DNA from: Stackebrandtia endophytica
GTDB taxonomy: Bacteria; Actinomycetota; Actinomycetes; Mycobacteriales; Micromonosporaceae
Reading direction: 5' to 3'
DNA: 64,000 nucleotides
NCBI RefSeq assembly: GCF_006716355.1
Contig: NZ_VFOW01000001.1
Span: 3,658,001-3,722,000 of the forward strand
The notes beneath the pieces are model-generated. The model made no database searches and was not told where the DNA came from. It saw only the letters and a program-made list of their open reading frames with translations. This document shows positions 1 through 64,000 of this stretch, piece by piece. A program made the position numbers and the translations under genes. Positions within the stretch are counted from its first letter, which is position 1, and the number at the start of each line of letters is the position of its first letter.

Positions 1-546
1 GTGTATACATCTTTTGTCAGCGCAGCCCCCGACGCCGTCTTCACCTTCGCGCGAGATCACCACGCCACGGAAGAGCACATCAAGGCGTCCGGGTTGGGGT
101 GGACGTTTCTGCGGGACAACTTTTATCTGGACTTCATGCCGGGGTTCGTGGGCGACGACGGAGTGATCAGGGGACCGGCGGCCGACGGACGGTGCGCGAT
201 GGTGGCTCGCGCCGACGTCGCGCGTACCGCTGCCGCGGTCCTCCGGGATCCGGACGCGCATCGGGGCAGAACCCATGAGATCACCGGGCCGCAGGCGCTG
301 ACCATGACCGAGGTCGCCGAGATTCTGTCGGCCGCCGAGGGACGTCCGATCACCTTCCACAACGAGACCGTCGAGGAGGCCTATGAATCACGACGGAAGT
401 ACCCGGCCGCCGACTGGGAGTACGACGCCTGGGTGTCCACCTACACGGCCATCGCCGCCGGACAGATGGCGGAGGTGAGCGGTGACGTCGAGACCGTGAC
501 CGGGACGCCGCCGATGAGTCTGGCCGAATTCCTGGCCGGGCGCTGA
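1..546 (+). CDS. NmrA/QorB-like NAD(P)-binding oxidoreductase, 5' truncated
   Basis: This is the C-terminal part (about 181 residues) of an atypical short-chain dehydrogenase of the NmrA/NAD(P)H:quinone oxidoreductase type. The frame is open from base 1, so the N-terminal Rossmann glycine motif lies outside the window and the first GTG need not be the start. The visible part has the family pattern: a substrate-pocket stretch FLRDNFYLDFMPGF, the ADVARTAAAVL helix, and the segment THEITGPQALTMTEVAEILS typical of the C-terminal lobe. Such proteins bind NAD(P)H and reduce quinones or act as redox sensors. The substrate cannot be inferred from this fragment. No partner gene follows on the same strand for 500 bases. 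Confidence 0.75.
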   Translation: MYTSFVSAAPDAVFTFARDHHATEEHIKASGLGWTFLRDNFYLDFMPGFVGDDGVIRGPAADGRCAMVARADVARTAAAVLRDPDAHRGRTHEITGPQALTMTEVAEILSAAEGRPITFHNETVEEAYESRRKYPAADWEYDAWVSTYTAIAAGQMAEVSGDVETVTGTPPMSLAEFLAGR

Positions 547-1060
547 CCTCCCCGAATCGATTGCACCGGCATCGGGGTGCCGGAGGCTGCTCTCCAACCG
601 GTGGTGTGCTGCCATGAATGGAGTTCACGGACGGTCCGGTCTTTCCGGATCACCAAACACACACCGCACCTCGCCGATTGCGGTCCGGTGCCGCGATCGC
701 GGCGGTGTGCGTGGGCGCCGATCATCGCGGCGAGGGCTTGTAGTCGACGGTCCGGATCCTGGACCAGACGGGCTCGACCGTCGGCCCCGGCGTCGGACGG
801 ACCTCACCGACGAACGGTGCGCGGCGACGAGTTCACCAACTCACGGACCCACCGACGAGCTCCCACGGAGTCGTGCGGAGTCCGTTCACAGGCGTCGACC
901 AGGGACACTCCGGCCGTGCCGTGGCCCGCCGACCGCTGGCCGCGCGAATGTGACATTAGCCGGTCGCATCAGCGAAAATCTCACGGTTTGGCTGCGCACG
1001 ATCGGCAAATGGTGTCGTCTGGTCCACGGGGGAACGTGACGGTCACAAGGGGGATCAAGC
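547..1060. other. Intergenic stretch without a recognised gene
   Basis: About 510 bases between the oxidoreductase stop and the asparagine synthetase start. Overlapping open frames on both strands give arginine-rich translations without known motifs and look like chance GC-rich frames. The only signal I can support is a Shine-Dalgarno-like AAGGGGGATC just before the ATG at 1061. Confidence 0.5.
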
Positions 1061-3901
1061 ATGTGCGGAATTGCCGGTTTCGTGGGCGTCGTCGACGAGG
1101 ATGCCATTCCCATGTTGCGACGCATGGCCGACGCGATGGTGCATCGAGGACCCGACGGGGAGGGCTACGCCACCGGTCGGGAGTTCGGGCTGGCGCACCG
1201 ACGGCTGGCGGTCATCGACCGTGAGACCGGTGATCAACCGATGTGGACTCCCGATGGTCGCCACGCCATCGTGTACAACGGCGAGGTCTACAACTACCGG
1301 GAACTGCGGTACGAGCTGAAGACCCTCGGGCATGAATTCGTGACCAACAGCGATACCGAAGTGGTGTTGGCGGCGTGGCGTGAATGGGGTGACCGGGCGT
1401 TCGACCGGTTCAACGGCATGTTCGCGTTGGCGATCGCCGATACCGAGTCCGGCAACGTCGTGTTGGCGCGCGACCAGTTCGGTATCAAACCGCTGTACCT
1501 GGCCACCGCGCCCGGCGGCACCGTCGTATTCGGCAGCGAGTTTCGACCCATTTTCGCCTCGCATCTGATCCCCCGTAAACCTGACGACACCACGATCTAC
1601 CGGTATCTGCGGTTTCGGGTGCACGATGACACGGCGCGAACGTTCTTCGACGGGATCAGCCGGCTGTTGCCGGGGGAGCGCGCGATCATCACCCCCGACG
1701 GCACGATCCAGCGGGAGACGTACACGACCCTGTTCAGCGACATGAGGGAACTCGCGAAACGGCGTGAACCCTACAACCTGGTGGTGGCCAGCCGGTTCGA
1801 CGTCGAACTGCGCACCGCGGTCCGGCGGCGGCTGGTCTCGGACGTGCCGGTGGGGACCGCGTTGTCGGGTGGATTGGACTCCTCCACGATCGTGGCGGTC
1901 ACGAATGACCTGTTGACCGGGGCCGATCGGGACGCCGCGGCGGTGGGGCGGCATCAGCAGACGTTCTCGGCGGTGTTTCCGGGGCAGCTGAACGATGAGG
2001 AGCGTTATGTCGACGCCCTGGCCGAACGTTGCCGCCATTCGCTGCGGGTTCACAAGGTGCAGCCGCATGCGGATCGGTTTCTGGCGGAGTTGGGGGACTT
2101 CATCCTCACGCAGGAGGAACCGGTCATCTCGACCGGTCCCTATGCGCAGTACTGCGTGATGCGGCAGGCGGCCCGGCATGTCACCGTCATGGTGGACGGG
2201 CAGGGCGCCGACGAGATGATGGCCGGGTACGTCCCCTACTACCTGGTGTATCTGCGTCAACTGTGGCGCAGTGGCCGCCGTGGTCGGGCGGCTCGGGAGT
2301 TGGCTTCGTCGCTGGACGTGTTGTGGCGGCTCGGCCGGTTCACGGTCGCCGACCGGATCAATCGTCGTTCTAAGATTCCCGTCACGAGCCTGTTGTCCCG
2401 GCGGTTCGTCCAGTCGCACGCCCGGGAACGTTTCGACGTCGTCAACGACGATTTGAAGGCCCGGTTGCAGGACGACATCTTCCGGCACAGTCTGCAATCG
2501 CTGTTGCGCTACGAGGATCGAAACACGATGCGGTTCTCGGTCGAGGGTCGTGTCCCGTTCCTGGACACCGGTCTCCTGCGGCACCTGTGGCGGCACGACG
2601 ACGAGATGATCATCAAATCGGGGTGGAACAAGCGGGCGTTGCGCGACGTGACCCGGCAACTGCTGCCGCCGATGATCAACCGGCGGCGCAACAAGATCGG
2701 GTTCACCACGCCGGAGGAGGCGTGGTTCCGGCGGATGAAGAACTCGCTGCACGAGATCTTCACGTCGGAGTCGTTCGGGCGGCGTAAGTACTTCAACCAG
2801 GCGGCGGTGGTGCAGGCGTTCCGCTCATACCTGGCGGGTCGCTCCAGTGCGGAGACCATGACCTTCTGGCGTCTGTTGAATGTAGAACTGTGGATGCGGA
2901 CGTTCATCGATCAGGACCCGGCGACGATTCGGCACGACATCGAGAACATCCTCGAAGACGCCGAGAACGCCCGCCCGGGTATGCATCCGCAGGCACCGCC
3001 CAAGGACGATTACGTTCCCAACGGTGGGAAGAATCTGCACACACCGGACCGCCGGTGGGCCCGCTATCCGTTGCGTTGCGACCTCGTGTCCAAGGGGGAC
3101 AGTATCGCGGCCCTGGCCACGGCTCGGGTGGAGGAGTTCTTCGAGGGCCTGCCCGGTGCTTCACCGGAGGCGTTGATCCCGGTGGACGCGGCGGCTCGCT
3201 GGTATCTGTATGTGAGCGAGAAGATCGTCGCGATCTCGCAGGGGCGCTCGTTCTTCACCTGGGAGGTCCATCCGGGCTGGTGGGCCAAGCGGTTGTCCCG
3301 GCACGTGGTGAAGACACCACACGGGATCGGGTTGGGTGACCCGACCACCATGCAGCTGGCCATCGACGAGATCGGGCTGGGGCGCATCCTGGTGGCATCG
3401 GGGGCGTCGCTGGCCGGTAAGGCGGTCGGTAAACGCGGCCTGTTCTACCAGATCGCCGGGCCGGGTGTGCGCGCCATCGACGGGCCCACCGAGTACTCCG
3501 CCTACCCGGCGAACGTTTCGGCGAAACTGGCGCCGGCGGATCCGTACGGCGCGGCCGGACGGATTTCGGCGGCGATTCGCGCGCGGCTGCCCGAGTCGAT
3601 CACGCGCCGGTTCGGTGGAACGGTCATCATCGACGCCAACGACATCGGGCAGAACATCCTCGGACACGACACCGGGTTGCCGGATCGGTTGCTGACGGCC
3701 GCATTCGTTGACAATCCGCTCGGACAGGGGCGACAGCAGACACCGTTGGCGGTGGTGTTCACCGGTTTCCCGGTCTCGGTGTGGGACGGGCAGGACGATC
3801 AGTCGACACCGGTCAACCCGGCCTACTCGGGAGACCTGGCGCTGTTGGACGCCGCCGGCGACGAGGAGCGCCAGTCGTCGGGCGAGTCAGGAGCGTCGTG
3901 A
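1061..3901 (+). CDS. asnB: Asparagine synthetase (glutamine-hydrolysing) fused to a CofE/F420-0 ligase-like domain
   Basis: A 946-residue two-part protein. Residues 1 to about 240 form a class II glutamine amidotransferase domain, with Cys2 (MCGIAGFVG) as the expected nucleophile and the glutamine-pocket motifs RRLAVID and YNGEVYN. Residues about 245-620 form the asparagine synthase domain, with the pyrophosphatase loop SGGLDSS near residue 268. This part should move glutamine-derived ammonia onto a carboxylate using ATP. Asparagine synthetases normally end near residue 610-650. Here a further 280 residues (about 665-946) resemble the F420-0:gamma-glutamyl ligase (CofE) fold: RYPLRCDLVSKGDS, EKIVAISQGRS, IDANDIGQNILGHDT, DNPLGQG. 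The frame runs through without a stop or frameshift, so this is a real fusion. The true substrate of either half is unknown. The stop overlaps the convergent desaturase gene by 15 bases. Confidence 0.85.
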   Translation: MCGIAGFVGVVDEDAIPMLRRMADAMVHRGPDGEGYATGREFGLAHRRLAVIDRETGDQPMWTPDGRHAIVYNGEVYNYRELRYELKTLGHEFVTNSDTEVVLAAWREWGDRAFDRFNGMFALAIADTESGNVVLARDQFGIKPLYLATAPGGTVVFGSEFRPIFASHLIPRKPDDTTIYRYLRFRVHDDTARTFFDGISRLLPGERAIITPDGTIQRETYTTLFSDMRELAKRREPYNLVVASRFDVELRTAVRRRLVSDVPVGTALSGGLDSSTIVAVTNDLLTGADRDAAAVGRHQQTFSAVFPGQLNDEERYVDALAERCRHSLRVHKVQPHADRFLAELGDFILTQEEPVISTGPYAQYCVMRQAARHVTVMVDGQGADEMMAGYVPYYLVYLRQLWRSGRRGRAARELASSLDVLWRLGRFTVADRINRRSKIPVTSLLSRRFVQSHARERFDVVNDDLKARLQDDIFRHSLQSLLRYEDRNTMRFSVEGRVPFLDTGLLRHLWRHDDEMIIKSGWNKRALRDVTRQLLPPMINRRRNKIGFTTPEEAWFRRMKNSLHEIFTSESFGRRKYFNQAAVVQAFRSYLAGRSSAETMTFWRLLNVELWMRTFIDQDPATIRHDIENILEDAENARPGMHPQAPPKDDYVPNGGKNLHTPDRRWARYPLRCDLVSKGDSIAALATARVEEFFEGLPGASPEALIPVDAAARWYLYVSEKIVAISQGRSFFTWEVHPGWWAKRLSRHVVKTPHGIGLGDPTTMQLAIDEIGLGRILVASGASLAGKAVGKRGLFYQIAGPGVRAIDGPTEYSAYPANVSAKLAPADPYGAAGRISAAIRARLPESITRRFGGTVIIDANDIGQNILGHDTGLPDRLLTAAFVDNPLGQGRQQTPLAVVFTGFPVSVWDGQDDQSTPVNPAYSGDLALLDAAGDEERQSSGESGAS

Positions 3902-4771
3902 GTGTGAGGAGTCGGGGGCTTCCCAGCCGGGCGGGTTGACGAGATACCGCAGGGCGTCGCGAAGTCGGCCGGTGCCGCGCATGTCACGCCACAACGCCGC
4001 GTACTCGCCGAAGGCGACTCGCACGGGATTGTAGGTGTCGATGTTCCTGGTCAGTCCATAACGGACTCGTTCGCCTTCGGGTTCGAAGGTGCCGAAGAGG
4101 CGGTCCCAGATGATCAGGATGCCGCCGTAATTGCGGTCGAGGTACCGGTCGTTCGACCCGTGGTGCACGCGGTGATGAGACGGCGTGTTCATGACCCACT
4201 CGATGGGCCGGGGCAGTCGGTCGACCCGCTCGGTGTGCAGGAAGAACTGATAGATGAGGCTGATCGACTGTTGCAGGAAGATCATCCAGGGCGGGAACCC
4301 GATCAGTGCCAACGGAAGCCAGAACGGCAACGTGGTCATGGGTGTCCAGCTTTGCCGCAGCGCGGTGGTGAAGTTGTAGTACTGGCTGGAGTGGTGAACG
4401 ACGTGGCTCGCCCACAGGACCCGCATCCGGTGATGTCCACGGTGGAACCAGTAATACGCCAGGTCGTCGGCGATGAACAGGCCGATGAACACTGTCGCGA
4501 TCAGCCACGGGTTCGCCGCGATCGTCTCGTTGGTGAACACGTCCAGATTGAACGGGGCCAGGTAGACGTATGCCGCGGCGTACACCGCGATGCTGACGAA
4601 CTTCCAGGGGAATCCGACGACCTGGGAGCCGGCGCCCATCGTCAGCGAGGTCGCCGCGTCCTTCAGCTCGTATCCACGTTCATCGTCGTCGGGCGCGAAG
4701 CGGAACGATGCCGCCTCGACGAGGACGAACAGGACGAACGCGGGGATCGCGTAGATGATCGCGTTGACCAT
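3887..4771 (-). CDS. Sterol desaturase / fatty acid hydroxylase superfamily membrane protein
   Basis: A 294-residue integral membrane protein with the histidine clusters of the fatty acid hydroxylase superfamily: HRGHH and HVVHHSSQ in the middle and HHRVHH further on, which ligate a di-iron centre. Several hydrophobic helices precede and separate them. Family members oxidise lipids (sterol C5 desaturation, alkylglycerol cleavage, carotenoid hydroxylation); the substrate here is unknown. I place the start at MVNAIIY because the frame upstream codes for arginine-rich, non-membrane sequence and a GGGAAG lies just before this ATG. A cluster of 16-bp repeats lies 124-207 bases upstream of the start and may control it. 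The 3' end overlaps the convergent asnB-like gene. Confidence 0.85.
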   Translation of the reverse strand: MVNAIIYAIPAFVLFVLVEAASFRFAPDDDERGYELKDAATSLTMGAGSQVVGFPWKFVSIAVYAAAYVYLAPFNLDVFTNETIAANPWLIATVFIGLFIADDLAYYWFHRGHHRMRVLWASHVVHHSSQYYNFTTALRQSWTPMTTLPFWLPLALIGFPPWMIFLQQSISLIYQFFLHTERVDRLPRPIEWVMNTPSHHRVHHGSNDRYLDRNYGGILIIWDRLFGTFEPEGERVRYGLTRNIDTYNPVRVAFGEYAALWRDMRGTGRLRDALRYLVNPPGWEAPDSSHSRRS

Positions 4772-4894
4772 GGTCTTCCCATCACATCGGGTGGGCGCGT
4801 CTCGGCGGTGTGGAAGGGGCACCGCATCGACACCGTGAAGGCGGGGGAAACCGAGCCGCGCGACGTCTGTCGAGGCACCGGTCCGGTGGCCTCG

Positions 4895-4978
4895 GGGGCT
4901 TCGAAGCACAGTGTTCTAGAAACACAGCGCTCTGGGTGCACGGTGTTCTGGAAACACGGTGTTCTCGAAGCACAGTGT
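4895..4978. repeat. Array of about five 16-bp dyad-like repeats
   Basis: Units begin at 4895, 4911, 4927, 4943 and 4959, exactly 16 bases apart, with another GTGT at 4975. Consensus is GTGTTCTnGAArCACr; the units at 4911, 4943 and 4959 are the best matches, those at 4895 and 4927 are degenerate. Each good unit has partial dyad symmetry (GTGTT...AACAC). The array lies between the lipoprotein stop and the start of the minus-strand desaturase, the expected place for an operator array. The protein that binds it is unknown. Confidence 0.7.
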
Positions 4979-5031
4979 CGTCGCGCGGCCGTGGGGTGTC
5001 AAGACCCCGAGCGTGCAGTCGAGGACGGCCG

Positions 5032-5655
5032 TCAGCTGGGGAGCCTCGCGAACACCTCCGGGAGGACCGCCGATCGCAGCTCCCGCACATCGGTGGTCCG
5101 CCCGTCGTCGGTTCCGGCGACCTCGAATTCCAGCACCAGTGCGGCTCCGGGTATCGCGAACGCCACGACGGCGGCGTTGCCGCTCGCCGCGCTGCAGTAC
5201 TGCCCGCCGGAGTCGTCGACGTCGTTGAACTTGACCGGGCCCGGGTTGAACGACGTGTCGTCCTCGTCGGTGGTCGTCCAGTACATGAGGCAGGCGGTCG
5301 CCTCGTGGTCCTCCTCGGAGGCGGCCGTTCGATACCGTCGCACATCGGTGGCGTCGAACGGGTGGACGCGCAGCATCCCGGCGGCGTAATTGAGGGTTCC
5401 GTCGCCCCGCAGCGTGAGGCAGTATTCCTGGCCGCCGTCGGGTACGTCGTCGTAGGCGTCGGTGAATCCGGTGGCGTAACTCTCCACACCGGACCGGATC
5501 GTGTCACACAACCGGTCGAGTAGTCCCGAGTCGACCTCGGCGACGACGACGGTCGTGATCGTCGGGTCGGAGGCGGGAGCATCGCCGGTGCAACCGGCGA
5601 CCGTCACGGCGGCAACCGCGATGACTCCGACGGTCTTGACGAGGTCGGTCCGCAT
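5032..5655 (-). CDS. Putative secreted lipoprotein, unknown function
   Basis: A 207-residue protein starting MRTDLVKTVGVIAVAAVTVAGC: two charged residues, a hydrophobic stretch and the lipobox VAGC, so it should be lipid-anchored outside the membrane. The rest has conserved-looking cysteines (LCDTI, EYCLTL, ACLMYW, QYCSAA) that could form two disulfides. It resembles small actinobacterial lipoproteins of the DUF3558 kind, but I would not commit to that family. Longer starts upstream are rejected because they bury the signal sequence. GCGGGG precedes the chosen ATG. The gene lies upstream of the 16-bp repeat array and the desaturase on the same strand, but 260 bases separate them. Confidence 0.75.
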   Translation of the reverse strand: MRTDLVKTVGVIAVAAVTVAGCTGDAPASDPTITTVVVAEVDSGLLDRLCDTIRSGVESYATGFTDAYDDVPDGGQEYCLTLRGDGTLNYAAGMLRVHPFDATDVRRYRTAASEEDHEATACLMYWTTTDEDDTSFNPGPVKFNDVDDSGGQYCSAASGNAAVVAFAIPGAALVLEFEVAGTDDGRTTDVRELRSAVLPEVFARLPS

Positions 5656-6124
5656 CCAACCCCGCCCGTGGTGATCGCCGAATCGTTTGAACGATGTGGA
5701 AGACGGTCGGTGGCGCGATGCGGAGGCCCGACTCGGTACTAACATCCGAGTGTCCCGATGCCGCCGTGAACCGTGTTTCTCCCGTTCCTGTGCCATGACA
5801 CTCCCCAAGCGACTGGGCATCGTGAGCTGTTCATCGCAGGATACGGCCCATCGTCAAATGATGACAGTCGATGTCTGTCCGGGGTCTCGAGCCTCAGTGG
5901 ACGCTGATGTCCGGTTCGCTATGGAGTAGCCGGTCGTCGTGATCGTGGGATTCGGCGATGACCGTGACGCTGCGGAACTCGCCGGAACCGGTCGCCGGTT
6001 CCGGGTGATCGCACCGACGACCGATCCGCACCGGGCGTGTAGATCCTTCATGGAGTCACCTGGCAGCCTGGGCTGCGTATCCGAGTGGTATCAGACCGCT
6101 CGGTCACCCGAATGGAGGTTTGGC
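5656..6124. other. Intergenic stretch with a perfect 10-bp hairpin
   Basis: About 470 bases between a minus-strand lipoprotein and a plus-strand mini-protein gene. The clear element is a perfect inverted repeat, CCGGAACCGG at 5982-5991 and CCGGTTCCGG at 5995-6004 with a 3-base loop and no T-run, more like an operator or RNA hairpin than a terminator. No convincing gene was seen. Confidence 0.5.
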
Positions 6125-6331
6125 GTGAAGCCTTTCGCTCTTCTCGTGAGATTCGGCGACGTGATGCTGTCCACAGTCGCCCCGCAGAACTCGGCTTCGG
6201 CCGCGTGTCCAACATCGAGTTGGTATGAGTACCAGTGTGTTCAGGGACGGCGTCGGTTGCGTCGCAAGTGCACCAACCATCCGACCTGCACCACCACCTG
6301 TACGTCGTGGACCTTCTACAGCATGTGCTGA
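6125..6331 (+). CDS. Cys-rich mini-protein with amphipathic leader, copy 1
   Basis: A 68-residue product read from a GTG at 6125, preceded by a good GGAGG at 6114-6118. The N-terminus (LLVRFGDVMLSTVAPQNSASA) matches the leader of the two mini-proteins at 9191 and 9577 in the pattern R-[LF]-[AG]-D-x-[VM]-L and ends in the same A-x-A motif. The C-terminal part carries six cysteines (C28, C38, C49, C55, C59, C68), the last being the final residue. The leader has no long hydrophobic core, so it is not a classical signal peptide. It looks like a leader plus a disulfide-rich or modified core peptide. Function unknown. No modification or export gene sits directly beside it. Confidence 0.7.
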   Translation: MKPFALLVRFGDVMLSTVAPQNSASAACPTSSWYEYQCVQGRRRLRRKCTNHPTCTTTCTSWTFYSMC

Positions 6332-6380
6332 TCCCCGCCGTACCCGTTTCACGGTTCGGCCCCGGCCCGGAGCCGAACCT

Positions 6381-6405
6381 CGCCCGCGCTCATTCGGCGC
6401 GGGCG
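6381..6405. terminator. GC hairpin between convergent genes
   Basis: Perfect 9-bp stem CGCCCGCGC / GCGCGGGCG with a 7-base loop, between the mini-protein stop (6331) and the convergent cysteine desulfhydrase stop (6443). The position suits a bidirectional terminator, although no T-run follows. Confidence 0.55.
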
Positions 6406-6442
6406 GCTTCCCCGACCAACTGACACCGCCGCGGCGGTAAGG

Positions 6443-7546
6443 CTATCGCTTCCCCGGCTCGTTCCAGGCGCCGGTGGCGAAGAACTCGGCGACCGTCCCG
6501 GTGTACGGAGCCAGGTCCAGGTTGTGGTCGGCGACCCAGTCGTCGTCGAAATAGGTGTGGGTATAGCGGTCACCCGAGTCACACAGCAACGTCACCACGC
6601 TGCCGGTGCGACCTGCTTCGCGCATCTCGGCGATCAACGCGAACGCCGCGTACAGGTTGGTTCCGGTGGAGCCTCCCAGCCGCCGACCCAGCAGAGTGGA
6701 GGCTTCTCGCAGCACCGCGATCGAAGCGGCATCGGGCACCTTCATCATGCGGTCGACGATGCTGGGGATGAACGAGGGCTCGACTCGCGGCCGCCCGATC
6801 CCCTCGATGCGGGAACCGGCACTCACGGTCGCGTCGGGGTCGTGATCACGCCACCCGGTGAAGAACGCCGAGTTTTCCGGGTCGACCACGCACAGTCGGG
6901 TGTCGTGTCGTTGATACCGCACATACCGCCCGATGGTGGCGCTGGTGCCGCCGGTGCCGGCCCCCACCACGATCCACTCCGGAACCGCATGACGTTCCCG
7001 TGACATCTGGTGGAATATCGACTCGGCGATGTTGTTGTTGCCTCGCCAGTCGGTGGCGCGTTCGGCGTAGGTGAACTGGTCCATGTAGTGACCGCGCTGG
7101 TCGGCGGCCAGCTCCCGTGCGGTGCTGACGACCTGGGAGGGATCGTCGACGAGGTGGCAGGTGCCGCCGTGGAATTCGATGAGCGCGATCTTCTCGGGGC
7201 TGGTGGTGGCGGGCATGACCGCCACGAACGGCAGCCCGAGCAGAGACGCGAAGTACGCCTCGCTCACCGCGGTGGAACCGGAGGAGGCCTCGATCACCGG
7301 TGTTCCCTCGGTGATCCAGCCGTTGCACAACGCGTAGAGGAACAGGGAACGGGCGAGACGATGCTTGAGGCTGCCGGTGGGATGTACCGATTCGTCCTTC
7401 AGATACAGATCGATGCCCCAGTCCGCGCACAACGGGAATCGGAGCAGGTGGGTGTCGGCGCTGCGGTTGGCGTCGGCTTCAACGATCCCGATGGCCTCAC
7501 TGACCCAGTCGCGGGTTCGGTCACAACATCGATCCAGGGTGTCCAC
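6443..7546 (-). CDS. cds1: PLP-dependent L-cysteine desulfhydrase (Cds1-like)
   Basis: A 367-residue fold-type II PLP enzyme. Lys61 in [11 protein letters not shown] is the expected Schiff-base lysine, [12 protein letters not shown] follows as the substrate loop, and [10 protein letters not shown] is the phosphate-binding loop. Length and sequence pattern fit the mycobacterial Cds1 group, which converts L-cysteine to pyruvate, ammonia and hydrogen sulfide, rather than CysK/CysM (about 310 residues). The Lrp/AsnC regulator gene at 7571 ends 24 bases upstream on the same strand, so the two are probably one operon and the regulator likely senses cysteine or another amino acid. A catabolic cysteine synthase homologue remains an alternative. 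Confidence 0.82.
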
Positions 7547-7570
7547 GCCGAAACTGTAACCGGCGGTCGG

Positions 7571-8017
7571 TCACGAGCGGTCCTGCGGCCGGGATTCCCA
7601 CTTGGTGGAGAGCGCGATGGTGGTGCGGGTCCCACCGACACCGGGCAGCCGACTCAGCCTGGTCACGAGGTACTCGAGTTCGGCCATGGTGCCGACGCGA
7701 ACCTTCAACAGGTACGACTCCTCGCCCGCCATGAAATAGCAGGACTCCACCTCGGTGATCTCTCGGATCGCATCGGCGACGTCGGCGTATTCACTGCCGG
7801 CGATGGTGACGATTCCGATCAGGGCGGTGATGCCCAAACCGATCGCCTCGGAGTTGATTTCGGCGCGATATCCGGTGATCACCTCGTTGCGTTCCAGCTT
7901 TGCCACCCGCTCCTGAACGGACGGGGAAGTCAGCCCGACCTGCCGTGCGAGTTCGGCGTATGACATGCGGGCCTGGGTCTGAAGCAGCTGTACGATGCGC
8001 CGGTCGATGTCGTCCAT
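7571..8017 (-). CDS. Lrp/AsnC family transcriptional regulator
   Basis: A 148-residue protein with the standard Lrp layout: N-terminal helix-turn-helix (residues about 3-50, DIDRRIVQLLQTQARMSYAELARQVGLTSPSVQERVAKLE), a linker, and a RAM ligand-binding/oligomerisation domain (residues about 65-140, with a GEESYLLKVRV core). It precedes the cysteine desulfhydrase gene by 24 bases and probably controls that operon in response to an amino acid. By analogy with known Lrp/desulfhydrase pairs the ligand may be cysteine; that is inference. A large inverted repeat lies 46-98 bases upstream of its start, shared with the divergent bldC gene. Confidence 0.88.
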   Translation of the reverse strand: MDDIDRRIVQLLQTQARMSYAELARQVGLTSPSVQERVAKLERNEVITGYRAEINSEAIGLGITALIGIVTIAGSEYADVADAIREITEVESCYFMAGEESYLLKVRVGTMAELEYLVTRLSRLPGVGGTRTTIALSTKWESRPQDRS

Positions 8018-8062
8018 CCGGCGACTCTAACCTGACCAAAAGATGTCGATGATCACCTGGCA

Positions 8063-8115
8063 GAATGCCCTGATTGGTGCTGTAATGGGGTCATACGCGC
8101 CCAACCAGGGCATTC
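8063..8115. repeat. Long inverted repeat between lrp and bldC
   Basis: GAATGCCCTGATTGG at 8063-8077 pairs with CCAACCAGGGCATTC at 8101-8115, with 14 of 15 positions complementary and a 23-base spacer. It lies between the divergent lrp (start 8017) and bldC (start 8145) genes, so it may be a double operator for Lrp or BldC, or a hairpin in the bldC leader. Confidence 0.75.
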
Positions 8116-8144
8116 AGCACGGTTTCTTAAGGGGTGCTCGGCCA

Positions 8145-8351
8145 ATGGAAAACGATCGGCTTTTGACTCCCGGTGAGGTCGCCGCGCTGTTTCGCGTCGA
8201 CCCGAAAACCGTGACCCGTTGGGCCGCGTCAGGGCGGATCGGCAGCATTCGCACGCCAGGTGGTCATCGCCGATTCCGTGAGTCCGAGGTTCGCGCGTTG
8301 CTTCAGGGAGAACTGGGCGACGCGTCACCACTGGAACAAGAACAAGAATAG
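8145..8351 (+). CDS. bldC: BldC family MerR-like developmental regulator
   Basis: A 68-residue protein consisting almost entirely of a MerR-type winged helix-turn-helix: LLTPGEVAALFRVDPKTVTRWAASGRIGSIRTPGGHRRFRESEVRALL. Length and sequence closely fit Streptomyces BldC, a small DNA-binding protein that holds back or times sporulation genes and binds direct repeats cooperatively. I chose the ATG at 8145 because upstream residues in the longer frame have no BldC similarity and AAGGGG lies upstream of it. It is divergent from the lrp-cds1 operon, with a long inverted repeat between them. Its presence suggests a differentiating or mycelial actinomycete, though BldC also occurs in non-sporulating relatives. 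Confidence 0.93.
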   Translation: MENDRLLTPGEVAALFRVDPKTVTRWAASGRIGSIRTPGGHRRFRESEVRALLQGELGDASPLEQEQE

Positions 8352-8361
8352 ATAACCTGGT

Positions 8362-9009
8362 TCACACCGGTTCACTGCGGGTACGGTCGGCGAAACCACC
8401 GCCCAATTCACCACGCCACCGCGTATACAGCGAGTGCCGAACATCCAGGGCGTCCAGGATCCGGCCCGCGAGGAAATCCACCAGTTGTTGCAGCTGCGTC
8501 GCGCCCGCGTAGAAGCCGGGCGAGGCGGGCAGCACGACCGCGCCCGCGTCGTGCAGGGACAGCAGGTGCACCAGGTGCGATCGTGACACCGGGGTCTCCC
8601 GGGGTACGACGACCACCGGTCGGCGTTCCTTCAGATTGACGTCGGCGGCCCGTTGCAGCAGGTCCTTCGACAGACCCTGTGCGATACCCGCGCACGCGGC
8701 GGTGCTCGCCGGGACGACGACCATGCCGCGCACCGGGTAGGAACCGCTGGAGGGGCCGGCGGCGAGATCGCCGGCGGACCAGTACTCGATGTCGGCGTCG
8801 GAGAGGTCGCGGTCCAGCCAGGTCGCCAGGTCGTCCTTCCAGTGCGCGTCGCGAAACGCGTTACCGGTCTCGTCGAGGATGGTGAGCCGCGCGGCTCGGG
8901 ACACCACCAGATCGACTGCCTCACCCGCGTCGAGCAGCCCGGTCAACACCGCGCGCGCGTACGGCGTGCCGGAGGCACCGGATACACCCACCACCCAAGG
9001 ACGTCGCAT
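8362..9009 (-). CDS. ubiX: UbiX-family flavin prenyltransferase
   Basis: A 215-residue flavoprotein of the UbiX/Pad1 group with GVSGASGTPYA at residues 8-18 for FMN binding and the later segments VVPASTAACAGIAQGLS and VVVPRETPVSRSHL. It prenylates FMN to make the prenyl-FMN cofactor of UbiD decarboxylases. A ubiD gene and a ubiA-like prenyltransferase gene lie just downstream of it on the opposite strand, a set that serves menaquinone synthesis in actinomycetes (MqnM role in the futalosine route). The stop lies 10 bases from the convergent bldC stop. UbiX shares its fold with the LanD/EpiD peptidyl-cysteine decarboxylases, but the ubiD context favours the UbiX role. Confidence 0.88.
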   Translation of the reverse strand: MRRPWVVGVSGASGTPYARAVLTGLLDAGEAVDLVVSRAARLTILDETGNAFRDAHWKDDLATWLDRDLSDADIEYWSAGDLAAGPSSGSYPVRGMVVVPASTAACAGIAQGLSKDLLQRAADVNLKERRPVVVVPRETPVSRSHLVHLLSLHDAGAVVLPASPGFYAGATQLQQLVDFLAGRILDALDVRHSLYTRWRGELGGGFADRTRSEPV

Positions 9010-9056
9010 ACCTTCCAGGGTGCCTGATCCGGTAGTCGTCGATGGCGGTGGCGTCG

Positions 9057-9133
9057 CCCGCGGCAGCGACGCCCGGTGTGCAAGGTTTTGACAGTTCGGG
9101 GCTGGATCCGTTGTCTAGGTTGACTTCCGGTGT
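9057..9133 (+). repeat. 77-bp direct repeat, copy A (upstream element of the mini-protein gene at 9191)
   Basis: Identical over 77 bases to 9440-9516, 383 bases downstream. Each copy lies about 60 bases ahead of one of the two Cys-rich mini-protein genes, so it probably holds their promoter. TTGACA is at 9088-9093 and TAGGTT at 9116-9121; the 22-base gap between them is too long for a standard promoter, so which boxes are used is unclear. Confidence 0.85.
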
Positions 9134-9190
9134 ACCCGATGCCCCGGAACGTCCGGTGCCTGCTCTGGATGCGCCCAAGGAGATTCCCCC

Positions 9191-9388
9191 ATGAAGAAGA
9201 TCACACGGCTGGCGGATTCGGTGCTGGAGCGCTTGGTGAGGTCGTCGACGGCCTCGGCGAGCAAGGATTACAGCTGGACCGAGTGCAGGGTGACCGCGTA
9301 CTGCGCGATGAAGGGGGTCCGGGAGCGGTTCACCTGCATTCGGCGCGAGGGCATCCCCTGGTGCGCCAGCAAGGGCTGCAACTGCTGA
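9191..9388 (+). CDS. Cys-rich mini-protein with amphipathic leader, copy 2
   Basis: A 65-residue protein with ATG at 9191 and AAGGAGAT 8 bases upstream. The leader MKKITRLADSVLERLV is almost identical to that of the next gene and ends at a small-residue stretch with A-x-A (STASAS). The core holds six cysteines: C-x5-C-x10-C-x8-C-x4-C-x-C, the last at the C-terminus. The leader would form an amphipathic helix rather than a membrane-spanning signal. The gene and its upstream element form one unit of a tandem duplication. It is oriented away from ubiX and towards ubiD. Function unknown; it looks like a precursor peptide or a small secreted disulfide protein. Confidence 0.8.
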   Translation: MKKITRLADSVLERLVRSSTASASKDYSWTECRVTAYCAMKGVRERFTCIRREGIPWCASKGCNC

Positions 9389-9439
9389 GTCGGTCGTCCG
9401 GCGGATCCGTCACCCGATCGGCCCGTTCCACGCACGGAA

Positions 9440-9516
9440 CCCGCGGCAGCGACGCCCGGTGTGCAAGGTTTTGACAGTTCGGGGCTGGATCCGTTGTCTA
9501 GGTTGACTTCCGGTGT
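9440..9516 (+). repeat. 77-bp direct repeat, copy B (upstream element of the mini-protein gene at 9577)
   Basis: Identical to 9057-9133. The sequence outside the 77 bases and within the coding regions has diverged far more, so this block is either the recent part of the duplication or is under strong constraint. Confidence 0.85.
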
Positions 9517-9576
9517 GCCTGGACGCCCCCGGAGCGTCCGGTGAATGTTCCGAGCACGCCCGAAAGGAGTCCACGG

Positions 9577-9780
9577 ATGAAGAAGATCACACGACTGGCC
9601 GACTCGGTTCTGGAACGCCTGGTTTCCTCGGCGAAGGCATCGGCGGGAATGCAGACGACCGCCTGGACCGAATGCCGCTTCAACGTTTTCTGCGCCGTGA
9701 CCGGTCGCCGGGAGAAGATGTCCTGCCGGGTGGCGGGAAGCAACGTGGTGGTCTGCGACAGCATCGGCTGCGGTTGCTGA
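9577..9780 (+). CDS. Cys-rich mini-protein with amphipathic leader, copy 3
   Basis: A 67-residue paralogue of the product at 9191. The first 16 residues are the same; the core has diverged to TECRFNVFCAVTGRRE and so on, but keeps six cysteines in the spacing C-x5-C-x10-C-x9-C-x4-C-x-C, again ending in cysteine. GAAAGGAG stands about 8 bases before the ATG. An 11-bp stem hairpin follows the stop. A conserved leader with a divergent core at fixed cysteine spacing is typical of precursor-peptide families and of toxin or defensin families; which applies cannot be told from sequence alone. Confidence 0.82.
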   Translation: MKKITRLADSVLERLVSSAKASAGMQTTAWTECRFNVFCAVTGRREKMSCRVAGSNVVVCDSIGCGC

Positions 9781-9796
9781 TTCACAGCGCCCCATC

Positions 9797-9840
9797 GGTT
9801 CCGGCCGGGCGGCGGGTGTCCTCGCCACTCGGCCGGAACC
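9797..9840 (+). terminator. Hairpin after the third mini-protein gene
   Basis: GGTTCCGGCCG (9797-9807) pairs perfectly with CGGCCGGAACC (9830-9840) across a 22-base loop, starting 17 bases after the stop codon. There is no clear T-run. Confidence 0.6.
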
Positions 9841-9925
9841 GTCACCGTGCGCGTCGGCTGTGAGCCGGGCGCCCCGTTCGTACAGCCCGTGGCGGCGCCG
9901 ATCGGCCGTCGGGTTCAATGAACGG

Positions 9926-11386
9926 GTGTCTGCTGCGAAATTTCCCTACGCTGACCTCGGCGAGTTCATCTCCGCCCTCGAACGAGACGGCGACCTGAAG
10001 CGGATCTCCGCCCCGGTCGACCCCACCTTGGAACTGTCCGAAATCACCCAGCGGGTGGTGCGGGAGAACGGCCCCGCCCTGCTGTTCGAAAACCCCACCC
10101 GCGGTGACATGCCGGTGGCGATCAACCTGTTCGGCACCCCGGAACGCACCGCCAAGGCGTTGGGGGCGGCGAAACTGGACGACATCGGTGCCCGCATCGG
10201 TGAACTGGTGAAACTGGAACTTCCGATCGGGTTCGCCGGGATCCGCGAGGGTCTGGGCAAGCTGATGCAGCTGAAGTCCGTCCCGCCGAAGAAGGTGAAG
10301 TCCGCGCCCTGCCAAGAGGTCGTCTACCGGGGTGACAAGGTGGATTTGAACCGGTTGCCGGGTCTCCAGACCTGGCCCGGCGACGGCGGCATCTTCCACA
10401 ACTTCGGGTTGACTCACACCAAGCACCCCGAGACCGGTAAGCGCAACCTGGGGTTGTACCGGTTGCAGCAGCACGACAGCCGCACCCTGGGCATGCACTG
10501 GCAGATCCACAAGGATTCGACGGCCCACCACGCCGTCGCCGAACGGCGTGGCGAGCGACTGCCGGTGGCGATCGCGATCGGTGCCGATCCGGTGGTGGCC
10601 TACTCCGCCGGTGCGCCGTTGCCCGCCGAGATCGACGAGTACCTGTTCGCCGGGTTCCTGCGCGGCGAGCGCGTCGAGATGGTCGACTGCCTGACGGTTC
10701 CGCTTCAGGTCCCGGCCAACGCGCAGATCATCCTGGAGGGGTACATCGAACCGGGTGAGCGTAAGCCCGAGGGCCCGTTCGGTGACCACACCGGTTTCTA
10801 CACGCCGGTCGAACCGTTCCCGGTGATGCACGTGGAGTGCATGACGACCCGCAAGAACCCGATCTACCACTCCATCGTGACGTCCAAGCCGCCGCAGGAG
10901 GACTACGGTCTGGGCAAGGCGACCGAGCGCATCTTCCTGCCGTTGCTGAAGCTGTTGATCCCCGACATCGTGGACTACAACATGCCGGAGCCGGGTGTCT
11001 TCCACAACTGCCTGATCGTGTCGATCGCCAAGCGCTACCCCAAGCATGCTCAGAAGGTGATGAGCGCGGTGTGGGGTGCCCACATGCTGGGGATGGCGAA
11101 ACTGCTGGTCATCGTCGACGAGGACTGCGACGTCCACGACCTGAACGAGGTCGCCTGGCGTGCGTTGGGCAATGTGGACTACAGCCACGACCTGGTGGTC
11201 AACTCCGGCCCGGTCGATCACCTGGATCACGCCTCGTACCAACAGTTCTGGGGCGGCAAGGCCGGTATCGACGCCACCCGGAAACTGCCCGGTGAGGGCT
11301 ACACCCGAGGCTGGCCGGACGAGGCGACCATGACCGCGGCGGTGAAGGCCACAGTGGATTCGCGCTGGCGGGAGTACGGATTGTGA
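9926..11386 (+). CDS. ubiD: UbiD-family decarboxylase (menaquinone pathway)
   Basis: A 486-residue prenyl-FMN-dependent decarboxylase. The segment EPGERKPEGPFGDHTGFYTP carries the conserved active-site region, and the C-terminal part (KRYPKHAQKVMSAVWG, ALGNVDYSHDLVVNSGPVDHLDHAS) is typical of the family. I chose the GTG at 9926 because it lies 6 bases after a TTCAAT -10-like box with no Shine-Dalgarno, the leaderless pattern seen at several genes here, and because the residues upstream look non-coding. Beside ubiX and the ubiA-like gene it most likely removes the carboxyl group from a prenylated naphthoate in futalosine-route menaquinone synthesis (MqnL role). The stop overlaps the next start by 4 bases. 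Confidence 0.88.
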   Translation: MSAAKFPYADLGEFISALERDGDLKRISAPVDPTLELSEITQRVVRENGPALLFENPTRGDMPVAINLFGTPERTAKALGAAKLDDIGARIGELVKLELPIGFAGIREGLGKLMQLKSVPPKKVKSAPCQEVVYRGDKVDLNRLPGLQTWPGDGGIFHNFGLTHTKHPETGKRNLGLYRLQQHDSRTLGMHWQIHKDSTAHHAVAERRGERLPVAIAIGADPVVAYSAGAPLPAEIDEYLFAGFLRGERVEMVDCLTVPLQVPANAQIILEGYIEPGERKPEGPFGDHTGFYTPVEPFPVMHVECMTTRKNPIYHSIVTSKPPQEDYGLGKATERIFLPLLKLLIPDIVDYNMPEPGVFHNCLIVSIAKRYPKHAQKVMSAVWGAHMLGMAKLLVIVDEDCDVHDLNEVAWRALGNVDYSHDLVVNSGPVDHLDHASYQQFWGGKAGIDATRKLPGEGYTRGWPDEATMTAAVKATVDSRWREYGL

Positions 11387-12270
11387 GTCTCGTCGGCCAT
11401 ACCCGGGCGTTCCTGCGACTGGTGGCCTTCGAACATTCGGTGTTCGCGTTGCCGTTCGCCTATCTGGCGTCGCTGGCCGCGATGAGGCTGACCGCCGAAC
11501 CGGGCGGTTCCTGGGTGCAGTGGGACGTCCTCGGGTTGGTGACGGTGGCCATGGTCGCCGGTCGCACCTTCGCCATGGCGGCCAACCGGATCATCGATCG
11601 AAAGATCGACGCGGCCAACCCACGCACCGCGAACCGGGAGTTGGTCACCGGCGCGGTCTCACTGCGCACCGCATACATCGGCAGCGTGGTCTCGCTGGTG
11701 GTGTTCTTCGCCGCCGCCGCGCTGCTTAATCCACTGTGTCTGATTCTGTCGCCGTTGGCGGTGGCGCCGCTGGTGGTCTACCCCTACGGCAAGCGATTCA
11801 CCGACTATCCACACGCGATTCTCGCGCTGGCGCAGGCGGTCGCACCGATAGGTGGTTGGCTGGCGGTGACCGGCAGCTTCGACGGCTCCGGCCCCGCGAT
11901 GGTGCTGGGTGCGGCGGTCGGGTTGTGGATCGGTGGGTTCGATCTCATCTACGCCTGTCAGGATGTCGAGGTCGACCGGCGGGTCGGCGTCAGGTCGTTC
12001 CCCGCCCGGTTCGGCATCGCCGTCGCACTGCACACCTCGACCGTGGTTCACGTGGTCTGCATCGCGCTGTTCGCGTGGTTCGGTGTGCTGGCGGAATTCG
12101 GTTGGTGGTACTTCGTCGGCCTGTTGTTGACGGTGATGGTGTTCGCCTATGAGCACTGGATCGTACGGCCCGATGATCTGTCCAAGTTGAACCGGGCGTT
12201 CTTCACCGCCAACGGGGTGATCGGAATCGTCCTGTTCGGTTTCGCCCTGGTGGATCTGCTCATTCGATGA
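11383..12270 (+). CDS. mqnP: UbiA-family prenyltransferase (menaquinone pathway)
   Basis: A 295-residue membrane protein with about eight hydrophobic helices and both aspartate-rich motifs of UbiA enzymes: NRIIDRKIDAANPRTANRELVTG and, in the second half, YACQDVEVDRRVGVRSFPARFG. These bind the polyprenyl diphosphate through magnesium. The GTG start overlaps the ubiD stop (GTGA), so the two genes are translationally coupled. Grouping with ubiD and ubiX suggests it attaches the isoprenoid chain to 1,4-dihydroxy-6-naphthoate (MqnP role). The 4-hydroxybenzoate route to ubiquinone is unlikely in an actinomycete. A strong terminator follows. Confidence 0.88.
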   Translation: MSLVGHTRAFLRLVAFEHSVFALPFAYLASLAAMRLTAEPGGSWVQWDVLGLVTVAMVAGRTFAMAANRIIDRKIDAANPRTANRELVTGAVSLRTAYIGSVVSLVVFFAAAALLNPLCLILSPLAVAPLVVYPYGKRFTDYPHAILALAQAVAPIGGWLAVTGSFDGSGPAMVLGAAVGLWIGGFDLIYACQDVEVDRRVGVRSFPARFGIAVALHTSTVVHVVCIALFAWFGVLAEFGWWYFVGLLLTVMVFAYEHWIVRPDDLSKLNRAFFTANGVIGIVLFGFALVDLLIR

Positions 12271-12286
12271 ACCTGGCCCGCGTGCC

Positions 12287-12325
12287 GAAACCGCCCCCGG
12301 GAGGACTCCTTCCGGGGGCGGTTTC
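12287..12325 (+). terminator. Strong hairpin after mqnP
   Basis: GAAACCGCCCCCGG (12287-12300) pairs perfectly with CCGGGGGCGGTTTC (12312-12325) across an 11-base loop, between convergent genes; probably works in both directions. Confidence 0.85.
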
Positions 12326-12363
12326 GTGATGAGGAATGGAAGCTCATTCGGACGGCAGCGGGT

Positions 12364-12831
12364 TTAGAACTCTTCTTCGAATCCGAATCCGAGCCCGTCG
12401 CAGCTGGCATCGATGCCCTCGGAGGCCGCTTCGAAGGCTTCCGAGTCGGCGTCGCTCAGCGCTTCGCCGCCCTTCTCGTAGTAGCCGGGTCCGAGGGTTC
12501 CCCACTCGACGACCAGGGCGCCCAGGTCGGTGTCCTCGAAGTCGCCGCCGTTGTCGACCATCCAGATCGCCAGGGTGTTGAACTGGTCGTTCGGCATCTC
12601 ACCCAGCCGCATCTCGGGGTCCGGGGCCAGGCCCCACACTATGTCGCCGAGATCATCACAGCCCAGGGACGCGACCGCTTCCTCGGTCTGCGGTTCGGTC
12701 TGGGTTTCCTGGGTGTTGTCGCTGTTGCTGCTGCCGGCGTCGTCGGTCGTACCACCGCAGGCGGCCAGTCCGAAAGCAAGCAGGCCGGCACCGGCGGCCA
12801 CGGCGAAACCGCGACGGAAGTGAAGTTTCAT
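12364..12831 (-). CDS. Small acidic lipoprotein, paralogue of the one at 13496
   Basis: A 155-residue protein with signal MKLHFRRGFAVAAGAGLLAFGLAAC and lipobox LAAC, then a Ser/Thr/Gln/Glu-rich linker (about residues 26-50) and an acidic globular part. It shares the motif W-M-x-D-N-G-G-[DN]-F-x-D-x-D-L-G (IWMVDNGGDFEDTDLG) with the lipoprotein at 13496, and both have one cysteine at the start and one near the end of the mature domain. Function unknown; probably anchored to the outer face of the membrane. Start chosen at MKLHF; MNPMKLHF is also possible. A good TTGACA promoter lies upstream. Confidence 0.78.
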   Translation of the reverse strand: MKLHFRRGFAVAAGAGLLAFGLAACGGTTDDAGSSNSDNTQETQTEPQTEEAVASLGCDDLGDIVWGLAPDPEMRLGEMPNDQFNTLAIWMVDNGGDFEDTDLGALVVEWGTLGPGYYEKGGEALSDADSEAFEAASEGIDASCDGLGFGFEEEF

Positions 12832-12860
12832 GGGGTTCATTTCAGATTGGGGATGATGGA

Positions 12861-12889
12861 ACATTGAGGACATTAGCAAGACTTGTCAA
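12861..12889 (-). promoter_or_regulatory. Sigma-70-type promoter for the lipoprotein gene at 12831
   Basis: Reading the minus strand: a perfect -35 TTGACA (12889-12884), a 17-base spacer and a -10 CAATGT (12866-12861), ending 30 bases before the ATG. Just upstream is a small inverted repeat, ATCGGA/TCCGAT (12893-12911), that could be an operator. Confidence 0.6.
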
Positions 12890-13089
12890 GTAATCGGATG
12901 ATTAGTCCGATAGCCGATGAAAGCCCTGATGAGGCGGATAAAACCGGCTTCGTCTGCATGGTCCTCTTGCTCGGCATTGTCCGAATAATCCGAAAAGTTC
13001 ACCCGAATGGACGACAGGGATCCATTCCCGACGGTCACTTGAGGAGCATATTGCCCAGTGTGGATACCAGAAGGATGCATCGTCGCACG

Positions 13090-13356
13090 TCACCGTGGTG
13101 GCGTGGCACATGTGATGTCATGCTGCCGTGCGATATCGATGAAGGTCGACTCCATCTCGCACTTCCCGGTCACCCACCCGGCCAGGGCGGGCTCGGTGGG
13201 ATCCCGGTCGTCGAACCCCCTCAACAGCTCGAACGCCCCGAGTTCACCGCCCTCGACCAGCGAGCCGATCTCGCCGGTCGAGGAACAGGCCGACAGAACG
13301 GCCACGAGCAGTCCGGCCGCCACGATGGCGGCGCGCTGGTGAGCGAAGCCGGTCAT
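13090..13356 (-). CDS. Small lipoprotein, unknown function
   Basis: An 88-residue protein: signal MTGFAHQRAAIVAAGLLVAVLSAC with lipobox LSAC, then about 65 mature residues with two cysteines (GKCEME and ITCATP) that could form a disulfide. It sits between the two paralogous lipoproteins on the same strand but does not share their WMxDNGG motif, so it may be a reduced relative or an unrelated neighbour. Function unknown. The 257 bases between it and the gene at 12831 contain no further convincing gene. Confidence 0.65.
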   Translation of the reverse strand: MTGFAHQRAAIVAAGLLVAVLSACSSTGEIGSLVEGGELGAFELLRGFDDRDPTEPALAGWVTGKCEMESTFIDIARQHDITCATPPR

Positions 13357-13452
13357 GCCGATCGTTCGCGAGACGTCTCGGGTGGGTCCGGTTCCATCGT
13401 GGCGCCCACGATGATCTCACCGGGTTCACCTGAGACACCACCGAACAAGCGG

Positions 13453-13483
13453 GGACGGCCCCGGAGACGCTCCGAGGCCGTCC
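13453..13483 (-). terminator. Hairpin after the lipoprotein gene at 13496
   Basis: GGACGGCC (13453-13460) pairs with GGCCGTCC (13476-13483), with an inner CGGAG/CTCCG extending the stem. It lies 12 bases past the stop on the minus strand. Confidence 0.65.
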
Positions 13484-13495
13484 GAAGGTTGCGAA

Positions 13496-13939
13496 CTAGC
13501 CCAAGACGGTGTCGCCGCACTTGGTCTGGATGACCTGGGCGTGGGCGTCGATCTCGGTGGAGGCGGTTTCCAGGTCCGCCTGCTTGGCCTCCAACTCGGC
13601 CATGGCGGCCTCGTCGGTGTAGTCGATGTCCTTGAACTCGTCGAGCATCTCGAAGAGTGGAATCGCCTTCTCGCCGAATCCCTTCACCGCTTCGCCGAGG
13701 TCGGCGTCGGAGAAGTTTCCGCCGTTGTCGGCCATCCACTGGAAGAACCCGCGGTAGTCGTCCATGTTGAAGTCGGCCGCGTCCATGTTGACTTCGGTGA
13801 GGTTGTGGTCCTTCGCGGCCGATTCCAGGTCGGAGCAGTCCAGGCTGCTGCCGCCCAGCAGGGAGCATCCCGAGAGGGCGGCGGCGAGCAGTCCGGCGGT
13901 CGCCACGGTGGAGACGGCACGGCGAATGGGGCGAATCAT
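13496..13939 (-). CDS. Small acidic lipoprotein with WMxDNGGxF motif
   Basis: A 147-residue protein: signal MIRPIRRAVSTVATAGLLAAALSGC with lipobox LSGC, a short linker, then an acidic helical domain with FFQWMADNGGNFSDADLGEAVKGFGEKA. This matches the lipoprotein at 12364 in motif, cysteine placement and length. The acidic stretches (DAADFNMDDY, DADLGE) could bind divalent cations, but no defined EF-hand is present. Function unknown. Its leader region carries a perfect long-range inverted repeat (13961-14034). Confidence 0.78.
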   Translation of the reverse strand: MIRPIRRAVSTVATAGLLAAALSGCSLLGGSSLDCSDLESAAKDHNLTEVNMDAADFNMDDYRGFFQWMADNGGNFSDADLGEAVKGFGEKAIPLFEMLDEFKDIDYTDEAAMAELEAKQADLETASTEIDAHAQVIQTKCGDTVLG

Positions 13940-13960
13940 TTGGTTCCTTTATGGTTGGTT

Positions 13961-14034
13961 CACTGTAGAGATTGCGTGCGGAGATGACTCTCCAATTTGG
14001 GGAACAATCTCGATGGGTGGAAGACTCTACAGTG
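13961..14034. repeat. Perfect 10-bp inverted repeat with 54-base spacer
   Basis: CACTGTAGAG (13961-13970) and CTCTACAGTG (14025-14034), with a further nested GAGATTG (13968-13974) and CAATCTC (14006-14012). It lies directly upstream of the minus-strand lipoprotein gene at 13939 and could be a regulatory site pair or a structured leader. Confidence 0.6.
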
Positions 14035-14050
14035 CCCCCGCAAGTCGGAG

Positions 14051-14085
14051 CGGGGGCGTGCCCGGCAGTGCCGGACACGCCCCCG
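14051..14085. terminator. Strong hairpin downstream of ccsB
   Basis: CGGGGGCGTG (14051-14060) pairs with CACGCCCCCG (14076-14085) and an inner CCGG/CCGG lengthens the stem. It lies between the ccsB stop and the lipoprotein promoter region, so it probably ends the cytochrome c operon on the minus strand. Confidence 0.7.
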
Positions 14086-14156
14086 ATAAAGGTGGTGAGC
14101 AGGGATTTCATCTCGGTGGGTGTTCGGCGGTCCGCCGTCGACACCCGAGAGCCGAC

Positions 14157-15149
14157 TCAGACCCCCGCGTACGAGTGGAGTCCACCTAGGACTAGGTTGA
14201 CACCGAACAGGTTGAACAACATGACCCCCCATCCGACGATGACGATCCACGGCGCCCAGCGCCGCCCCGCCGCACCGGTGGCACGAGAGTGCAGGTAGGC
14301 GGCGTAGACCACCCAGGCCACGAAGGACCAGACCTCCTTGGGATCCCAGCCCCAGTACCGTCCCCACGACTCGCGTGCCCAGATGGCCCCGGCGATGACT
14401 CCGAACGTCCACAGTGGAAACGCCAGGACGTGGAGTCGCCAGGTGATGCGCTCCAAGGTCTCGGCCAGCGGCAGTCGCGGTCCCAGCGTCATCGGGAACG
14501 AGATGTTCGCGTCCCGCTCGGTCAACAGGACGTAGCGTCGTTTGATCAGGTGCAGAATCGCGGTGACGAAACCGACCATAAAGATGCCGGTCGCGAGGAT
14601 CGCGGCCAGAACGTGAATGGCGATCCAGTAGGAGTTGAGCGCGGGAACCAGCGGTGCGGCCTCGGTGTAGACCCGGGTGGCCAGACCGAGCAGCAAGACG
14701 TTGGCCAGCATCGTGAAGAGGCCCAGACGTCGGGCCACGGTCTTGCGGGCGATCAACACGATCCACGCGATGACTCCGACCAGGGACACCGCCACGATGA
14801 ACTCGAACATGTTGCCCCACGGCCAGCGGCCGACCGAGGCGGCGCGCAGCGCCAGCGACGCGGCGTGGGCCAGCGCGCCCAGCACCATCGCGATGGTGGC
14901 GACCTTCCCCGACATCACCGCCTGCGCCGGGGAGACGTTGGTATTGGGTACGGTGCCGGCTTCGTCCGGGCCGTCGGTCGATTCGGCTGCTCCGCCGACG
15001 GTCACCAGTTCCCGTTCCGGTACGGCGACGCGGTTGGCACGCCCGAAGGCGTACTCGACGGCATAGCCGAACATCGCGGTCGCGTACAGGACGATGGTGG
15101 CGACGAACGTGGCGTTGGACGCTGCTGCTAGCCCGGCGTCAGGTGTCAT
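14157..15149 (-). CDS. ccsB: Cytochrome c biogenesis protein CcsB (ResC)
   Basis: A 330-residue multi-span membrane protein with the tryptophan-rich haem-handling motif WGRYWGWDPKEVWSFVAWVVYAAYLHSR and conserved histidines nearby. With ResB it forms the System II haem lyase that carries haem across the membrane and attaches it to CxxCH apocytochromes. It is the last gene of the order histidine phosphatase, resA, ccdA, resB, ccsB; the start overlaps the resB stop by 4 bases, so translation is coupled. The N-terminal 80 residues contain a long Gly/Glu-rich loop between the first two helices, as in other actinobacterial CcsB proteins. Confidence 0.92.
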   Translation of the reverse strand: MTPDAGLAAASNATFVATIVLYATAMFGYAVEYAFGRANRVAVPERELVTVGGAAESTDGPDEAGTVPNTNVSPAQAVMSGKVATIAMVLGALAHAASLALRAASVGRWPWGNMFEFIVAVSLVGVIAWIVLIARKTVARRLGLFTMLANVLLLGLATRVYTEAAPLVPALNSYWIAIHVLAAILATGIFMVGFVTAILHLIKRRYVLLTERDANISFPMTLGPRLPLAETLERITWRLHVLAFPLWTFGVIAGAIWARESWGRYWGWDPKEVWSFVAWVVYAAYLHSRATGAAGRRWAPWIVIVGWGVMLFNLFGVNLVLGGLHSYAGV

Positions 15150-16708
15150 TGACTTAGGCTTCCAATCTTCTCGGGCTGTTCAGAACGGTCGACTCCGCTG
15201 ATGGTGTCGGCCAGGCGGTCGAACTCCTCGCCGAATCCGTCGAACTCGGTGCGGGCGAGCCCGCCGAATTCGGTGCCGTCGGGTCCGATGCGGACCCAGA
15301 ATCGTCGGCGGCGAACGGTCAGCGCCGGCAGGAGTCCCATGAGCACTGTTATGGCAAAGGCGAGAACGGTCAGTTCACCCGGATCGTCGCGGACTTGAAG
15401 CACCGCGTACGGCAGGATCCCTTCAAAGGTGACGGAGGTGCCGTCGTCGAGTTGCCAGGACTCGCCGATCGCCAGCACCTTCGGGTCGACGTCGATCACC
15501 TCGAGGGAACCGTCGGCGATCTGTTCGGCGTTGACCGAGTACACCGATTGCGGTTGGCCGTCGTCGAGACCGGTGTCGCCTCGATAACCGACGAGCATGA
15601 GACCCGGATTGTTGAGTTCGGGGGCCACCGAGGTGGTGAACGGGGGTTGTTCGGGCACCGTCGGCATGAAGATGCCCTCGAACGCGATCTGCGCGTTCGG
15701 GTCGGGCTGCCCGGTTTCGGGGTCGACGTTGGCGTCGGGGAAGACCGCCGCGCCGGTGCTGGTCAGCATCCCGTCCTCGGCGAGGAACGCGGTCGTGGAG
15801 GTCTGGGTGGTGCCGTAGCGGTCGGTGTAGGAGATGACCGGGGCGTAACCGTGCCCCAGCAGGAAGACGGTGGCGCCGTCCAACTCCAGCGGATGGTTGA
15901 CCTCCAGCCGGTACTCCTCGCTGGGGATCTGACCGTTCTGGCCGTATTGGAGGTCGGCGATGAACTGGGTGGGTTGCCCGTTCTCGAGGAAGACGGCGGT
16001 GAACTCGTCCAGTTGCAGGCAGAACGGCGGCAGATCGGTGGAGGTGACGTTGGCGCCTAGGCCGTACTCGTCGTACTGCTGCAGCGTGTTGCAGAACGCG
16101 CCGTCCTCGCCGGCGACCAGGATGCGGTTGCCGTACCAGCCGTACAGCGAACCGAAGGCCATCCCCACCAGGAGACCGATGAGGGAGAAGTGGAACAGCA
16201 GGTTGCCCGCCTCGCGCGAGTAACCCTTCTCGGCGGCGATCATGACGCTGTCGCCACGGTCGCGCACCGATACCCGGAACCGGTCCTTGCGCAGGATCCG
16301 AGCGGCTTCCTCGGCGTCGGCGCGGTCGTCGGACTCCCGGTACTGCGGCAGGATGCTCATCCGTGCCGGTGCGTCCGGCGGCGGGGTGCGCAGGCTGGTG
16401 ATGAACTCACGCAGCCGTGGCAGCAGACAGCCCACCAGTGAGGTGAACAGCAGCAGGTAGATCGCGGCGAACCACGGTGAGGAGTAGACGTCGAAGCCCC
16501 ACAGCCGGTCCAGTACCGGTGCGAGGTCGGGGTTCTCCTCGAAGTAGCGGCGAACCTGTTCGATGTTCAGGTTTCGTTGTGGCAGCAGCGATCCCGGGAC
16601 CGCCGCCAACGCCAGGATCAGCAGCAGCACCAACGCGGTTCTCATGCTGGTCAGCTGGCGCCACCACCGGCGAACGATGGCGACGATCTTGCGGCGGGTC
16701 TTGCTCAT
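15146..16708 (-). CDS. resB: Cytochrome c biogenesis protein ResB
   Basis: A 520-residue protein with N-terminal transmembrane helices (residues about 20-40 and 75-95), another pair around 165-190, a large extracytoplasmic domain (about 200-460) and a last helix near 470, the usual ResB plan. It works with CcsB in System II haem delivery and ligation. The ATG at 16708 overlaps the ccdA stop (ATGA). The same frame stays open far upstream as a shadow of ccdA, but that longer version is arginine-rich and lacks a start context, so the overlap start is preferred. The extracellular loop has two cysteines (GAFCNTLQQY, LPPFCLQLD). Confidence 0.9.
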   Translation of the reverse strand: MSKTRRKIVAIVRRWWRQLTSMRTALVLLLILALAAVPGSLLPQRNLNIEQVRRYFEENPDLAPVLDRLWGFDVYSSPWFAAIYLLLFTSLVGCLLPRLREFITSLRTPPPDAPARMSILPQYRESDDRADAEEAARILRKDRFRVSVRDRGDSVMIAAEKGYSREAGNLLFHFSLIGLLVGMAFGSLYGWYGNRILVAGEDGAFCNTLQQYDEYGLGANVTSTDLPPFCLQLDEFTAVFLENGQPTQFIADLQYGQNGQIPSEEYRLEVNHPLELDGATVFLLGHGYAPVISYTDRYGTTQTSTTAFLAEDGMLTSTGAAVFPDANVDPETGQPDPNAQIAFEGIFMPTVPEQPPFTTSVAPELNNPGLMLVGYRGDTGLDDGQPQSVYSVNAEQIADGSLEVIDVDPKVLAIGESWQLDDGTSVTFEGILPYAVLQVRDDPGELTVLAFAITVLMGLLPALTVRRRRFWVRIGPDGTEFGGLARTEFDGFGEEFDRLADTISGVDRSEQPEKIGSLSQ

Positions 16709-17445
16709 ATTCCGATTGCTCCGGGTCCGACGGTGGCGCGAAGCCAGTTCATGAATTCGGTCCAGTAGCCGGTGACCAGCGCCAACCCGATCAGGACGAG
16801 CAGGATGCCGCCCGCGCGGGAGATGCTGCGGGTGTGGCGGCGTAGGAAGCCCATGAGCCGACCGAAGCCGAGACCGAAGAGGAGGAAGGGGATGCCCAGT
16901 CCGAGGCAGTAGGCCACGCCCAGCGTGACACCGCGTCCGACTCCACCTTGGACCGCCGACAGCCCCAGGACCGCGGTGAGGGTGGGGGACAGGCAGGGCG
17001 TCCAGGACAGCGCGAAGACCGCGCCCAGGACCGGTGCGGCGGCCAGACCGGCCTTGGGGAGGTTCTGGACGCGGATCAGGCGGTCGAAGCCGGGGATGAC
17101 GCCCATGAACGCCAATCCCATGATGATGATGAGGACGCCGACGCCGCGTTCCAGCCAGGCCATGTTGGTCGCCAGCAGGCCGCCCAGGCTGCTGAACGCG
17201 AAACTGAGCAGGACGAAGACGAGTGTGAATCCGGCGATGAAGAGGAAGGAGCCGACGAGGATGCGACCGCGGCGTTGTCCCGCCTGCAGGTCGGCGCCGG
17301 CCAGACCGGTGACGTAGGAGACGTAACCGGGGACCAGCGGGAGGATGCACGGCGACAGGAAGCTCACCAGTCCCGCCAGTGCCGCGACGCCGATGGCGAC
17401 GAGCAGCGGGCCGTCAAGGGCGAGCGCGGCGAACGACGTCTCCAT
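16705..17445 (-). CDS. ccdA: Cytochrome c biogenesis thiol transporter CcdA
   Basis: A 246-residue protein with six hydrophobic helices and the two membrane-embedded cysteine motifs of CcdA/DsbD: FLSPCILPLVPGYVSYVTGL near residue 32 and LSWTPCLSPTLTAVLGL in the middle. It passes electrons from cytoplasmic thioredoxin across the membrane to ResA-type proteins so that apocytochrome CxxCH cysteines are reduced before haem attachment. It lies between resA and resB; a 103-base gap from resA holds two DnaA-type boxes. The stop overlaps the resB start. Confidence 0.93.
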   Translation of the reverse strand: METSFAALALDGPLLVAIGVAALAGLVSFLSPCILPLVPGYVSYVTGLAGADLQAGQRRGRILVGSFLFIAGFTLVFVLLSFAFSSLGGLLATNMAWLERGVGVLIIIMGLAFMGVIPGFDRLIRVQNLPKAGLAAAPVLGAVFALSWTPCLSPTLTAVLGLSAVQGGVGRGVTLGVAYCLGLGIPFLLFGLGFGRLMGFLRRHTRSISRAGGILLVLIGLALVTGYWTEFMNWLRATVGPGAIGI

Positions 17446-17474
17446 CTGTCAACCTTCAGATCGTCCTCTGTGGG

Positions 17475-17501
17475 TTTTCCACAATGCGTGAGTTATCCAC
17501 A
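17475..17501. promoter_or_regulatory. Pair of DnaA-box-like sites between resA and ccdA
   Basis: TTTTCCACA (17475-17483) and a perfect consensus TTATCCACA (17493-17501), 18 bases start to start, in the short gap between two minus-strand genes. The second cluster in this window (54365-54409) has the same 18-base period. Confidence 0.6.
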
Positions 17502-17548
17502 GGGGGTGTGGGTCGTAGTAGTCGGGGTCATTCTACGGGCGGTAGAAT

Positions 17549-18091
17549 CTATTCCGACACCACGTCGGCGATCGCGTCCAACAGCAGGTCAGCGGTGACC
17601 TCCTGCCGGAACACCGCGGCGATGCGACGCTGCCGGTCGATGATGATGGTGGCCGGAATCGTATTGGGCGGAACATCGGTGAACTGCAACGCCAGCCGCC
17701 CCGACGGATCGAACAGCGACGGATACGGCACCCCGACACTCGCCTCGAACGCCTCGGCCTTGTCCCGGTCGTCACGGATGTTGATCCCCAGGAACTTCAC
17801 ACCGTCAGCCGCCGACTTCTCGGCCGCCGACACCAGGTCCGGGCCCTCCCGCCGACACGGTGCACACCACGACGCCCAGAAGTTGACCACCACGACCTGA
17901 CCGTTCAAGGTGCTCGGATCGAACGGGTTGCCCTCCAGATCCTCACCCGACAACTCGGGCGCCTCGGGGCGTTCATCCGGAACGTTGTACAGGAGGAACC
18001 TGCCGTCCTCGCTCGCCTCCGCAGAGCTGTCCGAACAGCCGGCCGCCAACAGGGCGACCGGAATCAGACCCAACAGTGCGCGCCGCCTCAT
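17549..18091 (-). CDS. resA: TlpA/ResA-like thiol-disulfide lipoprotein
   Basis: A 180-residue lipoprotein: signal MRRRALLGLIPVALLAAGC with lipobox LAAGC, then a thioredoxin-fold domain with active site VVVNFWASWCAPCRREGPDLV (WCAPC) and the cis-proline region VPPNTIPATIIID. It keeps the cysteines of apocytochrome c reduced outside the membrane, receiving electrons from CcdA encoded next. The start overlaps the histidine phosphatase stop by 4 bases, so the operon begins at least one gene upstream. Confidence 0.92.
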   Translation of the reverse strand: MRRRALLGLIPVALLAAGCSDSSAEASEDGRFLLYNVPDERPEAPELSGEDLEGNPFDPSTLNGQVVVVNFWASWCAPCRREGPDLVSAAEKSAADGVKFLGINIRDDRDKAEAFEASVGVPYPSLFDPSGRLALQFTDVPPNTIPATIIIDRQRRIAAVFRQEVTADLLLDAIADVVSE

Positions 18092-18744
18092 AACGCCCCC
18101 TTGGCTTTCCCTGCGGTGGCTGAACTGGCGATCAGTGCCGCAGCCGGTTCGGTGTAGCTGACGTTGACGATGCGATCACCCGAGAAGTGGAAGGAGGTGA
18201 TGCTGGCCAGCGCACATTCCCGGCGACGCGGGTCGTGCCACAGCTTGCGCCCCGCGATGAAGTTCCGCAGTGTCCAAATGGGAAGCTGATGGGACACGCA
18301 CACCGCCTCATGGCCCTCGGCCCGACGGCGAGCCTCCATCACCGCGGCGGTCATACGTCGCGCGATCTGGATATACGGTTCGCCCCACGACGGCGTGAAC
18401 GGATCCCGCAGCGCCCACCAATGCCGGGGATTGCGCAGTGCTCCGTCACCGACCGAGACCCGTCGACCCTCGAAGTAGTTCAAGGACTCCAACAATCGCT
18501 CATCGGTGCCGGGGTCCAACCCGAACTGGGTCGCGAACGGTTCGGCGGTCTGCACCGCCCGCTCCAACGGGGAGGACACGACGTGCGTGATGTCGTGGCC
18601 GTCCAGCGACTTCGCCGCCAACTCGGCCATCTGCACACCGAGCGTCGACAACCGGAACCCCGGGATTCGGCCGTACAGGATCCGGGTCGGGTTGTGCACT
18701 TCTCCGTGTCGAAGCACGTGGACAACGGTCTGTGGAACACTCAC
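18088..18744 (-). CDS. Histidine phosphatase family protein (phosphoglycerate mutase-like)
   Basis: A 218-residue protein with the RHG motif (VLRHGEVHNPTRILYGRIPGFRLSTLG), a second histidine in AVCVSHQLPIWTLRNFI, and the general acid region between. The family hydrolyses phosphate esters through a phosphohistidine; the substrate is not predictable. In actinomycetes this protein is regularly encoded between hemL and resA, as here, hinting at a role linked to haem or cytochrome assembly (inference). The GTG start is probably leaderless: TAGGGT stands 6 bases before it and there is no Shine-Dalgarno. Confidence 0.85.
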   Translation of the reverse strand: MSVPQTVVHVLRHGEVHNPTRILYGRIPGFRLSTLGVQMAELAAKSLDGHDITHVVSSPLERAVQTAEPFATQFGLDPGTDERLLESLNYFEGRRVSVGDGALRNPRHWWALRDPFTPSWGEPYIQIARRMTAAVMEARRRAEGHEAVCVSHQLPIWTLRNFIAGRKLWHDPRRRECALASITSFHFSGDRIVNVSYTEPAAALIASSATAGKAKGAL

Positions 18745-18857
18745 GACTCGACCCTAAGACATAGAGGCGGTCACATGGCGCCCGAGTCGTGGTAGCGGTG
18801 CCCACCGCCACCATGCACCCCTGGCGGAGGCTGCGGTGCTGCCGAAGCCCGGCAAAC

Positions 18858-20147
18858 TCACCGCTGCGAAGCCGCCGCCGCCTCGGCGGCCCGGGGAAGC
18901 ACCCCTGCGATGTGTTCCAACGCCGCCTCATCCAACGCCGCCGACACGAACCACGCCTCGAACGCCGACGGCGGCAGGTACACGCCGTCGGTGAGCATCT
19001 GATGGAAGAACGCCGCATAGGCGGCGGTGTCCTGCCGAGCCGCCCCCGCGTAATCGGTGACGTCGGCATCGGTGAAGAAGACACTGAACATGTTGCCCGC
19101 GGTCGAGACCCGGTGCGGGACACCCGCGGCGGTCAACGCCTCCGATGCCAGCCCGCGCAGGGTCACCGAGGTGGAGTCCAGATGCTCGTACACCTGCGGG
19201 GTGCAGTGCCGCAACGTGGTCAGTCCGGCCGCGCAGGCCAGTGGGTTGCCCGACAGGGTCCCCGCCTGATAGACCGGCCCCGCCGGAGCCAGCCGGGACA
19301 TGACCTCGGCGCGACCACCGAACGCAGCCGCGGGAAGCCCGCCGCCCATGACCTTGCCGTAGGTGTAGAGGTCGGCCTCGTCGGCGATCCCACCGGGACC
19401 GACCCGGAAACCGGTCATCACCTCGTCGAGGATGAGCAGTGCACCCGCTTTGCGGCACTCCTCGAACAACATGGCGTTGAAGCCGTCGCGGGGCGCGATG
19501 ACCCCCATGTTCCCGGCCGCCGCCTCGGTGATGACGCACGCGATCCGATCCGGGTGGGCGGCGAACGCCTCACGCACCGCAGCGATGTCGTTATACGGCA
19601 GCACCAGCGTGTCGGCGGCGGTCGCGGCCGGGACGCCCGGCGAATCGGGCAGCCCGAGAGTGGCCACACCGGACCCGGCCGAGGCCAACAACCCGTCGAC
19701 GTGTCCGTGGTAGCAACCGGCGAACTTGACGACCAGGTCACGGCCGGTGAATCCGCGTGCCAGCCGTAGCGCACTCATGGTGGCCTCGGTGCCGGAGTTG
19801 ACCAGTCGCACCGACTCCATCGGCGTCCGCGAGATCAGTTCGGCGGCCAGATCGACTTCGCCGGGTGTCGGGGCGCCGAAACTGGTGCCGTTGCCGGCGG
19901 CCTCCCGGATCGCCTCGATGACGGCGGGGTGAGCGTGGCCGAGGATCAACGGTCCCCACGAACTCACCAGATCGATGTAGTCGTTGCCGTCGGCGTCGAA
20001 GACGTGGCATCCCTCGCCTCGCACCATGAACCGGGGAGTGCCCCCGACACTGTGAAACGCCCGAACCGGGGAGTTGACCCCTCCGGGAACCAGTGCTTGG
20101 GCACGCGTGAACAGGTCGGCGGAAACGCGATCAGGCTGGTCGGTCAC
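18858..20147 (-). CDS. hemL: Glutamate-1-semialdehyde 2,1-aminomutase
   Basis: A PLP-dependent aminomutase of about 429 residues that converts glutamate-1-semialdehyde to 5-aminolevulinate, the C5 route to haem. Visible motifs: [23 protein letters not shown] near the N-terminus, the PLP aspartate region [17 protein letters not shown], and the Schiff-base lysine in [17 protein letters not shown]. The frame stays open over 1.2 kb further upstream as a shadow of the plus-strand gene at 20316; the real protein begins at one of two GTGs (20147 or 20153). I use 20147, which gives the usual family length. The start codon is uncertain by two codons because no clear Shine-Dalgarno exists. Confidence 0.92.
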
Positions 20148-20315
20148 GCGCACCAGCGTGGCATACCGGATGACCGGTCGGCCCACACGGGCCCGAATCC
20201 GCGCGCCGCCGCAGGGTCGGTTCGGCCACACCCCGCGTCGAAAACGGGCCGAACCTGGCGATAACCGCGGGATCGAAAACAGCCTCTCGCGGCGGTCATC
20301 GCCTAACGTTGAGGG

Positions 20316-21344
20316 ATGACGCAGTTCGTGGATTGGGAATTGGCGGTGGCCACCGCTCGCACCCTGGGAATCAGCGGTCCGACCATGGGGTTGCCCGACG
20401 CCAAGGACGAGGTGCGCCGGTTGCGGGAGACCGCCGACCGCGCCACCGGCCTGGTGGCGGAGTTCACCGGGATGGCCCCCTCGACCGCCCCGGTGCGGGT
20501 CGTCGACCGAGCCGCTTGGGCGGCCGCCAACGTCGAAGGCATGCGCACCGTATTGGATCCGTTGGCCCACAAGGTCTCGGGTGAGCCGAGCCTGCTGGTC
20601 AAGGCCGTCGGTTCCCGGTTGGCGGGGACCCAGATCGGTGCGGTTCTGGGCTACCTCTCCGGCAAGGTGCTGGGCCAGTTCGAGGTCTTCGGCGATGAGA
20701 CCGGGCAACTGCTGTTGGTCGCGCCCAACATCGTGGCGACCCAGCGTCAACTGGACGCTGACCTGGACGGGTTCCGGCTGTGGATATGCCTGCACGAGGC
20801 GACCCACGCCACCCAGTTCGGTTCGGTGGACTGGTTGCGCGGCCACTTCCTGTCCGAGATCGACGCGTTCGCCGCCACCGACTCCTCCAACGCCCAGGAT
20901 CTGGTGGAGCGGGTGCGGCACGCCGTGACGATTCTCACCGACTCGTTGCGCGACAACGACGGTGATTCGAGCGTCGTCGACCTGGTGACGTCCCCCGAAC
21001 AGCGGGAGGCGATGGAACGGTTGACCGCGATGATGACGCTGCTGGAGGGGCACGCCGACTACGTCATGGACTCGGTGGGGGAGGACGTGATCCCCGAGGT
21101 GGCGAAGCTGCGGGCGAAACTGGACCGTCGGCGCCTCAACGCCGGCCCGATCCAGCGGTTGATCCGCCGACTGATCGGTATGGACGCCAAGCTCAAGCAG
21201 TACGTACAGGGCCGGGCGTTCGTCGCGGCGGTGGTCACCGAGATCGGCATCGAACGGTTCAACGGGGTCTGGGAATCGCCGCAGACACTGCCCACCATGG
21301 ACGAGATCGTCGAGCCGGAGGCGTGGATCCGGCGGGTGGCCTGA
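20316..21344 (+). CDS. Zinc-dependent metallohydrolase-like protein (DUF2342 / F420-associated family)
   Basis: A 342-residue protein with the zinc motif [11 protein letters not shown] (HExxH) near residue 160 and a downstream EGHADYVMD that supplies further ligands. It belongs to the actinobacterial family described as coenzyme F420 biosynthesis-associated or zinc-dependent metalloprotease; the true substrate is not established. The ATG at 20316 lies 6 bases after TAACGT, fitting a leaderless mRNA. The stop overlaps the tilS start by one base, and pairing with tilS is conserved in actinomycetes. Confidence 0.87.
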
Positions 21345-22315
21345 TGCCCCGACTGGCACCGTCGGTGGCTCGGATCCGCTCGGCGGTCCGATCGGCCTGC
21401 GCCGACCTGTCCGCCGACAGCCTGATCTTGGTCGCGTGTTCCGGTGGACCGGATTCGATGGCGCTTGCCGCCGCGTGCGCGTTCATCGCGCCCCGTGCCG
21501 GTCACCGATGTGGACTGATCACCGTGGACCATCGTCTACAGGCGGGGTCGGATCGGCAGGCCGAACGGGTCGCCGACTGGGCCCGAGAGACCGGGTTCGA
21601 TCCGGTGGAGGTGGCGACGGTGACGGTGGGGACGGCGGGCGGGCCTGAGGCTGCGGCACGCGACAGTCGATACGCGGCACTGCGGTCGGCGGCCGACCGG
21701 TTCGACGCGGCGACGGTCCTACTGGGACACACCCGCGACGATCAGGCCGAGACGGTCCTGTTGGCGTTGTCGCGGGGCGCCGGACCCCATGGCCTGTCGG
21801 GGATGCCGTCGCGTCGTGATCGGTGGCGACGCCCCCTGCTGGACGTGTCACGTGCCGACACGGTGGCCGCCTGCGACGCCCTCGAACTGCCCGTCTGGAA
21901 CGACCCGCACAATCGGGCACCCGAGTACGCCCGAGTCCGAGTGCGGGAGGCCATGCCTCACCTCACCGACGCGTTGGGCGTCAAACTGATCGCCAACCTC
22001 GCTCGGACCGCTCGGCTGGTCGCCGAGGACAACAGTGCGCTGGAGTCGCTGGCCGCGCGGGTGCGCGGGCGCGCGACCGTCGACGGCGGCCTGTCGGTCG
22101 GCGAACTGTCGTCGAACCCGCGGGCGTTGCGGACCCGGGTGATCCGACGATGGCTGTTGGACGGTGGGGTTCGGGCGGCGGACCTGGCCTCGGTTCACAT
22201 CGACACCGTCGACGACCTGGTCGTCGACTGGCACGGGCAGCGTGCCGTGCAGTTGCCCGGTGGGCTCAGCGTCCGCCGGGAACGGGACCGGTTGTCGCTG
22301 ACGACGACGGTCTGA
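21344..22315 (+). CDS. tilS: tRNA(Ile)-lysidine synthetase
   Basis: A 323-residue N-type ATP pyrophosphatase. The P-loop [10 protein letters not shown] lies near residue 27 and [21 protein letters not shown] follows, as in TilS. It ligates lysine to C34 of the CAU-anticodon tRNA-Ile so that it reads AUA. Residues from about 200 onwards form the reduced C-terminal part usual in actinomycetes. Start at MPRLAPS, whose ATG overlaps the previous TGA (TGATG); the longer frame begins inside the upstream gene. It lies ahead of hpt and ftsH, the usual order, though here a DHFR-like gene is inserted and hpt is inverted. Confidence 0.92.
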
Positions 22316-22523
22316 CCGCGACCCTTCGCCGCGCGGAGCCGCCGTGCTGTGGTCTGTCTTACTTTTTCGGTCTCGGACGCGGCCGCCGGGTCGGTCGCTG
22401 TCCTCGGTTTCGCTTGTGTCCCAGGCGAATCTCACCTGAATCGGACCCGTCGAGGCCCCAGTTGGCAAACCACTATGAATGAAGTACTGTGCCTGTAGTT
22501 ATTAGTGAGAAGAAGGACATCAA

Positions 22524-23099
22524 ATGCGAGAACTGGTCTACTACTTCGGCATGTCGATCGACGGCTTCATCGCCGGACCGGACGACGAAGTCGAGTTCTA
22601 CCCCGGGTCGGAGGAATACATGGCCTGGATGTTCAGCGACTACTCCGACATGATCCCCACCCACCTGCGACCGTCGGTCGGGCTGGAGGGCGTGCCCAAC
22701 AAGCTGTTCGACACCATCCTGATGGGCCGCCGAACCTACGAACCCGGACTACGCGAAGGAGCCCCCAGCCCCTACGCCCACCTACGTCAGTACGTGTTCT
22801 CCCGCACCCTGGAACAGCAGCACCCCGACGTCGAGATGGTCGACACCGACCCGGTGGCCAAGGTCCGCGAATTGAAGCAAGCCGACTCCGAGTTCGACAT
22901 CTGTCTGGCCGGCGGCGGCGAACTGGCGGGCGTTCTGCTGAGTGAGATCGACCGCCTCGTCATCAAGCAGTACCCCGTGGTGGCAGGAACCGGACGGACC
23001 GCGTTCGGGTCCACCTTCATGCCCACCGAGTTCGACCTCACCGAGGTCAAGACGTTCGGCGACGGCGGCAACGCCGTCATGTTCTACAGCCGGAAGTGA
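22524..23099 (+). CDS. Dihydrofolate reductase family (RibD C-terminal-like) protein
   Basis: A 191-residue protein of the RibD_C/DHFR superfamily: N-terminal YYFGMSIDGFIAGPDD, nucleotide loop ILMGRRTYEPG, and C-terminal DICLAGGGELAGVLLSEIDRLVIKQYPVVAGTGRTAF. Stand-alone members bind NADPH, but most have no known substrate and lack folate activity. Good Shine-Dalgarno AGAAGGAC. It is flanked by a 208-base gap upstream and by a strong shared terminator downstream, so it is probably monocistronic. It interrupts the usual tilS-hpt neighbourhood. Confidence 0.85.
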   Translation: MRELVYYFGMSIDGFIAGPDDEVEFYPGSEEYMAWMFSDYSDMIPTHLRPSVGLEGVPNKLFDTILMGRRTYEPGLREGAPSPYAHLRQYVFSRTLEQQHPDVEMVDTDPVAKVRELKQADSEFDICLAGGGELAGVLLSEIDRLVIKQYPVVAGTGRTAFGSTFMPTEFDLTEVKTFGDGGNAVMFYSRK

Positions 23100-23134
23100 C
23101 GCCACGGGTGGGGCATCCTGCCCCGACGACGAAA

Positions 23135-23164
23135 GGGCGTGTGCGGAGCGATCCGCACACGCCC
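23135..23164. terminator. Bidirectional hairpin terminator
   Basis: Perfect 13-bp stem GGGCGTGTGCGGA (23135-23147) / TCCGCACACGCCC (23152-23164) with loop GCGA, between the convergent DHFR-like and hpt genes. Confidence 0.85.
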
Positions 23165-23180
23165 AACGATTGTCGACCGA

Positions 23181-23756
23181 TCAGGACTCGTAGACCTCGG
23201 GCTTGAGTATCCCGATGAACGGCAACTCCCGATACCGCTCGGCGAAGTCCATGCCGTAACCCACGACGAACTCGTCCGGGACGTCGAAACCGACGTACTT
23301 GACCGGGACCTTCGCCTCCAGTGCCTTCGGCTTACGCACCATCGAGATCACCTCGACCGAGGCCGGGTACCGGCTGGGCAGGTACTTCAACAGCCAGCTC
23401 AACGTCAAACCGGAGTCGACGATGTCCTCCACCACCAGCACGTGCCGGTCACGGATATCGGTGTCGAGGTCCTTCAACACGCGGACCACCCCCGACGAGG
23501 TCGCCTTGGATCCGTACGACGACAGATCCATGAACTCCAACTCGACGGGGATTGTCAATGCCCGGGCCAAGTCGGCCATGAACATCACGGCACCCTTGAA
23601 CAAGCCCACCAGGAGCAGTCCATCGGTGTCGGCGTAGTCGGCGTCGATCTGCTTGGCGAGTTCAGCGGTCTTATCGGCGATGTCCTCGGCGGAGAGAATG
23701 ATCCGTTCGATGTCGGCGTCGTACCACGGGGCTGTCGGCTCAGCGGATGGCGTCAT
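23181..23756 (-). CDS. hpt: Hypoxanthine phosphoribosyltransferase
   Basis: A 191-residue type I phosphoribosyltransferase with the PRPP-binding loop HVLVVEDIVDSGLTLSWLL and the base-specificity region KYVGFDVPDEFVVGYGMDFAERYRELPFIG. It salvages hypoxanthine (and usually guanine) to nucleotides with PRPP. Start at MTPSAEP (23756); the open frame upstream codes for non-family sequence. It is divergent from ftsH, with 322 bases between the two starts. In most actinomycetes tilS, hpt and ftsH face the same way; here hpt is reversed. Confidence 0.93.
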   Translation of the reverse strand: MTPSAEPTAPWYDADIERIILSAEDIADKTAELAKQIDADYADTDGLLLVGLFKGAVMFMADLARALTIPVELEFMDLSSYGSKATSSGVVRVLKDLDTDIRDRHVLVVEDIVDSGLTLSWLLKYLPSRYPASVEVISMVRKPKALEAKVPVKYVGFDVPDEFVVGYGMDFAERYRELPFIGILKPEVYES

Positions 23757-24078
23757 GACCCACAGCCTGCCAGTCCAATTCGAAGATCGCCGAATCGCCC
23801 CCGGCCGTTGTGGCGGGTTCTGACCAGTGACATGATGCTGAGATTCTCGCGTCCCCACCCGCGTTCGAATGGCGGCCACCCGGCATTTCACTCCCACACC
23901 CGCCGCAACATCTGAGCCCTCAAGAATCGTGCCCACCACAACAATGGGTGGGCTGCCGGTACCGTGTACCTTCGAAGACCATCAACTCTTGGTCGTGCGG
24001 TCCGTCCTAGGTCGCGCCCAAAACGACCACACCACGTCGAGTGCAGGAGGGGACGGGCGTTTGGCCGCCCGCAATAGT

Positions 24079-26055
24079 ATGGAGCGTAAAGGTTTGTTCC
24101 GCAGGCCATTGGTCTGGATCATCCTCATCATTCTCGGCGCCATTATCGCGGGAAGCCTGCTTACCGGCGGCAGTGACTACGCCGAAGTCGATACCGTGGT
24201 GTCCGATCAGCAGATTGCCGACGGCAATGTTGAAAAGGCTCTGCTGAAGAACAAAGAACAGATAGTCGAACTGGACCTGGTTGAACCCATCAAGGTCAAC
24301 CCCGAGGGCAAGATCACCGACGACGGTGAAGCCACCGACAAGATCCAGGCGTTCATCCCCGCCGAGGCCACCGAAGAGGTCTGGAACTCGATTCGGGAGA
24401 ACACCGACGACTACAACACCGAGGTCACCCAGGAGAGCCTCCTCGTCGCCTTCCTGATCAACCTGCTGCCGATCGCGATCATCGTGATCCTGCTGCTGCT
24501 GTTCATGTCGCAGATGCAGGGCGGCGGCTCCCGGGTCATGAACTTCGGAAAGTCCAAGGCCAAGCAGATCACCAAGGACACGCCCAAGACCACGTTCGAC
24601 GACGTGGCCGGAGCCAGCGAGGCGATCGAAGAGCTCCAGGAGATCAAGGACTTCCTGCAGAACCCCTCGAAGTACCAGGCACTCGGCGCCAAGATCCCCA
24701 AGGGCGTCCTGCTGTTCGGTCCTCCCGGAACCGGTAAAACCCTGTTGGCGCGAGCGGTGGCCGGTGAGGCCGGTGTCCCGTTCTACTCCATCAGCGGCTC
24801 CGACTTCGTCGAGATGTTCGTGGGTGTCGGCGCCAGCCGTGTCCGTGACCTGTTCACCCAGGCCAAGGAGAACGCGCCCGCAATCGTGTTCGTCGACGAG
24901 ATCGACGCCGTCGGACGTCACCGCGGCGCGGGCCTCGGCGGCGGTCACGATGAACGCGAGCAGACCCTCAACCAGTTGCTCGTCGAGATGGACGGATTCG
25001 ACAACAAGGGCGGTGTGATCTTGATCGCCGCCACCAACCGTCCCGACATCCTCGACCCGGCGTTGCTGCGTCCCGGCCGGTTCGACCGGCAGATCCCCGT
25101 CGACGCGCCGGACATGGAGGGCCGCAAGGCGATCCTCCAGGTCCACGCGCGAGGCAAGCCGTTCGCGCCCAACGTCGACCTTGAGACGATCGCCCGCCGC
25201 ACCCCCGGATTCTCCGGTGCGGACCTGGCCAACGTCATCAACGAGGCCGCCCTGTTGACCGCGCGCAGCGACGGGAAGGCCATCACCGACGAGTCGCTGG
25301 AGGAATCCATCGACCGAGTCATCGCCGGACCGGAACGCAAGTCGCGTCTCATGAGCGACAAGGAAAAGAAGATGACCGCCTACCACGAGGGCGGACACGC
25401 GCTCGTGGCCTTGGCACTGCCACACGCGGCACCAGTACACAAACTCACCATCCTGCCGCGAGGCCGCTCGCTGGGACACACCCTGGTGCTGCCCACCGAG
25501 GACAAGTACTCGCAGACCCGCGCGGAGATGATCGACACCCTCGCCTACGCGCTGGGTGGCCGGGCCGCCGAAGAACTGGTCTACCACGACCCGGGAACCG
25601 GTGCCTCCGACGACATCAACAAGGCCACCGCGCTGGCCCGCGCGATGGTCACCGAGTACGGCATGAGCTCCAAGCTCGGTGCGGTCAAATACGGCACCTC
25701 CAGCTCCGAACCGTTCCTGGGTCGCGACATGGGACACCAGCGCGACTACTCCGACGAGGTCGCCGCGACCATCGACGAGGAGATCCGGGCACTGATCGAA
25801 CTGGCGCACGACGAGGCCTACGAAATCCTCGACCAGTACCGCGACGTCCTCGACCAGATGGTCGTCGAACTGCTGGACAAGGAGACCCTGACCCAGTCCG
25901 ACCTCGAACGGATCGCCAAGGACGTCGTGAAGCGTCCCCCGATGTCCCCGTTCAACGGAACCGGCAAACGCCGCCCGTCGAACCGGCCGCCGGTGGACAT
26001 CCCCGTCGGAGACGTCGACCCCTCAGAGGCACCGCCCGGCTCAGCAGCCGAATAG
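24079..26055 (+). CDS. ftsH: ATP-dependent zinc metalloprotease FtsH
   Basis: A 658-residue membrane AAA+ protease. Two transmembrane helices (residues about 8-30 and 115-140) flank a small extracytoplasmic domain. The AAA domain has GPPGTGKT, Walker [15 protein letters not shown] and the second region of homology [23 protein letters not shown]; the protease zinc site is HEGGH in [13 protein letters not shown]. It degrades membrane and some soluble proteins. I start at [18 protein letters not shown] because residues upstream in the open frame do not look like a signal or family sequence. A Pro-rich C-terminal tail ends the protein. A terminator follows. Confidence 0.95.
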
Positions 26056-26066
26056 TACGACCCATA

Positions 26067-26094
26067 GAGGGCCCGGTGTAGTCACCGGGCCCTC
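26067..26094 (+). terminator. Hairpin terminator after ftsH
   Basis: Perfect 12-bp stem GAGGGCCCGGTG / CACCGGGCCCTC with loop TAGT, followed by GTTGTGTT, 11 bases after the stop. Confidence 0.9.
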
Positions 26095-26176
26095 GTTGTG
26101 TTCAACGGCAAGTCAGTCGACAGTGATCTGTCTCGCATCGGGGGATCCAGAGCCCGAAGGGCTCTAGGCTTGCTGA

Positions 26177-26830
26177 GTGAGCGAATCTGACAGCCACCTC
26201 GATTTGGACCACGAGGCAGCCCGCATCGTGAACGGACGCCTCGGCGGCGGCCCCGTGAGCGACGCCGTCGACCTGCCCCGCATCGAAGCCGCGGTCCGCG
26301 AGATCCTGATAGCCGTCGGCGAAGACCCCGACCGCGAAGGACTACAACGCACCCCCGCCCGCGTCGCCCGCGCCTACGCCGAGCTGTTCGCCGGCCTCCG
26401 CGTCGACGCCTCCAAGGTCCTGGCCACCGACTTCGCCGAAGAACACGACGAAATGGTCGTCGTTCGCGACATCGAAGTAGCCAGCTTCTGCGAACACCAC
26501 CTGCTCCCCTTCGTGGGAGTGGCCCACATCGGCTACATCCCCGGCGAACACGGCCGCATCACCGGCCTCTCCAAACTCGCCAGACTCGTCGAGGCCTACG
26601 CCCGCCGCCCCCAAGTCCAGGAACGGCTCACCTCCCAAATCGCCGACCAACTCCTCAACACCCTAGGTGCCCGCGGAGTGATCGTCGTCGTCGAATGTGA
26701 ACACATGTGCATGTCCATGCGCGGCATTCGCAAGCCCGGAGCCAAAACCCTGACCTCAGCAGTACGCGGAACCCTGCGCGACAACGCCAAAACAAGAGCT
26801 GAAGCCATCAACCTAATCCGCATGACCTGA
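26177..26830 (+). CDS. folE: GTP cyclohydrolase I
   Basis: A 217-residue FolE1. Zinc and active-site segments: [53 protein letters not shown] and [16 protein letters not shown]. It opens GTP to 7,8-dihydroneopterin triphosphate, the first step of folate synthesis. The GTG start follows TAGGCT by 6 bases, with no Shine-Dalgarno, so the mRNA is probably leaderless. Other folate genes usually follow folE in actinomycetes, but here a repeat array comes next. Confidence 0.95.
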
Positions 26831-27486
26831 CGCGCTCGCCCAGGCACGTGTCTGACTGCGTTGCGGGCTTCCTTGCCTACCAACACCGTAGGCGGCGGAA
26901 GCCCGCGCCTTGTCATACGCGCACCTGGACGGGCGCGTACGTGGTTGGAGTAGGGGGCTCGCTGGGGATGCGGTTCGGCTAACCGTAGGCGGCGCCCGCG
27001 AGCGTCTTGCCATACGCGCACCTGGACGGGCGGGTTGGTGGTTGGGGTAGGGGGCTCGCGGGGTCGGGTTGTCCATGCGCCAGGACTGTAGGCGCCGGAA
27101 GCCCACGCCTTGTCATACGCGCACCTGGACGGGTGCGTCCCGCCTGGCCGGGCTTCGCCTCGCGGCGCCGCAGTCTTCCTTGCCTACCAAGACCGTAGGC
27201 GGCGGAAGCCTGCGTCTTGCGACGCGAGGCCTGGACGGGCGCGTTCCGCTCGCCCAGGCACGTGTCTGGCGGCGTCGTGGACCGGCTTGCCTACCAAAAC
27301 CGTAGGCGGCGCCGGCCCACGTCTTGCCATACGCGCCCCTGGACGGGCGGGTTTCGGGTTGGGCCGGGAATGTCTGGCGGCGCCGCGCGGGCCGCGCGGG
27401 CCGCGCATGACTCTTCGGGTACAGTCCCGATTCCTGTGGCATCTACCCGAAACCGCTTGGGGCCCTTCAGAACCGGGCGTGGCGGA
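26831..27486. repeat. Non-coding array of five GC-rich repeat units of about 100-107 bp
   Basis: A core of about 52 bases (starting CCGTAGGCGGCGGAAGC and ending CCTGGACGGGCGCGT) occurs five times, at 26886-26938, 26983-27035, 27086-27138, 27193-27244 and 27300-27352, with periods 97, 103, 107 and 107. Spacers carry secondary repeats: CTTGCCTACCAA before units 1, 4 and 5, and CGCTCGCCCAGGCACGTGTC near 26833 and 27248. Units are degenerate and the frame does not hold between them, so the array is non-coding. It fills the gap between folE and the convergent YjbR-like gene. Role unknown: a decayed tandem duplication, a dispersed repeat family or a structured 3' element are all possible. Confidence 0.8.
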
Positions 27487-27885
27487 CTACGCCGGTCGGC
27501 CGACCGGGTCGCGGCTGGGAAGCGCGCTGGTGACCGAATCCGCGAGCATGTCGATCAGCGGCTTCGGCGCGGTCATCCGATAGGAGTCCTTGAGCAGTTC
27601 GGATAGCTGAACCCAGTCACAGTCCTCATTGAGCCAAGCGGCCAGCCAGCCGTGTCGGCCCACATAGGGGGGCGCGAAGAACTGTTGAGGCTGAGTCGTC
27701 ACCAGTTCCCGGTGAGTGTCGAGATTTGCCTTGAACCACACCGATTGCCGGTCGCCCACCCGTCGTCCGGTTGCGAAGGTCTGGCCCCTGACACTGAAAG
27801 TGGGATCTTCGCCGCGACCGGTCTCAGTGGTCTCCGGTAGCGCAAGGCAAAGATCGCGTACGTGAGCGAGGGGAGCCGATTGCAT
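27487..27885 (-). CDS. MmcQ/YjbR-like (DUF419) protein
   Basis: A 132-residue protein of the MmcQ/YjbR family (CyaY-like fold). Typical segments are HVRDLCLALPETTETGRGEDPTFSVRGQTFATG, then VWFKANLDTHRELV, FFAPPYVGRHGWLAAWL and the C-terminal LLKDSYRMTAPK. Members have been called DNA-binding on structural grounds, but a real function is not established. Start taken at MQSAPL; MKRYTGLLMQS at 27909 is possible. It faces the repeat array at its 3' end, and a gene of unknown function lies upstream. Confidence 0.82.
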   Translation of the reverse strand: MQSAPLAHVRDLCLALPETTETGRGEDPTFSVRGQTFATGRRVGDRQSVWFKANLDTHRELVTTQPQQFFAPPYVGRHGWLAAWLNEDCDWVQLSELLKDSYRMTAPKPLIDMLADSVTSALPSRDPVGRPA

Positions 27886-28026
27886 AAGAAGTCCAGTGTA
27901 CCGCTTCATCCGTAGGTGCGCGACCACAGTTCGCAGTTGTCGCAGGAAATACCGTAAGGTCTGTGTCCGATAGGTCCGTGAAAGCGTGTTCTCGCTCGTC
28001 CCGCCGGTGGGGACGTTCAAGTCCAA

Positions 28027-28644
28027 TCAGGCTTCCAGCCATGTCAGGTGAATCAACGCTTCCTCCACTGTGGGGGATTTGCCGGTCCGTGCCCATCGAT
28101 ACCAGTCACGTTCGGTGGCGACCTTCACGGCGATGTCCCCATCGGAGTTTTCGAATGCCTCACTGACACAACGCAAGTCGGTGCCGAATTCACCCGAACG
28201 CCACAACCATACTCGGCGGCCCGTCAGGCCGTGGACGTCACTGGCCGGTACCGGCCAACGCTTCGGTGGACACTCGATGTCGACCAGTCGTTCGAACAGG
28301 TGTGGAGCGGCGGTGCGTCGTTCGGCGGCGTCGTCGGGCTTCTCCACCCACACCGACTCCACCGGATGTAGAGCGGCCATGGCTTCGGTGCCGTCGTCCT
28401 GCGATCGGTAATAATCGCTTTCGGACAGTACCGGGACCAGCAGCTTCCCGCCTCGCATCAGCGGGTCGTCGGCGCGCAGGTCGGTGCGCCAGCCCTGTCC
28501 GGGCGTGCCGACGATGACCCGGGCTCCTCTCATGTCGAAGCACTGCACGGCCGGGACGGCGTTCAACGGTGGTGGCGGATCGGGAAACTCATAGCGAGGA
28601 CTGTCGGCTGCCAAGGTCTCCACCCTTGCCTGTGATGCGGACAT
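28027..28644 (-). CDS. Uncharacterised protein
   Basis: A 205-residue soluble protein that I do not recognise. No signal peptide, transmembrane helix or cysteine cluster. It is rich in Arg, Asp, Glu and Trp; the second half has PPKRWPVPASDVHGLTGRRVWLWRSGEFGTDLRCVSEAF and a C-terminal RDWYRWARTGKSPTVEEALIHLTWLEA. The layout resembles small actinobacterial proteins found near contact-dependent toxins, but I cannot support such a role. Start at MSASQARVE is my choice because the 22 residues before it are Pro/His-rich and unlikely to be coding. It lies between prfC and the YjbR-like gene on the same strand. Confidence 0.55.
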   Translation of the reverse strand: MSASQARVETLAADSPRYEFPDPPPPLNAVPAVQCFDMRGARVIVGTPGQGWRTDLRADDPLMRGGKLLVPVLSESDYYRSQDDGTEAMAALHPVESVWVEKPDDAAERRTAAPHLFERLVDIECPPKRWPVPASDVHGLTGRRVWLWRSGEFGTDLRCVSEAFENSDGDIAVKVATERDWYRWARTGKSPTVEEALIHLTWLEA

Positions 28645-28773
28645 TGCGCGGTTGCCGGTCGGGACGGGCGGGTGTGCCGGTGTCGCCCCGTGTGGCCGAT
28701 GCGGTGACATCGACCGGTTTCAAGAAAGTGTCCAGTAGAACGAGAGACTCACTTGTTGAAACACCCCATGAGA

Positions 28774-30381
28774 CTACCGGGCGCGGTCTGGCAGTTCGTT
28801 GGTGTCGGCCAGCAACGGTTCCAACATCACTCCGGCGTAGTCGCTGACGATGGTCTGCAACCGCCACCGGTTCGGGAACGCCGCCAGGATCGCGTTGTCG
28901 CGGGCCCGCGTGAACACCTCCACTCCCGGTGCGGTGCGCAACCGGGTGGCCCCTTCGGCATCGGTGCGTCGAGCCAGCGAGAACGACAGGTTGTCGACGG
29001 TCACCGGCACCGAGAACTCGTTGCGCAGTCGGTGCGCCGCCACCTCGAACTGCATGGGCCCGACCGCGGCCAGGACCGGCGACTGTTCACCGCGCAGGTC
29101 GGAGTACAGCACCTGGACCACGCCTTCGGCGTCCAGCTGTGCGATTCCCTTGCGGAAGCGTTTCGCCTTGGAGGTGTCGTCGGTGCGAATCGTCGCGAAG
29201 TGTTCGGGCGCATAGGAAGGCAGCTGCGGGTAGCTGACCTTGCGGTCGCTGTAGAGCGAGTCGCCGATCGACAGGTTGGTCGCGTTGACCAGACCGATCA
29301 CGTCGCCGGGGAACGCCTGATCGATGGTGTCTCGGGAAGACCCGAACATCGATTGGGCGTATTTGGTGGTGAAGGGGCGCCCGGTAGTGCCGTGGGTGAC
29401 GACCATGCCGCGTTCGAACCGCCCGGAACAGACTCGCAGGAACGCCACCTGGTCGCGGTGGGCCGGGTTCATATTGGCCTGGATCTTGAAGACGAAACCG
29501 GAGAACGGCGCGTCGAGGTCACGGGGTCGGCCGTCCACATCATCCAATGGGGAGGGTGGTGGCCCCAGCTCGATCAGGGTGTCCAACAGTTGGCGCACCC
29601 CGAAGTTGGCCACCGCCGCTCCGAATAGGACCGGTGTGGTCACCGCGTCCAGGAACAGTTTCTGGTCGTGGGTCTGTTCGGATGCGGCCAACAGCTCGAC
29701 CTCTTCGACGGCGGTCGAGTAGTCCTCGCCGAACCGGTCGGCGGCGACCGCGTCGGTCAGCACCTCCTCGATCGCGGCGCGGGATCCGCCGGGGGTGCGT
29801 TCGAAGTGGACCATGTGCTCGGCACGCAGATCGATGACGCCGTGGAAGTCACCGGCCACCCCCACCGGCCAGGTGACCGGGGTCGGACGCATCCCGATGC
29901 GAGACTCGATCTCGTCCAACAGTTCCAACGCGGCCATACCGGGTCGGTCCCACTTGTTGATGAACGTGATCACCGGGATGCGGCGGTGTCGGCACACCTC
30001 GAAAAGCTTGAGTGTCTGCGGTTCCAGGCCCTTGGCGGCGTCCAGCAGCATGACCGCGCAGTCGACCGCGGTCAACACCCGGTAGGTGTCCTCGGAGAAG
30101 TCGGCGTGCCCGGGCGTGTCGAGTAGGTTGACGACACAATCGCGGTAGGCGAACTGCAGCACCGCCGAGGTGATGGAGATACCCCGCTGCTGCTCCATCG
30201 CCATCCAGTCGCTGACGACGCCTTTGCGGCCGCCCTTGCCGTGGACTGCACCGGCCTCCCCGATGACCGAGGCGTGTAGTGCCAGCGCCTCGGTGATGGT
30301 GGATTTACCCGCGTCCGGGTGCGAGATCACCGCGAAGGTACGCCGCTTGTTCGCCTCCGCTGTGACAGCGCTGTCTGACAT
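28774..30381 (-). CDS. prfC: Peptide chain release factor 3
   Basis: A 535-residue translational GTPase. G motifs: G1 HPDAGKST, G3 DTPGHADF, G4 NKWD; between them KGVVSDWMAMEQQRGISITSAVLQF, typical of RF3. Domains II and III follow (GFVFKIQANMNPAHRDQVAFLRVCSGRFERGM). RF3 removes RF1/RF2 from the ribosome after termination. Start at MSDSAVTAEANKRRTFAVISHPDAGKST. The frame remains open over 1.2 kb upstream as a shadow of the fumarase gene, and that extension is not real. Divergent from fumC. Confidence 0.94.
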   Translation of the reverse strand: MSDSAVTAEANKRRTFAVISHPDAGKSTITEALALHASVIGEAGAVHGKGGRKGVVSDWMAMEQQRGISITSAVLQFAYRDCVVNLLDTPGHADFSEDTYRVLTAVDCAVMLLDAAKGLEPQTLKLFEVCRHRRIPVITFINKWDRPGMAALELLDEIESRIGMRPTPVTWPVGVAGDFHGVIDLRAEHMVHFERTPGGSRAAIEEVLTDAVAADRFGEDYSTAVEEVELLAASEQTHDQKLFLDAVTTPVLFGAAVANFGVRQLLDTLIELGPPPSPLDDVDGRPRDLDAPFSGFVFKIQANMNPAHRDQVAFLRVCSGRFERGMVVTHGTTGRPFTTKYAQSMFGSSRDTIDQAFPGDVIGLVNATNLSIGDSLYSDRKVSYPQLPSYAPEHFATIRTDDTSKAKRFRKGIAQLDAEGVVQVLYSDLRGEQSPVLAAVGPMQFEVAAHRLRNEFSVPVTVDNLSFSLARRTDAEGATRLRTAPGVEVFTRARDNAILAAFPNRWRLQTIVSDYAGVMLEPLLADTNELPDRAR

Positions 30382-30624
30382 GTCCACCAGCCTTACCGAG
30401 TTCTCGAATCGCCACGTCACACCGCCCGCAACCGCGGAGTCGGCCGCGTCCTGCGGCCCGATTGACCTCAGCGACCCTAACTCAGCGGTCGGTGGGGCTT
30501 GAGGAGTGTCGCCGACGGTCCGTCCGGCGTGGTGCGGACAGGCGTCGACCCGCCGGATTCGGCTATGACCGGGCTCTCGTTGTAAATGCCGTCGACGACG
30601 GGGTGGTTGCGGCAGGATTGTCCC

Positions 30625-32016
30625 ATGACTGACACCGGTGACATGCGGATCGAACATGACACGATGGGGGAGGTGCGGGTTCCGGCTTGGGCCGCCTGGC
30701 GTGCGCAGACGCAGCGCGCCGTCGACAACTTCCCGATCTCCGGAGTCCGCCTGGAGCGCGGCCACATTCGGGCGTTGGCGTTGATCAAGTCGGCCGCCGC
30801 CGAGGTCAACGCCCAGTTGGGTGTTGTGGATTCCGAAGTGGCGCAGGCGATCACGCGGGCCGCCGACGAGATCGCCGAGGGCACCTACGACGAACACTTC
30901 CCGATCGACGTGTTTCAGACCGGTTCGGGTACCTCCTCGAACATGAACACCAACGAGGTGATCGCGACGTTGGCGAGCACCTCGGAGGTCACGGTGCACC
31001 CCAACGACCATGTCAACGCCTCTCAGTCCTCGAACGACGTGTTCCCGTCGTCGATTCACATCGCGGCCACCGACGGTGTGGTGAACATGCTGGGACCCGC
31101 GTTGGAGGAGCTGGCCGGCCTGCTGGCGGTCAAGGGTGACCAGTTCGCCGACATCGTCAAGTCGGGTCGCACCCATTTGATGGACGCGACCCCGGTGACG
31201 CTGGGGCAGGAGTTCCACGGGTACGCCGCGCAGATGCGTTACGGCCTGGAGCGGCTGCACGCCGTGTTGCCTCGGGTCGCGGAACTGCCGTTGGGGGGAA
31301 CCGCGGTCGGCACCGGTATCAACACCCCTGAGGGGTTCGCTCCGGCGGTGATTCGGCGTCTGGTCGACCGCACCGGTCTGCCGTTGACGGAGGCGCGCAA
31401 CCACTTCGAGGCGCAGGGCGCCCGGGACGCGTTGGTGGAGTTGTCCGGCCAGCTGCGCACCATCGCCATTGGAATGTCCAAAATAGCCAACGATATTCGG
31501 TGGATGGGTTCGGGCCCGCGCGCCGGACTGTCCGAATTGCGACTGCCCGACCTGCAGCCGGGTTCCTCGATCATGCCCGGCAAGGTCAATCCGGTGGTGT
31601 GTGAGGCGGTGCGCATGGTCGCCGCTCAGGTGATCGGCAACGACGCGGCCATCGCCCACGCCGGTGCCGGTGGCGACTTTGAGCTGAACGTCATGATGCC
31701 GGTCATGGCCCGCAATCTGTTGGAGTCGATGCGGTTGCTGGCCAACGTCTCGATGGTCTTCGCCGAGAAGTGTGTCGCCGGACTCGAAGCCGACGCCGAC
31801 CGCTGCCGTGAGTACGCCGAGGGTTCACCCTCCATAGTGACGCCGTTGAATCGCTACATCGGGTACGAGGCCGCCGCCGAGGTCGCCAAGCAGGCGCTGC
31901 GGGAACGGCGCCCGATTCGCGACGTAGTCGTCGAACGGGGTCATGTCTCGAATGGCGATCTGACCGAGGCGCAACTGGATGAGGCACTTGACGTGCGCCG
32001 CATGACCGGGTCCTGA
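30625..32016 (+). CDS. fumC: Class II fumarate hydratase
   Basis: A 463-residue fumarase/aspartase superfamily enzyme. Signature [11 protein letters not shown] near residue 310; [15 protein letters not shown] and [16 protein letters not shown] are the substrate-binding segments, and [18 protein letters not shown] carries the catalytic His region. Interconverts fumarate and malate. Aspartase is the main alternative, but the sequence pattern favours fumarase. The ATG at 30625 follows CAGGAT by 6 bases; a second ATG at 30643 would give a shorter N-terminus. Confidence 0.9.
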
Positions 32017-32105
32017 TTCGCGAGGGGTTGGCCCTCGGTCGGTACCGTTCGTGGGTGCCGATCTATGACTGGGCGGAACCGACGCCACCGCTGGAATCTC
32101 CGGAC

Positions 32106-34061
32106 GTGAACTATCAGATCCCCGACTCGGCGGAGTTGGTTCTGTCGGCGGCGTTCCTGACGTTCACGCTGGTGTGTTCGATGCTGTTCGTCAAGGGCAT
32201 CGCCCGAATGATGGGGCTGCGGGTCGGGCTGTTGCGCGCTGCGTTGTGCAGTTTCGGCGGTATCTCCGTGGGTGGCATCGTGGTCGGCCCGATGATGTTG
32301 AACGAGGACGCCAACCAGACCTCGGTGGTGTTGTTCTTCCTCGGGGTCGTGTTCATCGGCATCATGCTGCTGTTGGCGATCTCCGAGGTGTTCGCGGCCC
32401 GTTCCGGCGGTCTGATCACCATCGGGCACTCCCAGTACCGGCGAGTGCGCCGCACCTGGCGGTACTCCCAGATCACCGGGATCCTCGTCCGGCACGGACT
32501 GGGCGGTTTCCTCAGTGGACGTAAGGGCCCCACCGGTTCGTCACAGGAGGCGCTGGCGGTCTCGGCCCGGTTGGCGATGGAACAGGCCGGTGTCACGTTC
32601 GTGAAGTTGGGGCAGGTCCTGTCGACCCGTCGTGACCTGTTCGGTCCCGAGGTCATCGCGGAGTTGTCGAAACTTCAGGACGACGTCGCCCCGGTGCCGT
32701 GGCAGTTGATCGAACCGCAGCTGACCGGGGATCTCGGCCTGACCGTCAAGGAGGCCTTCGCCTCCTTCGACACCGAACCGATCGCCTCCGCATCGATCGC
32801 GCAGGTGTACCGCGCCACACTCCACAGTGGTGACGAGGTGGTCGTGAAGGTGCGACGGCCGCAGATCAAGCAGCAGGTCGAGCGGGACCTGGACATCCTC
32901 AAACGCCTGGCAGCGACATTGGAGCGCCGCGCCATCTGGGCTCGTCGCATCGGGGTTCGCGACCTCGCCGACGGTTTCGCCGACGCCCTGCGGGAGGAAC
33001 TGGACTTCCGCATCGAGGCGCGCAACCTGGCCACGGTCGCCGCTGCCGGCGGCACCCGGCCCGGTCCGGTGGTGCTTCCCAAGGCCTATCAGCAGCTCAG
33101 CAGCGAACGTGTGCTCGTCATGCAGTTCCTCGACGGCAGCACCATCGGTCGCGGTTCGCTGGCCGCGCGTGGTGTGGACGCCGAACGACTGGCCCGCTCG
33201 CTGCTGCACTGCCTGCTGCGGCAGATCTTGGTCGACGGAGTGTTCCACGCCGATCCACACCCCGGCAACATCCTCCTGATGAGCGACGATCGGCTCGCCC
33301 TGATCGACTACGGTTCCGTCGGCCGCATCGACACCGGACTTCAGACGTCCCTGCAACACGTGCTGCTGGCCATCGACCAACGCGATCCGGCCGCGCTGCA
33401 CGACGGCCTCATGGACATCATGGAACGCACCGACGAGGTCGACACCGACGGCCTGGAACGTTCGCTGGGCAGGTTCATGGCCCGACACCTCAACCCGGGC
33501 GTCGCCCCCGATGCCGAGATGTTCACCGACCTGTTCCGATTGGTGTCACAGCACGGGATCGCGCTTCCCCGTGAGATCGCCGCCGTGTTCCGGGCACTGG
33601 CCACCGTGGAGGGAACCCTCACCGATCTGGCTCCGGACTTCCACATCGTGGAGGAGGCCAAGGCGTTCGCGTCCCGGGAGTTCGCGGCATTGCTGGCGCC
33701 GGAATCCCTCAAAGACGCCGCCGGCGACGAACTGCGCGCCATGCTGCCGACGCTGCGCCGCATCCCGCGCCGCATCGAACGGATCACCGCGGCCCTGGAA
33801 CACGGTCGTCTGTCCGCCAACATCCGGCTGTTCGCCGACCCCAGGGATCGCGCGGTCATGTCCGGCTACCTGGGCAAGGCACTGTTGACGATCCTGTCGG
33901 CCACCACCGGCATCATGTCGGTCATGTTGCTGGACAGCCAATCCGGCCCTCGTCTGGGTGTCGACATCCGCCTGTACCAGGTGTTCGGCTACATGCTCCT
34001 GGTCGTCTCGATAGTCCTCATGGTCAGAGTCCTGGTGGGTGTGTTCCGCAAGGAGGAGTGA
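32106..34061 (+). CDS. ABC1/UbiB atypical kinase-like membrane protein
   Basis: A 651-residue protein. Residues 1 to about 100 have three hydrophobic helices (AELVLSAAFLTFTLVCSMLFV, LCSFGGISVGGIVVGPMM, VVLFFLGVVFIGIMLLLAI). A linker leads to the ABC1/UbiB kinase-like domain with ASASIAQVYRATLHSGDEVVVKVRRP (the Ala-rich nucleotide loop and Lys), HADPHPGNILL and LIDYGSVG. The C-terminus has two more helices. Family members use ATP in quinone or lipid handling; a menaquinone-linked role would fit the organism but is not shown. The GTG at 32106 is preferred; GTG at 32055 or the longer frame are alternatives. Confidence 0.83.
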   Translation: MNYQIPDSAELVLSAAFLTFTLVCSMLFVKGIARMMGLRVGLLRAALCSFGGISVGGIVVGPMMLNEDANQTSVVLFFLGVVFIGIMLLLAISEVFAARSGGLITIGHSQYRRVRRTWRYSQITGILVRHGLGGFLSGRKGPTGSSQEALAVSARLAMEQAGVTFVKLGQVLSTRRDLFGPEVIAELSKLQDDVAPVPWQLIEPQLTGDLGLTVKEAFASFDTEPIASASIAQVYRATLHSGDEVVVKVRRPQIKQQVERDLDILKRLAATLERRAIWARRIGVRDLADGFADALREELDFRIEARNLATVAAAGGTRPGPVVLPKAYQQLSSERVLVMQFLDGSTIGRGSLAARGVDAERLARSLLHCLLRQILVDGVFHADPHPGNILLMSDDRLALIDYGSVGRIDTGLQTSLQHVLLAIDQRDPAALHDGLMDIMERTDEVDTDGLERSLGRFMARHLNPGVAPDAEMFTDLFRLVSQHGIALPREIAAVFRALATVEGTLTDLAPDFHIVEEAKAFASREFAALLAPESLKDAAGDELRAMLPTLRRIPRRIERITAALEHGRLSANIRLFADPRDRAVMSGYLGKALLTILSATTGIMSVMLLDSQSGPRLGVDIRLYQVFGYMLLVVSIVLMVRVLVGVFRKEE

Positions 34062-34073
34062 CGGCGCCGGGCT

Positions 34074-34907
34074 TCAGCGATGCACTCCGGTTCGGTACGG
34101 GCTTGGGCGACGCCGTTGGGGTGGCGGTGCCGGGGTGTGGTCGGCGCGTTGTGCCATGGAGGTGATCCGGGTCTGTTCGGCCAGGAGCTCCTTCTCGGTG
34201 GGGATGATGACGACCATGAACACGAGGATGATCAGGACGATTGCGGTGAGGGTCCCCATCGGAATCACCAGGCTCATGGCGCTGGTGCCGTTGAGCGGGC
34301 CGGACACCCGGTCGCCGACTTCGAGGCCGAACATCGCGGTGTAGTGCATGAGGTTCACGGCCAGCGCCATGACGATCGCCCCGAGCCACATGGCCACGGC
34401 GCGTTGCAGCCGCCAGGCCAACCACAGCGCGGCTGTGGCGGCGACGATGGCGATCACGACGGCCGCCAGGACGTACTCGGTCCGGTGCGACAGTTGGATA
34501 TCGGAGCGGATCGCCGCCATTCCCATGTAGTGCATCGCGGCGATTCCGAGGCCGGTGACGATCCCGGCGCCGGCGAGCTTCCCCCGGGTGTAGCGACCCA
34601 GGCCGATCACGAACAACCCGCATGCGACGACCGCCACGGCGATGAGCGCGCTGAGCAGTGTCGTCCACGGGTCGTAGAGGATCACCGCGCCGCGCACCGC
34701 GAAGTCGAGCATCGCGACGAAGTGCATGACCCACACGCCGGTGCCGCCGATGGCGAACGCCGCACCGATGAGCCACGGCACGCGCCGCCATCGGGTCTCC
34801 TGGCGCCGGGCGTGCCGGGCTAGCAACAGGCCCAGGGCGGATCCGGTCATGGAGATCGCGAATGCGATGGGCAGGGTCAATTGGCCGTGGTTGAGGTGTT
34901 CGATCAT
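34074..34907 (-). CDS. Stand-alone MHYT-domain membrane sensor
   Basis: A 277-residue protein with seven hydrophobic helices and the MHYT signature repeated three times (MHFVAML, MHYMGMA, MHYTAMF), each at the outer end of a helix; these His/Met sets are proposed to bind copper or sense O2, CO or NO. Most MHYT proteins continue into GGDEF/EAL or kinase domains; this one ends in a short Arg/Pro-rich tail (PPPQRRRPSPYRTGVHR), so no output domain is present. Start at MIEHLNHGQLTLPIAF. It lies convergent to the ABC1 gene, 12 bases stop to stop. Confidence 0.85.
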   Translation of the reverse strand: MIEHLNHGQLTLPIAFAISMTGSALGLLLARHARRQETRWRRVPWLIGAAFAIGGTGVWVMHFVAMLDFAVRGAVILYDPWTTLLSALIAVAVVACGLFVIGLGRYTRGKLAGAGIVTGLGIAAMHYMGMAAIRSDIQLSHRTEYVLAAVVIAIVAATAALWLAWRLQRAVAMWLGAIVMALAVNLMHYTAMFGLEVGDRVSGPLNGTSAMSLVIPMGTLTAIVLIILVFMVVIIPTEKELLAEQTRITSMAQRADHTPAPPPQRRRPSPYRTGVHR

Positions 34908-35552
34908 CGGGAGATCCCAGGGCAGGAGGGCACGATCACGCCGGAATCGTAGCCATGGAATCAACCGGCGGAATTGGCGCGAATTGTCCTGGATTAGATC
35001 CTTATCAAGGCAACCGTAGGCCATTGAATGCCTTCGAAATCCAACGAACGACCATGGTCGAGGTGGCTTTACGGTTCTCGAAACCAGACCGTTATGACGG
35101 ATGATTCACTCGACATGATGATGATCGGCGTCACCGGATCGCCGGAAGCGGTCATTCTTTTGAGTGGTCATTCAAATGATCAATAGACGGTGACGTGTCG
35201 GGAATGTCGTCGGCAAGCCGTCTTCGGTCGGCGGTGCGGCGGCAGTGGGGCCGTCGCACCGCGAGGTTGGGGCAGACACACTGGTTGGAAGGTTGCCGGG
35301 CTGCGGCGTCGAGTCGGGCCCCTTGGCGTCGACGGGCCACCGGTGACGGATTCTTTCCGATTCCGCACTTTCTCCGTCTAGAGTGGTCGGTTGTTTATGG
35401 CGGTTCGGTCGTGGTGAAACGAGCCGATCTCGGGTGGCGTATTCGGTGGTCGAGGCTCAATTCGTTCAATCGTCTGAATCAATGGTGGAAAGATCGTTTG
35501 AATGCCTCGCCGGGCTTCGGCGTCGTGATGTAGACCGCTCGTGGGCAATCCG
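34908..35552. other. Intergenic stretch, less GC-rich, no recognised gene
   Basis: About 645 bases with lower GC than the surroundings, notably 34960-35200 and 35380-35550. A plus-strand frame (35195-35533) encodes 112 residues with an Arg/Trp-rich end (NSFNRLNQWWKDRLNASPGFG), but it has no homologous motif and no Shine-Dalgarno. It could be a gene remnant. Nothing else stands out. Confidence 0.4.
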
Positions 35553-36158
35553 TCATCGCGTCCTCAATAGACCAACCTGACGAAACATTCGGCGAAGGTA
35601 GTCGAGTACCTCATCTTCATCGGCCGGGTTGGGCCGCAACAGGAGCAGATTGAGGATCGCGCCGGTCATCATGTCGGCCAACATGTCGGGATCGGCGTCG
35701 CCAGGCAGGACTCCCGCCGCCATTGCCGAACGCAACAGCGCGGTCGAGCGCTGTTTACGCGGCAGCACATGGTGATCCCAATAGGCGCGCAACAGCTCCG
35801 GATGGTCGGGACCGGCTCCGACCAGCCGTGCGGTGAGGTCGCGGAACCGTGGCTCGGTCAACAGCCGTGCCCACTGTGGCAGCAGCTCCTCGATACTGGC
35901 AGGCAGTTCGCCCGGCGACCGGTGGGTGCTCTCGACGTCGGGTATCTCCTCCCGGAGGCTCTCGACGGCGCGGGCCAGCAGCTCGTGTTTGGACTTCCAC
36001 CGGCGATAGACCGTCACCTTCGCGACCTTGGCGCGTTGCGCGATCTGTTCGATGCCGGCACCGCCGACGCCGCGTTCGATCAGCAGTTCGGCGGCGGCGG
36101 CGATGATGGCCTCATCGGCGGCGGGGTCGCGAGGTCGACCTGGCGAGCGCGTGGTCAC
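35553..36158 (-). CDS. TetR family regulator of the adjacent monooxygenase
   Basis: A 201-residue repressor with an N-terminal helix-turn-helix (ADEAIIAAAAELLIERGVGGAGIEQIAQRAKVAKVTVYRRWKSKHELLARAVE) and a C-terminal ligand domain of the TetR_C_11/AcrR type (PRFRDLTARLVGAGPDHPELLRAYWDHHVLPRK). GTG start with GGAGA upstream. It is encoded 43 bases downstream of the FAD monooxygenase on the same strand, so the two form an operon that the protein probably autoregulates through the palindrome near 37762. Confidence 0.88.
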   Translation of the reverse strand: MTTRSPGRPRDPAADEAIIAAAAELLIERGVGGAGIEQIAQRAKVAKVTVYRRWKSKHELLARAVESLREEIPDVESTHRSPGELPASIEELLPQWARLLTEPRFRDLTARLVGAGPDHPELLRAYWDHHVLPRKQRSTALLRSAMAAGVLPGDADPDMLADMMTGAILNLLLLRPNPADEDEVLDYLRRMFRQVGLLRTR

Positions 36159-36201
36159 GATGTCTCCATTCAGATCGAGGGCTCCCCATCCAACACCACG
36201 G

Positions 36202-37731
36202 TCATGGCCGATTGGTACCCGATTGCCCGACATCCATCGCGCGGGTGATCCACTGCGCCAATCGATCCGGTGATCCGCCACGCCACCCCAGATGCGCGTC
36301 GGGACGGATCAACATGGCCTGGCCCGATTCGGTGGGGCGCAGCGCGGTCACGTCCGGCAATAGTCGCCGGGCCACCGGAAGGAGTTCGGTCACCGTGTCC
36401 TCGTCGGCCAACAGCACCCACGAGTCCCCCAATCGATCGTGCAACCGGGTTGGTTTCCCGTCCGTGTCGAGGCAGTCCTGGTCGGGAACCCGGTCGCCGG
36501 GTTTCGGTTTGCCGCCGAAGCGATGGTCGCCCAGCCGGTGCCCCAGCGGTCCGTCTCGATAGCTGGTCCACAGCTGGGAGGCGACCTTGGTCGCCTGGCG
36601 CTGCACCGCCGGAAGATCCATCATCGGAACGATCACCCGGTCGCGCAGCAGGCGGCCGAACGCGGACTCGCCCACGAGCAGCTTGGTGTTGTTGGTGGTG
36701 CGTTTGAGGACCTCCGTCGCCAGTGGACGCCGCTCGGCGGTATAGGTGTCCAGAAGGGAGATTTCGGCGTGGCCCGCGAGCACGTGAGCGAGCTTCCACG
36801 CCAGATTCTCGCCGTCGCCGACACCGGTGTTCATCCCCTGACCGCCCATCGGACTGTGGATGTGGGCGGCGTCGCCGGCCAACAGCACCCGTCCGCTGCG
36901 GTAGTCGTCGGCGAGACGCCGATGAATCTGGAACACCGAGGTCCATATCGGATCCCGCAGTGTCACGCCGGACTTTCCCGCTCGCACCGCCAGCATGGTC
37001 TCGAAATGGTCGATGATCTGTTCGGCGGTGAGGTGTCCCTCGGTGGCGGGAACATCGCCCATCAATCGCCACAGGTCGTCGCCGCCGGGCATCGGCATGG
37101 CCAACAGGATGCCGTCGTGGTGGAACCAGCCCGCCGAGTTCGCGCGGCTCTGATCCCAGTCGACGTGGACGTCGGCCAACAGGAAACGCTCGACGACCGA
37201 GGTTCCGGGGAAGTCGATCCCCGTCAAGTCGCGAACCGAACTGCGCGCCCCGTCGGCGCCGACCACATAGGAGAACTCCCCGGTGGTCCCGTCGCCGAAG
37301 GACGCGGTGACCGCGGTGTCGGTGGGGTCGAGGCCGACGACAGCGCGGTTCCACTCGATCGTGCCGCCCAGTGCCGCGAAGCGGTCCCGCAGGTTCTGCT
37401 CGATCTGGGCCTGTGACACGAACAGTGCCTGGACCGATTGCCCCTCGATGGGGGTGAACCGCATGGTCGAGATCGGACGGTCCATGACGTACATGGTGAT
37501 GCCCCGCGGTTCCAGGGACTGCTGTGGCAGGTCGCCCAGGGCACCGATGCGGCGCAGCACCTCAGCGCCGCGCGCGTGCAGGATGTTGGCTCGGGAGGTG
37601 GTGGCCGGGCCGGTAGCGGCGTCGACGACGCGCACGGGTACGCCCCAGCCGGCCAGGCTGATGGCGGTGACCAGACCGGTGGGCCCGGCACCGACGACGA
37701 GTACGGGGGAGGAGTCGATGTTGTGGGGCAT
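36202..37731 (-). CDS. FAD-dependent aromatic-type monooxygenase (rifampicin monooxygenase-like)
   Basis: A 509-residue class A flavoprotein hydroxylase. FAD motifs: GAGPTGLVTAISLAGWGV at residues about 14-31, VVGADGARSSVRDLTG (the DG motif) and RVLLAGDAAHIHSPMGGQGMNTGVGDGENLAWKLA (GD motif). A C-terminal thioredoxin-like domain follows (about 390-500), as in phenol hydroxylase, PgaE and the Rox enzymes. Such enzymes hydroxylate polyketides or aromatic compounds, and some inactivate rifamycins. With a TetR gene in the same operon and no pathway genes nearby, a detoxification role is more likely than biosynthesis (inference). Confidence 0.87.
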   Translation of the reverse strand: MPHNIDSSPVLVVGAGPTGLVTAISLAGWGVPVRVVDAATGPATTSRANILHARGAEVLRRIGALGDLPQQSLEPRGITMYVMDRPISTMRFTPIEGQSVQALFVSQAQIEQNLRDRFAALGGTIEWNRAVVGLDPTDTAVTASFGDGTTGEFSYVVGADGARSSVRDLTGIDFPGTSVVERFLLADVHVDWDQSRANSAGWFHHDGILLAMPMPGGDDLWRLMGDVPATEGHLTAEQIIDHFETMLAVRAGKSGVTLRDPIWTSVFQIHRRLADDYRSGRVLLAGDAAHIHSPMGGQGMNTGVGDGENLAWKLAHVLAGHAEISLLDTYTAERRPLATEVLKRTTNNTKLLVGESAFGRLLRDRVIVPMMDLPAVQRQATKVASQLWTSYRDGPLGHRLGDHRFGGKPKPGDRVPDQDCLDTDGKPTRLHDRLGDSWVLLADEDTVTELLPVARRLLPDVTALRPTESGQAMLIRPDAHLGWRGGSPDRLAQWITRAMDVGQSGTNRP

Positions 37732-38055
37732 TGTCAGCGCCTCTCACTAAATACAATACGCAAACGACTGCGTTTACAAATATAGCGCAGGACCCCCGTA
37801 CCCATCCACCGGACGGCGAATCGTGGCACGGGAACATCTCCGGGCACCCCCGGTTATGGGAGCTGGTCTTGCGTTGCAAGTCGGCCTGATGGCGTTGGCC
37901 GAGGAGGGCTGGGCCAGGCATCGGGTGGGCATCGTGGCGACTGGGCGCCCGATCGGCCACGGCCGGACTGATGCGGGAGCTTCGGCCACCGTGTCAAGAG
38001 GCCGCTAGCTGTCTACCCGGATCAGATTCGCTGTCCCACAACGATCGTGGGAGGT
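37732..38055. other. Intergenic stretch between monooxygenase promoter and holB end
   Basis: About 320 bases. Near the monooxygenase it holds a promoter/operator (37755-37788). Near holB there is a small hairpin CCCAC/GTGGG (38035-38051) and GCTGTCCC/GGGACAGC (38030-38077), possible terminator elements. No gene recognised. Confidence 0.5.
37755..37788 (-). promoter_or_regulatory. Promoter with TetR-type palindrome upstream of the monooxygenase
   Basis: On the minus strand TTTGTA and TATTGT are separated by 16 bases, a plausible -35/-10 pair. Between them lies the palindrome AAACG-ACTG-CGTTT (37762-37775). GAGAGG precedes the ATG at 37731. The location suits repression by the TetR protein of the same operon. 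Confidence 0.5.
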
Positions 38056-39225
38056 CTACCCCTGCCACAGGGACAGCATCATGGCCTCTACCGCTATTCG
38101 GGGGCGGACGTTGGTGTCTATGGCCTCTCGGCATCGGAGGACGGCGTCTATGCGGCGCAGGATGGACTCCGGGGTCCAGTTCTGGGCTGCCGCCGTGGCG
38201 GTCTCGGCCATGTCCAGGTGGATCGCCGACACCGGGGCACCCAGGCGCAGCATCAGGACGTCCCGGTAGAACGCCGCCAGATCGATCAGTGCGAGGTCCA
38301 AAGTGTCGCGTTGGGTTCGGGTGAGGCGGCTCTTCTGGCGCCGCTCCAGGTCCTTGAGCTGTCCGGCGCTGCCGCGGGCCGCCTTGCTGGCGCCCTTTCC
38401 GGTGCCGCCCTTACCCAAGGCGGTCTCCAGGTCCGCCTTCTCCTTCTCGGCGAGGCCGGCGGTCGCGTCGACGGCTTCGGACTCGGCCGCCGAGATCAAC
38501 GCGTCGGCGGCGGCGAAGCAGGCGGACACACTGGTCAGTTGTCGTGGCACCGCGAGGATCGCGTCGCGGCGGTCGCGTGCCTGCGGGTCGGTCGCCAGTC
38601 GGCGGGCGCGTCCGATGTGGCCCTGCGATGCCGCCGCAGCCAGCCTCGCCAGTCCCGGGTCTACCCAGTCCTTCTCAGTCAGCAGCGTGGTCACCGCGTC
38701 CACTGAGGGCTGTCGAAGGGCGAGGTGGCGGCACCGGGACTTGATGGTCACCGAGATCTCGGCCGGGTTGGCCGACGGCGCGCACAACAGGAACACGGTG
38801 CGTTCCGGTGGCTCCTCGATGGACTTCAGTAGGGCGTTGCCGGCGGCCTCGGTCAACCGGTCGGCGTCTTCGACGATGAGGATCTGCCACTTGCCGGTGC
38901 TGGGTGCCCGGCCGGCGGCCAGCACCAGGCCGCGCATGGTGGCCACTCCGATGCTGAGTCCGTCGGGCACCACGTGGGTGACGTCGCCGTGGCTTCCCGA
39001 CATGGTGGTGCGACAGGCGGCGCACTCACCGCAGCCACCCTGGTCGCATTGCAACGCGGCCGCGAATGCTCGGGCGGCGACCGATCGGCCGGACCCGGGC
39101 GGGCCGGTGAACAGCCAGGCGTGGGTCATCCCGCTGCCACCGGAAGCGGCCGCGGAGACGGCGTCGGCCAACACCGAGACGGTGGCCTCCTGGCCGATGA
39201 GTCGATCGAAGACCGCACCCGTCAT
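38056..39225 (-). CDS. holB: DNA polymerase III subunit delta'
   Basis: A 389-residue clamp-loader AAA+ subunit. N-terminal TGPPGSGRSVAARAFAAALQC, then a zinc finger CDQGGCGECAACRT, the Walker B-like IVEDADRLTEAAGNALLKSIEEPP and sensor region FLLCAPSANPAEISVTIKSRCRHL. As usual for delta', the P-loop is altered (GSGRS, lacking the Lys), so it does not hydrolyse ATP. The middle has an Ala/Glu/Lys-rich insert (about 225-285) common in actinomycetes. The start overlaps the tmk fusion stop by 4 bases, the conserved tmk-holB pairing. Confidence 0.92.
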   Translation of the reverse strand: MTGAVFDRLIGQEATVSVLADAVSAAASGGSGMTHAWLFTGPPGSGRSVAARAFAAALQCDQGGCGECAACRTTMSGSHGDVTHVVPDGLSIGVATMRGLVLAAGRAPSTGKWQILIVEDADRLTEAAGNALLKSIEEPPERTVFLLCAPSANPAEISVTIKSRCRHLALRQPSVDAVTTLLTEKDWVDPGLARLAAAASQGHIGRARRLATDPQARDRRDAILAVPRQLTSVSACFAAADALISAAESEAVDATAGLAEKEKADLETALGKGGTGKGASKAARGSAGQLKDLERRQKSRLTRTQRDTLDLALIDLAAFYRDVLMLRLGAPVSAIHLDMAETATAAAQNWTPESILRRIDAVLRCREAIDTNVRPRIAVEAMMLSLWQG

Positions 39226-41510
39226 GGGGTTGCCCTGCCCGTCTTGTACTGCACCGTAGGCGATTTCATCGGTTTGGTCTCATCGACCTCGGTGGGAAGT
39301 TTCGCGGTGGTGTCGGGGTCCGAGGAGTCCTCGGTCGGCGCCGAGGGGGCTGTCAGCTGAACGGTGACGTCGGCTTCCTCGGTGGTGGAGACATCCGGAT
39401 CGCCGGGAGTCTCTTCAGCCGATGGTGCGTCGTGGTCGGCCTCGCCGTATCTCGGCCAGCTCGTGCTGTCCTGGGAGGCCTCCGGCGCCGGCAACTGCTG
39501 TGCCACGTGCTCGGCGATGGTCTTGGCGATCTCGTCACGGTCGAGTGTGGCGTCCACGACCAGGTAGCGGGTCGGGTCGGATGCGGCGAGGTCACGGAAT
39601 TTGAACCGCACCTTCTCGTGGAACTCGACGGATTCCTGTTCCAGCCGGTCGGCCTTCCCGCCGGCGGTGGCGCGGGCCAACCCGTCGGAGGGGTCGATGT
39701 CCAACAACACCACCAGATCCGGTTTGAGACCGTCGGTGGCCCAATTGGACAGCCAGGCGATCTCATCGGATGGCAGTTCCCGGCCACTGCCCTGATAGGC
39801 CAGTGACGAGTCGACGTAGCGGTCGGAGATGACGACCTCTCCGCGATCCAGAGCCGGGCGCAGCACCTTGTCGACGTGTTGGGCACGGTCGGCGGCGTAC
39901 AGGAGGGCCTCGGCGCGGACACCGGGGGAGGTGCTGGACTTCGGATCCAATATCAGTGCCCGGATGCGGTTGCCCAGTTCGGTGGCACCGGGTTCTCGGG
40001 TGAGGACCACCTCGTGGCCGCGCACCCGCAGCCAGGCGGCCAGTTTCACCGACTGGGTGGACTTGCCGGAGCCTTCGCCACCCTCGAACACCACGAAGTA
40101 GCCGTCGGCGGTCTTGCCCGGCATGATGGGGCGGCCCCGCATCGAACCCCACAGATCGGCGAACACCGGGACACCGGGTTTGTCGTCCATCTGGCGGAAT
40201 GCCGCGATACCGGCGATGACGCTCAACACCGCCGCCGCCAGCAACAGCAGCCGACTGAACGACAGTTCGAGGCTGATGAACCCCAGGTCGAGGCGGCGGG
40301 CGTTTCCGAAACCGGCGACGACGCCGGCGCCGGCGACGCTGGCCATCAGGACGACCCGTGCACCGGTGTTGATGAACGCGAAGATGCGGCCGCGAACGGT
40401 GTCGTCGACCTCCCTGCCCAGCAGGGTGATTCCGGCGAGGAAGGCCATGCCCGCGCCCGCGCCGACGATCAGGGTTCCCACGACCGCGATCCACAGTTGT
40501 GGAGCACTGGCGTTGAGCAGGAGACCGATTCCGGCCAGGACGATGCTCATGCCGAACCAGCGGCGTCGGGACAGTTCCCGCACCACGGCCGGTCCGACGA
40601 GCAGTCCTATGCCCAGACCGATGAAGATGGTCGCGAACAGGACGGTGAACGTGGCGTCACCGCCGCCGAGGGAACTGGCGTAGAACGGGCCGGTGCCGAT
40701 CACGACCCCGGCGCCGGCGAAGGCGCCCATGATTCCCAGCACGAGCCCTCGGATCGTGTGGTTTCGGCTGACGTATCGCCAGCCGTCGGCGAATTCGCGC
40801 AGCATGCTGGGATGACTGCCCTTGGGGGCCGAGACGTCGGCGCCGCGTCTGACACTGATCTCCGGGATCAGGAAGAACACGGTGGCTGAGGCGGTCAACC
40901 AGGCGAGGGCGTTGATGTAGAGGCCGATGGCCGAGGGTTGTGCCCAGTCCCCGAATCCGTCGAGCCAGTCGGAGACGGCCACCGACTGGAGGGTCGACAT
41001 GATTCCGGAGGCCACGACCGGGGCGATGCCGTAGGTGGTCAGCAGGGACAGCTGGTTGGCCGCCTCCAACCGTGCCTTGGGCAGCAGGTTGGGAACCGCG
41101 GCCTCTTTGGCCGGCATCCACATCATGCTGACGGCTTCGATGAAGAACTGGGCGATGACGATCCAGGTCGCGGCCCGGATGCCGCCGCCGACCCACAGGG
41201 CGACCAGCGGCATCGACAGGTAGAGCGCGAACCGGATGAAGTCGCAGACGGCCATGGTGATGCGCCGGTCGAACCGGTCGGCGAAGACGCCGGCGATGGG
41301 GCCCAGAATCAGTGACGGCAGCAGCCGCATCACGATGACGGAGCTGAAGGCCGCACCCTGTGCGGTGGGGTTGTCGAACTGGGAGGCGGCGAACAGCGTG
41401 GCGGCTAGCAGGCCCAGCCAGTCACCGATGGCCGACAGGCCCAATACCGACCATAGGCGACGGAATGGGCGAATCCGCAGGATCGCCTTCAGGTCCGATA
41501 CGCCCGCCAT
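39222..41510 (-). CDS. tmk: MFS transporter fused to dTMP kinase
   Basis: A 762-residue fusion. Residues 1 to about 430 form a 12-helix MFS transporter (DWLGLLAATLFAA, IAGVFADRFDRR). Residues about 455-665 form thymidylate kinase with P-loop FEGGEGSGKSTQ, TREPGATELGNRIR, and RYVDSSLAYQGSGRELP, which makes dTDP from dTMP. The last 100 residues are acidic, Thr/Glu/Pro-rich and probably disordered. The same fusion type is known from several actinomycete lineages, so it is not an artefact. The MFS substrate is unknown; import of thymidine or another nucleoside is an attractive but unproven idea. It is followed by holB with a 4-base overlap. Confidence 0.92.
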   Translation of the reverse strand: MAGVSDLKAILRIRPFRRLWSVLGLSAIGDWLGLLAATLFAASQFDNPTAQGAAFSSVIVMRLLPSLILGPIAGVFADRFDRRITMAVCDFIRFALYLSMPLVALWVGGGIRAATWIVIAQFFIEAVSMMWMPAKEAAVPNLLPKARLEAANQLSLLTTYGIAPVVASGIMSTLQSVAVSDWLDGFGDWAQPSAIGLYINALAWLTASATVFFLIPEISVRRGADVSAPKGSHPSMLREFADGWRYVSRNHTIRGLVLGIMGAFAGAGVVIGTGPFYASSLGGGDATFTVLFATIFIGLGIGLLVGPAVVRELSRRRWFGMSIVLAGIGLLLNASAPQLWIAVVGTLIVGAGAGMAFLAGITLLGREVDDTVRGRIFAFINTGARVVLMASVAGAGVVAGFGNARRLDLGFISLELSFSRLLLLAAAVLSVIAGIAAFRQMDDKPGVPVFADLWGSMRGRPIMPGKTADGYFVVFEGGEGSGKSTQSVKLAAWLRVRGHEVVLTREPGATELGNRIRALILDPKSSTSPGVRAEALLYAADRAQHVDKVLRPALDRGEVVISDRYVDSSLAYQGSGRELPSDEIAWLSNWATDGLKPDLVVLLDIDPSDGLARATAGGKADRLEQESVEFHEKVRFKFRDLAASDPTRYLVVDATLDRDEIAKTIAEHVAQQLPAPEASQDSTSWPRYGEADHDAPSAEETPGDPDVSTTEEADVTVQLTAPSAPTEDSSDPDTTAKLPTEVDETKPMKSPTVQYKTGRATP

Positions 41511-41726
41511 CGCCCACGCCCGCCTTCTACTTCATTTCACGATCTCACGATCGAACAAGTATCCAATAAACCCAAGACAGAGTATCGACGTCTCGTAGCG
41601 GAACAAGTGTCACCTCAGTCGCACCTCAGGTTCGGTACCGGTGTGCGAGTGCCGTTGAAGGGGCCGTCGAGTCGATGACCGCCAAGGTGGGGCGACCGAC
41701 GGCGGTGGCGAGGACGGTCGGGGAGG

Positions 41727-41754
41727 TTGTATCGGTTGCCACAACGGGTATTCT
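41727..41754 (+). promoter_or_regulatory. Leaderless promoter for the deaminase/aldolase gene
   Basis: TTGTAT (41727-41732), a 16-base spacer, TATTCT (41749-41754), then 6 bases to the ATG at 41761. No Shine-Dalgarno is present, so the transcript should begin at or next to the start codon. Confidence 0.6.
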
Positions 41755-41760
41755 GCAAAC

Positions 41761-42981
41761 ATGAATGGCTCTCACGATAGCCGGGCGTTGCGGGTCCGAT
41801 ACGACACGGCCACCGCCGAACTGTCGCCACCGCTGGCGATCGTGGACCTCGCCGCGTTCGACGCCAACGCCGACGCCATGGCCCGGGCCGCCACCTCGAT
41901 GACCGACGCACCCCTACCGATCCGGGTGGCGTCGAAATCCGTTCGCTGCCGTGAACTCATCCGGCGTGCCCTCGACCATCCCGGATTCGCCGGTGTCCTC
42001 GCGTTCAGCCTCGCCGAGGCCGTCTGGCTGGTCGAAACCGGCCTGACCGACGACGCCGTGGTGGGCTATCCGACCGCCGACGCCGCCGCACTGACGACGT
42101 TGGCCGCCGACGCCGACCTCGCTCGGGCGATCACCCTCATGGTCGACGACGAGGCCCAACTCGACCTGATCGACCGGGTGATCTCACCGGCCGATCGTGC
42201 GCAGCTGCGGTTGTGCATCGACATGGACGCCTCCTGGCGTCCCCTGGGCTCCCCCAGCCACATCGGGGTGCGCCGCTCGCCGGTGCACAAACCCATCGAC
42301 GTGGTCCGGCTCGGCAAGGCCATCGCCGCGCGTCCGGGTTTCCGCCTGGTGGGCGTCATGAGTTATGAGGCACAGATCGCAGGTGTCCAACAGGGACACG
42401 GCCTGGCCGCCACCGCCGTGCGGGCGATGCAGCGACGCTCGTTCGCGGAACTGCGTCGACGCCGGGGACTCGCCATCGCGGGCCTGCGCCGCCTCGTCGA
42501 CCTGGAGTTCGTCAACGCCGGGGGCACCGGCAGCCTGGCCTTGACCGCCGGAGACCCCAGCGTGACCGAACTGACCGCCGGCAGCGGCCTGCTCGCCCCG
42601 ACCCTGTTCGACGGGTATGACGCGTTCACACCGGAACCGGCGGCCGCGTTCGCCCTGTCGGTGGTGCGCCGCCCCACCCGCGACATTGCGACCCTCCACG
42701 GCGGCGGTTGGCCGGCCTCCGGGCCCGGGCAGCCCAGTCGCCTACCCACGCCGTGGCTGCCCGCCGGGTTGAAGCTGACCGGGATCGAGGGGGCCGGTGA
42801 GGTGCAGACCCCGGTGACCGGTCCGTCCGCCGCCGACCTGCGAGTCGGTGACCGGGTGTGGTTCCGGCATGCCAAAGCGGGTGAACTGAGCGAACGAGTC
42901 AATCGACTGCACCTGATCAACGGTTCACGGATTGAGGCCACTGTGCCGACCTATCGCGGGGAAGGCCGGGCTTTTTTGTAG
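41761..42981 (+). CDS. PLP-dependent amino acid deaminase/aldolase (alanine racemase N-terminal fold)
   Basis: A 406-residue fold-type III PLP enzyme. The Schiff-base lysine is in LPIRVASKSVRCRELIRRAL; the PLP-phosphate and C-terminal part resembles D-threonine aldolase/D-serine dehydratase (VNAGGTGSLALTAGDPSVTELTAGSGL). This family is common in actinomycetes as amino acid deaminase/aldolase; activity on D-amino or hydroxy-amino acids is expected, the exact substrate unknown. The start is supported by the leaderless promoter directly upstream. No pathway neighbours: the genes on either side serve replication and translation. Confidence 0.83.
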   Translation: MNGSHDSRALRVRYDTATAELSPPLAIVDLAAFDANADAMARAATSMTDAPLPIRVASKSVRCRELIRRALDHPGFAGVLAFSLAEAVWLVETGLTDDAVVGYPTADAAALTTLAADADLARAITLMVDDEAQLDLIDRVISPADRAQLRLCIDMDASWRPLGSPSHIGVRRSPVHKPIDVVRLGKAIAARPGFRLVGVMSYEAQIAGVQQGHGLAATAVRAMQRRSFAELRRRRGLAIAGLRRLVDLEFVNAGGTGSLALTAGDPSVTELTAGSGLLAPTLFDGYDAFTPEPAAAFALSVVRRPTRDIATLHGGGWPASGPGQPSRLPTPWLPAGLKLTGIEGAGEVQTPVTGPSAADLRVGDRVWFRHAKAGELSERVNRLHLINGSRIEATVPTYRGEGRAFL

Positions 42982-43102
42982 GTTCATCCGCACATCGACC
43001 CGGATATCAGCAGGATGAGAGTGAGGTCCGGTAACCCGGACGAACTCTCGCGACGTGACGGTCGTCGAGAACCGTTATCCGATTCGGGTGGGGTGATGCG
43101 CG

Positions 43103-44275
43103 ATGAACCTGGACCGATCCAGGCTTACCGAGATAGCAGGACTATCCGATCCGCTCGGGGTGCTGTCGATATACGTCACCGCCGACCCCGACGAACAGGC
43201 CGAACGGCCCGCCTGGCAGGTGCGCACCCGCAATTCCCTCGACGAGCTGCTGGACCGGGCTCGCGACGGCGACGACCGGGAACTTGACCAGGCGTTGCGG
43301 GGTCGCCTCGACTCCCTCACCGCCGATCTCGACTGGGCACTGTCACCGTCGACCTCCGGCCTGGGGCGCGCCCTGTTCGTGCCGTTGAGCAACAGCGCCG
43401 TCCACCAGGTGTCGGTTCAGGAACCACTCGGTGACCTGGTGCGCTGCAACGACCGCGCCTACCTGCGGCCGCTGCTGTCGGCGTGGGCGGCTGGTTCGCC
43501 GACCGGGATCGCGGTCGCCACCGGTGAGGGCATCCGGATCCTCCACTATCAACTCGGTCTCGCCGAGGAGATCGCCCACCTGAAGTACGTCGACACCTCC
43601 AGCAACTGGACCGAGCTGAAGGGACCGGCGAACTCTCAACCCGGTTTCGCGCAGCGAAGCAACCCGCAGCACGACCTGTTCGAGGCGCGCCGCGCACAGG
43701 ACCTGAAGCGGTACCTGTCGTCCGGGCACGAGACCCTGCGTCGTCATGCCGCCGAGGACGGCTGGGAGTTCCTGGTCATCGCCGGTGACCCGCGACTGCG
43801 GGAGGCGATGGTCGAGCACCTCGGCCTGGAGTTCGCTCCCACGATCGTCACCGTCGACCACGTGGTGGGCATGACCCATCCGGGGCCGGCCGAGATCGCC
43901 GAGATGGTGCGGCCGACGTTGCAGCGGGCTCGCGCCGAGCGGGACCGCGCGCTCATTCACCGCCTCGACGAGACCAAGAAGTCCGCCCGAGGGGTCGACC
44001 AGACCCTGGCGGCGGTGCAGGAGGGCCGCGCCGAGGTCGTGTTGATGGCCGAGGACGCCGAATGGTCCGGGCAACGCGACAGTCAGGGGCAGTACGTCGC
44101 CGGCGACGTCATACCGCCGGGTTCGAACGGCAACGGTTTGATACCCGAACCGGAGCTGGGGGAGCGGCTCATCGAGTTGGCGATGGACAACTCGACCGAT
44201 GTGGCGGTCCTGCCCGGCGACATCGCCGAGGAGATGGCCGGAGCGGGCGGACTCGCCGCGATCCTTCGCTGGTGA
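43103..44275 (+). CDS. baeRF/VLRF1-type eRF1-like protein
   Basis: A 390-residue protein of the bacterial eRF1-like (baeRF / Vms1-related) group. N-terminal LTEIAGLSDPLGVLSIYVTADPDEQAERPAWQVRTRNSLDELL, a middle domain with WEFLVIAGDPRLREAMVEHLG, and a C-terminal L7Ae/eRF1 domain-3-like part (GRAEVVLMAEDAEW, ELAMDNSTDVAVLPG). Such proteins are thought to release or process peptidyl-tRNA on stalled ribosomes, but bacterial members are little studied. No GGQ motif is visible. The small DUF2795 protein gene follows 111 bases later on the same strand. Confidence 0.8.
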   Translation: MNLDRSRLTEIAGLSDPLGVLSIYVTADPDEQAERPAWQVRTRNSLDELLDRARDGDDRELDQALRGRLDSLTADLDWALSPSTSGLGRALFVPLSNSAVHQVSVQEPLGDLVRCNDRAYLRPLLSAWAAGSPTGIAVATGEGIRILHYQLGLAEEIAHLKYVDTSSNWTELKGPANSQPGFAQRSNPQHDLFEARRAQDLKRYLSSGHETLRRHAAEDGWEFLVIAGDPRLREAMVEHLGLEFAPTIVTVDHVVGMTHPGPAEIAEMVRPTLQRARAERDRALIHRLDETKKSARGVDQTLAAVQEGRAEVVLMAEDAEWSGQRDSQGQYVAGDVIPPGSNGNGLIPEPELGERLIELAMDNSTDVAVLPGDIAEEMAGAGGLAAILRW

Positions 44276-44280
44276 CGCGG

Positions 44281-44307
44281 GTTTACCGAGCCCCGCGCCG
44301 GGTAAAC
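44281..44307 (+). terminator. Hairpin after the baeRF gene
   Basis: GTTTACC (44281-44287) pairs with GGTAAAC (44301-44307), 5 bases after the stop. Weak, without a T-run. Confidence 0.45.
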
Positions 44308-44386
44308 AACCCGTTGTGCCGTCGGCGGCCGAACGCCTGCGGGCCGAACGCTGCCGACGTGACATTCCTCATTGGAGGTGGTTGAG

Positions 44387-44791
44387 GTGGTACAGCGCGA
44401 TTCACGGCACAGCCGGGTCGTCGACGACTCGATGGCCGAGGAGGCCAAACATCTGCGACCGGGAACCTCGTCACGCAGCGGGCACTGGCGTGATCCGGAA
44501 TCCCCCGTGGAGGACGAACCGGGCGGTGACCCGTTGGCCTCCGAACGCATCGGTACCCCGGTCGGTATGACCAGCCAGGATGTCGAGGGCCGCTTCGAAG
44601 TGGCGCGGTTCCTGGAGACCGGGCGCTTCCCCGCCGAAGCCGACGAGGTTCGCCGGATGGCCGCCGAACACAACGCACCCGACAGCGTCCTCGCCGAGCT
44701 CTCCGGGCTGCCGAACGGCCGCTACCAGTCGGTGACCGAGGTGTGGGCAGCGCTCGGCGGCGGTACCGAGGTGCCACGCGACCAGATGTGA
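44387..44791 (+). CDS. DUF2795 domain protein
   Basis: A 134-residue hydrophilic protein. Residues about 1-60 are charged and probably disordered; the C-terminal 60 residues (FPAEADEVRRMAAEHNAPDSVLAELSGLPNGRYQSVTEVWAALG) match DUF2795, a small helical domain of unknown role in actinobacteria. I start at GTG 44387 because GGAGG at 44374-44378 stands 8 bases ahead of it; an upstream TTG at 44372 overlaps that site. Following the baeRF gene it might work in the same process, but this is only context. Confidence 0.75.
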   Translation: MVQRDSRHSRVVDDSMAEEAKHLRPGTSSRSGHWRDPESPVEDEPGGDPLASERIGTPVGMTSQDVEGRFEVARFLETGRFPAEADEVRRMAAEHNAPDSVLAELSGLPNGRYQSVTEVWAALGGGTEVPRDQM

Positions 44792-44852
44792 CGGGTACGT
44801 CCGACGCTCGGGGTTCGATCCGTCCTTGGCAGGACCGGGCGTCGGACGACCG

Positions 44853-45326
44853 TTATTCGGCGGGACGTAGGTGCTCGAACGCGGCGAGGTTGCGGGTGGA
44901 CTCACCGCGCGACAGCCGCCACCGCCATTCGCGTCGAATCGACTCGGCGAACCCGATCTCCAGTGCGGTGTCGAACACGCCGTCGGCATAGGTGAGCACC
45001 GAACCCAACAGACGATCCAGTTCGGTGGTGTCGATCGTGGCCAACGGGAGCCGCCCCGACAGGTACACGTCCCCGTTGTCGTCGATCGCGAACGCGACAC
45101 CATACATGTCGGCGTTACGACGCAGCAGCAGCCGCCACAGGCGTTCGGCGTCCTGTTCGGGACAGCGCACCACGAACGCCTCGACCCGCAGCGCGTGGTC
45201 CTCGACGAACAGGTTGCAGCTGGTCTTCAACTTGTGGGTGCCCGGAAGCGTCACCAGATAGGACCGGTCCCCGGTGCGCTCCCACTCCACGTCCAATTCG
45301 ACCAGGACCTGCTCCATATCAGCCAT
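44853..45326 (-). CDS. YbjN domain protein upstream of mshA
   Basis: A 157-residue YbjN-fold protein (related to type III secretion chaperones): VLVELDVEWERTGDRSYLVTLPGTHKLKTSCNLFVEDHALRVEAFVVRCPEQDAERLWRLLLRRNADMYGVAFAIDDNGDVYLSGRLPL. In mycobacteria a YbjN protein gene (Rv0487) follows mshA, and the same pairing occurs here on the minus strand, 45 bases after the mshA stop. It may be a chaperone or regulator linked to mycothiol synthesis, but the function is not known. Confidence 0.85.
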   Translation of the reverse strand: MADMEQVLVELDVEWERTGDRSYLVTLPGTHKLKTSCNLFVEDHALRVEAFVVRCPEQDAERLWRLLLRRNADMYGVAFAIDDNGDVYLSGRLPLATIDTTELDRLLGSVLTYADGVFDTALEIGFAESIRREWRWRLSRGESTRNLAAFEHLRPAE

Positions 45327-45371
45327 GCCTTCAGACGGTACTGCCTACCGCCTGCGGCATGACGTCACGAC

Positions 45372-46715
45372 CTACCGGCTGCTCTGCGACAACCGGGCAC
45401 CGGCTCGCGCTGCGCTGCGTTGCCGCAGAATCGCGTCGCGGTAGGTGTGCAGCAGGTCGCCGGTCGTGCGGCGCCAGGTGAAGTTCCCGGCGTGTTCCAC
45501 CGCGGCCGCCGACATCAGTTCCCGTCGCGCCGGGTCGGTCAGCAACCGGTTGAACGCACCGGCCCAGGCGGTCTCGTCGTGCCCGTCGACCAGGATGCCG
45601 CTGTGTCCGTCGGCAACCGCCGTGGTCAACCCGCCGACCGCGGTGGCCACCACCGGGGTGCCGCAGGCCTGTGCCTCCAACGCGACCAGGCCGAACGTTT
45701 CATTGTGGCTGGGGACGCATACCGCGTCGCAGGCCCGGAACACCTGAGCCAATTCGGGGCCGGTGCGTGGCGGCAGGAACTTGACGGAGTCGCTGACACC
45801 GAGGTCACGACTCAATTCGCGCAGCCACTGTGGATAGTCCATGCCGGTGCCGGACTGCCCGCCGACGACCACCATGGTCACCCGGTCACCCAACTCCGGG
45901 TTCAGTTGGCGCAGCCTCGCCACCGCGCTCAACATGACATCGGGAGCCTTCAACGCCTGAATCCGCCCGGCGAACCCCAGCACGATCGCCTCCTGCGGTA
46001 TCCCCAGGTCACGTCGTGCCTGAGCACGGTCGCCGGGGGTGAAGACGTCGGTGTCCACGCCCGGCGGCGTCACCGCGATACGCGCCGGGTCGGCCCGGTA
46101 GTGCGTGATCAGCTCATCGGCCTCGGCCGAGGTATTGGCCACCAGTGCGTCGGCTTCGGCGATGACCTGTTCCTCACCGACCACCCGCGCGAACGGTTCC
46201 GGCGTGTCGCACTCGGCGAGGTTGAGGTTCTTGACCTTGGCGAGAGTGTGCGCCGAATGCACCAGCGGCACGTTCCAGCGATCCTTCGCCAACCACCCGG
46301 CATGACCCGACAACCAGTAGTGACTGTGAATCACGTCGAAGTAGCCGGCGGGCTTGGCCGCCTCGGTGCGCAACACCCCCGAGGTGAACGCGCACATCTG
46401 AGACGGCAGGTCGTTCTTGGCCAACCCCTCGAACGGGCCCGCTTGAACGTGATGAACCACGATCCCCGGCTCCACCTGCGCCGACGGCGGCTGCTCCGAG
46501 GAGGTCGCTCGGGTGAAGATCTCCACCTCCACCCCGCAGGCGGCCAGTTGGCGGGCGGTCTGCAACACGTACACGTTCATCCCGCCGGCGTCACCGGTGC
46601 CCGGTTGCGCCAGCGGTGACGTGTGCATCGACAACATCGCCACCCGTCGCAATCCGCTCCGGCCCGAACAGGGGCTGGCGGCCGGGTTGAGTTCTCGGCG
46701 TCTGGGGCTACGCAT
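45372..46715 (-). CDS. mshA: D-inositol-3-phosphate glycosyltransferase MshA
   Basis: A 447-residue GT-B glycosyltransferase (GT4). N-terminal acceptor region [43 protein letters not shown], middle [30 protein letters not shown], and donor site [27 protein letters not shown] with the E-x7-E motif. It joins GlcNAc from UDP-GlcNAc to inositol-3-phosphate, the first committed step of mycothiol. The start at 46715 has AGGGAGAC 8 bases upstream; the longer open frame upstream lacks family sequence. It heads a two-gene unit with the YbjN protein gene. Confidence 0.94.
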
Positions 46716-47108
46716 GAGACAGGTCTCCCTGGGCAGGTCGTGGCCACCACCGAGACATGGGTGAGGGGTTCGGCGGCGACAAAAACGGCGGTTGCTGCGC
46801 TGCAACCAATTCGCCAACTGGCATATTTCCGGCCAGAGGCTTTCTTTGGTCCTCGTTCGTCGTGAGCGGCGTCGCGCAACTGAACAGCAGGGCCAATGAC
46901 AGCCTCTAAAGTTACGCCGCGAATCGGGTGAGCCGTCACACCGGCGGCGCGAGAGTCCGCAACATCTCACGAAGCCGCACCCCAGCACCGTGAGCGCGGC
47001 GGAATCCGCTACTCACATCGCCGGCGTCGAACCGTGCCGTGGATCAGTCGCTGAATGGTCGAACGGCATCGGTGTCCGACCCCGATCCGCAGTGGCAGGA
47101 TGAGGCGC

Positions 47109-47864
47109 ATGAGCAATCCAATAGCGGTAGTGACCGGAGCGTCATCGGGTATCGGCCACGCCACGGCCGTTCGTCTGGCAGCCGAGGGCTTCCACGTCGT
47201 GGCGACCGCCCGCCGAACCGATCGGATCGAGGAACTCGCCGCTCGCATCGGAGGGACCGCGGTGCCGTGCGACATCACCGTCGACGCCGACGTGACCGCG
47301 CTCGTCGCCGCCGTGGAGCAGCTGCCCGGTGAGGTGAAGTTGCTGGTGAACAACGCCGGCGGCGCCATCGGTCTCGAACCGGTCGCCGAAGCCGATGTCG
47401 CCGACTGGCAGCGCATGTATGACATCAACGTGCTGGGCACGCTGCGCGTCACCAAGGGGCTGTTGCCGCACCTGACTCGCGGGCACGGCGACATCGTGGT
47501 GATCTCGTCCACCGCCGGCCTGGCCACCTATGAGGGCGGCGGTGGGTATGCGGCGGCCAAGCATGCTGAGACGGTTCTGGCGCAGACCTTGCGACTGGAA
47601 CTGTGTGGAACACCGGTGCGCATCATGGAGATCAACCCGGGCATGGTCAAGACCGAGGAGTTCTCGACGGTGCGGTTCCGTGGCGATCAGGCCGCTGCCG
47701 ACAAGGTCTACGAGGGCGTCGCCGAACCCCTGCTGGCCACCGACATCGCCGACTGTGTCGCCTGGGTCGCGACCCGTCCGCACCATGTCAACATCGACCG
47801 CATGGTGGTCCGCCCACTGGCTCAGGCCGCCAACCACAAGGTGGACCGTCGGCCGAAGGCATAG
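47109..47864 (+). CDS. Short-chain dehydrogenase/reductase
   Basis: A 251-residue classical SDR: cofactor loop VVTGASSGIGHATAVRLAAEG, NNAG in LLVNNAGGAIGLEP, catalytic Ser in VVISSTAGLATYEGGGG and Tyr/Lys in YAAAKHAE. ARRTDR after the second strand suggests NADP(H). It resembles YdfG/serine 3-dehydrogenase-like SDRs, but the substrate is unknown. ATG with AGGATGAGG upstream. It is inserted between mshA and gpmA compared with the mycobacterial order, transcribed away from mshA. Confidence 0.87.
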   Translation: MSNPIAVVTGASSGIGHATAVRLAAEGFHVVATARRTDRIEELAARIGGTAVPCDITVDADVTALVAAVEQLPGEVKLLVNNAGGAIGLEPVAEADVADWQRMYDINVLGTLRVTKGLLPHLTRGHGDIVVISSTAGLATYEGGGGYAAAKHAETVLAQTLRLELCGTPVRIMEINPGMVKTEEFSTVRFRGDQAAADKVYEGVAEPLLATDIADCVAWVATRPHHVNIDRMVVRPLAQAANHKVDRRPKA

Positions 47865-48231
47865 CCCCGAGTGAAACTCGGATGAGAATCGGTGGCCGCT
47901 GCCGTATCGTTTTGTCCACAGGCGTCACCGAATCCAGCCGTTCTTCCTGTTGACGGCATGGTCGATCCGCTCGGGTGCGCGTCGAACGCGTGCCGGGGCG
48001 AGCACATCGCGGTGCGTTTGTTGACCTGTCATTCGGTCCGAGTGTCGCCCGGTTGGGCGCCCCGTGGCGGCAACCCGAGCCCCACCCGGGCGGCACTCGT
48101 CCTGTTGCGTCGGCGCTCGGGCCGTGTCCGAACGGTAAGCCGAGGCGTGACCGACACCCGGTTCGCCACAGGCGATGTCCGCAGGATCGAGGCCACTGCG
48201 GCCGACGACGCCCGCGGGTCGAACCCGATCG
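47865..48231. other. Intergenic stretch without a recognised gene
   Basis: About 370 bases between the convergent SDR and TetR genes. Open frames here are low-complexity Arg/Pro/Gly translations. I see no strong hairpin. Confidence 0.4.
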
Positions 48232-48894
48232 TCAGACGCTGCCGGCGAGGTAGTCGCGGATCAGGGACTTGGCTTCGGTCAGGATCCGCTCGTCGCCCTC
48301 GGGGTCGTTGCGGAATGCGAGTTTGACCAGTGCGTCGCCGGTCTCCACCGCCACCATGACCGACAATCGGAGCTGTTCGGAGACGGCCAGCTGAAAGTGT
48401 TCGCCCAGCATCGATCCGAGTCGGTCGGCGAGGACGTCGTTGTTGCTGCGGGACTCGTCGAGCAGGTGAACATCCACAATGTCACCAAAGTGGAGTGTGC
48501 GGAAGCCGGGCTGGGTTCGGTGCATGGCGATGTACTCGTCGATGACGGTATCCACTATGTCCCACCATTGGGAGGGCGGATTGGCGTCGATGCGGGACTG
48601 CACCCGATCGAAGAAGACGTCGAGGTGTCGCATCCCCAGGGCACGCACCACGGCACGTTTGTCGCCGAAGAACTGATAGATCGACCCGATCGCGACGTCG
48701 GCGCGCTGTGCGATCAACGTGGTCGTGAGTTTGGTGTAACCGACCTCGTCGAGCAGCTGTGCACAGGCGTTCAGCATTCTGGTGACCCGTTCGGCGCTGC
48801 GCTGCTGTACCGGCTTGCGGCGCAGGGTGCCCTCGGGTTCACCGGTCCGGGATCGTCCGGTGGGTGTTTCGCGGTGGTGCGCTAGCGTCGACAC
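48232..48894 (-). CDS. TetR family regulator, divergent to the sugar-acid oxidase
   Basis: A 220-residue repressor with HTH RRKPVQQRSAERVTRMLNACAQLLDEVGYTKLTTTLIAQRADVAIGSIYQFFGDKRAVVRALG. The C-terminal domain is of the usual TetR size. GTG start with GAAGGAGC upstream. The start lies 120 bases from the divergent oxidase start, and a perfect 12-bp palindrome covers the oxidase transcription start, so this protein is the obvious candidate to bind it. Confidence 0.88.
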   Translation of the reverse strand: MSTLAHHRETPTGRSRTGEPEGTLRRKPVQQRSAERVTRMLNACAQLLDEVGYTKLTTTLIAQRADVAIGSIYQFFGDKRAVVRALGMRHLDVFFDRVQSRIDANPPSQWWDIVDTVIDEYIAMHRTQPGFRTLHFGDIVDVHLLDESRSNNDVLADRLGSMLGEHFQLAVSEQLRLSVMVAVETGDALVKLAFRNDPEGDERILTEAKSLIRDYLAGSV

Positions 48895-48978
48895 TCAAAT
48901 GCTCCTTCGAGTTTCACGAACCCACTGAATTCTCGCTGATCAACCTGGCGGACCGCCGTCAGGGCATCGACGGGGGAC

Positions 48979-49017
48979 TTGACGAACGTTAAGATGAAGG
49001 GTATTCACGTTAACGTG
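48979..49017 (+). promoter_or_regulatory. Leaderless promoter with overlapping 12-bp palindrome
   Basis: TTGACG (48979-48984), a 17-base spacer, TATTCA (49002-49007), then 7 bases to the GTG at 49015. The perfect palindrome CACGTTAACGTG (49006-49017) overlaps the -10 box and the start codon, as expected of a repressor operator. There is no Shine-Dalgarno in front of the GTG. Confidence 0.65.
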
Positions 49018-50304
49018 ACTGTCACCACCAACAGCTGGGGGAACTGGGCCGGCACCGCCTCGGCCCGCCCACGTGAGATCGCAGCGCCCAGCGGAGTGGA
49101 CGAACTCGCGGACCTGATCACCCGCACACGGCAACGAGACGGACGGGTGAAGGCCGTCGGCTCCGGACACTCCTTCACCGCGATCGCCGCCGCCGCCGAC
49201 GTCTTGGTCCGGTTGGACGACTACCGGCCCCCACCGGTCGTCGACACCTCCACCGGTGAGGTCACCGTCAGCGCCGGAATCACCCTGAAGGCCCTGAACC
49301 AACTGTTGGCCGCCAACGGATTGGCGATGCCCAACCTCGGCGACATCGACGCCCAGACCCTCGCGGGCGCCACCGCCACCGGAACCCACGGCACCGGGGC
49401 GAGACTGGGTGGGCTCGCGACGTTCATCAGCGCCGTCACCCTGGTTGACGGCACCGGCACCGTACGCCGATTCACCCGCGAGGACCCCGAACTGAACGCC
49501 GTCGCGATCAACCTGGGCGCGTTGGGAATCGTCACCGACATCACGCTGCGGTGCGTCCCGGCGTTCCAACTGCACGCTGACGAACGACCGATGCCGATCC
49601 AGCAGGTGTTGGAGGAATTCGACACCCTGGCCGCCGACAACGACCACTTCGAGTTCTACTGGTTTCCCGGCGCCGACCGTGCCCTGGTGAAACGCAACAA
49701 TCGTGACGGCCAAGGCGGCCGACTGTCCAGGTTCCGAGGCTGGGTCGACGACGAACTGTTGTCCAACCAGGTTTTCGGGCTGATGTGTCGCCTGGGACGA
49801 GCCGTACCCCGATTGGTTCCCGCCGTCACCGCGATCTCGGCGCGGGCGCTGTCGGCGCGCAACTACGCCGACCGCTCCGACGCGGTCTTCTGCACGCCCC
49901 GCAAGGTGCGCTTCGTGGAGATGGAGTACGCCGTCCCACGCGCCGCCTACGCCGACGCCTTCGACGGACTTCGCAGGGCCGCCAACCGTCACCGGGTGAT
50001 CTTCCCGGTCGAGGTTCGCGTCGCTGCGGCCGACCCGCTGTGGTTGTCGACCGCGCACGACCGCGACAGTGCCTACTTCGCCGTCCACCAATTCCAGGGA
50101 ATGCCCTATCTGGACTATTTCGCGGAGGTGGAGGCCGTGATGCGCGACCTCGGTGGCCGTCCCCACTGGGGAAAGCTGCACACCCGTGCGGTGGCGGATC
50201 TGGGCACCGACTATCCGAGGATGGCCGACTTCATCGCCCTGCGGGACCGCCTCGACCCCGACCGGATCTTCACCAACCCGTACCTGCAGCGGGTTCTGGG
50301 GTAG
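49015..50304 (+). CDS. FAD-linked sugar-acid/lactone oxidase (D-arabinono-1,4-lactone oxidase family)
   Basis: A 429-residue VAO-type flavoprotein. FAD-binding part: VKAVGSGHSFTAIAAAADVLVRLDD, where the SGHSF histidine is the expected covalent FAD site, then NLGDIDAQTLAGATATGTHGTGARLGGLATFISAV. The C-terminal ALO domain ends with GGRPHWGKLHTRAVADL and LDPDRIFTNPYLQRVLG. Oxidises sugar alcohols, lactones or similar with O2; xylitol/alditol oxidases are close relatives. I start at GTG 49015 because the promoter puts the transcript start there; TTG 48979 and ATG 48994 overlap the promoter itself. Probably repressed by the divergent TetR. Confidence 0.87.
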   Translation: MTVTTNSWGNWAGTASARPREIAAPSGVDELADLITRTRQRDGRVKAVGSGHSFTAIAAAADVLVRLDDYRPPPVVDTSTGEVTVSAGITLKALNQLLAANGLAMPNLGDIDAQTLAGATATGTHGTGARLGGLATFISAVTLVDGTGTVRRFTREDPELNAVAINLGALGIVTDITLRCVPAFQLHADERPMPIQQVLEEFDTLAADNDHFEFYWFPGADRALVKRNNRDGQGGRLSRFRGWVDDELLSNQVFGLMCRLGRAVPRLVPAVTAISARALSARNYADRSDAVFCTPRKVRFVEMEYAVPRAAYADAFDGLRRAANRHRVIFPVEVRVAAADPLWLSTAHDRDSAYFAVHQFQGMPYLDYFAEVEAVMRDLGGRPHWGKLHTRAVADLGTDYPRMADFIALRDRLDPDRIFTNPYLQRVLG

Positions 50305-50394
50305 CGGTCACCACTGAATGCGGTGACGCGACCGGTGTAGGTTTCCAGCCGCCCGGATTCGGCACCCATCGCGACCATGACGGGCGCGATGCCG

Positions 50395-51702
50395 TCAGTG
50401 AACGGCCGTGCGCTGTTCGGTGTCGTCGCCGGAACGCTGCTGGTCCGTGACGGTCGCCGGTTCGATGACCGTCACCGGCTCGGCGGCGTAGATGGCGGCG
50501 AGACGACGTTCCCTGGACGGTTCCGCCACTAGGTTGCCCGCCGCCGCCAACAGGCCGATCCCCGCGGCGACCGCCCACCACCAGGTACCCAGGTACTGCA
50601 TTCCCAGTCCTCCGAGGGTGGGGGCGATGAAGCCGGCTCCCTGGAATGACAGTGAGAACGCGGCCTGGTACCGGCCGCGCATGTGAACCGGTGCGAGGTC
50701 GGCGATGGTGGCGGAGTTGGCCGGTGTCTGCAACATCTCGCCGATCGTCCACACCAGAACCGTGAGCATGAACAGCGGCACCGTGTCGGCCAGACCGGTC
50801 AGGCCCACGCCGCCGGCCCAGAACACGCAGGCCAATGCCAGGACTCGGGAGCGGCGCTTACCGTCCACCAGCTTGGGAATGAAGAGTTGCCCCGCCACGA
50901 TGAGGACGCCGTTGGTCGCGATGACGTAGCTGTACTGCTGTTCGGTCAAGCCGGTGCCGGTGACCTGGAGCGGCAGCAGCGTCTCCATCGACATCATGAG
51001 GAACGCCGGGAGGAAGGTCAGGCCGACGAATGCGAGGAAGACCCGGTCACGCAGGATGACCCGGAACCCGCCGTCGGGGGTGACGGTCGGTCCGTCGGCG
51101 TCGGGGGCGGTGACGGGCCGGGTCTCGGTGACCCGGAACGCGACCAGCAGACCGGTCAGGGTCAGGGCTCCCGCGTTGATGAAGAAGATCAACTGGAAGT
51201 TGAACCCGGCGACCAGGCCCGCCAACAGGGCGGCGCCGGAGAATCCCAGGTTGATGGCCCAGTAGTTGAGAGTGTAGGCGCGCACCCGGTCATGGACCGG
51301 AATGATGTCGGCGATCATCGCCGAGAACGCCGGCCGCGCCATGTTCAACGCCGCTCCCAGGAAGAACAGCATGACCCCGATGGCCCAGGTTTCCTGGGTG
51401 AAGGCCAACGCCACCAACACGATCGCGGCCGAGAAGTTCGACATCAGCAGGGTCTTGCGACGTCCCCACCGGTCGGTGAGTACGCCCGCCAATTGGGTTC
51501 CGGCTATCGAACCGGCGCCCTGAACGCCCAACAGCAGGCCGATGGTGCCGGGGGTGAGGTCGCGAACCATCGCCAGGTACAGCGTCAGATAGATGATGAC
51601 GAATGAGCCGAGCCGGTTGATCAAGGTGACGACCCACAGGTACCAAAACGCCCTCGGGAGGCCACCGGTGGTTTCGGTCAGCCAGGTACGAATGGTATTC
51701 AG
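50395..51702 (-). CDS. MFS multidrug-type exporter, probable CTG start
   Basis: A 12-helix MFS transporter of about 435 residues (GVLTDRWGRRKTLL is the loop 2-3 motif; RPAFSAMIADIIPVHDRVRAYTLNYWAINLG is typical of MDR-type members). The first ATG/GTG/TTG in frame, TTG at 51624, would cut into helix 1 (LPRAFWYLWVVTLINRLGSFV). Reading back, the family-like N-terminus NTIRTWLTETTGGLPRAFW begins after a CTG at 51702, which has a strong GGAGG 6 bases upstream (51709-51713). CTG is therefore the likely initiation codon. Substrate unknown. It lies downstream of a paralogous transporter on the same strand. Confidence 0.8.
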   Translation of the reverse strand: MNTIRTWLTETTGGLPRAFWYLWVVTLINRLGSFVIIYLTLYLAMVRDLTPGTIGLLLGVQGAGSIAGTQLAGVLTDRWGRRKTLLMSNFSAAIVLVALAFTQETWAIGVMLFFLGAALNMARPAFSAMIADIIPVHDRVRAYTLNYWAINLGFSGAALLAGLVAGFNFQLIFFINAGALTLTGLLVAFRVTETRPVTAPDADGPTVTPDGGFRVILRDRVFLAFVGLTFLPAFLMMSMETLLPLQVTGTGLTEQQYSYVIATNGVLIVAGQLFIPKLVDGKRRSRVLALACVFWAGGVGLTGLADTVPLFMLTVLVWTIGEMLQTPANSATIADLAPVHMRGRYQAAFSLSFQGAGFIAPTLGGLGMQYLGTWWWAVAAGIGLLAAAGNLVAEPSRERRLAAIYAAEPVTVIEPATVTDQQRSGDDTEQRTAVH

Positions 51703-51824
51703 TGGACACCTCCATCATGGATCGATCAAGTGATCGAAGTCGACGTTTCATTTAACGCCTCGGAGCACTCGATCGCGATGTGATTAACCCGTGTGCTTGC
51801 TCACTTGTGGTGATGCACAACACA

Positions 51825-53039
51825 TCACTTCGAGTTGGATAGTTCAATATGGAGCTCAGCGTGGTTGTGGGCGCGTTCGGCCGCAGCCTTCTCTCGCGCC
51901 GGCCCCGCCAACAGGTGCCCCACGCAACCCACCAGTGCCAGTCCCGCGATCACCGCCCAGTGCCAGTCACCCAGATACTGCAACGTGAACCCGCCCAACA
52001 TCGGAGCCAGAAAAGCCGCCGCCGCGAACGTGAGGTTGAAGACCCCCTGATACCGGCCGCGCATCTGCGGCGGCGACATGTCCGCGATGACCGTCGCATT
52101 CGGCGGTGCCGCCAGCATCGAACCGATCGTCCAGGTCATCGCGCACAACAGATACATCAGGAACGGATTGGCGAAGCCGACCATCCCGAACCCGATCGCC
52201 ATCATGAACATGGCCGCCGACATGACCGTCGCCTTGGAGAACCGACGAATCAGCCGGGGAACGAACAGCTGCCCACAGATGATCATCACCGACCCGACCG
52301 TCAAGGTCATGCCGTAGTCGCTTTCGGACAGACCATCGCGGGCCATGCTCACCGGCAACGTCGTCGAGGTCTGGGTGTGAACCACCGACTGCAGCAGCAT
52401 CAAACCGATGAAGATCATGTACGGCCGGTCCCGCAACACGTCGGTGAACCGACCCCGCGCCACCGTCAGCGGGCCCCGGTGCCGCGAGGTCTCCGGCACC
52501 GCGAGCAGCACGATCACGCCGGTCGCGAGGGCTCCCACCGCATCCAACTGGAACAGCAACGTGTACGAGTACTGCGCCAGGAACCCGGCCAGGAACGCCG
52601 CCAAACCGGTGCCCACATTCATCGCCCAGAACATCAGGTTGAACGCGCGGTCACGGTCCTCGGGACGGACCACATCGGCGATCGACGCGATCGCGGCCGG
52701 ACCGTGCGCCGAGTTGGCGAACCCGAACAGTGCCACCAACGCGCAGATACCCGGCAGCCACGTCACGAACGACAGCGACACCAGGGCCACGGCTGCGAGG
52801 AACGACGCGGTCACCATGGTCACCTTGCGGCCGAACCGGTCGGCGACGACTCCGCCGAGCAGCACCCCCGCCGCGCCGCCGGCACCGAACAGCCCCACCA
52901 CGATGCCGGCCTGCGACTCGGCCAGTCCGCGTTGCGTCGTCAGATACAGCATCAACACGATCACGACGAAGCCCGCCGCCTTGTTGATCAGCAGTGAAGT
53001 CCAGATGAACCAGAACGTGCGGGGCAGCCGGGGCGACAC
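51825..53039 (-). CDS. MFS transporter, paralogue of the downstream exporter
   Basis: A 404-residue 12-helix MFS transporter. LINKAAGFVVIVLMLYLTTQRGLAESQAGIVVG and GGVVADRFGRKVTMV mirror the next gene's LINRLGSFVIIYLTLYLAMVRDLTPGTIGLLLG and GVLTDRWGRRKTLL; both share ADMSPPQMRGRYQGVF / ADLAPVHMRGRYQAAF, so they are paralogues. GTG start with AAGGAG 6 bases upstream; the longer open frame is not family-like. Substrate unknown; they may act as separate exporters or a heteromeric pair (inference). The gap to the next gene is 122 bases. Confidence 0.85.
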   Translation of the reverse strand: MSPRLPRTFWFIWTSLLINKAAGFVVIVLMLYLTTQRGLAESQAGIVVGLFGAGGAAGVLLGGVVADRFGRKVTMVTASFLAAVALVSLSFVTWLPGICALVALFGFANSAHGPAAIASIADVVRPEDRDRAFNLMFWAMNVGTGLAAFLAGFLAQYSYTLLFQLDAVGALATGVIVLLAVPETSRHRGPLTVARGRFTDVLRDRPYMIFIGLMLLQSVVHTQTSTTLPVSMARDGLSESDYGMTLTVGSVMIICGQLFVPRLIRRFSKATVMSAAMFMMAIGFGMVGFANPFLMYLLCAMTWTIGSMLAAPPNATVIADMSPPQMRGRYQGVFNLTFAAAAFLAPMLGGFTLQYLGDWHWAVIAGLALVGCVGHLLAGPAREKAAAERAHNHAELHIELSNSK

Positions 53040-53323
53040 GGAAATCTCCTTGAAGCCGAGCGGCTTCGACGAGTGGTGGGAACCGGATCCTTTCGATGGG
53101 GTGTCGGGGAAGGGAATCCGGTTTGGGAAATCACAGCAGACTCTACGGGCGAGCACCGGCATTTCCGACCGTTTTTCCCTCGTGACGGGAGTGATTCCGG
53201 TCGCTTCGTGAAACAAACCTTGATGAGTGTTCGGTGGGTGACTCCCAGCTCAGGCGGTGTGAGCGGCCCGGCGAGACCCGACCGATGTGAGACGGGCGAA
53301 TCCGGATCAGGCAGGATCGGGGT

Positions 53324-54073
53324 ATGACTGGGACACTGGTGCTGCTTCGCCACGGCGAGAGCGAATGGAACGCGAAGAACCTGTTCACCGGCTGGGTTGA
53401 CGTCAACCTGACCGGCAAGGGCGAAGCCGAGGCCCGCCATGGTGGCGACCTGCTGGCTCAACACGATCTACTTCCCGATGTCGTCCACACCTCGGTGCAA
53501 CGTCGCGCCATTCGAACCGCCGAACTGTCCCTGGCCACCTGCGGGCGCTCCTGGATCGACGTGAAGCGTTCCTGGCGACTCAACGAACGCCACTATGGAG
53601 CCCTCCAGGGTAAGAACAAGGCCGAGACGCTGGAGCAGTACGGCGAAGAGCAGTTCATGACCTGGCGCCGTTCCTACGACACCCCGCCGCCGCCGATCGA
53701 CCCGGACAACGAGTACTCGCAGGTCGGTGACCCCCGTTATGCGGCCCTCCCGCCGGAGCTGGCGCCGCTGACGGAGTGCCTGAAGGACGTCAAGGAGCGG
53801 ATGCTGCCGTACTGGTACGACGCGATCGTCCCCGACCTCCGTGCCGGAAAGACCGTCCTGGTCGCCGCGCACGGCAACTCGCTGCGAGCCCTGGTGAAAC
53901 ACCTCGACTCGATCTCCGATGAGGACATCTCCGGGCTGAACATCCCCACCGGGATGCCGTTGCGGTACGACCTCGACGAATCCATGTGCCCCGTCACCGC
54001 CGGCGGTGCCTACCTGGACCCGGAGGCGGCAGCCGAGGCCGCCGCCGCGGTCGCTGCGCAGGGCCGGAAGTAG
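53324..54073 (+). CDS. gpmA: 2,3-bisphosphoglycerate-dependent phosphoglycerate mutase
   Basis: A 249-residue dPGM. Active site [27 protein letters not shown] (His and RHG), [16 protein letters not shown], and the second histidine in [17 protein letters not shown]. Interconverts 3- and 2-phosphoglycerate in glycolysis. The C-terminal Ala-rich tail is typical. The ATG follows CAGGAT by 6 bases with no clear Shine-Dalgarno, like fumC. It precedes senX3-regX3 as gpm1 does in mycobacteria. Confidence 0.95.
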
Positions 54074-54364
54074 CCTCCGCCGATCATCGGCCGTCGAAAC
54101 CGCGGGCTGTCAGGGGTCTTTCCCCGGCGGCCCGCGTTTCTCGTCGCGGGGCTGGGGCGGACGCGCCGTCGTCCGGTCGAGGACTGTCGGGTGTTGGCGA
54201 CGCCGGATGCGGGGGAGTCGCCGTGGGGCGGCGGACGAGCAGTGGGTGGTGGTGGGGGTCGTTAGATATTGCCATTCGTAAATATCCTTTGGGTCACCGA
54301 CCTCCTCCCCTATTTTTGATCCTATCTGGATTCGGGACCCCGCCGCCACTGTGAAAACTTTCCC

Positions 54365-54409
54365 TGTGGATAACCTCGGGCCTGTGGATAACCTCCCGGA
54401 TGTGGACGA
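54365..54409. promoter_or_regulatory. Three DnaA-box-like sites at 18-bp period
   Basis: TGTGGATAA at 54365-54373 and 54383-54391 (both perfect complements of TTATCCACA) and TGTGGACGA at 54401-54409. The regular spacing and orientation suggest cooperative DnaA binding. Confidence 0.65.
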
Positions 54410-54539
54410 CTACCTGGTGATATTCGGCCGGCGAGTGAGGGCGCCGGTCGGGCCGATGGTCCGTCAGGCGACTCGCGCAAAGGGGGAGGGTTCGCCGGAC
54501 AACAGGTCTCGGACGGCTCGGCGGAGCGTCTGGCGTTAG

Positions 54540-54563
54540 TTAACTGAACCACCAGTCAATTAA
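54540..54563. promoter_or_regulatory. Palindromic operator at the tetR-yqeB promoter
   Basis: TTAACTGA and TCAATTAA (7 of 8 positions symmetric) with an 8-base spacer, ending 17 bases before the GTG. A TAGCGT -10-like box (54569-54574) lies 6 bases before that GTG, so a repressor bound here would block a leaderless promoter. Confidence 0.6.
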
Positions 54564-54580
54564 CGTGCTAGCGTTGCGTC

Positions 54581-55186
54581 GTGGCTCGACCGGTGAATCC
54601 GCAACGTTCGGCAGCACGTCGCGAGGCGATAGTGCTGGCCGCCGCCGAGCTGTTCGGAGTCAACGGGTTCGAGCAGACCACGACCGCGCAGATCGCCAAA
54701 GCCGCCGGTATCAGCCCCGGTGGCGTCTTCTACTACTTCGAGGACAAACGGGCGGTGTTCCGCGCGATCTTCCAGCGGGATCTACCGATGTCGAAGGCCC
54801 TCGTCGCGGCGGCTCTCGACCGAGACGACCCGTTCGACGCGGTGCTGCACGTGGTCGATCAGCTCGCTGAAGACGTCATGAACCCGCTCGCGGCCGGCTT
54901 GCTGGTCGAACTCGTCCGCCAAGCAGGGCGGGACCCCGAACTCACCCGCGTCGTGCACGAGAACACCACGATCATCACCGATGGCTTGGCGGTACTGCTG
55001 CGACGCTGTCAGGCCGCGGACCTGATCGACTCGTCACTGGAACCGGGCGAGGCCGCCCAATGGATTCAGTCGATCATCGACGGGGCCTACCTCAACGCCG
55101 ACCCCGACCGTGACCCCCGGCCGATGTTGCGCCGCATCGTCCGAGGATTCCTACTTTCCGGTAATGATGGAGACACTCATGTCTGA
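54581..55186 (+). CDS. TetR family regulator paired with YqeB-like protein
   Basis: A 201-residue repressor: HTH RREAIVLAAAELFGVNGFEQTTTAQIAKAAGISPGGVFYYFEDKRAVFRAIF, then a C-terminal domain of TetR_C_6-like type. GTG start, probably leaderless. Its 3' end overlaps the yqeB-like gene by 8 bases, so the two are translationally coupled and the regulator most likely controls its own operon through the palindrome at 54540-54563. Confidence 0.88.
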   Translation: MARPVNPQRSAARREAIVLAAAELFGVNGFEQTTTAQIAKAAGISPGGVFYYFEDKRAVFRAIFQRDLPMSKALVAAALDRDDPFDAVLHVVDQLAEDVMNPLAAGLLVELVRQAGRDPELTRVVHENTTIITDGLAVLLRRCQAADLIDSSLEPGEAAQWIQSIIDGAYLNADPDRDPRPMLRRIVRGFLLSGNDGDTHV

Positions 55187-55859
55187 ACCGATGACCGTCG
55201 CGATGCCGAAGATCTGGAACTGGCTGTTCCCGATCGGTCTCGGCGCGGTGGGTGTGGGCCTGGGCTTCGCGGTGCGGCCGGTGTTCAACTGGATGATCGA
55301 CCTGTTCGACTCCGCTCCCGGCCCGCTGCGCATCACCGCTGCGCTCCCCACCGTCTGGGCGGTCCTGGGGCTGACCGTGATCGGGATACTGGTCGGCTTG
55401 TGGCTCGCGGGCGAGGCCCAGAAGGAGGCCCCTGTCGTCACCGTCGACTCCGATCACGTCGAGATCACCCTCAACGGCCACACCCGGTATTTCTCACGCG
55501 AACGCGTCGCCGCGGTCTACCGGGACGGGGCGGACCTGGTGATGTTGGACGACCTCACCAGGGAGCTGGCGCGCGACAAGGTCAGTGATCTCAGCGCGAC
55601 CCGTCTTCAGGAGGCCTTCGAAGGGTTCGGCTACCCCTGGTTGGTCGAAGACCGGTACCGCGCGAAGTTTCGGCGCTGGACCGACGGCCACCCCGATCTG
55701 AGCGAGCCGGTTCACCGACTGCTGCGGGAACGTTCCCGGGCGATCACCGCGAAGAAGCCCGGCGAGGTCGCGACCTTGACCGAGCAGCTGCGCGACAACG
55801 GCATCGTCGTACGCGACCGCGACGATGCTCAGGAGTACCGGGACATCGACGGACACTAG
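55179..55859 (+). CDS. YqeB-like membrane protein
   Basis: A 226-residue protein with two transmembrane helices (WLFPIGLGAVGVGLGFAV and AVLGLTVIGILVGLWLAG), a PH-like middle part (VVTVDSDHVEITLNGHTRYFSRERVAAVYRDGADLVMLDDLTRELARDKV) and a C-terminal segment LRDNGIVVRDRDDAQEYRDI resembling the tail of cysteinyl-tRNA synthetase. This layout fits the YqeB family, whose function is unknown. Start at ATG 55179 with GGAG 6 bases before it; ATGs at 55164 and 55167 are possible. Coupled to the upstream tetR gene. Confidence 0.72.
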   Translation: MSEPMTVAMPKIWNWLFPIGLGAVGVGLGFAVRPVFNWMIDLFDSAPGPLRITAALPTVWAVLGLTVIGILVGLWLAGEAQKEAPVVTVDSDHVEITLNGHTRYFSRERVAAVYRDGADLVMLDDLTRELARDKVSDLSATRLQEAFEGFGYPWLVEDRYRAKFRRWTDGHPDLSEPVHRLLRERSRAITAKKPGEVATLTEQLRDNGIVVRDRDDAQEYRDIDGH

Positions 55860-55951
55860 TGCCTCGGCGACGGTGAGCTTCGATATAGACCGTTCATGTC
55901 CCGTTCACTTCGACGCCGCGAACTGGGCGAACAGCCCGTTACGATCGTCTC

Positions 55952-57115
55952 GTGACCTCAGAAATCGTCCCCTCGGGCCGTCGCGTGGGATCGGCGTCGG
56001 CGGCCAGCTTCGGATTGGGAGTGGTGGCCGGCGCCTTGGGCTATACGGCGGTTCGGCGACGTGACAGGGCCGCCCCGACCGCAGAGCCCGACGGTTGGGC
56101 GCCGATCCTCGAATCCCTACAGACCGCGGTCATCCAACTCGATGCCGACGATGGCATAGCCCACGCCAACCAGGTCGCCGAAAACCTGGGGGTCATCCGG
56201 GAGCACCGTCTGGAACCGGCCGACCTGCGCATGGTCGTGGCCCAAGTGCGCGGCACGGGCCAACCCCGTACCGGGGAACTCGAACTGCCGGAGTCGACGA
56301 TCGCGGTGCGGGTGCACGTGTCGCCGCTGCCGGCCGATCGCATCCTCATCGAACTGATCGACATCTCCGAGCTGCACCGGGTCGAACGGGTCCGTCGTGA
56401 CTTCGTCGCGAACGTCTCGCACGAGTTGAAGACCCCCGTCGGCGCACTGCAACTGCTGACCGAGGCGTTGGCCGACGCCGTCGACGATCCGCAGGCGGCC
56501 GCTCGGTTCACGGCCCGCATTCAGCACGAGTCCGCCCGGATGGCCCGGCTGGTGTCGGAGCTGTTGGAGCTCTCGCGGTTGCAGGGTGCCGAACCGCTGC
56601 CCAGGTTCGAGCCGGTGCCGGTGGAACGGATCATCACCGAGGCCATCGACCGTGGCCGCACCGCCGCCACGGCCAAGGACATCGAGTTGGTGCGCGAGGG
56701 CGAAACCGGGGTCACCGTGTCGGGCAGCGAGAGCCAGCTGGCCACCGCCGTGGGCAATCTCATCGGCAACGCGATCGCCTATTCGCCCCAGGACACCACC
56801 GTCACGATTCGTGTCGGGGAGGCACGCGGCTGGGCCAAGATCTCCGTGATCGACGAGGGCATCGGGATCGCCCCCGACGACATCGACCGCATTTTCGAAC
56901 GGTTCTACCGCGCCGATCCGGCCCGCTCCCGAGCCACCGGGGGTACCGGTCTGGGGTTGGCGATCGTGAAGCACATCGCCGGCAATCACGCCGGACGCGT
57001 CGAAGTGTCCAGTATGCCGGGAAATGGGTCAGTGTTCACCTTGCTGTTGCCGTCAGTAGCCGTCCCGGCCCAGGAGACGGCACCCGATGTCGATGAAATG
57101 GTCTTATCCCGTTAA
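55952..57115 (+). CDS. senX3: Sensor histidine kinase SenX3
   Basis: A 387-residue kinase: one N-terminal hydrophobic helix (AASFGLGVVAGALGYTAV), a PAS-like domain (residues about 45-145), HisKA with FVANVSHELKTPVGALQLLTEAL, and HATPase_c with NLIGNAIAYSP, DEGIGIAPDDIDRIFERFYRADPARSRATGGTGLGLAIVK. It phosphorylates RegX3, encoded 33 bases downstream; in mycobacteria the pair senses phosphate limitation with PhoU and the Pst transporter. A longer N-terminus with two helices is normal in mycobacterial SenX3; only one is seen here. GTG start 6 bases after TACGAT, so probably leaderless. Confidence 0.9.
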   Translation: MTSEIVPSGRRVGSASAASFGLGVVAGALGYTAVRRRDRAAPTAEPDGWAPILESLQTAVIQLDADDGIAHANQVAENLGVIREHRLEPADLRMVVAQVRGTGQPRTGELELPESTIAVRVHVSPLPADRILIELIDISELHRVERVRRDFVANVSHELKTPVGALQLLTEALADAVDDPQAAARFTARIQHESARMARLVSELLELSRLQGAEPLPRFEPVPVERIITEAIDRGRTAATAKDIELVREGETGVTVSGSESQLATAVGNLIGNAIAYSPQDTTVTIRVGEARGWAKISVIDEGIGIAPDDIDRIFERFYRADPARSRATGGTGLGLAIVKHIAGNHAGRVEVSSMPGNGSVFTLLLPSVAVPAQETAPDVDEMVLSR

Positions 57116-57148
57116 GGGACTCGTTCACACCGCTCAGAAAGGCAAGCC

Positions 57149-57829
57149 GTGACCCGTGTACTCGTAGTAGAGGATGAAGAGTCCTTCTCGGATGCCCTGT
57201 CCTACATGCTGCGCAAGGAAGGGTTCGAGGTGTCGGTCGCCGCCACCGGTGCCGAGGCGTTGACGGAGTACTCCCGAGCCGGCGCCGACATCGTGCTGCT
57301 CGACCTCATGCTTCCCGAGAAGTCGGGGACCGAGGTGTGCCGGGAACTGCGTGCCACCTCCAACGTCCCGATCATCATGGTCACCGCCCGCGACAGCGAG
57401 GTCGACAAGGTCGTCGGGTTGGAGATCGGGGCCGACGACTACGTCACCAAGCCGTATTCGCCGCGTGAACTGGTGGCGCGCATCCGCGCGGTCCTTCGCC
57501 GCAACGCCGAGCCCACCGACCCGATGGTGACGGTTCTGGAGAGCGGCCCGGTTCGGATGGACATCGATCGGCACGTGGTGTCGGTCGGCGGTGACGAGGT
57601 CGCGTTGCCGTTGAAGGAGTTCGAACTGTTGGAGATGTTCCTGCGCAACTCCGGCCGGGTTCTGACTCGTGGCCAGTTGATCGACCGGGTTTGGGGCGCC
57701 GACTACGTCGGTGACACCAAGACCCTCGACGTGCATGTCAAGCGGTTGCGGTCGAAGATCGAATCGGAGCCGGGTCGTCCCCGCTACCTCGTCACGGTGC
57801 GTGGACTGGGCTACAAGTTCGAGTCCTAG
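57149..57829 (+). CDS. regX3: Response regulator RegX3
   Basis: A 226-residue OmpR/PhoB-type regulator: receiver domain (VLVVEDEESFSDALS, phospho-acceptor Asp in DIVLLDLMLPEKSGTEV, Lys in VTKPYSPRELVARI) and C-terminal winged helix (PLKEFELLEMFLRNSGRVLTRGQLIDRVWGADYVGDTKTLDVHVKRLRSKIE). Partner of SenX3; probably controls phosphate-starvation genes. AGAAAGG precedes the GTG. Gene order gpmA, senX3, regX3 matches mycobacteria apart from the inserted tetR-yqeB pair. 232 bases separate it from the ABC exporter genes. Confidence 0.93.
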   Translation: MTRVLVVEDEESFSDALSYMLRKEGFEVSVAATGAEALTEYSRAGADIVLLDLMLPEKSGTEVCRELRATSNVPIIMVTARDSEVDKVVGLEIGADDYVTKPYSPRELVARIRAVLRRNAEPTDPMVTVLESGPVRMDIDRHVVSVGGDEVALPLKEFELLEMFLRNSGRVLTRGQLIDRVWGADYVGDTKTLDVHVKRLRSKIESEPGRPRYLVTVRGLGYKFES

Positions 57830-58061
57830 CCGTACTGTCCACCATGGACCGATGGGCTCGGCGACGGCCCTGTTGAGGCCGGTGACACCGGGCCACGGTC
57901 GACGGACGACTCACGCCGACGATCGAGATTCCCGGCGTCGCCCGGGCCGTCTCAGCTAGGACTTGAGGCCGAGACGTTTAGGTCACTAATCGTTCCCAGG
58001 GATGACAAGCCAGGTCAGCCTGGACTTTATTGTCGACTTGTGAACGAAATGGGAGTCCGTT

Positions 58062-58934
58062 TTGCTTGAAGTGAGAGATCTGCATAAACGATTCGGGGAC
58101 AAGGTCGCCCTCGACGGGGTGTCCCTGTCCGTCGAACCGGGTCACATGTTCGGATTCGTGGGAGCCAACGGGGCCGGGAAGACCACCACCATGCGCATCA
58201 CGATGGGCGTGCTGGTCCCCGATTCGGGACGAGTCCTGTGGAACGGGAAGGAGCTGACCGAATCCGGGCGCTCCGACTTCGGATATATGCCGGAGGAAAG
58301 AGGGCTCTACCCGAAAATGAAGATCGCCGCCCAGATCGCCTACTTCGGCGAACTGGCCGGCATGACCCCCGCGGTCGCCAAACGGGCCGCCGGCGACTGG
58401 CTCGACCGGCTCGGCCTGGGCGACCGGGGCAACGACTTCGTCCAAGACCTCTCGCTGGGCAACCAGCAGCGGGTCCAGTTGGCCGTCGCGTTGGTCCACG
58501 ACCCCAAGATGCTCGTCCTCGACGAACCCTTCTCCGGTCTCGACCCCATCGCGGTGGACACCATGGCGACGGTCCTGCAGGAACGCAGTGAAGCCGGTGT
58601 CCCCGTGGTGTTCTCCAGCCACCAACTCGAACTCGTCGAGCGTCTGTGCGACACCGTCGGCATCATCTCCGCCGGCACGATGGTCGCGACCGGAACCGTC
58701 GCCGAGCTGCGCGCACGCGGCAACCGCCGACTGCGGGTCACCGTCGCCGGGGCCACCTCCGGTTGGGAGAACTCCGTCGGTGTTCCCGCCACGTCGGTCG
58801 GTACCGATGAATGGGTGTTCGACACCGACGACGACCAGCGAGTACTACAGGCGGCCACCGCCGCCGGCCGCGTCACCCGGTTCGGGTACGACGAACCGTC
58901 GCTGGCCGACATCTTCCGGGAGGCGTCATCATGA
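58062..58934 (+). CDS. ABC transporter ATP-binding protein (NatA/CcmA type)
   Basis: A 290-residue ATPase: Walker A GANGAGKTTT, signature LSLGNQQRVQLAVALVHDP (the NatA-type variant of LSGGQ), Walker B MLVLDEPFSGLDPIA and H-loop VVFSSHQLELVE. TTG start with GGGAG about 7 bases upstream. The C-terminal 80 residues form an extra domain (LRVTVAGATSGWENSVG) as in drug or Na+ exporters. The stop overlaps the permease start (ATGA). It powers the permease encoded next. Confidence 0.9.
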   Translation: MLEVRDLHKRFGDKVALDGVSLSVEPGHMFGFVGANGAGKTTTMRITMGVLVPDSGRVLWNGKELTESGRSDFGYMPEERGLYPKMKIAAQIAYFGELAGMTPAVAKRAAGDWLDRLGLGDRGNDFVQDLSLGNQQRVQLAVALVHDPKMLVLDEPFSGLDPIAVDTMATVLQERSEAGVPVVFSSHQLELVERLCDTVGIISAGTMVATGTVAELRARGNRRLRVTVAGATSGWENSVGVPATSVGTDEWVFDTDDDQRVLQAATAAGRVTRFGYDEPSLADIFREASS

Positions 58935-60097
58935 GAGGTCTGTGGTTGGTCGCGCGGCGAGAGATCGTCACGCGCGGCACCTCCAAGAGTTACCTGATCA
59001 GCTTGGCCGCCAGCGTCGTCCTCGTGGTGGCGTTGGTCTTGGTCCCCGGTCTGCTCAGCAGCGAGACCCGGTACACCGTCGCCCTCACCGGGCAGGACTC
59101 GGTCGAGCTGGAAGCGGCCATCGACGCCGCGTCGGAGGGCTTCGACGCCTTCACCGTCGACGTCGAACAGGTCGGCACCCCCGACGAGGCGAGGAACCTC
59201 GTCTCCGAGGGAGAGGTCGACGTCGCGATCGTCGACAACCAGACCCTCATCACCGAGAGCGGAGCAAACCAGGACCTCTCCCTGCTGCTGGACAGTGTTC
59301 ACCAGCAGGTCGGTTCGCAACGCCAGTTGTCCGACGCCGGGTTCGACGTCAACGACGTGCAGGCCGCGCTCGCGGTCGCGCCGATGGAACAGGAACACCT
59401 CGGTGGTTCCGACATGGGCGCCCGCATCGGCTTCGGTTACATCCTGGTGATCGTGCTGTTCTTCATGGTCATCATGCCGGTCATGTACGTGGCCACGGGG
59501 GTCGTCGAGGAGAAGAGCAGCCGAATCGTCGAGATCCTGTTGACCTCGCTGAAATCCTGGCAACTGTTGGGCGGAAAGATCGTCGGCCTGGGTGTCCTCG
59601 GGTTCTTGAACCTGGCGGTCCCACTGGCGGTGGGCCTGGGAATCGGTGGGTTCACCGATTCGCTGGACTTCCTGCCCACGGGTGTCACCTCGACACTGAT
59701 CAGTGCCGTGGCATGGTGGGCGCTGGCCTTCGCGTTCTACTCGGCGCTGGCCGGTTCACTGTCGTCGCTGGTGTCGCGACAGGAGGACATCAACTCCGCC
59801 ATCGGCCCGATGACGATGCTGATGGTCGTCACCTACGTGGTCGCCACGATCTACGTCTGGGACCCGACCAGCACGGTGACACGTGTCCTGTCGTTCATCC
59901 CGCCGTTCTCGGTGTTCATGATGCCGGTGCGTGACATCGTCAACGACGCTCCGGTGTGGCAACAGTTGGTCTCCGGCGCGATCATGATGGTCGCCGTGGT
60001 CGCGGTACTCGCGTTGGGCGCCACCATTTACAAGCGCAGTGTCATGCGGACCGGCAGCAAGATCAAGCTGATGGACGTCCTGCGTAAGGGCGGCTGA
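58931..60097 (+). CDS. ABC-2 type permease (NatB-like)
   Basis: A 388-residue ABC-2 permease: one N-terminal helix (residues about 20-38), a large extracytoplasmic domain (about 40-175, TVALTGQDSVELEAAIDAASEGF), then five more helices with the family motif VVEEKSSRIVEILLTSLKSWQLLGGKIVG. With the upstream ATPase it forms an exporter; NatAB exports Na+ in Bacillus, and relatives handle lipids or drugs, so the substrate is open. Start ATG at 58931 within the upstream stop. Terminator 37 bases after the stop. Confidence 0.88.
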   Translation: MRGLWLVARREIVTRGTSKSYLISLAASVVLVVALVLVPGLLSSETRYTVALTGQDSVELEAAIDAASEGFDAFTVDVEQVGTPDEARNLVSEGEVDVAIVDNQTLITESGANQDLSLLLDSVHQQVGSQRQLSDAGFDVNDVQAALAVAPMEQEHLGGSDMGARIGFGYILVIVLFFMVIMPVMYVATGVVEEKSSRIVEILLTSLKSWQLLGGKIVGLGVLGFLNLAVPLAVGLGIGGFTDSLDFLPTGVTSTLISAVAWWALAFAFYSALAGSLSSLVSRQEDINSAIGPMTMLMVVTYVVATIYVWDPTSTVTRVLSFIPPFSVFMMPVRDIVNDAPVWQQLVSGAIMMVAVVAVLALGATIYKRSVMRTGSKIKLMDVLRKGG

Positions 60098-60133
60098 TCA
60101 GGCGGGGTATCGCCGATGAGTGCCTCGTAGTCG

Positions 60134-60167
60134 AAAGGGCGCGTGCGGACCACCACACGCGCCCTTT
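60134..60167 (+). terminator. Hairpin terminator after the ABC exporter
   Basis: AAAGGGCGCGTG (60134-60145) pairs perfectly with CACGCGCCCTTT (60156-60167), followed by TCGG. Convergent with the zinc-ribbon protein gene. Confidence 0.8.
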
Positions 60168-60273
60168 TCGGTGTTCACGCCGGACCGGACTCGGGCGGGG
60201 CGTGACCCACACCTTCGAGAAAAAACGCGATCGGGCGACGCCGGTTCGGCGTCGCCCGATCATGTCGTTGTCG

Positions 60274-63200
60274 TCAGTATCCTCCGGCCGGTGGCGGCCA
60301 CTCTCCGGGGCGGTCGGTCGGCGGAGGCGGTGGCGGTGCCGATTGAGCCGGTCCACCATAGATCCGCGGCTGCGGACGCGGCAGGTTCGGGGGCAGGTCC
60401 GAGGCACTCAGCTGGGAGGCGTTCGGTACCCGCGCGACCCCCTTGGCCGGGCCGTCGACGGGGCCGGGCTGTCGCGGCGGCATCGGCGGGGCCTCCGCTG
60501 CCGGAGCGGCGTCCGAGCGTACGGAGTCCCTGATGGGCTCGACCGGCTCGGGCGGACGTTCCGACTCCAGCCACGGCTGCGCGAACTCGTCCCACGGTGA
60601 TTGGTCACCCTGTGGTTTCGGGGCTTCCGGTGCGGCCGTTGAACGTGACGAGCCGAAGGCATCCCACGGCTTCATCTCGCCGGCCGGAGGCTGTTCACTC
60701 GGCGTCGGCTCCACCGGAGCCGGCTCGGCCGGTCCGGCGTTCCAGTTTCCGATGTCGGGGGCGTCGGTCACCGGGGGGCCCGAGGTCGGGGCCACCACGT
60801 CACCGGACCGGTAGGTGTGGCTTTCGAACGTGCCGACCTGGACGTCCTCCTCGGGAGTGGTCACATTGGGCACACTGACCCGAGCTGAGGCGGCCCAGGC
60901 GTTACCCGCCGCAGGCGCCTCCGCTTCCGATCCGGGGGCGGCTGAGGGTTCGTCCGACTCGTAGCCCGCCCGGTCGTACGCGTCAGCGGGAGCCTCGCCG
61001 GTCAACGGTGCGGGTGCGTCGGCTTGCGGCGTCGAGAACGCCGGAGCCTCCCCACCGTCGCGTTGCGCCGGGACGGCCGATTCCGGTTCCCACGGTTCGG
61101 GTGCCGACGGCGCCTCACCGGTCAACGGTGCGGGTGCGTCTGCCTGTGGCGTGGAGAACGCCGGAGCCTCCGGTTCGGGGGTCGGTTCCCAGCTGGTGGG
61201 TTCGGCCGGGGGTTCTCCGGTCAGGGTGTCGGATGCGGTTGCCGACGGGGTGGAGAACGTCGCCGGGGGTTCGGGGTGTGTTTCGGCTTGGTTGGCCGGT
61301 TCTGGGGTCGGTTTCCAGCCGGTCGGTTCGGCTGGTGCCTCCCCGGTCAGGGTGTCGGGTGCCGTCGCCGACGGTGTCGAGAACGCCATCGACGGTTCGG
61401 CGGCGGCCTGGACGTCTTCGACCGCAGCGGGGGCCGGCGGTTCCACCGGTTGTTCCGCAGGGGACTCGGACCCGAACGATTCCACCGCTGCGGACTCGGC
61501 CGACGGCGCGTCGTCTCCGAGGGCGGGAGCCGGATCCGCGGGTGCCTCATCGACTGCCGGTGTCGACCCCTCATCGGCCGTCGGCCGGGGGGCCTCTGTC
61601 GTTGACGACTCCGCCGACGTCGGACGGGAATCCTCCGAATCGGACGTTTTGCCGTCGGTCCGGGGCGCCTCGACGGGCTGCTCGGCCGGAGCCGCCGCAG
61701 ACTGGTCGTTCTCGGTCTTCGAACCCGAGGCGGGGGCGTCGTCATCGTCGTCGTCATCAAAGTCGTCGAAGTCCACGTCCGACGCCAGTTCCGCCATGGC
61801 GGCGGCGTCCTCGGCGGACAGTTCGGCTTCCGGCTCCGGCGCGCTGGGCGCCATACCGGCCCACAACGCCGGGCCGTCCGACTCATCGCCGATCGTGCCC
61901 GAGGCATCGGGCTGATCGGTCGGCGGTGCAGTCGGTGGCAGCGGAGCCGGCGGTGCCGACTCGGAGAGGTTCGGCGGTGGGGTCGCCTCGACCGGTTCCG
62001 GGGCCACCGGTTCGGCGGGTGCCGTCTCCACGACCGGTGGTGCCGGCGGGGGAGGTGGCGGCGGCGGTGCTGCCGCCTCGGCGGGAGCGAACTCGACCGG
62101 TGCCGGCGGTTCGTCGGCTTGAACCGGGCTGTCCTGCGCCGCCACCGGTCCTGCCGGAACCGGGTCCGTCGCCTCTACACGACGGCGTGGACGACCGAGA
62201 ATTCCGGTGCCGGGATCCTCCGAGGGCACCGCGAAGCCCGGCACCGAGGGCGGCGGGGCAGGTGCGGCCGGCTCCGGCTCCGGTGTGACGGCTTCCGGCT
62301 CCGGTTCGGGCAGCGGCGGAGGCAACGGTGGTGGAGTGGTCGCGGCGGGTTGCCACTGTGGTCCCGGTGGAGCACCCGGAGGTGGCTGGTTCGGTGGTCC
62401 CCACGGCTGCTGCCCCGGGGGCGGGCCGGGCGGAGGCTGTTGCCCCTGCGGCGGTCCCCACGGCTGCTGGCCGGGTGGCGGTGGAGGAGGTCCCTGCGGG
62501 CCCCACTGCTGGGGTGGCTGCTGGGGTTGAGGCGGGGGCGGTCCCCACTGGGCACCCTGCGGTGGCCCGCCGTGTGGTTGTTGTCCCGGCGGCGGTCCAT
62601 GATGCTGAGCCGGTGGTCCGGCCGGGCCCCACTGGGGTCCGTTCGGTGGCGGCCCTGCCGGCGGTCCCCACTGAGGACCGTTAGGTCCGGCGGCCGGTGG
62701 CCCGGACATGGGTGGTCCCGACATCGGCGGGCTCGACATGGGAACACCGGAGGTCGGTGCACCGGGCGGTGAGCCCCACTGTGGACCATTCGGTGGCCCC
62801 GACATCGGCGGACTTGACATGGGAACACCGGAGGTCGGCGCGCCCGGAGGCGGACCCCACTGTGGACCATTCGGTGGTCCGGACATCGGTGGTCCCGACA
62901 TCGGAGCGCCGGAGGGCGGTCCCCATTGGCCACCGCCGGGCGCGCCCGAGGTCGGTGCGCCGGGAGGCGGACCCCATTGTGGACCAGGGCCCTGCGGTCC
63001 GGGTTGACCCTGCGGTCCGGGTTGACCTTGCGGTCCGGGGCCGGGCTGACCGTCCTGACCCGGAGCCCAACCCGTCGACTGCTCGTAATGCTGCGAGTAC
63101 TCGGGTCCGGGAGGCGGCTGCTGCGGAGGCCGATTTCCGTCCGGGCGCCACGGCATGGGCGTACCCGGTTCCTGTCCATACTGGCCACCGTGCGGGGGAC

Positions 63201-63342
63201 TGGGAGGCGGGCTGGGCGGGCCGTAGCCACCGCCCTGCTGGAACCCACCGGCCGGAGGAGCAAGCGGCACACCGCATTGCGGACACCGCGGCGCACCCGG
63301 TGTCAGTCGGGTACCGCATGCCACACAACTGTTGTTGTCCAT
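60274..63342 (-). CDS. Zinc-ribbon, proline-rich, acidic low-complexity protein
   Basis: A 1022-residue protein with an unusual layout. Residues 1-35 hold a zinc ribbon (CVACGTRLTPGAPRCPQCG). Residues about 36-390 are Gly/Pro/Gln-rich with repeated GPPNGPQWGPPPGAPTSGVPMS units. Residues about 390-1000 are Pro/Glu/Ala-rich and acidic, including a DFDDFDDDDDDD run and several FSTPxADAPAPLTGEAP repeats. No transmembrane helix or catalytic domain is visible; most of the chain should be disordered. ATG with TTGGAGC upstream. Function unknown; the layout suggests a scaffold or surface-linked cytoplasmic protein. Convergent with the ABC exporter; the NlpC/P60 gene is upstream on the same strand. Confidence 0.8.
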   Translation of the reverse strand: MDNNSCVACGTRLTPGAPRCPQCGVPLAPPAGGFQQGGGYGPPSPPPSPPHGGQYGQEPGTPMPWRPDGNRPPQQPPPGPEYSQHYEQSTGWAPGQDGQPGPGPQGQPGPQGQPGPQGPGPQWGPPPGAPTSGAPGGGQWGPPSGAPMSGPPMSGPPNGPQWGPPPGAPTSGVPMSSPPMSGPPNGPQWGSPPGAPTSGVPMSSPPMSGPPMSGPPAAGPNGPQWGPPAGPPPNGPQWGPAGPPAQHHGPPPGQQPHGGPPQGAQWGPPPPQPQQPPQQWGPQGPPPPPPGQQPWGPPQGQQPPPGPPPGQQPWGPPNQPPPGAPPGPQWQPAATTPPPLPPPLPEPEPEAVTPEPEPAAPAPPPSVPGFAVPSEDPGTGILGRPRRRVEATDPVPAGPVAAQDSPVQADEPPAPVEFAPAEAAAPPPPPPPPAPPVVETAPAEPVAPEPVEATPPPNLSESAPPAPLPPTAPPTDQPDASGTIGDESDGPALWAGMAPSAPEPEAELSAEDAAAMAELASDVDFDDFDDDDDDDAPASGSKTENDQSAAAPAEQPVEAPRTDGKTSDSEDSRPTSAESSTTEAPRPTADEGSTPAVDEAPADPAPALGDDAPSAESAAVESFGSESPAEQPVEPPAPAAVEDVQAAAEPSMAFSTPSATAPDTLTGEAPAEPTGWKPTPEPANQAETHPEPPATFSTPSATASDTLTGEPPAEPTSWEPTPEPEAPAFSTPQADAPAPLTGEAPSAPEPWEPESAVPAQRDGGEAPAFSTPQADAPAPLTGEAPADAYDRAGYESDEPSAAPGSEAEAPAAGNAWAASARVSVPNVTTPEEDVQVGTFESHTYRSGDVVAPTSGPPVTDAPDIGNWNAGPAEPAPVEPTPSEQPPAGEMKPWDAFGSSRSTAAPEAPKPQGDQSPWDEFAQPWLESERPPEPVEPIRDSVRSDAAPAAEAPPMPPRQPGPVDGPAKGVARVPNASQLSASDLPPNLPRPQPRIYGGPAQSAPPPPPPTDRPGEWPPPAGGY
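62722..62960. repeat. 81-bp in-frame tandem repeat in the zinc-ribbon protein gene
   Basis: Units start at 62722, 62803 and 62884, exactly 81 bases (27 codons) apart; the first two are nearly identical and the third is partial. They encode the MSGPPNGPQWG...GAPTSGVPMSSPP repeats, so length variation between strains is likely. Confidence 0.75.
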
Positions 63343-63635
63343 CTGCTGGGCTCCAAGCCGAGGTCTCTGTATATAGGCACGACGCGGTGGCGCTCGAACC
63401 GTCGTCGTGCCGTCGGTTGTCAACGGTGCCATACCGTCGCAACGTCGGCGTCGGACGTCCCGATGCGTGCCTTTCCCTGATCCGCCTGCCCCAATGCGAT
63501 CGATCGACCGCATCACGTGACGCGATCGGCCCGGTGCGAAGGGTCGTCGGAACCGTCGCCACGCAGCAGGATATCGGTGTCCAACGCCAGCTTGTCACGT
63601 GCGGGCGGTAATGGCCACCGGGTGATCGGGTGTTC
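63343..63635. other. Intergenic stretch between NlpC/P60 and zinc-ribbon genes
   Basis: About 290 bases upstream of the zinc-ribbon protein start on the minus strand. No gene or strong hairpin recognised. Confidence 0.4.
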
Positions 63636-64000
63636 TCAGCCGGTAGGCGTGGGGGACGGGCCCGGTTCACTCGTGGTGGTTTCGGAGGACGGTTCCTCGC
63701 TCGGTTGGTCGTCGGGTTCGGTGGACGGCGACGGGTTCGGTTCCGGGCTCGGGGAGGTCTCCGGCTCCTTCGGTTCTTCGGGCGTGGAGTCGTCCACCTT
63801 GACCGCGGCGATCACGCGATGTGCTCCGAAGAAGTCGCTGAACCAGACGGGCACGACCTTCACGCTGTCGCCGGGGCGTGGTGCGTGAACCATCTGACCG
63901 TCACCGATGTAGATACCCACGTGGTACACCGAGGTCCAGTCGCCGGCCCGGTCGCCGTAGAAGATGAGGTCGCCGGGCAGCATCTTGGAGACGTCGACCG
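63636..64000 (-). CDS. NlpC/P60 family peptidase, 3' end only
   Basis: C-terminal part (about 121 residues) of a C40 cell-wall peptidase. SKMLPGDLIFYGDRAGDWTSVYHVGIYIGDGQMVHAPRPGDSVKV contains the catalytic histidine (VYHVGIYIG) and the MVHAPRPGD segment; the catalytic cysteine lies upstream, beyond base 64000, where the frame stays open. After the domain come about 60 residues of Pro/Glu/Ser/Thr-rich tail (SPSPEPNPSPSTEP). Such enzymes cleave the D-Glu-DAP bond of peptidoglycan outside the cell. The ATG seen at 63983 is internal, not the start. Confidence 0.85.
   Translation of the reverse strand, partial: VDVSKMLPGDLIFYGDRAGDWTSVYHVGIYIGDGQMVHAPRPGDSVKVVPVWFSDFFGAHRVIAAVKVDDSTPEEPKEPETSPSPEPNPSPSTEPDDQPSEEPSSETTTSEPGPSPTPTG

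Follow-up and report, generated by a model that had tools for sequence, protein, structure and literature searches.

Three short genes in the 64,000-nucleotide stretch of Stackebrandtia endophytica DNA analysed here (the window) encode members of a large, dispersed family of cysteine-rich precursor peptides, which we propose are exported and oxidatively folded by a pathway of their own, independent of Sec. Judging from sequence, it is probable that the pathway comprises leader-guided ABC export, cleavage at A-x-A and dedicated oxidative folding, with one machine serving many dispersed precursors.

All three genes lie on the forward strand, and their frames, as listed in an earlier note on this DNA, were confirmed. 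Gene 1 (P0001, 6125..6331, GTG start, 68 aa) has a leader at 6125-6202 and a core at 6203-6328; gene 2 (P0002, 9191..9388, ATG start, 65 aa) a leader at 9191-9259 and a core at 9260-9385; and gene 3 (P0003, 9577..9780, ATG start, 67 aa) a leader at 9577-9645 and a core at 9646-9777. Each leader, 23-26 residues long and devoid of a hydrophobic core, ends in ASA and precedes a core with six cysteines, the last of them at the carboxy terminus, and the pattern R-[LF]-[AG]-D-x-[VM]-L followed by A-x-A that the earlier note had described is common to all three. P0002 and P0003 are tandem paralogs with 55% identity, while P0001 is more distant from both. A purine-rich ribosome-binding stretch, judged by eye, is found ahead of each start.

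With P0003 as query, we recovered P0002 at E=2.3e-15 and a further copy 114 kb away in the same genome at 6e-8, so the relationship among the window genes goes beyond chance. P0001 was found at E=1.1e-20 by a nine-row profile (A2) of which it is itself a row. In its own genome this profile matched 21 places at E<=10, and a 73-row profile at E<=0.001 recovered 20 of them, losing only a place at 2.076 Mb. About 20 family genes are thus dispersed over the 5.66-Mb genome, three of them in the window, and relatives have as many as 61. When P0003 alone was used to scan genome contigs, no relative was confirmed. Two genomes (G007 and G031) with matches at E 0.004-0.009 to the first profile had none at E<=0.001 with the better one and were therefore counted as precursor-free. 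Marginal matches (E about 8e-4) in three exporter-less genomes of one genus proved, on reading, unlike members of the family. In Pfam and NCBIfam the three window proteins matched nothing above curated cut-offs and 73 members matched nothing better than E=0.001.

The leader is what unites the family. In the alignment rows displayed it is gap-free from a mid-leader Asp, almost invariant in the family alignment, to A-x-A, while the cores of paralogs diverge; A-x-A is absent in some members, such as an array of seven at one locus (L340). The median of the best 10-residue Kyte-Doolittle mean was 1.07 and only one of 79 leaders exceeded 2.0, so that by this measure 78 of the 79 are without a Sec-like hydrophobic core, in agreement with the earlier view that the leader is not a Sec signal. 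The helical moment had a median of 0.73, compared with 0.50 in shuffled sequences. A profile made from leaders only (A11, 49 leaders selected by hand) gave 138 matches in five genomes and none in five controls; the 62 matches that we read all have a cysteine-rich core with an even cysteine count, and 51 of these were absent from the leader alignment. A short precursor with a conserved leader and a variable core is one mark of a RiPP, and both features are found here, which supports the initial reading as a precursor-peptide family with cysteine-patterned cores.

Cysteine content was counted in 81 distinct members of 45-95 residues whose starts were found by a script (P0002 was among the rows dropped). 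The six cysteines and the terminal cysteine, taken at first as constant, hold for the three window proteins and not for the family, in which counts range from 4 to 12 and the last residue is a cysteine in 55 of 81 members (76 of 81 have one in the last three residues). The number is even in 75 of the 81 (p=3e-16), which fits cysteine pairing. Conservation of cysteine spacing, suggested earlier as a check, gave a divided result: spacing varies between paralogs, whereas six putative ortholog pairs, which were picked by similarity, share their cysteine positions throughout (44 of 44). Core composition includes 7.5% Tyr and 3.2% Trp.

Where a genome has few copies, the precursor gene is usually found next to those encoding a membrane protein of the MauE family, a TlpA/MauD-like thioredoxin with a CxxC motif, an ABC exporter lacking a peptidase domain and an S26 signal peptidase. 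Five neighbour families occurred at 10 or more of 41 loci, namely the exporter, TlpA, S26, a regulator and MauE; two further families of about 220 and 380 residues were found paired at 8-9 of the 41, and from their size and pairing our guess is that they are two-component systems. Within 5 kb of 43 exporters from 61 genomes (680 bits or more) we found a precursor (profile E<=0.01) in 35 cases, TlpA in 37, S26 in 38 and MauE in 24, although the profiles were built in part from loci that they later describe; for the 26 exporters at loci outside profile building the corresponding numbers were 18, 21, 21 and 13. Eight of the 43 exporters had no precursor inside 5 kb. Among five named loci with a cognate exporter, the order precursor-MauE-TlpA-ABC-S26 was seen in Streptomyces echinatus, S. 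atratus and Nonomuraea. CxxC is present in 17/17 TlpA-like proteins and CxC in 10/10 MauE-like proteins, and 15/15 S26 proteins have Ser and Lys at the positions that we take to be the catalytic dyad. No peptidase domain was detected in the two exporters scanned.

The genome of S. endophytica itself has a single MauE-TlpA-ABC-S26 cluster, about 2.85 Mb from the window and with no precursor beside it, and its one exporter above 680 bits has all three partners. These are the likely maturation genes; the earlier note, which reported no lanthionine, thiazole or radical-SAM enzyme gene in the window, had expected any maturation to use something else. The cluster proteins matched Pfam MauE at E=6.9e-24 and Peptidase_S26 at E=2.5e-13, while TlpA-like proteins matched Pfam redoxin models weakly, at E=1.7e-4 and below the curated cut-off. 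Across the 61 genomes, 21 had both exporter and precursor, one the exporter only, none the precursor only and 39 neither (Fisher p=1.8e-15, a value that overstates independence since the genomes are related). In a separate draw of 198 genomes from the phylum the exporter was found only in the S. endophytica genome and in one other (G083), where precursor, MauE, TlpA, ABC and S26 follow in that order and precursor and exporter lie 1.3 kb apart. In G002, of the same genus, no precursor was detected (best match E=0.9) despite the presence of exporter, MauE, TlpA and S26 genes. The parts of the system are split over more than one place in G002, G010 and G029, and the stretches retrieved for the latter two showed no MauE. 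A single clade with 100/100 support holds six of the seven exporters from G002 and five many-precursor genomes.

We propose that the leader forms a short amphipathic helix (D-x2-L-x8-A-x-A) which serves as an address tag for the peptidase-free exporter. The cluster-encoded S26 protease would then cleave after A-x-A, and the membrane-anchored TlpA/MauD-like thioredoxin would form disulfides in the released core while being kept oxidised by the MauE-family protein, through its CxCFG motif. Most genomes with the system keep one or a few precursors beside a machine; in this lineage a single machine would serve about 14 to 61 precursors dispersed over the chromosome.

Type I signal peptidase sites end in A-x-A, as these leaders do, and the S26 protein itself scores as a member of the signal peptidase family, so the leader might be an unusual Sec or Tat signal for the housekeeping signal peptidase, with the nearby exporter and S26 serving something else. 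However, the low Kyte-Doolittle means of 78 of the 79 leaders and the near-invariant mid-leader Asp speak against such a signal, and none of the 61 genomes has precursors (E<=0.001) without a cognate exporter; we consider this explanation improbable. More improbable still are cytoplasmic metal-binding peptides of the metallothionein or zinc-ribbon kind: beyond the richness in cysteine, all that recommends them is a weak zinc-ribbon match in each model library (E 0.0012 and 0.0013), limited to one of 73 members, whereas the adjoining genes are for export, for a protease of the signal peptidase type and for a redox pair resembling MauE and TlpA, and the even cysteine numbers fit pairing.

Maturation of the methylamine dehydrogenase small subunit uses MauE and MauD, and a MauE-family membrane protein and a thioredoxin-like partner beside a small cysteine-rich protein recall that system, to which exporter and S26 genes are added here. 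Cores carrying a further modification, such as a crosslink or cofactor as in that subunit, would be more than plain disulfide peptides; their Tyr and Trp content and the RiPP role that the authors of decRiPPter proposed for mauE-containing clusters (PMC7794033) speak for this. Yet no modifying enzyme appears among the five neighbour families found at 10 or more of the 41 loci (one may be present among the families that recur at 3 to 9 loci), and none of 73 members matched the small-subunit (MauA) models of Pfam and NCBIfam at E<=0.1. We regard additional modification as unlikely, though less so than the two preceding explanations, and the data imply disulfides only, as in the proposed export and folding pathway.

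The one-machine arrangement has a parallel in the prochlorosins, for which one lanthionine synthetase acts on many genome-scattered precursors whose leader is conserved and whose cores are diverse; here the partners are instead an exporter, a protease and a redox pair, with no lanthionine synthetase in the five neighbour families identified. Sublancin-type glycocins combine dedicated thiol oxidoreductases with ABC export in one cluster, but their leader ends in GG rather than A-x-A, while in our system the two exporters scanned lack a peptidase domain and a separate S26 protease would make the cut. The closest precedent, compared by its description only, is the set of mauE-containing candidate RiPP families of decRiPPter, three predicted families with Streptomyces clusters that hold a mauE homolog and in one case also mauD (PMC7794033). 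A mauE homolog likewise adjoins the precursor in S. echinatus (L224) and S. atratus (L228); short of the at least eight cysteines of the predicted decRiPPter precursor, both Streptomyces precursors and the window genes carry six, and that of Nonomuraea has eight. The passages describing those families give no leader motif, exporter or S26 role, product or scattered library (PMC7794033), and searches of open-access literature yielded nothing closer.

On balance we favour the view that this is a previously undescribed secretion pathway, in which an amphipathic leader tag is served by a peptidase-free ABC exporter together with a signal peptidase and a disulfide-forming pair dedicated to the system. 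One exporter clade would have come to serve in trans a genome-wide library, diverse in its disulfide peptides and with as many as about 60 of them in a cell, comparable in bacteria to the repertoires of conotoxins or plant NCR peptides. If so, a 23-residue tag would be enough for one exporter and one folding pair to handle disulfide-rich cores that differ widely, and actinobacteria would hold a pool of unannotated secreted peptides. Since these genomes carry dozens of natural cores on one leader, leader-directed export and folding are directly testable. Antagonism of neighbours is our tentative guess at the role of the peptides. Some cores could possibly be thrombospondin-repeat-like, a similarity that we offer as a lead only: of eight weak PDB matches (E 0.08-4.7), seven are to proteins that bear thrombospondin type-1 repeats. 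The structure predicted for P0003 from the three window proteins (helix 4-22 and three strands, pLDDT 57.5), was too poor for use, and Foldseek with this low-confidence model found nothing at E<=0.001 and no thrombospondin-repeat protein among the best 50 matches listed.

A search of a plasmid collection with 8950-9960 gave zero matches. Upstream of genes 2 and 3 lie two copies of an 80-nt forward-strand repeat (9057..9136 and 9440..9519) that are 99% identical and are probably promoter regions. A crude k-mer ranking of 18 upstream regions from the same genome revealed no convincing shared promoter motif beyond this repeat. P0003 has one ortholog in G003, at the same place and flanked by the same neighbours, with an upstream region clearly diverged from both repeat copies. 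The genes around P0002 and P0003, for a UbiX-like flavoprotein (PF02441; 8362..9009, reverse strand) and a UbiD-like decarboxylase (PF01977; 9860..11386, forward strand), probably do not belong to the system.

The earlier note had claimed three short reading frames with a common leader and six-cysteine cores, and all three were confirmed, with these properties, at window 6125-6331 (gene 1), 9191-9388 (gene 2) and 9577-9780 (gene 3); no Pfam or NCBIfam model matched their proteins, P0001 to P0003, at cut-off. Genes 2 and 3, which are flanked by UbiX-like and UbiD-like genes, are tandem paralogs with 55% identity, each preceded by an 80-nt repeat (window 9057-9136 and 9440-9519) whose copies are 99% identical, and gene 1 is their remoter relative. 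A single ortholog of gene 3 was found in the congeneric genome G003, in the same position and with the same neighbours. When P0003 was the sole query against its own genome, P0002 was returned at 2.3e-15 and a third relative at 6e-8, followed by weak matches. A nine-row precursor profile (A2) matched 21 places on the 5.66-Mb contig, among them a tandem trio near 1.687 Mb, and 20 of these were recovered at E<=0.001 with a 73-row profile (A7). With A7, precursors were found in 21 of 61 related genomes, the source genome included: 61 in G010, 36 in G029, 33 in G001, 20 in G000 and 14 in G003 (the many-precursor genomes); the remaining 16 have 1 to 7 each.

Both alanines of the A-x-A motif that ends the leader are invariant in the 73 rows of A7, and an Asp is kept in at least 90%. 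In an alignment of 49 leaders, hand-picked by us out of 72 clean ones, the register was D-x2-L-x8-A-x-A with Asp and both Ala invariant and Leu nearly so, an invariance that is partly a product of selection since our script sought leaders of that type. An exception is a seven-gene tandem array in G001 (L340 4219-6170, minus strand; G001:C4:321218-323169), which encodes very short precursors with 8 Cys per ~30 residues and leaders without the A-x-A end. A hydrophobic core is absent from 78 of 79 leaders, and their helical moment is high (median 0.73 versus 0.50 in shuffled leaders). Cysteine makes up 18% of core residues, and 75 of 81 members have an even number of cysteines (p=3e-16), a tally that left out rows without a script-found start or not 45-95 residues long, P0002 among them. 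As a separate check, we searched ten genomes with a 23-position profile of the leader alone (E<=0.01), which gave 138 matches across the five many-precursor genomes and none in G002, G004, G005, G007 and G011. We inspected 62 distinct proteins behind these matches, from 46 loci (30 returned by the search and 16 regions of our choosing); all 62 have a Cys-rich core (at least 8%) with an even count, and 51 of them lay outside the leader alignment. Against solved structures, A7 gave eight weak matches (E 0.08-4.7), seven of them to thrombospondin type-1 repeat proteins.

In few-copy genomes the precursor usually adjoins genes for a membrane protein of the MauE family (two were scanned, and both match PF07291), a TlpA/MauD-like thioredoxin whose CxxC is invariant (17 of 17), an ABC exporter of ~605 residues and a signal-peptidase-like S26 protein, in which Ser and Lys at the positions of the S26 catalytic dyad are invariant (15 of 15). 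An additional protein, which clusters with one identified AfsR/SARP-type regulator, occurs at 11 of 41 loci. An exporter search of the 61 genomes at E<=1e-110 separated two score groups, at least 680 bits and at most 436 bits, the former comprising 43 exporters in 22 genomes. All 43 were examined with their flanks: within 5 kb a precursor was found for 35 (counted at E<=0.01, a few being weak), TlpA for 37, S26 for 38 and MauE for 24, and for the 26 exporters at loci outside profile building the figures were 18, 21, 21 and 13. The eight exporters with no precursor found within 5 kb belong one each to G000, G002, G003, G010, G020, G024, G027 and G029, four of which are many-precursor genomes. 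Cluster parts are spread over several places in G010, G029 and G002, and MauE was not found in the stretches examined from G010 and G029.

Exporter and precursor occur together in 21 of the 61 genomes, the exporter alone in one (G002), the precursor alone in none and neither in 39 (Fisher p=1.8e-15, for genomes related to one another). In G002, a 3.4-Mb genome of the same genus, the genes for the exporter, MauE and TlpA, together with two for S26, are spread over two contigs (L173, L174); a precursor search relaxed to E<=10 gave a best match of 0.9 there and of 0.17 in G004, which has neither. Among 198 genomes drawn from the phylum, exporter and precursor were both found in the source genome and in G083, where the order is precursor-MauE-TlpA-ABC-S26; the exporter was found in these two only. 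Marginal precursor matches in three genomes of one genus were not member-like when the sequences were read. Among the 80 named loci listed, a cognate exporter is present at five: the S. echinatus, S. atratus and Nonomuraea loci have the order precursor-MauE-TlpA-ABC-S26, an Actinomadura locus has MauE-TlpA-ABC with precursor and S26 not found in the flank, and a Micromonosporaceae locus at a cut contig has TlpA-ABC-S26. The other 75 listed loci (exporter at most 497 bits, or none at cut-off) showed no precursor at E<=0.01, and three of them gave single partner matches (S26, 35 bits; TlpA, 33; MauE, 77).

The best exporter of the source genome scored 836 bits, at 805.6-807.4 kb, and the runner-up 401. 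Its cluster lies on the minus strand: MauE at 808041-808580, TlpA (motif CSAC) at 807455-807979, the ABC exporter at 805539-807452 and S26 (GMSMSP, SWYIKR) at 804621-805502 (L165 7622-8503, minus). The S26 protease has a long Lys/Ala-rich C-terminal tail, absent from a 146-residue relative at L076. No precursor was found within the 19.5 kb examined around this cluster. The window genes, near 3.664-3.668 Mb, are ~2.85 Mb away, and any service by the genome's own machine would be in trans.

At the level of sequence, the family, its leader register, neighbourhood and co-occurrence, the single distant cluster and the even Cys numbers are established. In the mechanism that we propose, the ABC exporter would read the leader, S26 would cleave after A-x-A, TlpA and MauE would form the disulfides and the peptides would exit the cell. 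Prochlorosins and glycocins serve as comparison systems, and the newest part of the present one is the proposed in-trans library. The closest printed relatives that we found are three mauE-containing candidate families of decRiPPter, one also with mauD, whose precursors have at least eight Cys (PMC7794033). In the passages on these families (PMC7794033), neither a leader nor a role for an exporter or protease is described. The two Streptomyces precursors found here have six Cys and may not belong to these families.

When the 43 exporters were placed in a tree with two outgroups and five other exporters that have adjoining partners, the exporters of G000, G001, G003, G010, G002 and one of the two from G029 formed a clade at 100/100, with the second G029 exporter outside. 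Since every many-precursor genome has an exporter in this clade, a single origin of the many-precursor state is the simplest reading for our sample. For six putative ortholog pairs, picked by similarity with synteny checked for one, the cores have changed less than the leaders (pooled core dN 0.18, dS 0.67; leader dN 0.35, dS 0.76) and Cys positions are kept in 44 of 44 cases. The tandem pair of genes 2 and 3 showed the reverse trend (leader dN 0.10, dS 0.65; core dN 0.69, dS 0.62), its six Cys being kept. All these rates are rough values from short sequences. With dS about 0.6, the synonymous sites of this pair are far less alike than the repeat copies upstream of it, a pattern suggestive of either gene conversion or copying of the promoter; the region upstream of the G003 ortholog has clearly diverged. 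Two small proteins encoded at window 12364-12879 and 13496-13939, without a Pfam match, share related DNA (repeat family D2), and the first has, judged by eye, a lipoprotein-like beginning.
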